Of a stretch of 23,056 nucleotides of DNA, positions 1 through 23,056 are shown in pieces. Each line of letters starts with the position of its first letter. The first letter of the stretch is position 1. Both the position numbers and the translations under genes were made by a program. The DNA is from a virus, in the IMG/VR virus record IMGVR_UViG_3300009285_000358, positions 1-23,056 of that record, one strand, 5' to 3'. The notes under the pieces were generated by a model, which searched no databases, had not been told where the DNA came from, and saw only the letters and a program-made list of their open reading frames with translations.

Positions 1-1295
1 GCCTGGAGCCTCGCCCCCAGGTTCGGCATCCCCATCTGCGTCATCATCCCCGCAGCGCCGAACCGCAGGACGTCCGCTGTGACCATTCCCCGGCCACCAG
101 GAATCGCGTCGTTGACCTCCCGCAGTTGGGCCGGCAGCTTGGATAGCCCGACACCCGCTTCCGCCATCGGCCCTAGCACCCGCGTGGTGAACCAGTTACC
201 CAGGCTCGTAGTGAACGAATCCCACGCGGCTTCAGCGACCTTGAGCTTCTGAAAGTCGGTCTCTTGCATCTTGGCGACGGCATCGGCCGCGGCCCCGGCT
301 TTGTTCCCCATCGCCTCGGCAGAATCGCCGAGATCCTTGAACCCCTTCCCGGTCAACCCCAGGATCGGTACCAGCGTTTCCGCACCCGAGTAGAGCTTCG
401 ATAGCGCGGTCGTGCTGCCGCCGGTCTTGGTACGCAGATCCTCGATGAACCCTACCAGCCCTTTACCCTTCAGTGCTGCTGCACCAAGCTCGATCCCCAG
501 CGCCTTCGCCGTTTCTGCGGCGTCTCCCTGCGGCTTGATCGTCTGGATCAGAACCTGAGCCAGCCCGCGCATCGCTCGCTCCGTCGGGACACCGCCCTTC
601 GTCAGCGCGACGATAGCTGCCAGCACTTCATCCAGAGACACCCCGGCAGTAGCGGCTACTGCCGCGACGTAGGAGATCGAGCCAGCCAGTTCAGGGATCG
701 TTGTCTTGCCGAGCCGCATCGCGGTAAACAGCGCATCCGACACCCCGGCCATCTCGCCCTGGCTCTTACCCCAAGCGTTCATGATCGTCGTCAGACCGTC
801 AGCCGCAACCGCGACATCAGTCACCCCACCAACCGCCATAATGTTGGCTTGCCGCAGGGTCTCGGTAGCCATTGCGGCATCGGTCGCTCCGGCCGAGATG
901 ATCTGGTACATCGCCTTGGTGTTTTCAAGAGCGCCACCACCGAACTCCAGCGACAAGCTCTTGATCCCTCGACGGTAGGCTTCCAGATCGACGTTCGCGC
1001 CCGGGAGTAGGGTCGATAGCTCAGCGAAGGCTTTACCGAAAGCGAGCGCCTTCTGGGTGCCCTGGGAGAGCACTGCCGCAGCCATACCGATCCCGGCCAC
1101 GATCCCCATTGGTCCGAGCATCGCCCCGGCCATGCCCACCATCGACGAGGTGGCTCCTCCGGCTTGCTTGCCGAAAGCGTTGAGCGCCCGACTGGTCTCG
1201 TTCGCCGCTTGCTTGACGTGATTGAAATTCTTGCCGGCGGATCGAGCCCCTGGACCGGTGCGGTCCTCGATTACCAGGACGTAGCCTTCGCTCAC
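1..1295 (-). CDS. Tail tape measure protein, TP901-type (3' end outside window)
   Basis: The frame opens at a GTG at 1295 and stays open for 431 codons to the left edge, so the C-terminal part lies outside the window. The GTG overlaps the stop of the preceding T frame (GTGA, 1292-1295), which supports this start and implies coupled translation. The product begins MSEGYVLVIEDRTG, followed by an Ala/Gly-rich hydrophobic stretch and then a region typical of the TP901 tape-measure core (for example GALENTKAMYQIISAG, IPELAGSISYVAAVAATAG, GGVPTERAMRGLAQVL). Tape measure proteins set tail length and are ejected with the DNA. Its position directly after the frameshifted chaperone pair is the canonical siphovirus order. 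Identification rests on sequence style plus synteny, and I am confident in it. Confidence 0.9.
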   Translation of the reverse strand, partial: MSEGYVLVIEDRTGPGARSAGKNFNHVKQAANETSRALNAFGKQAGGATSSMVGMAGAMLGPMGIVAGIGMAAAVLSQGTQKALAFGKAFAELSTLLPGANVDLEAYRRGIKSLSLEFGGGALENTKAMYQIISAGATDAAMATETLRQANIMAVGGVTDVAVAADGLTTIMNAWGKSQGEMAGVSDALFTAMRLGKTTIPELAGSISYVAAVAATAGVSLDEVLAAIVALTKGGVPTERAMRGLAQVLIQTIKPQGDAAETAKALGIELGAAALKGKGLVGFIEDLRTKTGGSTTALSKLYSGAETLVPILGLTGKGFKDLGDSAEAMGNKAGAAADAVAKMQETDFQKLKVAEAAWDSFTTSLGNWFTTRVLGPMAEAGVGLSKLPAQLREVNDAIPGGRGMVTADVLRFGAAGMMTQMGMPNLGARLQ

Positions 1296-1660
1296 TGGTC
1301 CTTACCCTTCTTGGTTGACCGACTCAGTTCGGCGAATGAGTGCTCCATGTAGACCGCATCCATCGCCTGGAGGAGTGTCCGTAAGCGGTCCAGAGCTTCG
1401 CCACAGAGCCCTTCGAGACGGCCGTAGAGGATGATATCGGCGAAGGGTAACGGGCCGCGGAAGGTCGCCATCCCCCCGACGAACGGCCGCGAAGCGGACA
1501 GCACGAAGAAGGCTTCCCATACCCATTGCAGAAACGCCGGAACCCGGGGCGGGCTCGCCGCTAAGCGAGTGCCCCGGGTTTTCTTGCCGCGTCGAGCACG
1601 ACGCAACTGACGTTGGCGATGCGGGCCGTGGCGAAGCTGCCACCGCAACGCCTCGGTCAG
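1292..1660 (-). CDS. Tail assembly chaperone T segment, made as G-T frameshift product
   Basis: This frame has no convincing start of its own. It is entered by a -1 shift at the slippery heptamer 1660-1666 near the end of the upstream chaperone gene. After the shift it adds 122 residues, beginning LTEALRWQLRHG and ending STKKGKDQ, giving a G-T protein of about 269 residues. A basic stretch (RRARRGKKTRG) is followed by a hydrophobic/aromatic part (FLQWVWEAFFVL) and a helical C-terminus. In lambda-like phages the G-T product links tail tube subunits to the tape measure during tail assembly and is absent from the mature virion. Its stop overlaps the tape measure start. The function is inferred from the frameshift and gene order rather than from recognised motifs. 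Confidence 0.82.
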   Translation of the reverse strand: MTEALRWQLRHGPHRQRQLRRARRGKKTRGTRLAASPPRVPAFLQWVWEAFFVLSASRPFVGGMATFRGPLPFADIILYGRLEGLCGEALDRLRTLLQAMDAVYMEHSFAELSRSTKKGKDQ

Positions 1661-2100
1661 TTTTTTGCGTCGTCTCGGAGGGTTCGCTGGCGGTAGTTTT
1701 CCGCATTGCTCCCGAGGTTCCAGACGAGATTGCGGAAGTCGCGCATTGCCGGTGGGGAGAGGACCTTCAGCGAGTTGGCCGGCGAGTACGCCAGCTTCTC
1801 CCCTTGGAAAGCCATCCCCTTCGTCCCGCCCCACCCGAGCAGGACCTTCTCGGCGATGCACTCAACCATGATCTGCTCGGTGGTCTCGCTGTCCAGTTCG
1901 CCAGCATCGACCAGCGCTTGCGCCTCGCGCATCTTCCGCTCGAAGAGCCTCTGGTACTCCGGGCCGTTGGTCCGGCCGATTAGCAGATCTAACCCCGGCC
2001 GGACGTTCCTGAACCAGCGCCCTTCCTTCTCGGCGGTCAGATCCAGTGCGAACGCTTCGAAGACATCGACTCCCTCGGTAGTCACTTCCTGCTCGGTCAT
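1657..2100 (-). CDS. Tail assembly chaperone G
   Basis: This 147-residue protein starts at the ATG at 2100, preceded on the coding strand by a good ribosome binding site (CAGGAGAGCTCACG). Longer versions would run back through a hairpin-rich gap. It is acidic at the N-terminus (MTEQEVTTEGVDVFEAFALD), mostly helical in character, and ends RDDAKN right at the frameshift site. The place between tail tube and tape measure, together with the -1 slippery heptamer at its end, marks it as the G-type chaperone that coats the tape measure before tail tube polymerisation. The residues themselves carry no motif I would recognise without this context. Confidence 0.85.
   Translation of the reverse strand: MTEQEVTTEGVDVFEAFALDLTAEKEGRWFRNVRPGLDLLIGRTNGPEYQRLFERKMREAQALVDAGELDSETTEQIMVECIAEKVLLGWGGTKGMAFQGEKLAYSPANSLKVLSPPAMRDFRNLVWNLGSNAENYRQRTLRDDAKN
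1660..1666 (-). promoter_or_regulatory. Programmed -1 ribosomal frameshift site (A AAA AAC)
   Basis: The coding strand reads GCA AAA AAC TGA in the frame of the upstream chaperone, a perfect X XXY YYZ heptamer right before the stop codon. A -1 shift leads into the open T frame. Downstream, about 10-45 bases on, the RNA can fold: TGGC/GCCA around AGCTTC, with an outer TGCGG/CCGCA arm. That could serve as a stimulatory hairpin. Confidence 0.85.
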
Positions 2101-2231
2101 CGTGAGCTCTCCTGTAGGGGTGAGGGGAAGGGACCCCCTACAAAGCCCCTTCCCCTCGGTGGTCTGGCCAGACCGTTTCGGCGCAGGACCACGGCTGCGC
2201 CGAGATCGGTTGTAGGGTTTCCCCACCGCGC
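2101..2231 (-). promoter_or_regulatory. Structured gap between tail tube and tail chaperone: three inverted repeats
   Basis: In 131 bases there are three inverted repeats. First, an 11-bp perfect stem (GAGGGGAAGGG at 2122-2132 with its complement at 2147-2157, 14-base loop). Second, a 14-base palindrome GGTCTGGCCAGACC at 2161-2174. Third, an 8-bp stem (CGGCGCAG at 2179-2186 with CTGCGCCG at 2195-2202). No T-run follows any of them on the coding strand, so a plain intrinsic terminator is not supported. The octamer found in other gaps is here at 2210-2217, with an inverted copy in the loop at 2136-2143. A leader that tunes chaperone expression relative to the abundant tail tube protein is plausible. 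Confidence 0.6.
2210..2217 (-). repeat. Intergenic octamer CCCTACAA, copy 1
   Basis: The coding strand reads AACCCTACAACCG shortly after the tail tube stop and about 110 bases upstream of the chaperone start. It is identical over eight bases to copies at 4506-4513, 15822-15829 and 17775-17782. The role is unknown. Confidence 0.55.
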
Positions 2232-3413
2232 TTACGCCTGGACGCGGCAGATCTGGATGGTCTTCTCGGCGGCCGGCGAGCCGAAGGCTCCACCTGGCTC
2301 AGCGTTGAAGCCGAACGACAGGATGATGTCCTGGTCGTTCCCCGGGATGTTCCCCGGCTCTTCGGTGAAGGCCACCTGGGGAAGCTCGAAGTGGTAGCGG
2401 TCGCCGCCCTGCATGTCCAAGCTGAACGCCAGCATGAACTTGGTGAACGCCTGCCACTTGGTGTCATACGCCCAGGTGTTGTCGTCCAGCAGGAACTCGA
2501 TGCTGCCGGTGACGTTGAGCGCTCCCTGACCGATGGCTCCCCGGTAGAGGCTCCCCAACGGCTTGCGAGGGATCGCCGGGACCCCGATGGCCAACGACAG
2601 CTTGTAGACGTCGTAGCTGATCGCGGCGGTATCGATCCACACCTGATCGAACCCGTCAACCTCGGTCACGACATCTTCGTTGGCGGCGTCGGTCACCACC
2701 CCCGTTCCGCCACCGGCCGCGGCCTGCGCTCGCTGCTTGCCGTCGAACGCCATCGTACAGGCGATGATCCCTCCCGGGGTCTGCTCCATCGTGAAGTTGT
2801 TGACCCTGGCCCCGGTGAGGATGTGCCAGCGGTTGGTCAGGTCGGTGTAGTTGTGCTGCAGGCTGTAGGAGCCCTTCGGCGTGCCGTTGCGGATCTGCGA
2901 CCCCTTGATGGTGATCGCGTCGCCGGCGACCTCGTCGACCAGGGTAATCCCGCTGACCGTCATCGAGTAGGTGCTGACAGCGGTCACCTTCGCCCAGCCG
3001 TTGTTGCCGGTGGTGGTGAACCCGGCGACGTAGATCCACTGCCCGACGGACACGTTGGTCGACAGGTCGGTGATGGTCGAGGTGTACTGGTTCCCTGACG
3101 AATCGGCGGCGATGTCGGTGCCGGCGACGTTGACTGCGGTTGACCAGTCCGCGGAAGCGCGGACGGCGTCCCGCATGAAGGTGTCGTAGAGCCGGGCGGC
3201 AAGCTCGAAGCTGTAGTTCGCTCCGGGCGCGACCCCGACCCGCTTGCTGTCGGCCAACTGCGCGTCGTCTCGCAGGGTCGCCGACCGGACGGTCTCCTGG
3301 CCGTGGGTCATGGCTCCCGAAACGATGGGCAGCTCGGTGAAAGCGCTGTTGGGGGTTGCCCCCCAGGTGACTTCTCGCACGTACGAAAGCTGGAACAGAT
3401 TGGCGTCAGCCAT
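2232..3413 (-). CDS. Major tail tube protein (Phage_tube_2-like)
   Basis: This 393-residue protein starts at ATG 3413 behind a GAGGGGAG ribosome binding site. The N-terminal (QLSYVREVTWGATPN) and central parts look like the tail tube family that assembles the inner tube of long non-contractile tails. Residues about 95-172 form a small beta-rich insert (VGQWIYVAGFTTTGNNGW, AKVTAVSTYSMTVSGITLV, then GDAITIKGSQIRNGT), as is common in Phage_tube_2 proteins. The C-terminal half contains the tube-like strands (YKLSLAIGVPAIPRKPLG, LNVTGSIEFLLDD, FELPQVAFTEEPGNI). Its place after the tail terminator and before the chaperones is canonical. It is probably one of the most abundant virion proteins. Confidence 0.88.
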   Translation of the reverse strand: MADANLFQLSYVREVTWGATPNSAFTELPIVSGAMTHGQETVRSATLRDDAQLADSKRVGVAPGANYSFELAARLYDTFMRDAVRASADWSTAVNVAGTDIAADSSGNQYTSTITDLSTNVSVGQWIYVAGFTTTGNNGWAKVTAVSTYSMTVSGITLVDEVAGDAITIKGSQIRNGTPKGSYSLQHNYTDLTNRWHILTGARVNNFTMEQTPGGIIACTMAFDGKQRAQAAAGGGTGVVTDAANEDVVTEVDGFDQVWIDTAAISYDVYKLSLAIGVPAIPRKPLGSLYRGAIGQGALNVTGSIEFLLDDNTWAYDTKWQAFTKFMLAFSLDMQGGDRYHFELPQVAFTEEPGNIPGNDQDIILSFGFNAEPGGAFGSPAAEKTIQICRVQA

Positions 3414-3437
3414 CTCGATCTTCTCCCCTCAGAGGGT

Positions 3438-3896
3438 TTAGGATTGGAGCGCGTCGAAGCGAAACACCGTGCGCACGTTGTGCTGCGTCCACGCTCCAGT
3501 TTCGTCAGTCCCGATGAACTCTACAGACGCAGCTTGCAAGACCACGCCTGAAACCGTCACGCCCTGTAAGGCGGACACGACATCGTCAGCGATCTCCAGC
3601 CCGTCTTTCTCGCCCATGCCGGCGCGGGTGAAGACGTTGACGATCACTACACCAGGCGTGCGCCACCGACGGTGTGCTCCAGAGATCGACGCTTGTCGGG
3701 TCTCTCCAGTCAGGACGGTGACACGCACCCACCCGGTCTGACTCGCCGGGTTGAAATGGGACAGCTTACCCGGATCGTACGGCAGCGCCGGCCATGCCAC
3801 CGGCACATCACGAACACCGCTAATCTCGGGATGGAGGATGTCCCACTGATCCTTGAAGCGGTCGAGGATCGTTGCTTTCGCGGTGACGTAGTCCAT
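3438..3896 (-). CDS. Tail terminator / tail completion protein
   Basis: I place the start at ATG 3896 (MDYVTAKATILDRF), 10 bases after the upstream stop, giving 152 residues. A start ten codons further upstream would overlap the preceding gene. The pattern, an N-terminal helix, a strand-rich core (GWVRVTVLTGETRQASI, GVVIVNVFTRAG), a middle helix (KDGLEIADDVVSALQG) and C-terminal strands ending WTQHNVRTVFRFDAL, fits the tail terminator-like family (DUF4128 type). These proteins cap the growing tail tube and join it to the head. The position between the gp10-like protein and the tube agrees. Confidence 0.8.
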   Translation of the reverse strand: MDYVTAKATILDRFKDQWDILHPEISGVRDVPVAWPALPYDPGKLSHFNPASQTGWVRVTVLTGETRQASISGAHRRWRTPGVVIVNVFTRAGMGEKDGLEIADDVVSALQGVTVSGVVLQAASVEFIGTDETGAWTQHNVRTVFRFDALQS

Positions 3897-3906
3897 AGCC
3901 TCGTTC

Positions 3907-4425
3907 CTACAGCAGTCGCGCGGCACGGATCTCGGCCAAGCTGACCGCGACCATCCCTGCCGGTGCTTGCTTCTGCGAGCCGCCCTTTTCGATCAGCATC
4001 GTGTACGGCAGGTTGTTGGTCAGGTAGATGTCTTCGCCTGGACGGACCCGACCAATCACTGCCGAGCCAGCGATGATCGCTTGGGTGCCGATGGCTGACG
4101 CTTCCCCTTCGGAGATCCGTTCACCGGTCCTGACCTTCCTACCGATCTCGATCTCACCTGAAGCTCGACCGTTGAGCGATGCTTGCCAGTTCCCCCGCAG
4201 CCGGCCGGTCCGTACTGGCGTCCGCTCGATGATCTTCTTGAGCAACTCCAGCGCGATCCGCCGTTTGACCATGTTGGCTCGGTCGAGCGCCTTAGCTGCA
4301 GCTTGATCCAGCCCCGCAGCGAACTCGGCGAAGTTGTCTGAGACCACCCGACCCCCAGGGACCTTCGGGGACCTTTTCGAGCCGCCCCCACCGATGAACC
4401 GGCCAGAGGAATCCCGCTGTCTCAC
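3907..4425 (-). CDS. HK97 gp10-like neck/connector protein
   Basis: This 172-residue protein uses a GTG start at 4425 with GGGGGTACCAG upstream. The signature ERTPVRTGRLRGNW (residues about 67-80) and the later LTNNLPYTMLIEKGG / PAGMVAVSLAEI segment are typical of the HK97 gp10-like family. Members act at the head-tail joint between the head closure protein and the tail terminator. The first about 28 residues are Gly/Ser/Lys/Arg-rich and probably disordered. A basic internal helix (ANMVKRRIALELLKKII) precedes the signature. Gene order supports the assignment. Confidence 0.85.
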   Translation of the reverse strand: MRQRDSSGRFIGGGGSKRSPKVPGGRVVSDNFAEFAAGLDQAAAKALDRANMVKRRIALELLKKIIERTPVRTGRLRGNWQASLNGRASGEIEIGRKVRTGERISEGEASAIGTQAIIAGSAVIGRVRPGEDIYLTNNLPYTMLIEKGGSQKQAPAGMVAVSLAEIRAARLL

Positions 4426-4505
4426 CTGGTACCCCCACAGAGAGCCTCAAGGGCCGCCCGAGGGTAGATCTCCCCCCCTGGGGACGGTTGGCCACGGAAG
4501 GGGCG

Positions 4506-4513
4506 TTGTAGGG
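4506..4513 (-). repeat. Intergenic octamer CCCTACAA, copy 2
   Basis: Located in the 100-base gap between the head closure gene and the gp10-like gene. The coding strand reads CCCCTACAACGCCCC, which shares ACAACGCCC with the copy before the scaffold gene. The rest of this gap (4426-4525) is G/C-run rich (CCCCCCC at 4471-4479 on the plus strand) and holds the gp10 ribosome binding site. Confidence 0.55.
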
Positions 4514-4525
4514 GCTTCTCGGGGG

Positions 4526-4891
4526 TCATTTGCGGACCTGGAGGGAGTAGACCAGGGGTGTCCCCCCGGGATCGAGGGTTTCTACGGCCACGACCCGGAA
4601 CTCCACCCCTCCCAGCAGCAGTAGGTGGTCGACTGCCGGAGCGACGGTCAGATCCTTGGCGGCCACCAGGGCTTTCCGGTCCCCAACCTGGATCGTGTCG
4701 ATGGTCTGCCGCTCCCAGGCGTTGAACTCCTCAAGGACGACCGTCACCGCGTAATCGGTGTTGGTGTCGGTCTGCTCCCAGGGCTTCACTGGGTCCGGGG
4801 TATGGGTGACGACCCGCAGCGTCGCCGCTTGACCGAAGTCTGCTACCAGGGTCGCGGCAACCGATTCCAGGCCGGAGTAATCGAAGGCCAT
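4526..4891 (-). CDS. Head closure (head-tail stopper) protein
   Basis: This 121-residue protein starts at ATG 4891, three bases after the stop of the upstream adaptor gene. It has a short N-terminal helix (YSGLESVAATLVADFGQ) followed by a beta-rich domain: AATLRVVTHTP, DYAVTVVLEEF, DTIQVGDRKALVAAK, HLLLLGGVEFRVVAVETLD, and a final LVYSLQVRK. This is the usual layout of SPP1 gp16/HK97-type head closure proteins, small beta-barrels that plug the DNA-filled head below the adaptor ring. The call depends partly on its place between the adaptor and the gp10-like protein. Confidence 0.75.
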   Translation of the reverse strand: MAFDYSGLESVAATLVADFGQAATLRVVTHTPDPVKPWEQTDTNTDYAVTVVLEEFNAWERQTIDTIQVGDRKALVAAKDLTVAPAVDHLLLLGGVEFRVVAVETLDPGGTPLVYSLQVRK

Positions 4892-4894
4892 CGC

Positions 4895-5398
4895 TTACGC
4901 TCGTTCCAAGATCACTGCTGCAGCGGAGGAAGCCACCAGCCCCCGGACCAGCCCGTCGACGAAGCTGTAGGACGATGCCCCGGGAGCGTAGTTGTCGTAC
5001 TCGACCTCGACGGAGCCGACCTTCTGCCGGCGGATCTGACCGCCGCGGCTCAACGACGCATCGAGCGGGCTCGACAGATGGTAGAGCGCCAGCAGGCAAC
5101 ATGCTTCGCGCACCAGATCGGGGACGATGTCAGAAGCGATCCCCCGCCCTTCGTCATCGTAGACGTCTGTCCGTGGCCAACCGAGCGCTTGATCCTCGAC
5201 CGAGATAATGCCTCTCCAAGTCAGATGCGCATCGAGCCAGCGGGTCGCTTGCATCAGCGCCGACTCGCGCGACGCATTGGAGGCCGCGGTCCAGGTCGCC
5301 GGGTTGCCGTGAGCAGTATGGTAGGTGTTCGCCGTCGCCAGAGACACGTACGACGTAGCGGTCGATAGCCCGGCTCCGGTTTCAGGAACGAACGACAT
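4895..5398 (-). CDS. Head-tail adaptor, DnaT-like family
   Basis: This 167-residue protein starts at ATG 5398 with GAAGGGATCGGCC upstream. The N-terminal pattern ATSYVSLATANTYHTAHG (residues about 13-30), then SRESALMQATRWLDAHLTW and ALGWPRTDVYDDEGR, is typical of the small helical adaptor proteins annotated in phages as putative DnaT-like ssDNA-binding proteins. They bind below the portal and receive the head closure protein. A later helix (PDLVREACCLLALYHL) and the motif QIRRQKVGSVEVEYDN complete the family pattern. The family name is historical; a DNA-binding role is not implied here. It restarts the structural genes after the glycan block. Confidence 0.8.
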   Translation of the reverse strand: MSFVPETGAGLSTATSYVSLATANTYHTAHGNPATWTAASNASRESALMQATRWLDAHLTWRGIISVEDQALGWPRTDVYDDEGRGIASDIVPDLVREACCLLALYHLSSPLDASLSRGGQIRRQKVGSVEVEYDNYAPGASSYSFVDGLVRGLVASSAAAVILERA

Positions 5399-5413
5399 GG
5401 CCGATCCCTTCAG

Positions 5414-6142
5414 TTATGCTGCACGAGCGACGGTGCCCACGATAGCCTCGATACCCCAAGTGCGCTTGAACGTCTCGTACAGCTCCGTCCCGCGGGTCCG
5501 CCGATAGTAGCCGTAATTGCCTTCGTTGGTCGGTACGTGGTTGATCGCTACGTCGGGGATGTACCAGACCTTCAAGCCGGCCCGTTGAGCGCGGAGGAAG
5601 AAGTCTTGATGCTCACAGAGCTTCAGTTCGTCGTTCCACCGGACCTGCTGAAGCGCAAGCCGGTCGGCCGCTAGGAAGTTGTAGGTGATGTCGACGCGCG
5701 TCGGGGTAGTGGCTTTGACGGCGGCCATGTAGAGCCGGGGAGGATCGAGCCGCAAGGTCCCTTCGTAGTGGGTGATCTGGCCGTTGTGGTAGACCGTCCC
5801 GCCGGCGATATCACAGACCCCGCTCCGTGGGTAGGCAACCAGATGGTCAAGGTTGGTGGTCGGGAACAAGATGAAGTCGTCGTCGAGGACCACGACAAAC
5901 GGCGTCTCGGCAGCATCAACTAGGGCGTTCCGTCCAGCACTTAGGCCGATGTCGTGATCCATCTCCAGCAACCGGACTGCCGGGAACTCCCGACAGACGT
6001 CCCGAGCAGCGGCGTGGTCCTGGGAATCGTCGCCCACCAGCACCGGCCACGGCAGGTCGTGAGCCTGGATCGACTCTAGCAACCGTCGGAGCGCTGCCGG
6101 TCGCTCTAAGGTCTTGACCAGCAAGGTCGTATCCCGAATCAC
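5414..6142 (-). CDS. GT2-type glycosyltransferase (second paralogue)
   Basis: I choose the GTG at 6142, preceded by a strong AGGAGG with good spacing. An upstream ATG at 6190 would place coding sequence across a terminator hairpin. The product is 242 residues with a GT-A fold pattern: an N-terminal strand/helix (TLLVKTLERPAALRRLL), VLVGDDS at about 34-40, SAGRN at 68-72, and the metal/nucleotide-sugar motif LDDDF at 86-90. A later CEHQDFFLRAQRAGLKVWY is the presumed acceptor/base region. It is a clear paralogue of the protein at 10351-11067 (shared SAGRN, DDDF, HYEG, CEH-[EQ]-[DE]-FF, RAxxAGL). It has no signal peptide or membrane span, so it acts in the cytoplasm. Sugar and acceptor are unknown. 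Confidence 0.85.
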   Translation of the reverse strand: MIRDTTLLVKTLERPAALRRLLESIQAHDLPWPVLVGDDSQDHAAARDVCREFPAVRLLEMDHDIGLSAGRNALVDAAETPFVVVLDDDFILFPTTNLDHLVAYPRSGVCDIAGGTVYHNGQITHYEGTLRLDPPRLYMAAVKATTPTRVDITYNFLAADRLALQQVRWNDELKLCEHQDFFLRAQRAGLKVWYIPDVAINHVPTNEGNYGYYRRTRGTELYETFKRTWGIEAIVGTVARAA

Positions 6143-6159
6143 CTGATACCTCCTGGCGG

Positions 6160-6214
6160 AAAATATAGAAAGACGCCCGACATTTCGCACCTTGGCGAGT
6201 CGATGCCGGGCGTC
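6160..6214 (-). terminator. Intrinsic terminator after the 98-residue gene
   Basis: On the coding strand GACGCCCGGCAT (6214-6203) pairs with ATGTCGGGCGTC (6183-6172), 12 bp with one G-U pair, around a 19-base loop that can add a short inner stem (TCGC/GCGA). A T-rich run, TTTCTATATTTT, follows at once. This is the best terminator-like signal in the window. It separates the sulfosugar operon from the second GT2 gene and the connector genes, implying partial read-through or a separate promoter for the tail region. Confidence 0.78.
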
Positions 6215-6233
6215 GAGGGCTGGCTGATGGTGG

Positions 6234-6530
6234 TCAGTTGGGCTGATGGCGACCCTTGAAGTTTGCCGGCAGGATCTCTCCCGGGGTGACGATTCTCTTG
6301 GCGTTCTTCTCGGCGACCAGCTTCTCCAAGGCGCCTTTCTGTTGGACGTAGGCGGCGGTCAGGTGGCTCATCGCTACCCCCATCGCGGCGAACAGCAATG
6401 ACGGCAGTAGCACCTCGGTGACGTTCGCGCTGCGAGCGATGTTGGTGTCGAAGCTGCCGTCCGGCCGTTCGGTACAGACGATCTGCAGCCGGAATTCTCC
6501 CTCCGGGATCTTCTCATCCGGCTCGTTCAT
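6234..6530 (-). CDS. Hypothetical 98-residue protein with one hydrophobic segment
   Basis: Its ATG overlaps the stop of the sulfoquinovose synthase gene (ATGA, 6527-6530), so the two are translationally coupled. The N-terminal half is polar and strand-like (GEFRLQIVCTERPDGSFD). Residues about 40-58 (VLLPSLLFAAMGVAMSHL) are hydrophobic and followed by a charged helix (KGALEKLVAEKNAKRIV). The hydrophobic part could be one membrane span or an amphipathic helix. I do not recognise a family. A terminator lies directly downstream, making this the last gene of its transcription unit. Its coupling suggests a partner in the glycan pathway, but nothing in the sequence proves that. Confidence 0.7.
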   Translation of the reverse strand: MNEPDEKIPEGEFRLQIVCTERPDGSFDTNIARSANVTEVLLPSLLFAAMGVAMSHLTAAYVQQKGALEKLVAEKNAKRIVTPGEILPANFKGRHQPN

Positions 6531-8707
6531 TGCTTTCCTCCGGTCCAGGTCGTCCGCGGCATCATCGCTTCCCGTACGGATTCGAGCCGGTCGCGGTAGC
6601 CAGCCAGCCGCTTCAGCACCTCGACCACCGCTTGCTCCAGATCTTCGTACTCGGGGAGCAGGTCCGCCATGACGTTGACCGCGACCCGGTAATCGTGCTG
6701 CTCGGCCTCAATCCGGACGTTCGGCACATGAGCGATGTCGACCCCCTGGCCGGTGACCGTCCGGGCTCCCTGATCGACGGCCCCGGCAAGCTGGAGGACC
6801 GACTGCATGGTCGTCAGGTGGTTGACGTGTAGAATCTTCCCGGGCTCCTGGCCGGCAAGGGCCTGGGCGAGGATCGGCACCGACAGACAGACGTCCTTGA
6901 GCGAGATGTACCCCCGGGTCTGGCCGCCAGAGCCGTAGACCGTCAACGGCACCCCGAGGATCGCCTGAGCACAGAAGCGGTTCAGTACTGTGCCGAAGGC
7001 TTCGTCGACGTCGAACCTGGTAGCCAGCATGGTCTCGGGGGTGATGCCGAAGACGACCCCCTGGTAAAGGACTGCAGCCCGGAGCTTCCACAACCGCGCC
7101 GCTAACGCTACCAGCGCCCCGGAGGCGACCTTGGAATTGCCACACCATACCGGCTTACCCTCTCGTCGCACAAGGATGATACCATCCCCGGGCACTTCGC
7201 AGCACCAGACCGAACCGATGTAGTGTTCGGTCCAGTCATTGAGATCCTCGGGAAATTGATTCACCTGCATGGTAAGCGTTGGGCAAATATTGACTCGATA
7301 CTGATTCTGGCGAGCCACCGAGATGTTCGCTGAATAGCGCAAGCGAAGCGCTAGTTCCTGCACATCGTCAGCTAATCGTCGCGAGATAGTATGGTACGTC
7401 CAGTGTCCATCCGAGTGCCTATGTGCATCGCCGGCCATTAAGGCGGCGAACAGGGGGCATAGCAGGGATGGCTGTAGGGATAGCACTTCTCGAGGAATGT
7501 ATTTGTCGGCAGCCTTGCCAAACTGCAGCAGATGCTCACATAGCTGCCGACTGTGGATAGCGTGCACCTCCCGGTCGCCGCTTGCATTATAGCGCCCGGT
7601 CTTGGCTCCCAAATATGCTGCTACCTCTGCACATACTACCGCCAGTCTTTCTGAGTTTGGCCCTTTCTTCTGTGTGAAATCTACCCGCTTGCGCTTCGTA
7701 TGTACCGATCCTTCAGCCAAGTACCATCCCAAGAATGGCAGCCAGACATCCAACGGGATGGCACAGGCTTTACGCTGGAAGGCGACAGAGTGGTTGTGCC
7801 ATTCGTAGGTGGGCACGATCCAGCGATCCAGGTGCTCTCCGTCCCATGTGCCGCTGAGTAAATAAGACACGGCTTTGCCCTGCACGGCGTGCGCCTCGCG
7901 GATCTTAGCTGCCCCCACCTTGCCGCCTCCGCGCCCAGCGATAACCATGCGATGATTCGGTGTGACGCGAAGTGATAAGCGTCGCTGTTGCAGGCAGTAC
8001 ATGGGACCGTCATAGTCGTATCGCATGATCTTGGTCGGAGAAGCGAACCTCACGCGATCATCTTCCAAATCGCGCGAGGCGATCTGATCTGCTGGATGCA
8101 AATCGGAGAATTGCTTCCATCCGTCGCGGGTCAACACCTCCGTATCATCATCATAGCAAGCGTGGTAGACGCTGCCTGGGTTCCGGGGGAAGGCCATCCC
8201 TTCGAAGTCGCCGCTCGGGAACACCCCCTCGGGGATCGGCACCCCTGGAGTGCCATACTCGCCCATCGTCGAGACGTGCAACAGCAGAGCCGACGGACAG
8301 GTCTCGTTGATCGCCGCCAGCAGGTTCCAGGTGCCGACAGTATTGTTGAACAGGGTCTCGGTGGCTTGCTCGACGTTGGCCATCGAGTAGGGAGCCGACG
8401 GCTGCTCGGCCAGATGCACGATCACGTCCGGGCGGTAGTCGGCTAACAGCGCCGCGAGGGAGTAATAGTTCGTCACGTCGCTGGTCCACCAGCCACCGAC
8501 CCCTTCGCCGAACTCTGCGGACAGCAGCCGGCCCCGTTCCATGAAGCCATCGAGCGGCAGGATCGGTAGGCCCCCGGCCTTCTTGACCATCGCCCGTCGA
8601 CGGAGGTTGTCGATCCCAGCGACGACATGGCCTTCTCCCAACAGGTACTGAGCCAGAGCGAACCCCTGGTAGCCATCAAGCCCGGCGATGAAGTATCTCG
8701 TGGTCAT
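6527..8707 (-). CDS. sqdB: UDP-sulfoquinovose synthase-like SDR, interrupted by an intein
   Basis: The 726-residue precursor starts at ATG 8707 behind AAAGGGGC. Without the intein (residues 184-524) the extein is 385 residues, near SQD1 length. SQD1-specific landmarks, compared from memory, are present: NAD-binding GLDGYQG (9-15), EQPSAPYSM (101-109), STMGEYGTP (146-154), YHA joined after splicing to SKV (Tyr181...Lys526), FGTVLNRFCAQA (571-582), LTVYGSGGQTRGYI (588-601), VPNVRIEAEQHDY (661-673), and MMPRTTW near the C-terminus. SQD1/SqdB makes UDP-sulfoquinovose from UDP-glucose and sulfite; the archaeal relative Agl3 serves S-layer glycosylation. Family assignment is strong; the exact substrate is inferred. 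It sits after a CgeB-like glycosyltransferase and is coupled to the next small gene. Activity requires splicing, since the catalytic YxxxK is split. Confidence 0.88.
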   Translation of the reverse strand: MTTRYFIAGLDGYQGFALAQYLLGEGHVVAGIDNLRRRAMVKKAGGLPILPLDGFMERGRLLSAEFGEGVGGWWTSDVTNYYSLAALLADYRPDVIVHLAEQPSAPYSMANVEQATETLFNNTVGTWNLLAAINETCPSALLLHVSTMGEYGTPGVPIPEGVFPSGDFEGMAFPRNPGSVYHACYDDDTEVLTRDGWKQFSDLHPADQIASRDLEDDRVRFASPTKIMRYDYDGPMYCLQQRRLSLRVTPNHRMVIAGRGGGKVGAAKIREAHAVQGKAVSYLLSGTWDGEHLDRWIVPTYEWHNHSVAFQRKACAIPLDVWLPFLGWYLAEGSVHTKRKRVDFTQKKGPNSERLAVVCAEVAAYLGAKTGRYNASGDREVHAIHSRQLCEHLLQFGKAADKYIPREVLSLQPSLLCPLFAALMAGDAHRHSDGHWTYHTISRRLADDVQELALRLRYSANISVARQNQYRVNICPTLTMQVNQFPEDLNDWTEHYIGSVWCCEVPGDGIILVRREGKPVWCGNSKVASGALVALAARLWKLRAAVLYQGVVFGITPETMLATRFDVDEAFGTVLNRFCAQAILGVPLTVYGSGGQTRGYISLKDVCLSVPILAQALAGQEPGKILHVNHLTTMQSVLQLAGAVDQGARTVTGQGVDIAHVPNVRIEAEQHDYRVAVNVMADLLPEYEDLEQAVVEVLKRLAGYRDRLESVREAMMPRTTWTGGKQ
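7136..8158 (-). mobile_element. Intein with LAGLIDADG homing endonuclease, inside the YxxxK motif
   Basis: This in-frame 341-residue insert begins with Cys184 (CYDDDTEVLTRDGW, block A) and ends KPVWCGN (Asn524), followed by Ser525 as the +1 nucleophile. Block B is RVTPNHRMV with Thr249 and His252. Block F/G is CCEVPGDGIILVRREGKP then VWCGN. The penultimate residue is Gly, not the usual His. Endonuclease motifs are LPFLGWYLAEGS (323-334, Glu332) and LFAALMAGDAHR (419-430, Asp427), followed by a typical T-I-S-R-R-L-A-D-D-V helix. Both presumed metal-binding acids are kept, so the endonuclease may be active. Base composition is lower than the extein: hand counts of two intein lines give 52% and 47% GC, against 70% for one extein line. 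This suggests separate ancestry. Confidence 0.93.
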
Positions 8708-8718
8708 GGTCTGCCCCT

Positions 8719-9687
8719 TTACGGCTGGTTGCTATAGCTGGCGAGTAGGGTCACCAGATCAGCCGCACGTCGCGCCGCCGTGAAGCGCGTGTGCATGAGC
8801 TCGAATCCTCGTTGGGTAAGGTCGGCTAACTGTTGCGATTCAGCCAGCCAGCCGGCGACCATCTGCCGCAACGACTCGCCTTCGCCGTGAAGCTCGATCA
8901 TGTTCACCCCAGGGATAAACCCCAGGTCCCGCATCTCGGGAATCCAATCGCACGCCAGCGCCGTGCCGCAAGCCGGGATCTCGAAGAGCTTGGTCACCGG
9001 ATATCGGAACTTCGACGTGCAAGCAGTGCTGATCGACGCCTCGGAGAGCAGCCGGGCGTAGTCCTTGCCGACCGGCCAGTAGCCTTCTCGCTCCATGCTC
9101 TCTGGTGGCCGTTGAACGCGACGGAACCAGTCCTGACCGTTCAGCGCGTCGTAGACCGTCTGCCGCCAAGGGTAGACCAGTCCATGCAAGACCCCGGTCT
9201 GAAGGACCCCGATGAGCTTCTGCTTCGACCACCGCCGGTAGACCTCGGAGTCGACCCAATACGGGAACCAGCGGACCCGTTCCCTAGGGAGGTAGGGATG
9301 GAAGACCGCGGTGCTGTCGCGGTAGAGCGGGAGGAACAGGTCGAAGTTCAGAGCGTGCGCCCGGCCGATGTATTCCTTGACCATCGGGCCGTGCTGGTCG
9401 GCCCACATGACGGCTTTGCGGGTGCGGATCTTCCCCCACCGTTCCAACATGAACGAGTACATGGCGTCGGTAATGATCCAGTCGTACTCGTTGGCCTGCG
9501 CCCAATCGACCAGCGGCTCGTTGGTATCTCCTTCGAGGGTCTGCATCCGGCAGTACCTTCCCTCAAGGACCGGTAACGGCCGGCGGATGATCGTCAGGTC
9601 GCAGACCTTCGCCAGTTCGCGCTGCAATGGTCCGTAGAAGTCACAGACCCGCGCGGTGCGGTCGTTGGTCAGGTAGAGTAGTCGCAT
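8719..9687 (-). CDS. CgeB-like glycosyltransferase
   Basis: This 322-residue protein starts at ATG 9687 with CGGGAGCTTGTCCT upstream; the start overlaps the end of the HNH gene by 19 bases. The N-terminus (MRLLYLTND, then YGPLQREL) begins a Rossmann-like GT-B domain. The middle has YDWIITDAMYS and RWFPYWVDSEVYRRW, and the C-terminal nucleotide-sugar region has KFRYPVTKLFEIPACGTALA, close to the usual P-x-K-x-x-E-x-x-A-x-G pattern of CgeB/GT4-type enzymes. The C-terminal helix (LTQRGFELMHTRFTAARRA) is also typical. It is cytoplasmic with no membrane span. It probably transfers an activated sugar made by neighbouring enzymes; donor and acceptor cannot be read from the sequence. Confidence 0.82.
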   Translation of the reverse strand: MRLLYLTNDRTARVCDFYGPLQRELAKVCDLTIIRRPLPVLEGRYCRMQTLEGDTNEPLVDWAQANEYDWIITDAMYSFMLERWGKIRTRKAVMWADQHGPMVKEYIGRAHALNFDLFLPLYRDSTAVFHPYLPRERVRWFPYWVDSEVYRRWSKQKLIGVLQTGVLHGLVYPWRQTVYDALNGQDWFRRVQRPPESMEREGYWPVGKDYARLLSEASISTACTSKFRYPVTKLFEIPACGTALACDWIPEMRDLGFIPGVNMIELHGEGESLRQMVAGWLAESQQLADLTQRGFELMHTRFTAARRAADLVTLLASYSNQP

Positions 9688-10025
9688 AGGACAAGCTCCC
9701 GGGCGAGCTCTGGAGGCGGTGGGTAGTCAAGCTGGTGGTAAACCCAGGACAGTAGCTCGCGTTCGGATCCGTACTTGCCCTGGAAGGTCTTCGACCCGCG
9801 GTGGATCGACTCGCCGAAAGGTCCATCGTTGCGGTGCATCTCGTGGCAGAGCGGGATCGCGTACCAGTCTGACGACCGCTGGGAGCCACCGACCGGGAAC
9901 CGTGCATGATGGATCAGTGCTGGAACATCTGGCCGCTCCCGTAGCGCACAAGCTGCACAGCCCAGCCGGCGGACCCGCTCGCGGTGAGCCTTCGCCGCTG
10001 ACGGAGAGTCGTAATCCGGGGTCAC
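9669..10025 (-). CDS. Ref-like HNH nuclease (small phage HNH protein)
   Basis: This 118-residue protein uses a GTG start at 10025 that overlaps the upstream stop (GTGA). It has a zinc knuckle half CAAC (Cys23/Cys26), then ALIHHARFPVGG (36-47, His39/His40), SDWYAIPLCHEMH (52-64) and later a SIHRG segment and YGSERELL. This arrangement resembles Ref-type and related small phage HNH proteins (RecA-dependent nuclease family), in which the His and the PLC-x-x-H segment form the beta-beta-alpha metal site. Such genes are often mobile or linked to recombination. It is the only nucleic-acid enzyme in an otherwise sugar-related gene block. It could instead be a degenerate freestanding HNH. Confidence 0.72.
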   Translation of the reverse strand: MTPDYDSPSAAKAHRERVRRLGCAACALRERPDVPALIHHARFPVGGSQRSSDWYAIPLCHEMHRNDGPFGESIHRGSKTFQGKYGSERELLSWVYHQLDYPPPPELARELVLCDYST

Positions 10026-10366
10026 CTGCGGCCTTGGTCGACGTTGGCCAGCAGCCCGCCGGTATGCGGATGAGCTTTCAGCAGTCCGTGGCTGAACCGC
10101 GCGATCCGGACGAACACCTGGACCCCGTCTTCGGACCCTTCAGGGATGATGAACCCTGCCGACTGCTCGGTAGCGGTCAACTGGTCGTCCTCGGTGATCC
10201 GCTTGGCTGCTTTTCGATAGGCAGCCAGCACCCGGTCGCCGGTAGCGTCCTGGTAGGTGTCCCGGGCTTTGCGCTTCATCGGCGTTTTGCGTCTGGCTTT
10301 CGGCGTGCGGATGGTTTTCACTGGTCGGGCTCCTACGTTGGGGGTAGTAATCAGACGGCTTGCCAT
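10022..10366 (-). CDS. Hypothetical basic protein, 114 residues
   Basis: The ATG at 10366 has AAGGGGATTCG in front, a good ribosome binding site. A GTG five codons upstream is possible but weaker. The start lies inside the end of the GT2 gene (16-base overlap) and the stop overlaps the GTG of the HNH gene. The first about 40 residues are very basic (KARRKTPMKRKARD) and probably disordered or nucleic-acid binding. The rest has a helix (RVLAAYRKAAKRITEDDQ) and a strand-like part (GVQVFVRIARFSHGLL). I do not recognise a family. Pairing with the HNH gene suggests a DNA-related accessory role, which is inference. Confidence 0.72.
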   Translation of the reverse strand: MASRLITTPNVGARPVKTIRTPKARRKTPMKRKARDTYQDATGDRVLAAYRKAAKRITEDDQLTATEQSAGFIIPEGSEDGVQVFVRIARFSHGLLKAHPHTGGLLANVDQGRR

Positions 10367-11067
10367 CGAATCCCCTTCCACCCATGCCGTTCGAGGGCCG
10401 CGTTCCGCATGTCGTTGATCCGGTGGTTGCGGAAGCGGTTGTAGTCACCTGGCCGGCCGCGAGCGTGGAGCGCCCATACCTGCGGATGGAACCCTACTCG
10501 TAGCCCGGCTTGCTTGGCTCGCCAGAAAAACTCTTCGTGTTCGCAGATCTTTAGCGGTTCGTACCAGCGGATCGCTCGCAACGGTTCCACCCGAGCGAGG
10601 AAGAAGTTCAGGACGATCTCACAGGGGATCGGCTCGTTGTGGGCTTCTACCCGCCAGAGGACTAGCCCGTCCGCATCGGTGGTCATAAAACCTTCGTAGT
10701 GCTGCTCGCGGCCGTCCTCTTCGATCTTGAGGAACCCCGATACCAGATCGTACGGCCCGCCGTCCAGAGCTTCTATCAGCCGCTCGACCTGGGTGCCTTG
10801 GGTGAAGACGAAGTCGTCGTCCATCAGCAGTACCAGCGGCGTCGAGGCGCAGTCGAGCATCAGGTTCCTGCCGGCCGACATCCCGCTATCGAACGCCATC
10901 GGCAGGACCCGGACGTTCCCGTACGCCGACAGATCAGTCCGCGGTTGACGGCTATCATCAGCTACCAGCACCGGCACGTCGGGGTAATAGTCCCTTAACG
11001 AGCCGAGCAGCCGGTCCAGGCACTCCGGCCGCTCGAAGGTCTTGATAGCGAAGCTGACGCGGTTCAT
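10351..11067 (-). CDS. GT2-type glycosyltransferase (first paralogue)
   Basis: The ATG at 11067 overlaps the sulfotransferase stop (ATGA). The 238-residue product has VSFAIKTFERPECLDRLL at the N-terminus, VLVADDS (33-39), SAGRN (64-68), LMDDDF (81-86) and a later KICEHEEFFWRAKQAGLRV. The DDD motif binds the metal and nucleotide sugar in GT-A enzymes. It is clearly related to the protein at 5414-6142, sharing most motif positions and similar length. There is no membrane span. Position inside the coupled sugar-gene run, right after the sulfotransferase, suggests it adds one residue of the same glycan. Confidence 0.85.
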   Translation of the reverse strand: MNRVSFAIKTFERPECLDRLLGSLRDYYPDVPVLVADDSRQPRTDLSAYGNVRVLPMAFDSGMSAGRNLMLDCASTPLVLLMDDDFVFTQGTQVERLIEALDGGPYDLVSGFLKIEEDGREQHYEGFMTTDADGLVLWRVEAHNEPIPCEIVLNFFLARVEPLRAIRWYEPLKICEHEEFFWRAKQAGLRVGFHPQVWALHARGRPGDYNRFRNHRINDMRNAALERHGWKGIRWQAV

Positions 11068-11693
11068 GCGCCGAACAGCCGGCACGAGTAGCGAGTGAAC
11101 TCCGGCCGAGCAGTGCCGAGCCGCTGACGGTCCCGAGGGTAGCCGAAGAAGTCCAGTATCTCCCGCTGGCCTTCCTCGGTATCCAGGGCCGAGACCGGGA
11201 ACAGCATGAAGCTGCTGGGGTATTCGAGGACCCAAGCTGCGGCGGCGGCATAGTAGGAATCGTAGTACGCCTCGGCCGCTTCGAGCCGGCTACCAGGGAA
11301 CTTCGGCAGCAGCCCCTGGTCGTCCTCAGTCGGCTCGGTGCCTATTTCGGGAACCAGCGAGCAGTGATCGACCGGCTGGCGCATCAGCGAGTTGACGGTA
11401 TCGACCTTCGACCGCTGGAGGCAAACCACCTTGGCGGACAGCGAGCCGACCAGCGCATTGACGTAGGGCAGGTACCACGGAGCGATGTCCCCTACCCGAT
11501 CGGCGCCGAGGTTCGCCAGCTTAGCCACCAGGGCTCCGGCAGCGCCGTTGGTAGTGCCGTTCCATCCCAGCGGACAACCGCTGTGGAGCATGATCGTGCT
11601 GCGCTGGAGCATGAGCAGGTAACGTAGCGCTTTCGAGCCACACCGTCCGGTGCCGCAGACGAACTGGTAGGTCTTGACCTTGGCTGACGACAT
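11064..11693 (-). CDS. Sulfotransferase-like protein
   Basis: I start at ATG 11693 (MSSAKVKTYQFVCGTG), five bases after the aminotransferase stop. The 209-residue product has a P-loop-like phosphosulfate motif GTGRCGSKAL (14-23), and AKVVCLQRSKVDTVNSLM (87-104), which matches the 3'-phosphate site with a conserved Arg and Ser. A C-terminal LFPVSALDTEEGQREILDFFGYP segment looks like the usual end of the sulfotransferase domain. Such enzymes move sulfate from PAPS to a hydroxyl or amine, here perhaps of a sugar. The family is somewhat short here (usual domain about 250). A role as another PAPS/nucleotide-binding P-loop enzyme is possible. Confidence 0.75.
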   Translation of the reverse strand: MSSAKVKTYQFVCGTGRCGSKALRYLLMLQRSTIMLHSGCPLGWNGTTNGAAGALVAKLANLGADRVGDIAPWYLPYVNALVGSLSAKVVCLQRSKVDTVNSLMRQPVDHCSLVPEIGTEPTEDDQGLLPKFPGSRLEAAEAYYDSYYAAAAAWVLEYPSSFMLFPVSALDTEEGQREILDFFGYPRDRQRLGTARPEFTRYSCRLFGA

Positions 11694-11698
11694 CCCCA

Positions 11699-12781
11699 CT
11701 ACCCCCTGAAGGTGTTGACTGCCTCGATGATGCGGCCGACCTCGGCGACCGTCAAGTCCGGCCGGTTCGGTAGACCGACGAAGGTCCCGGCGATTTGGGC
11801 GGCTCGCTGGGCATAGAGCGCCGTGGTGGCCTCGATATCGACCTGCATCCATAGCGGCTGAGCGTAGCGGTAACGGGTCTCGATCCCTCGTTGGCGAGCA
11901 TGATCGGTGAACGCCTGGGCGTCCTCCTTGGAACCGAACCGCACAGCGTTCCAGAACCACGCGGGATCTTCGCTGTCGAGCAGCCTCAATCTACGCGCTG
12001 GGTCGATCCGCTCTTGGATGTAGCGGACATACTGACAGCGGTCGGCATGATCGGCCGGGAAGTGGTCCAACTGGCTGAGGCCGAGAGCAGCATGGAGCTC
12101 TGACATCCGGGCGTTGGTTCCCCACACCTGATGCCGGTCGCGGTCAGCCATCCCGTGGTTCGCTATCGTCTTCACGGTCTCGATGATCTCTGCATCGTCA
12201 GAGACTACCGCACCGCCTTCAGCCGTGGTGATGTGCTTGGTAGCGTAGAAGCTGAAGCAGGCGCACCGGCCCCAGGCCCCTGCCGGTACCTCTCCGAGGC
12301 TCGCACCGTGCCCTTGACAGGCATCCTCGATCACCGGGAACTCGTCACCGACGACCGCCAGGACGGCCGGCATATCGACCATGAAGCCCATGTAATGCAC
12401 CGGGATTACCGCTGCGAGAGCACCCCAATGACGGTCAAGGTCTTCGGGGTCGAGGCAGCCGCGGTCGTCGACATCGAGCCAGCAGATCTCCGCGCCGACG
12501 TTGTGGACTGCTTCAGCGGTAGCGAAAAAGCCCAACGACGGCACCCCGACCCGTTGTCCTGGTCCTACCCCTACCGCTCGCAAGGCAAGCTCCAGCGCCA
12601 TCGTCCCGTTGGATACTGCGGCACCGTAGTTGACCCCGGCGATCTCTTGAGCGAACCGGGTAGCAAACTGGTCGGCGAGTGGTCCTGCTGCGAGTCGGCC
12701 GCTGGCCAGAGCATCTCTTACCGCTAGCAGATCGCGGTCGGTGATGATCGGTCGAGCTACCTGGATCAGATCGGTTGCCAT
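11699..12781 (-). CDS. DegT/DnrJ/EryC1/StrS-family sugar aminotransferase
   Basis: The start at ATG 12781 (MATDLIQVARPIITD) gives 360 residues, the usual family size. It lies eight bases after the acyltransferase stop. Landmarks are SNGTMALELAL (57-67, phosphate binding), PVHYMGFMVDM (127-137), IEDACQGHGA (151-160, Asp153 for the PLP nitrogen), FSFYATKHITTAEGGAV (176-192, Lys182 as the PLP lysine), and NARMSELHAALGLSQLD. These PLP enzymes use glutamate to convert 4-keto or 3-keto nucleotide sugars to amino sugars. With the flanking epimerase and PglD-like acyltransferase it forms a compact amino-sugar set. The precise keto-sugar is not determinable here. Confidence 0.92.
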   Translation of the reverse strand: MATDLIQVARPIITDRDLLAVRDALASGRLAAGPLADQFATRFAQEIAGVNYGAAVSNGTMALELALRAVGVGPGQRVGVPSLGFFATAEAVHNVGAEICWLDVDDRGCLDPEDLDRHWGALAAVIPVHYMGFMVDMPAVLAVVGDEFPVIEDACQGHGASLGEVPAGAWGRCACFSFYATKHITTAEGGAVVSDDAEIIETVKTIANHGMADRDRHQVWGTNARMSELHAALGLSQLDHFPADHADRCQYVRYIQERIDPARRLRLLDSEDPAWFWNAVRFGSKEDAQAFTDHARQRGIETRYRYAQPLWMQVDIEATTALYAQRAAQIAGTFVGLPNRPDLTVAEVGRIIEAVNTFRG

Positions 12782-12788
12782 GATCGCC

Positions 12789-13358
12789 TCAGTGGGGATG
12801 CGCCGGGACGCCAAGCCATCGCTCGCCGGCAGGGACATCGTGTAGTACTACTGCTCCGGCGCCGATTACCGCCCCTTCGCCGATAGATACGTTCGGTGCG
12901 ACCTTGACCCCGGCGTACAGTAACGCCAACGGGCCGACCTTCACTCCGCCAGTGAGGAGCACCCCAGGAGCCAGGTTGGCGTACTCGCCGATCTCGCAGT
13001 TGTGCTCGATCACGCACCCGGCATGGATCACGGCGCCTGGATAGATCACTGCACCATGCTCGATCACGACCCCGGCGTTAATGATGCAGCCGTCCATGAC
13101 TGCGGCGAAGTTGATAGTTGCTTGGGGATGGACCGCGGTGAATAGCTTGCGGTGCAGCGCTTCCAGTTGCCGGCCGAGCGCCAGCCGGCCACCCGGTGAG
13201 CTACAGCAGACCGCGACTGGACGGTCTGATACCGGCAGGTCTTCGATGGCTTTGATGCAGCCGACGATCTTGACCTCGGTCAGCCGGCAGATGGTTTCGA
13301 TATAGCCGCGCTGGGCGGCTCCTTGGTCGAGTAGGACGATCCCTCGTGGGCCGGTCAT
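12789..13358 (-). CDS. PglD-like sugar O/N-acyltransferase (left-handed beta-helix)
   Basis: The ATG at 13358 overlaps the epimerase stop (ATGA), giving 189 residues. Residues 1-70 look like the small N-terminal nucleotide-sugar-binding domain of PglD-type enzymes. From FTAVHPQATI (73-82) onward the chain shows hexapeptide repeats. The central EHNCEIGEYANLAPG (118-132) contains the presumed catalytic His119, and the end has GAGAVVLHDVPAGERWLGVPAH. PglD relatives transfer acetyl from acetyl-CoA to an amino sugar on UDP. Neighbours match: the aminotransferase directly downstream supplies an amine. Other acyl donors or O-acylation cannot be excluded. Confidence 0.88.
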   Translation of the reverse strand: MTGPRGIVLLDQGAAQRGYIETICRLTEVKIVGCIKAIEDLPVSDRPVAVCCSSPGGRLALGRQLEALHRKLFTAVHPQATINFAAVMDGCIINAGVVIEHGAVIYPGAVIHAGCVIEHNCEIGEYANLAPGVLLTGGVKVGPLALLYAGVKVAPNVSIGEGAVIGAGAVVLHDVPAGERWLGVPAHPH

Positions 13359-14272
13359 ACCACCCTCGCCACCGACTGGAAGCGTTCCTGTAGCTTGGCG
13401 ATCCCGTGAGGGATGGTCTCGGTGAAGCGGAACCCCGTAGCCAGGAGCTTCTCGCTGGACATCCGGTAGCTGGCGAACGCTACAGGTTGGGCGACGTGCC
13501 GGATCGGCACCGGCAACCGCTCGGTGACTTCCAGCGCGATCTCGCCGATCTGCCAATTCTCGCTGACGACGTGGTAGGTCTGGCCGGCGGCAGTATCGAG
13601 GTTCGCCAGATGGATCGCGGCCCAACAACAATCCTGGGTATGGCAGAATGGCCGGTAGTTGGTGCCGTCACCGTGGACTGTCAACGGCAAGCCTTGAAGA
13701 GCCCGGTAGACGAAGGCGTTGACCACCAGGTTGAACCTGATCCCTGGAGCCCAGCCGTAGTTGGTGCCGAACCTGACGATGGTGTAGTTCCCGCCGCGGT
13801 CATGGAGGAACCCTTCAACGGCGGCTTTGGTTTCGGCGTACGGGTACTTCGGTTGTGGTGGGCTGTCGTCCGGGTAAACGGTATCAGCTTCGTCGCGGTT
13901 GCCGCCGAAGACGTTGGCGCTGGAAGGGAAGATGATCCGGCAGTCGTCAGGAGCCAGAGCGATGACCTGGGTTGGGAGCTCGTAGTTATCGGTCCAGATT
14001 GCCCGTTCACGTTCGCGGCTGGTTTCCGCTTCTACTTGAGCGGCTAACAGGTAGAGCGTCTGTGCTCCGGCGAGGACCTTGCTCATCAGATCCATGTCGG
14101 CCATGTCGCCCTGCACAAACCTCACCCGGTCAGGGTAGGGGAAGTCGGCGACCCGCTCGGGAACGAACCGCTTGTCGACGACGACGATCTCGGCGGTCTG
14201 ATGCTTTACCGCGAGCTTAGGCACCAACGCGGACCCGATGTACCCCAGGCCACCAAGCACGACGATCTTCAT
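13355..14272 (-). CDS. NAD-dependent epimerase/dehydratase (extended SDR)
   Basis: The ATG at 14272 (MKIVVLGGLGYIG) is chosen over a start eight codons upstream because it puts the nucleotide motif at the very N-terminus and overlaps the preceding stop by ATGA. The 305-residue product has GGLGYIG (7-13), acidic Asp33 after the second strand (EIVVVD), IIFPSSANVFG (113-123) and the catalytic YPYAETK (Tyr145, Lys149). Later HGDGTNYRPFCHTQDCCWA is the typical substrate-binding stretch. It likely dehydrates, epimerises or oxidises a nucleotide sugar. Only 40% or so of motif positions resemble the sulfosugar synthase, so the two are different branches of the SDR family. Confidence 0.9.
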   Translation of the reverse strand: MKIVVLGGLGYIGSALVPKLAVKHQTAEIVVVDKRFVPERVADFPYPDRVRFVQGDMADMDLMSKVLAGAQTLYLLAAQVEAETSRERERAIWTDNYELPTQVIALAPDDCRIIFPSSANVFGGNRDEADTVYPDDSPPQPKYPYAETKAAVEGFLHDRGGNYTIVRFGTNYGWAPGIRFNLVVNAFVYRALQGLPLTVHGDGTNYRPFCHTQDCCWAAIHLANLDTAAGQTYHVVSENWQIGEIALEVTERLPVPIRHVAQPVAFASYRMSSEKLLATGFRFTETIPHGIAKLQERFQSVARVV

Positions 14273-14766
14273 TGGATCACTCCTCGTAGTTGGCATAGTC
14301 GACGGGTCAAGGCGATCTGTGGAGCGGTAGACTTGCGGTTGGTCTGGAGGTTGACCTTGAGGCTGGCCAGCATCGCTGCGACTACCGGCAACGACCGTAG
14401 ACAGGGAACCAGCGCCAGTAGCTTGTTTTCCGGCAAGGACAGGAAAGCCGCTACCAACGCTGGATCCGCTTCAGGAACGAACGCCAGTTCCTCTCGGCGG
14501 CCTCGTCGACGGGGCTTGGTGGCTTGAGGCTGCTCGCGCTCGGGGAGAAGCAGGACCCGGATGCCGGCCTGTTGATAGGCGCGGACGATCTGCTCCAGAT
14601 CACGGCAGGTGATGATCGCCAGGACCCCGGCCGTTTCCAGGTCGGCAACCTCTACCCAGTCGGCGTTGCGGAACTCCAGCGGCTCAGTCGGCCAACGGTG
14701 ACAGGCGATCTCCCGAGCTTGCTGGAGCCGTTCACGATCCCGGTTGCGGACGAACGCCAGAATCAT
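14269..14766 (-). CDS. Hypothetical protein with one copy of a repeated domain
   Basis: The preferred start is ATG 14766 (MILAFVRNRDRERL), 165 residues; a TTG four codons upstream is possible. It begins inside the end of the upstream gene (35-base overlap) and has no obvious Shine-Dalgarno, so translational coupling is likely. Residues 1-75 follow a strand-helix-strand-helix-strand pattern: REIACHRWPTEPLEF, ETAGVLAIITCRDLEQI, VRAYQQAGIRVLLLP. This looks like a third copy of a unit present twice in the neighbouring protein. A basic linker (TKPRRRGRREE) and a helical C-terminal part follow. The domain type and function are unknown. Confidence 0.72.
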   Translation of the reverse strand: MILAFVRNRDRERLQQAREIACHRWPTEPLEFRNADWVEVADLETAGVLAIITCRDLEQIVRAYQQAGIRVLLLPEREQPQATKPRRRGRREELAFVPEADPALVAAFLSLPENKLLALVPCLRSLPVVAAMLASLKVNLQTNRKSTAPQIALTRRLCQLRGVIQ

Positions 14767-15808
14767 CGCCGGAGGCAATCAGATCGAGACGCTTCTGGAT
14801 CGACCGGATGACGGTCGACCGCCGTTCGCCAGCTTCCTCGGCCGCCAGCGCGGAGAGTAGTTCATCGACGCTGAAGGGTTCGGCTTCCAGCGTCCGTTCG
14901 ACCCCACGGACCGAGTGGGTCACCAGCCACGCTCCTCGGGCTTCCTGGGGCTCGGGGCCTGGGGCAGGGGTATTCCCCTCCCCTGGAGCTTGGGACCGGT
15001 CTACGGGGCTGCCAGGGCCTGGAGAAGGGGCATCTCGGGCAGGACCACGGCCGCGAGCGACAGCGATATGCTGGTTGACCTCGCCGAGAGCTTCCAGCCG
15101 CTCGTGTAGGATCTCATGGACCCACAACCGCCCTAGGGTGCGCTCCTCGAGATCGGCGAGGACCTGGAGGAAGGTTAGGTCAGGCAACTGCCCTACCAGC
15201 CCCCGCATCGCCCCTTCGTCAAGCTGGAGCACTGCATGGGCCGATTCGTAGTCCGGGGCGGGTTGAGCGTCCGGCTCGACCGGTGTTGCGGTACCTACCG
15301 CCAGCACCTCGACCGGGACCCCACGGACCTTCCACGCCTTGATGATCGTCGGCTGATCGGCCGTGGTGACAACCCCGGCGATGTTCGTCCCTTCCGCCCC
15401 TTTGAAGCCGGCGCAGGGCCGGCGCTGGATCTCCGCTCCGGGGAAGGTCGAGGCAGCGCAGGCTCGTAGAGCGGTCAGCCGGTCGGCAGGAGCATCGGCG
15501 TCGAGGTAGATCAGTGCCACCGGGATCACCGGAGCGACCGGAGCGGCCGGCTTCACCACGACCAGCACCTTCTTGTCCTTGATGCCCTGGTAGGCTTGAT
15601 GGACCTTGGGGTCGGACGAAGCCAGGACGATCCCGAGGACCCGATCCCACCGGGTGCCTACCTCACGGGGATTGTCCAGGTACCGCGGGTTGCAGAAGGT
15701 GAGCGCCGCGCCGGGGAACTCTTTGGCGGCGGCGATGGTGGCTTCTTGTCTGAGCTTGCCGTCGCTGGTCTGATCGAGCCAGCAGACGACCGAGCCGAGG
15801 ATTGCCAT
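14732..15808 (-). CDS. Hypothetical capsid-proximal protein with a duplicated domain
   Basis: The ATG at 15808 follows AAGGGGGAAACAGCA, a good ribosome binding site; longer frames upstream run through the hairpin and into the capsid gene and are rejected. The 358-residue protein has two similar units at about 4-86 and 95-171. Each has a hydrophobic strand plus LD, a helix, an FPGA motif (31-34 and 122-125), a second strand/helix (GIVLASSDPKVHQAY; GVVTTADQPTIIKAW), and a final hydrophobic strand. A helical region (195-250) is followed by a Pro/Gly-rich linker (about 258-288) and a C-terminal helical domain. It follows the capsid gene, where decoration or head-fibre genes are common, but I recognise no family. 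Confidence 0.82.
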   Translation of the reverse strand: MAILGSVVCWLDQTSDGKLRQEATIAAAKEFPGAALTFCNPRYLDNPREVGTRWDRVLGIVLASSDPKVHQAYQGIKDKKVLVVVKPAAPVAPVIPVALIYLDADAPADRLTALRACAASTFPGAEIQRRPCAGFKGAEGTNIAGVVTTADQPTIIKAWKVRGVPVEVLAVGTATPVEPDAQPAPDYESAHAVLQLDEGAMRGLVGQLPDLTFLQVLADLEERTLGRLWVHEILHERLEALGEVNQHIAVARGRGPARDAPSPGPGSPVDRSQAPGEGNTPAPGPEPQEARGAWLVTHSVRGVERTLEAEPFSVDELLSALAAEEAGERRSTVIRSIQKRLDLIASGDDSGVRPQPGS

Positions 15809-15821
15809 TGCTGTTTCCCCC

Positions 15822-15829
15822 TTGTAGGG
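15822..15829 (-). repeat. Intergenic octamer CCCTACAA, copy 3
   Basis: The coding strand reads CCAACCCTACAAGGGGG, directly between the 15-bp hairpin and the ribosome binding site of the capsid-proximal gene. See the copies in the tail and scaffold gaps. Confidence 0.55.
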
Positions 15830-15830
15830 T

Positions 15831-15868
15831 TGGCCGCTCTCGGAGCGGCATGTCTCCGAGAGCGGCCA
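15831..15868 (-). other. Strong 15-bp hairpin after the capsid gene
   Basis: TGGCCGCTCTCGGAG (15831-15845) is perfectly complementary to CTCCGAGAGCGGCCA (15854-15868) around an 8-base loop. It begins 28 bases downstream of the capsid stop. No T-run follows on the coding strand (AACCCTACAAGG comes next), so it does not look like a simple terminator. It may protect the 3' end of capsid mRNA or slow transcription to lower downstream expression, which is inference. Confidence 0.85.
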
Positions 15869-15896
15869 GGAGGTTGAGCCGTGGCTGAAGGGTTGC

Positions 15897-16859
15897 TCAG
15901 TTGGTGAGCAGGCGCACTCCGGCGCACGACTTGACGTCGGCCGCCACCCGCGTCCAGTTCGCGGACGAACCGATGGTGGCGTCGTTGGGGTTGGCGGCTC
16001 CGGTGTAGTCGAAGCCCTTGATGCGGACCGTGATCCCGTACTCGCCCTGAAGGATCTGGGTGATGTTGGTCTTGCCGAGGACGCGCTGGGTGGCGATGGT
16101 CTGCTCCTCGCTCTCCTTGATCGTGATCCCTCCAGCAACCAGCCCGAGAGTCACGTACCTGGTGGTGGTGCCCGCCAGCGCCAACTGGGCGCAGTCGGTG
16201 ACGATCACCGGCCGGCCGAGGGTGATCGGCGACGCCTGCTGGATCACCTGGTCGGTGACGTTGGTGATCTTGTCGCTGACCTGGGACAGGCACAGCTTGA
16301 AGTAGGTGTGCGAGTGCATCACCCACGCGAGGACCCGGCTGGCCTGGTCGCCCATCTTCGCCAGCACCTCGAACAGCGCCGCGGTGGTGATGTCGTGGCC
16401 GGAGTAGTCGTACTCCAGCGCGGCGACGCCGTTGAGCGCGGCATCACACGCCAGGATGCCCGCCTTGAGGTGGTCCTGGAACATCTCCGGGCCGACCTGC
16501 TGCCCGAGGATGTAGGACATCACCGACGGGTTCTGGCTGATCTTCTTGAACGCCGACTCGGTGTCCTCGACCGGACCGATCCGCCGGCTGAGCTTCGGCG
16601 CGGTGGCGTCGTCCATCCCCAGCGGGCTCGACGTCGCGGTGGCAACTGCAGTGGGATCACGCCGAGCGATCAGCCCGCCCGAGACGTTGGTGAAGAAGGA
16701 CTCGCGCTCGAAGTTACCCCGATGGACCCCCGGCAACAGCCGGATCGTGCCGCGCGAAGCGGCATTGAACACCTGGACGTTCTGCTGGATCACCTCGAAG
16801 GCGCCAGCGAAGAACTCGTCCTGGTAGATGATGAAGTTGGACTCGGTTCCTTCGGCCAT
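15897..16859 (-). CDS. Major capsid protein (HK97-fold, inferred)
   Basis: This 320-residue protein starts at ATG 16859 behind CACGGGAGCAATGAGAG. The N-terminal region (DEFFAGAFEVIQQNVQVFN) is helical, and the central and C-terminal parts alternate helices and strands as expected for an HK97-like coat: WVMHSHTYFKLCLSQV, LGRPVIVTDCAQLALAG, ITIKESEEQTIATQRVLG, QGEYGITVRIKGFDY. The WVMHS...Y and PVIVTD segments are frequent in phage capsid proteins near the P-domain. It sits right after the scaffold gene, the canonical place. Size is typical for a coat that needs a separate scaffold and no maturation protease; none is visible here. Confidence 0.87.
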   Translation of the reverse strand: MAEGTESNFIIYQDEFFAGAFEVIQQNVQVFNAASRGTIRLLPGVHRGNFERESFFTNVSGGLIARRDPTAVATATSSPLGMDDATAPKLSRRIGPVEDTESAFKKISQNPSVMSYILGQQVGPEMFQDHLKAGILACDAALNGVAALEYDYSGHDITTAALFEVLAKMGDQASRVLAWVMHSHTYFKLCLSQVSDKITNVTDQVIQQASPITLGRPVIVTDCAQLALAGTTTRYVTLGLVAGGITIKESEEQTIATQRVLGKTNITQILQGEYGITVRIKGFDYTGAANPNDATIGSSANWTRVAADVKSCAGVRLLTN

Positions 16860-16889
16860 CTCTCATTGCTCCCGTGAGTGGTAGGCCAT

Positions 16890-16923
16890 CGGGTCTCTAC
16901 CCGTCAGCCCCCGGACCCCGGGG
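16890..16923 (-). other. Two small hairpins in the scaffold-capsid gap
   Basis: CCCCGG/CCGGGG with a 3-base loop (16909-16923) and CGGGT/ACCCG with a 4-base loop (16890-16903) lie in the 68-base gap between scaffold and capsid. No T-run follows. They may only reflect G/C-runs. Confidence 0.4.
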
Positions 16924-16927
16924 TGCT

Positions 16928-17737
16928 TTACTGCGGCAGAGCCTCGAACGCGGCCTTACCTTGTGTGTGAACGAACGCCGCCTTTTCCTCGACCGACATC
17001 TCGCTGACCTTCTTACCCCCTGTCCCTCCAGGCGCTCCACCGGCAGGAGCCCCACCGCCGCCGGCTGGACCGGCGATCTCAAAGGCACCCTTCCACCGTT
17101 CGTCGGCCCGCATCTCCAGCAGCAACTCGGGAATGGTCAACGGCTTCCCCTGTGCCCCTACCCGCTCGACCCCCGTTTCCGGGTTCAGCACCGACACCCG
17201 GGCCGTGCCGTTGTCCTCGACTACCCTGGTGATCTCTCGGATCGCCGGCAGCAGCATGTGCGCCTTGCCTTTGATCGAGGGATCGCTGGTGGTAGTAGTG
17301 ACCGCGGTCTCGATGAGCAGCCGGTTCAACTGCTGCGACTGCGCCTGGACCCGTTCCTCGGCCGCCTTCACCCGAGCTTCCCATTCCTTCCCGGCCGCCG
17401 CCAGCGCTTCCCTGGTGCGGGTCTCGTACTGCTCCTTGAGCTTCCCTGCCTCGGCCTTGGGGTCGATGGCGTCGTACTCGGTCGCTTTGCGGAGCGCTTC
17501 CGCAGCTTGCTCCGGGGTCAGTTCACCGAACCCCTTCAGCTTGCCTTTGAGTGTGTTGGACTCGCTGCGCAACGCTTCGACGGTCGACTTGAGCCCCTGC
17601 ACGTTCTCCAGCGCGAACCCGTCGCGGCCTTCGACCTGCAGTAGGTGCCGTCCTTCGGCGTCCTTCGCATAGAGCCCTTTCTGCGCTTCATCGAGCTTGC
17701 TGTGCTCGTCGTCGGTGAGGTATGCCTTGAGCGCCAT
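16928..17737 (-). CDS. Capsid scaffolding protein
   Basis: This 269-residue protein starts at ATG 17737 with GGAGGCGGGGTACCA upstream. It begins with a short conserved-looking segment (LKAYLTDDEHSKLDEAQKG). A long Lys/Glu/Ala/Gln-rich coiled-coil follows from about residue 45 to 145 (for example EYETRT-like heptads, AAAGKEWEARVKAAEER, VQAQSQQLNRLL). A Gly/Ala/Pro-rich linker (GPAGGGGAPAGG) and a short C-terminal helix (MSVEEKAAFVHTQGKAAFEAL) end it; in other scaffolds the C-terminal helix binds the coat protein. Low complexity, coiled coil and position directly before the capsid gene make the call good. It is expected to leave or be degraded during maturation. Confidence 0.85.
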   Translation of the reverse strand: MALKAYLTDDEHSKLDEAQKGLYAKDAEGRHLLQVEGRDGFALENVQGLKSTVEALRSESNTLKGKLKGFGELTPEQAAEALRKATEYDAIDPKAEAGKLKEQYETRTREALAAAGKEWEARVKAAEERVQAQSQQLNRLLIETAVTTTTSDPSIKGKAHMLLPAIREITRVVEDNGTARVSVLNPETGVERVGAQGKPLTIPELLLEMRADERWKGAFEIAGPAGGGGAPAGGAPGGTGGKKVSEMSVEEKAAFVHTQGKAAFEALPQ

Positions 17738-17920
17738 TGGTACCCCGCCTCCAGCGGGTTGCCCATCCCGGGCGTTGTAGGGGGGATGTCCCGGCTGCTC
17801 CCGGCAGTCAGGACGTGTATGGTCGGTGCAAGCAGAGTAGGTACAAGCGGTTGCGGCGTCGCTCGACTACCGTTCGCGCTTCCAGAGGCAAAAGTAACCG
17901 GCCCGCAGTCACAACGCAAG
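17738..17920 (-). promoter_or_regulatory. Leader of the scaffold gene with a hairpin over the Shine-Dalgarno
   Basis: This 183-base gap is the longest one inside the head genes and codes for nothing I can support. Just before the scaffold start, CCCGC TGGAG GCGGG (17744-17758) can form a 5-bp hairpin that holds the GGAGG (17748-17752) in its loop and stem, so translation may be tuned. The octamer copy is at 17775-17782. I see no convincing -35/-10 promoter. Confidence 0.45.
17775..17782 (-). repeat. Intergenic octamer CCCTACAA, copy 4
   Basis: The coding strand reads CCCCCCTACAACGCCCGGG, about 38 bases before the scaffold start. It shares the extended CCCTACAACGCCC with the copy before the gp10-like gene. 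Confidence 0.55.
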
Positions 17921-19057
17921 TCACCGGACCCGCTTGCCGGTAACGGCGCGGCCTTCCATCGCTTGTAGCCGGCGGATCGTGATCGGATGGCCGCTCTCCG
18001 AGGTAAACTCTCCCGCTTGGACCTTCCCTTCACGGAACAGCTTCGCTCGGCCAGGACCAAGAGCACGGACCTGCACCGCTTTCGACTGCCGCGACAACCA
18101 GGTCTGATAGTCGGTGTCCTCGGGAACGACGCCGTTCATGCTGGCCCGGGCACCCTTGGCGCTTTCGGGGAGGTTGATCCCAAGCTCTTTCCACGATTTC
18201 AGCACCGGGGTAATCGTGCAACGGCAGCCAGGGTGAGCCGGTGGATACTCATGCGGCAGACCGAACTTCCATTCGGCTCGATCCAGATCAGCACAGCGAA
18301 AACAGGTCCGGGTGTCCAGCGTCGCCAGCCAAATTTCACCCTTGACCAGATCGGCGTTTTCGGCGAAGAAGGCTCGACGTGATTGGGTCGAAACATGGTT
18401 CGTCGCGGTGCGGGCGATGGTCTGTGCTTGCCGGCGGTTGACCTCAAGGATGCCGTCGCGGTAGCCGTTCGCTCGGGTGCCGCGGATCGTCCGCGCCATC
18501 TGGTCGATGGTCTGTCCCTGAGTCATACCGATGCGGACGGCTCGCACCAGCGACGAGCGCACCGCAGCCTCTTGCCGGGTGAACCAGCCCCGCAGGGGAA
18601 GCCCGTCGAATGGCTGCTCGGTGACGATAGTGCGCAGCATCCGCCGAGCCGGCAGGACCGTTTCCAGCTTGACCGGCGAAGCGTCGTCGAGGATCTGGCG
18701 GTTGAACCGGGTCTCGTCGCGGGCCAGCTCGACTAGATCGTCCCGCAACAGGTTGTAGGCGTCCTTCCCCCAACCTTTGATGATCTGGTCGAATGAGTAC
18801 TCCATCTCAGCCATACGGCGGGTTGTTGCTGGCCCCCAATCAACCCCTCGGGCTTTGATCTTTTCCATCCGGCGAGCGAACTGCCCCATCAGATCGTCGT
18901 GCGCGGCTTCCAGCAACCGCAGCACCTTCGCGGCTTCGTTGTTCCCCAACCGCTGCAGGTCCATGTGATGCACCAGAATGCGGTCGGCCAGCACTTGGTT
19001 CAGGCTAGCCTTGTCTGTGACTGCACGGACCTGGGGGTCACGGTTCCACTTCGCCAT
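17921..19057 (-). CDS. Mu F-like minor head protein
   Basis: This 378-residue protein starts at ATG 19057, three bases after the membrane-protein stop. The N-terminal half is helical. The Phage_Mu_F core at about 160-285 shows ARTATNHVSTQSRRAFF (215-231), then ATLDTRTCFRCADLD (245-259) and PPAHPGCRCTITPVL (272-286). Cys252, Cys255, His275, Cys278 and Cys280 form the usual probable metal site. SPP1 gp7-type relatives sit inside the head, bind the portal and influence DNA ejection. Its C-terminal tail (HPITIRRLQAMEGRAVTGKRVR) is basic and might contact DNA. Placement after the portal is canonical. Confidence 0.9.
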   Translation of the reverse strand: MAKWNRDPQVRAVTDKASLNQVLADRILVHHMDLQRLGNNEAAKVLRLLEAAHDDLMGQFARRMEKIKARGVDWGPATTRRMAEMEYSFDQIIKGWGKDAYNLLRDDLVELARDETRFNRQILDDASPVKLETVLPARRMLRTIVTEQPFDGLPLRGWFTRQEAAVRSSLVRAVRIGMTQGQTIDQMARTIRGTRANGYRDGILEVNRRQAQTIARTATNHVSTQSRRAFFAENADLVKGEIWLATLDTRTCFRCADLDRAEWKFGLPHEYPPAHPGCRCTITPVLKSWKELGINLPESAKGARASMNGVVPEDTDYQTWLSRQSKAVQVRALGPGRAKLFREGKVQAGEFTSESGHPITIRRLQAMEGRAVTGKRVR

Positions 19058-19060
19058 CGG

Positions 19061-19243
19061 TCAGTCCGTTCGCTCGCCCCTCTGCTCGATCAGCTTCTTG
19101 AGCCGGCCGTCGATCCGGGTCAAGGCGTCGACGATCTCTCCCAGCCGGAAGTACCACAGCACCAAAGCCCGACCGGCAGTGAACACCCCGACGATCAACG
19201 CCAGAGTGAATACGACGACGATCAGGTCGAAGAAGTTGTCCAT
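19061..19243 (-). CDS. Small single-span membrane protein
   Basis: This 60-residue ORF starts at ATG 19243, sharing one base with the portal stop (TAATG), and ends three bases before the Mu F-like gene. Residues about 5-24 (FDLIVVVFTLALIVGVFTAG) form a clear membrane span; the C-terminal half (EIVDALTRIDGRLKKLIEQ) looks like a charged amphipathic helix or coiled coil. I do not recognise a family. Tight packing between portal and head-protein genes supports its being real. A holin-like or phage-assembly membrane role is possible but unproven. Confidence 0.8.
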   Translation of the reverse strand: MDNFFDLIVVVFTLALIVGVFTAGRALVLWYFRLGEIVDALTRIDGRLKKLIEQRGERTD

Positions 19244-20727
19244 TACGCACCACCCTCGGGTTCGACAGTCTCTTGGTCTGGCTCTTCGTCGTCAGTCGCT
19301 ACCGAAGGGAACGGGCTTTCCGTTTGCAGCGCAGCGATCTCTTGGTCGACATCGAGGCTGTCAGAGTAAAGGCCGTACCGCTTCCGTTCGAGGAGGTAGG
19401 TCCGCAGGGTGATCGCCCGCGCCAGGTAGTCGGCGCGAAGCTCGGCGAGGCTCTTGTCCGACCCGAGCTCCATGCCGAAGTCTTGGAAGATATCGACCTG
19501 GGCTTCGGCGTCTTTCCTGCCGATCCACTGACCGGCAAGCGCGAACGCTTGCTGCACTCCAGCTTCGATGTTCCGGCAGTACGCTTGCAGGTCGGAGATC
19601 GCTTCCACATGGTCAATCGCTCTGACCGTAGCCAGGACATTACCGTCCTTCGGCATGAGCATCTCCGCGCCCATCACTTCCATGAACTTCTCTTTGCGCT
19701 GCAGGTCTGCTGTCCCTGCAGCAATCGCGTTGCCGCTGTGCTCGACGACCTGGACCTTGGCGATGGGGTTGTTCGAGACGATCCCGCGAGCGTTGCCCAA
19801 CTGCACGACCTTGACCTGCTCCTCGTTGAACCCCAGGAACGCCAACAGATAGACCCGGGCAAAGTGCAAGATCGAATCCTGATCGCTCTGCGTCTGCCAG
19901 TGCTTGACGTTCATATCGGCCAGGTCTTCAAGCGGCGGTTCAGCGACCATGAAACCCGTCTGGTTGCCGTAGATCGTCACCATCGGGATCACTCCCAACG
20001 GCTGCAGCATCGTGTCGACCAACACCCACTCGGCTTGCTGTTGGACGGTCACCTGCTCGTAGATGTCGATCCGCTCGGGGTAGAGCACCCGGACGCGGCG
20101 GATCGCTCGATGGCCCCACGCTCCAGCAGCTTCAGTACGGGTCTCGCGGAGCCGCACCTGGGTCAGTCGGTCGACGTTGGCGATGGTCTGGCCGCTCCAA
20201 GCGATCACCGAGGACACCGCCGGCCGGACGAAGTAGGGGCGGATGTTCAGCCGTTCAGCGTCTTCCAGCGTCACCGCGTCCATCCCGCGGGTATCCGGCT
20301 TGTCGACCAGGATGTGCGCCTTGCCGTAGAGCAACAGATCGACCAGCAGGTCACGGCAGAAGCCCGTCAGATCTCTCCCGGTGCGGTCGACATCCTGCCC
20401 GATGATCTCCAGTTCAGGGAGGTTCACTTCGAGCGTCACCGGCTTGCGGAACGGCTGCGCCGACAACGACCGGATCGTCCGTTTGAAGGCGTTGAACAGG
20501 GTCGAGGTGTTTCTGCGGTTTTCCCATTCGGTCTGCGTCTCGGCGGTGAACTTGGGCAGGTAGGTTTCGCCCTTCTCTCGCATCGTCAACGTCCCGCCCA
20601 TCAACGCTTCGACGGCGCCCCACCGAGCCGCCATCGCGTTGTACTCAGCCGACGGAGTATCCGGGGTCGCCCCTTGGGTTGAGGAGGTAGCAGTCGGGCC
20701 AGTCGAGATCTCAGCAGCGGTAATCAT
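19243..20727 (-). CDS. Portal protein (DUF4055-type)
   Basis: This 494-residue protein starts at ATG 20727 (MITAAEISTG). After a flexible Thr/Ser/Pro-rich start, the sequence EYNAMAARWGAVEALMGG and MREKGETYLPKF opens the portal domain. FNAFKRTIRSLSAQPFRKP and LTGFCRDLLVDLLLYGKAHIL are typical of the DUF4055 portal family. The middle (VRRVRVLYPERIDIYEQ-like strands) forms the clip/stem surroundings, and the C-terminal part is helical with an acidic end. Portals form the dodecameric ring at one capsid vertex through which DNA is packaged. Order terminase-portal-Mu F protein supports the call. Confidence 0.88.
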   Translation of the reverse strand: MITAAEISTGPTATSSTQGATPDTPSAEYNAMAARWGAVEALMGGTLTMREKGETYLPKFTAETQTEWENRRNTSTLFNAFKRTIRSLSAQPFRKPVTLEVNLPELEIIGQDVDRTGRDLTGFCRDLLVDLLLYGKAHILVDKPDTRGMDAVTLEDAERLNIRPYFVRPAVSSVIAWSGQTIANVDRLTQVRLRETRTEAAGAWGHRAIRRVRVLYPERIDIYEQVTVQQQAEWVLVDTMLQPLGVIPMVTIYGNQTGFMVAEPPLEDLADMNVKHWQTQSDQDSILHFARVYLLAFLGFNEEQVKVVQLGNARGIVSNNPIAKVQVVEHSGNAIAAGTADLQRKEKFMEVMGAEMLMPKDGNVLATVRAIDHVEAISDLQAYCRNIEAGVQQAFALAGQWIGRKDAEAQVDIFQDFGMELGSDKSLAELRADYLARAITLRTYLLERKRYGLYSDSLDVDQEIAALQTESPFPSVATDDEEPDQETVEPEGGA

Positions 20728-20742
20728 GGCGGCCTCTCGCGG

Positions 20743-22104
20743 TTACAGCATCGTGCTCAGATTGATCGTTTGCAACGGCGGTTTGACGATGGGGAACTGC
20801 TGGAAAATGTGATAAGATAGAGCATCCGTAAGGTGTGACCGCATCTTGTCGTGGCGTTTATCGATCTCGCCTGAACCGCCAGTAAGCAGACGGGTCCCTT
20901 CGAAGTCGCGGACTACTTGTGGTGCTCGCACCGGATCGACCATCATCCTGACGATACCGTTGGTTGACCGCAAGCGGCTGTTCGTCGTGTTGATCCTGGC
21001 CCTCTCGCTGGGGTTCGAAGTAGGGAACTTGAAGACCAGTTGTCTCACCGGGAACCTGGTCGCCAGCGTCGCTTTAGCCAGTTCGATATCAGTCCCGGCA
21101 AGCTGCGATGACTTCCTCGCTCCACCGGTAGCATCCCCGGTGACTTCGATCATCGCGCGGTGAAGGCCCCAGTCCTTGATGAAGCGGTTGCACACTGCTT
21201 GAGTGTTGCTGTTCCGTTCGATCCAGACCTCGCCGATGATTCCAGTTCCATCAACGCCGTTCGGCAGCTTCATCTCTTGCACTACGACCGCAACACCGGG
21301 GTCGACGTTGAAGTCAAGGCAGAGCGTAATCGTGCGGTTCGGGTCGTACGGTAGCCGCCGGCAATGGACCCCGTCGTTGAACGCATAGTACGCCAGCCCT
21401 TCGAAGGCGACGAACTCGGCACCATACTCCTGCCGGAAAGATAACTCATCAAGGTCTTGTCGCGCTTCTTCAAGCTCAGCAGCAGTCAGAATCCCGGCCG
21501 GCGACCAGAAGTGCGTGCCCCATACCGACGCTGCGCCTTTCTCGATCATCCGAGCGTTAGCGCGACGGTAGAGATCGTACATGTGGTTCCGGCCTTCAGG
21601 GACGCCTTCGAGATCACACCAACCGTTACGGTCAGCGAGCGCCGGACGGATGTGCTGCGGCCACGCATCGGCTTTGACGTTGGCGAACTCGGTTACGACT
21701 CCTCCATCCCAGGGAGATCCTTCGATCCGTTCAGGACGGTCCATACCGATGACGGCGATCTCGGAGCCGTTGACCAGCCGGATCGACAGATCAGACAACG
21801 ACGGCTCCTGGGCGCGCCATTCACCCGGGACCAGTTGAAGCAGGTCGCGCCAGAAGATCCGCTTGGCTTGGTCGCGGACCGGAGCCGCCAGGAAGAACCG
21901 CGGGTCGGGGTAGGGCGTCCCGCGCATCGCACACAGCACCACTTTGCGTTTGGCGATCTCGGTCTTACCGCAACGACGAGGAGCGCGGACGAGGTTGAAC
22001 CGATGGGGAGCCCACAGGTACCCTTGCTGCTCACGGTGCCACCGTAGAGCGGTCCACCTTGGGCCTAGAAGGGCCATAGGAGGGGCGGGAAGGTCCTGGG
22101 CCAC
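20743..22104 (-). CDS. Terminase large subunit
   Basis: A GTG start at 22104 immediately follows the small-subunit stop, with GGGGAGGGGTAG as ribosome binding site; an ATG nine codons on lacks one. The 453-residue product has Walker A APRRCGKT (41-48), a Walker B region GGVVTEF (134-140, Glu139 as the likely catalytic acid), and a C-terminal RNase H-like nuclease with Asp264 in LCLDFNVDPG, Asp324 in IEVTGDATG and Asp427 in HLTDALSYH. It pumps DNA into the head through the portal and cuts concatemers. All key residues are present, so the enzyme looks intact and contains no intein. Confidence 0.95.
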   Translation of the reverse strand: MAQDLPAPPMALLGPRWTALRWHREQQGYLWAPHRFNLVRAPRRCGKTEIAKRKVVLCAMRGTPYPDPRFFLAAPVRDQAKRIFWRDLLQLVPGEWRAQEPSLSDLSIRLVNGSEIAVIGMDRPERIEGSPWDGGVVTEFANVKADAWPQHIRPALADRNGWCDLEGVPEGRNHMYDLYRRANARMIEKGAASVWGTHFWSPAGILTAAELEEARQDLDELSFRQEYGAEFVAFEGLAYYAFNDGVHCRRLPYDPNRTITLCLDFNVDPGVAVVVQEMKLPNGVDGTGIIGEVWIERNSNTQAVCNRFIKDWGLHRAMIEVTGDATGGARKSSQLAGTDIELAKATLATRFPVRQLVFKFPTSNPSERARINTTNSRLRSTNGIVRMMVDPVRAPQVVRDFEGTRLLTGGSGEIDKRHDKMRSHLTDALSYHIFQQFPIVKPPLQTINLSTML

Positions 22105-22839
22105 CTACCCCTCCCCCCCGGGTTCCTCCCCTGCTAAGGGACGGTCCAGGTCTGGCCCCCGGACGATCCTGGCCTGAGTGAGATCCTGCCCTCCCAGCAC
22201 CCCGGACGACAGAACCATCGCTTCGAACAGCCCCTTGAGGACCTGGGCCTTTTTCTCCGGGTCGCCTATCGGGTCACCCTTGCCCAACTCCGCCAACGTC
22301 CGTTCGAGGCTTTCGATCCGCGCGGTGTAACGGTCGAGCATCGCGTACAGGTTAGCGCGACTGGTACGGATCTGCACCCGCTTGGTCTTGAGCGTCCCTC
22401 CCGTCGGTTGAGCGCCAGCGATCGGGTTGCCCTGGGAGTCGGTAGGGATCGTCGCGCCGGTCCGTTCCATCTCCATTGAATCGTCTTCGAACCCCGATTC
22501 TTCGCCGGTCTCGATCCGATGAAGCCAACGGACCAACCACGCCCGCCGCATCCGCGTGTCGGCCAACTCTTCGAGTAACGTCCCGCTCTGCCCGCGGGCT
22601 GCCTCCAGAAGCTCGACCTGTTCCGGCTGGAGGTACTTCGGGTTGGCGTAGAGGCCGTGCGTCCGCGCTGCAGCCACCGAGGCCTTGAGTGCCTTCGGCG
22701 TCTTCGGTGCTACTCCTACAGTGTGCCGCTTCCGACACGTCGCACAGTTCCCGTCAGGCCCCGCCCGCCGCACACACCGCCGGCCGGTCTTCAGGTCCGT
22801 CTGCTTGCACCGCTTGGGTTTGACCTTCGCCCGTGGCAT
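22105..22839 (-). CDS. Terminase small subunit, putative, with N-terminal Cys/His cluster
   Basis: This 244-residue protein starts at ATG 22839 with AGGTAATGGGCG upstream. Its N-terminus has Cys11, Cys22, Cys32, Cys35 and His39 (for example GRRCVRRAG and NCATCRKRH), a probable zinc site. ARTHGLYANPKYLQPEQVELLE (59-80) resembles a segment seen in some phage small terminase proteins. A middle linker (EMERTGATIPTDSQG) and a coiled-coil region (ANLYAMLDRYTARIESLERTL) follow, and the C-terminal end is acidic. Small subunits recognise the packaging site and recruit the large subunit. The assignment relies largely on its place directly before the large subunit. Confidence 0.78.
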   Translation of the reverse strand: MPRAKVKPKRCKQTDLKTGRRCVRRAGPDGNCATCRKRHTVGVAPKTPKALKASVAAARTHGLYANPKYLQPEQVELLEAARGQSGTLLEELADTRMRRAWLVRWLHRIETGEESGFEDDSMEMERTGATIPTDSQGNPIAGAQPTGGTLKTKRVQIRTSRANLYAMLDRYTARIESLERTLAELGKGDPIGDPEKKAQVLKGLFEAMVLSSGVLGGQDLTQARIVRGPDLDRPLAGEEPGGEG

Positions 22840-22845
22840 CGCCCA

Positions 22846-22971
22846 TTACCTGTTTAGACCGAGCGCGTGTGCCATTTCCCTATCGAGGGGGTAGCTTTCG
22901 CTAGGGAGCGAAGGCGCTTCCTCCCCTTCACCCTTGAACGTAAGTGGTTGTTTCTGCGAAAGCGAGTCCAT
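22846..22971 (-). CDS. Possible small ORF, 41 residues
   Basis: The frame ATG 22971 to TAA 22848-22846 encodes MDSLSQKQPLTFKGEGEE followed by a short polar tail ending AHALGLNR. Its start directly follows the stop of the upstream partial frame (TGAATG), and it ends six bases before the small terminase start, which fits the packing of other genes. No clear Shine-Dalgarno is visible, so it would depend on coupling. It contains a 9-bp inverted repeat (22894-22902 with 22907-22915, one G-T pair). It could be only a leader; I do not recognise a product. Confidence 0.42.
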   Translation of the reverse strand: MDSLSQKQPLTFKGEGEEAPSLPSESYPLDREMAHALGLNR

Positions 22972-23056
22972 TCAGCGGAGGTGCTTGAGGGAGCGGACGG
23001 CGCAACGAGGGATAGCGAGGTCGCTGTGGTGGTGGATCTGGCCGGTCTGGATGTGG
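22972..23056 (-). CDS. C-terminal end of an unidentified protein (cut by the right edge)
   Basis: A frame open from the right edge ends at TGA 22974-22972. Its last residues read IHHHSDLAIPRCAVRSLKH then LR. The stop is directly followed by the ATG of the 41-residue ORF. Only about 28 codons are visible, so this may be chance; the gene-dense setting favours a real upstream gene end. Confidence 0.4.
   Translation of the reverse strand, partial: HIQTGQIHHHSDLAIPRCAVRSLKHLR

Follow-up and report, generated by a model that had tools for sequence, protein, structure and literature searches.

A Methanococcus UDP-glucose dehydrogenase is among the intein-bearing proteins recorded in InBase, its fold being different from that of the enzyme considered here. 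In phages, described parallels are offered by the inteins of the Bixzunavirus gp3 nucleotidyltransferase, methylase and RDF protein which, like the element addressed below, are class 1 inteins with LAGLIDADG endonucleases lodged in or near active-site motifs, according to the available portion of the mycobacteriophage survey (Kelley et al., 2016; PMC5050341). That same portion describes the RDF intein as tolerating a penultimate Gly and being splicing-competent. Still, the mycobacteriophage inteins found there are about 26-27% identical to the present intein and occupy different host proteins, with none of the 13 intein-bearing protein groups named in that text being a sugar-nucleotide SDR. 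At the structural level, the TliVMA, PhoVMA, PI-PfuI and PI-SceI inteins (PDB 7qsu, 7qst, 1dq3 and 1vde) share the predicted two-domain fold over its full length (Z 20-27), although they are 14-19% identical in sequence and reside in V-ATPase and other host proteins. As for the host protein, its counterpart is Arabidopsis SQD1 (PDB 1qrr/1i24/1i2b), with which the phage extein shares its fold and the TMGEYGT and YHxSK motifs, although it is 36% identical to that enzyme and falls under the curated equivalog cutoff. Searches of the literature revealed neither a published intein in the SQD1 family nor any link between inteins and sulfoquinovose or sugar-nucleotide exteins. As such, the suggestion made in the original prediction that this may be a new host protein for inteins stands, many published SQD1-family inteins at the same site having been sought and not found. 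Phage-encoded SQD1-like enzymes themselves seem little described; the accessible part of PMC11806900 describes no phage-encoded UDP-sulfoquinovose synthase, the topic appearing in one reference only.

The stretch of DNA analyzed here (the window) corresponds to an entire IMG/VR virus record (23,056 bases), derived from a metagenome and possibly representing a partial genome. On its minus strand, positions 6527-8707 comprise a continuous ORF of 726 residues that, on the basis of sequence matches, encodes an extended SDR of SQD1-like type with an intein inserted in it. Alignment with homologues assigned residues 1-183, containing the NAD-binding half, the TMGEYGT signature and Tyr181, to the N-extein (8159-8707, minus strand) and residues 525-726, beginning with Ser525 as the +1 nucleophile and Lys526 of YxxxK, to the C-extein (6527-7135, minus strand). 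Between them lies the 341-residue intein, extending from Cys184 to Asn524 (7136-8158, minus strand; 1,023 nt), to which motifs, Pfam and predicted fold assign a Hint splicing domain and a LAGLIDADG homing endonuclease. These boundaries, with Ser525 as the following residue, agree exactly with those originally proposed. The intein is in frame, and its removal yields a continuous host protein of 385 residues, with a predicted spliced junction of PGSVYHA/SKVAS. When the precursor was aligned with 32 intein-free homologues, a single clean gap corresponding exactly to Cys184-Asn524 was seen, in line with the earlier placement of the insertion between YHA and SK of the YxxxK motif. Three residues stand between the Tyr (codon at 8165-8167, minus strand) and the Lys (codon at 7130-7132, minus strand) of the motif, and the insertion point follows the second of them, such that the Tyr and Lys lie 345 residues apart in the precursor and four apart once spliced. 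Tyr181, His182, Lys526 and the TMGEYGT signature are invariant across 33 sequences. The calculated masses are 38.8 kDa for the intein, close to the ~38 kDa anticipated earlier, and 41.5 kDa for the spliced extein, rather than the ~43 kDa anticipated.

The assignment of the host protein was considered at the levels of sequence and fold. The extein halves match Arabidopsis SQD1 (1i24/1qrr) with an E value of 2.8e-56. Because a combined extein-plus-intein alignment misaligned the inteins, the intein and the precursor were modelled separately; the top structural match of the precursor model was SQD1 (1qrr; TM 0.87 of the target), with the intein part of this model being of low confidence, since no aligned sequence covered the intein. 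The TMGEYGT signature that marks SQD1-family active sites (8249-8269, minus strand) includes Thr147, equivalent to the threonine replaced in the T145A mutant (structure 1i2b). Fold, TMGEYGT and YHxxK together identify an SQD1-like extended SDR, so that the original prediction of a UDP-sulfoquinovose synthase homologue holds as regards family, yet goes too far in naming a synthase. Specifically, the spliced extein scored 344 bits against NF041015 (UDP-sulfoquinovose synthase), short of the curated threshold of 575 bits (the L005 and G520 proteins introduced below scored 369 and 481 bits, respectively), and the name accordingly stops at "SQD1-like". Its product is probably an activated sugar destined for glycosylation directed at the phage or the host. 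Viral contigs commonly contain SQD1-like genes, with at least 101 loci having been detected in a single scan (L004-L083), reading YHLSK, YHLTK, YHWSK and others at the catalytic motif.

Examination of the window revealed that genes encoding terminase, portal, head and tail proteins surround a glycan cassette that holds the SQD1-like gene. All cassette genes listed here are on the minus strand. Beside the SQD1-like gene is a glycosyltransferase gene (Glyco_trans_1_2; 8719-9687) that is kept in this position in related phages. The other neighbours encode two family 2 glycosyltransferases (5414-6190 and 10351-11235), a DegT-family sugar aminotransferase (11699-12838), a hexapeptide acyltransferase-like protein (12789-13631) and a second extended SDR, an NAD-dependent epimerase/dehydratase that contains no intein (13355-14296). 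A conserved cassette protein encoded at 11064-11960 (minus strand) presents a P-loop-like GTGRCGSK sequence and matched no family; its orthologue in the related contig L002 gave a weak match to Sulfotransfer_3 (E 0.05) that is under the cutoff.

Empty versions of the insertion site were found in two related phages. Contig L005 contains 17 of the window genes in the same order, including an SQD1-like gene without an insert, PGSFYHASKVASS (YHASKVAS), while contig L002 contains 13 window genes and presents the empty site YHVSKVSSG. More broadly, an insert between the Tyr and the Lys is absent from all 156 of the non-identical homologues compared (80 cellular and 76 viral), and no YxxxK-site intein was detected in the other viral contigs examined. 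As the viral and genome scans each returned the best 80 loci, half-gene searches were added to counter a bias toward missing rare alleles. Two candidates raised along the way were rejected. Contig L289, the end of which coincides with the insertion site, reads YHLSK and is merely cut off at that point. Likewise, L323, found by the half-gene search on the basis of a 47% identical C-terminal half, proved to be intein-free; the reading frame of its SQD1-like phage gene (L323:1940-3111) shifts in the stretch of residues 213-220, due to either a real frameshift or an assembly error.

Turning to the intein itself, the splicing blocks expected of such an element were seen, namely block A (Cys1 and TEVLT..GW; CYDDDTEVLTRDGW, 8117-8158), block B (Thr66-Pro-Asn-His69; VTPNHRM, 7946-7966), block F (Cys319) and block G (Gly340-Asn341, followed by Ser+1), with blocks F and G together spanning SVWCCEVPGDGIILVRREGKPVWCGN (7136-7213). 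Two LAGLIDADG motifs were also identified by Pfam, comparison with relatives and structural matching, the first at 7709-7735 (FLGWYLAEG) and the second at 7424-7453 (LFAALMAGDA); all of these elements lie on the minus strand. In an alignment of 40 relatives, the splicing blocks and both LAGLIDADG motifs (GWYLAEG, AGDA) occupy conserved columns, bearing out the earlier claim that the full set is present, with Cys1 being found in 40/40 of these aligned sequences. The match to LAGLIDADG_3 (PF14528) scored over the gathering threshold. The second motif reads GDA rather than the GDG of relatives, and the nuclease could as such be weakened.

Modelling of the intein with AlphaFold2 (pLDDT 94.9) and comparison with known structures gave Z scores of 15-27 against inteins, pointing to a Hint (hedgehog/intein) splicing fold. 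The model aligned over its full length with the TliVMA intein (7qsu; Z 26.7, rmsd 3.8 over 304 residues), as well as with PI-PfuI (Z 22.1) and PI-SceI (Z 21.0), while intein residues 133-297 matched I-DmoI (Z 15). The intein does not belong to class 3 (WCT), given that Cys1 is present, position G5 is a Cys and no WCT triplet exists; the presence of Cys1 and the lack of that triplet instead place it in class 1, following the definitions given in the available text of PMC5050341. By both sequence and predicted fold, the element was thus confirmed as a class 1 intein with a LAGLIDADG endonuclease.

From class 1 chemistry and the conserved residues, a course of splicing can be proposed. The intein follows Ala183 and precedes the Ser that splicing turns into residue 184 of an SQD1-like, NAD-dependent sugar-nucleotide enzyme encoded in a tailed-phage glycan cassette, and the precursor is made as one chain. 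Cys1 would attack the Ala-Cys bond in an N-S acyl shift, the N-extein would pass to Ser+1 and Asn341, here preceded by Gly instead of His, would cyclize. The exteins would then be joined as YHASK, assembling the active site of an enzyme that is presumed to be inactive prior to splicing. At the level of DNA, the endonuclease would cut intein-free alleles at the insertion site, with repair copying the intein in.

The original prediction had called for SQD1 proteins to be searched for inserts at this site. Although the homologues described above contain none, related inteins were identified in two genomes, G520 and G616, placed in Chloroflexota by comparing their phylum and class codes with those of a Chloroflexota reference genome; the site is accordingly not particular to this phage. 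When 400 genomes of this phylum were surveyed, G520 was found to encode one SQD1-type protein split at position 184 (contig C27, L347:6005-8293, minus strand; a 763-residue open frame), containing an unannotated intein of 359 residues at a position identical to that in the phage (IYHL/CYDD...WCGN/SKVHDS). The G520 and phage elements are alike in insertion point, in being class 1 inteins with LAGLIDADG motifs and in residing in an SQD1-family protein; the inteins are 47.6% identical and the exteins 41.6% identical, as compared to at most about 36-37% identity between the phage intein and other inteins among the matches listed. The two loci differ in that the bacterial gene adjoins a glycosyltransferase gene, namely a diglucosyl-diacylglycerol-synthase-like gene, a setting that fits a glycolipid function.

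In G616, a member of the same class, the C-terminal part of the same-site intein was found, about 70-70.8% identical to the G520 intein. Here (C242, L348:753-2785), a truncated, intein-free SQD1 copy (residues 1-260, YHLSK) is directly followed by the intein C-terminal part and the SQD1 C-terminal half. The two SQD1 copies differ slightly, and the arrangement has arisen either through loss of DNA between tandem alleles or through the assembly of two strains into a chimera. In total, 2/47 genomes of the G520/G616 class contain the same-site intein, while none of these 47 encodes a relative of the phage portal protein, an absence that carries little weight as to the phage's host. Comparison of 212 codons of the G520 and G616 inteins gave a pN of 0.187 and a pS of 0.778, showing that the bacterial copies evolve under purifying selection.

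The history of the inteins and of their host proteins was next compared. In a tree of 32 inteins, those of the window, G520 and G616 formed one clade (100/99); when very long branches were included, support for this clade was 73, rising to 100/99 upon their removal. In the extein tree, by contrast, the phage protein grouped with those of L005 and L002 (99) on a deep phage branch, whereas the G520 and G616 proteins grouped with Arabidopsis SQD1 and those of other Chloroflexota (100). Constraining the extein tree to join the three intein bearers was rejected (AU p 2.4e-7). Being monophyletic in the window, G520 and G616, and identically positioned in the window and G520, these inteins define a site-specific family common to phage and bacterial genes. 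The most parsimonious account is that this sharing arose via homing and horizontal transfer between phage and bacterial SQD1-family genes. Given how intein identity (47.6%) lies near extein identity (41.6%), such sharing would be old rather than recent. Moreover, 13/24 bases around the site are identical in the window and G520, as compared to 18/24 for the window and either L005 or L002, which makes cross-homing today doubtful. Taken together, we are highly confident that a class 1 LAGLIDADG intein splits the phage SQD1-like enzyme, that its splicing would assemble YHASK and that it belongs to a same-site family common to phage and Chloroflexota.

Four other explanations were weighed against this reading. 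The one that fares best, while still unlikely, is that a single ancestral intein was lost from almost all other lineages and never moved horizontally. The similar divergence of the phage and G520 inteins and exteins would be expected in such a case, as would the parallel divergence of G520 and G616 (70.8% identity for the inteins, 78-79% for the exteins). Descent of this kind would, however, call for very many losses, considering that 0/156 homologues contain the intein and that surveys of 396 and 400 genomes revealed no further examples except for G520 and G616; in addition, a single clade of intein-bearing exteins was rejected above, and the nearest phage relatives, L005 and L002, are intein-free.

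We consider it improbable that the intein serves as a conditional switch, holding the enzyme off until a cue such as redox state or infection stage triggers splicing. With the catalytic Tyr and Lys kept apart, no activity at all would be expected until splicing had occurred, the Cys-rich blocks (Cys1, Cys319, Cys320 and Cys339) could conceivably respond to redox conditions, and mycobacterial DnaB inteins are reported to splice conditionally in the portions available of PMC7360933 and PMC6195587. Against this, the syntenic phages L005 and L002 do without the intein and only three bearers were encountered among the many homologues examined, such that no regulatory need is evident; furthermore, a selfish intein would equally be expected at an active site.

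More improbable still is that the intein has decayed, with splicing lost and the SQD1-like gene dead in this phage. Decay could be read from the non-canonical penultimate Gly, found where His is canonical, from the GDA of the second LAGLIDADG motif and from a composition unlike that of the host gene (GC3 of 61% in the intein vs. 83% in the host gene), a difference that equally favours the main reading of an inserted intein. Yet the 726-codon frame is open, all of the splicing nucleophiles are conserved and the C-extein retains every family-invariant residue. Nor is the penultimate Gly a sign of decay, as this is the norm in the family, being present in 138/154 related viral inteins, and as, in the available text of PMC5050341, a mycobacteriophage intein whose natural penultimate residue is Gly undergoes full splicing, which is slowed when that Gly is changed to His. 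Finally, although the record is metagenome-derived, the notion that the 23 kb contig artificially fuses unrelated pieces can be virtually dismissed, given the residue-exact splice junction with correct intein ends, the synteny with L005 over 17 genes on both sides and the independent same-site intein in another genome.

The homing intein proposed here belongs to a wider family. While a search of IMG/VR with the phage intein as single query returned no matches, relatives were reached by alignments only, with profile searches of IMG/VR yielding 196 and 147 relatives, of which 154 were fetched (L168-L246, L349-L423). These represent 119 distinct insertion contexts and share Cys1, a penultimate Gly and LAGLIDADG motifs; they come from uncultivated phages and are mostly unannotated. 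The interrupted genes include those encoding glycosyltransferases, tape measure proteins, terminases, methyltransferases (at DPPY) and papain-type peptidases (at NSWG), most of these names having been read from flanking sequence and some confirmed by family search. About 150 IMG/VR inteins (CYDDxTEVL...GN) and that of Prevotella phage Lak-A1, the latter matched over its whole length (E 1e-29), resemble the phage intein in architecture and sequence family, although they are about 24-37% identical to it and interrupt other genes, with the nearest SDR cases being split at RxxN rather than YxxxK. One such case, a GDP-mannose-epimerase-like SDR (L235:3377-5464; Pfam Epimerase, E 6e-33), contains a related intein at RFHNIFGP/C...N/CGTW, while another, an epimerase-like extended SDR (L377), is interrupted at RFFN/C...N/CYGT. 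Judging from these sequences, inteins in phage sugar genes are not confined to this window.

Additional observations were made in the course of these searches. A methyltransferase-like ORF (L172:295-2817) apparently contains two inteins, the first directly after DPPY. The Lak-A1 intein (L164:1694-3820) is unannotated and interrupts a hypothetical protein whose tail is rich in Cys. L427 and L428 (genomes G1714 and G1788, from the phylum of a Thermoplasmata genome) also contain related inteins, of 36% and 31% identity, which follow EAMESQ in MCM-helicase-like genes; what seems to be another intein lies further upstream within the same ORF. Six distant inteins, when aligned, shared no usable conserved stretch.

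What is new here is thus the SQD1-like host protein, together with an insertion site at which at least two further bacterial alleles exist, the kind of intein being familiar. The proteins colonized by inteins thereby come to include a sugar-nucleotide SDR, which is an enzyme of carbohydrates as opposed to DNA or nucleotides. Because the intein splits the Tyr-Lys pair, enzyme activity would provide a direct read-out of splicing. We see about an even chance that homing has spread a mobile intein, specific for the YxxxK site of SQD1-family genes, among the glycan-cassette genes of phages and the chromosomal sulfolipid genes of Chloroflexota, with phages carrying inteins into a bacterial membrane-lipid enzyme. 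The existence of same-site alleles in a phage and in bacterial chromosomes makes intein exchange between phage and bacterium testable in one defined gene, while the survey brings to light a large family of inteins from uncultivated phages that have a penultimate Gly, are for the most part unannotated and in several cases reside in glycosyltransferase and epimerase genes.
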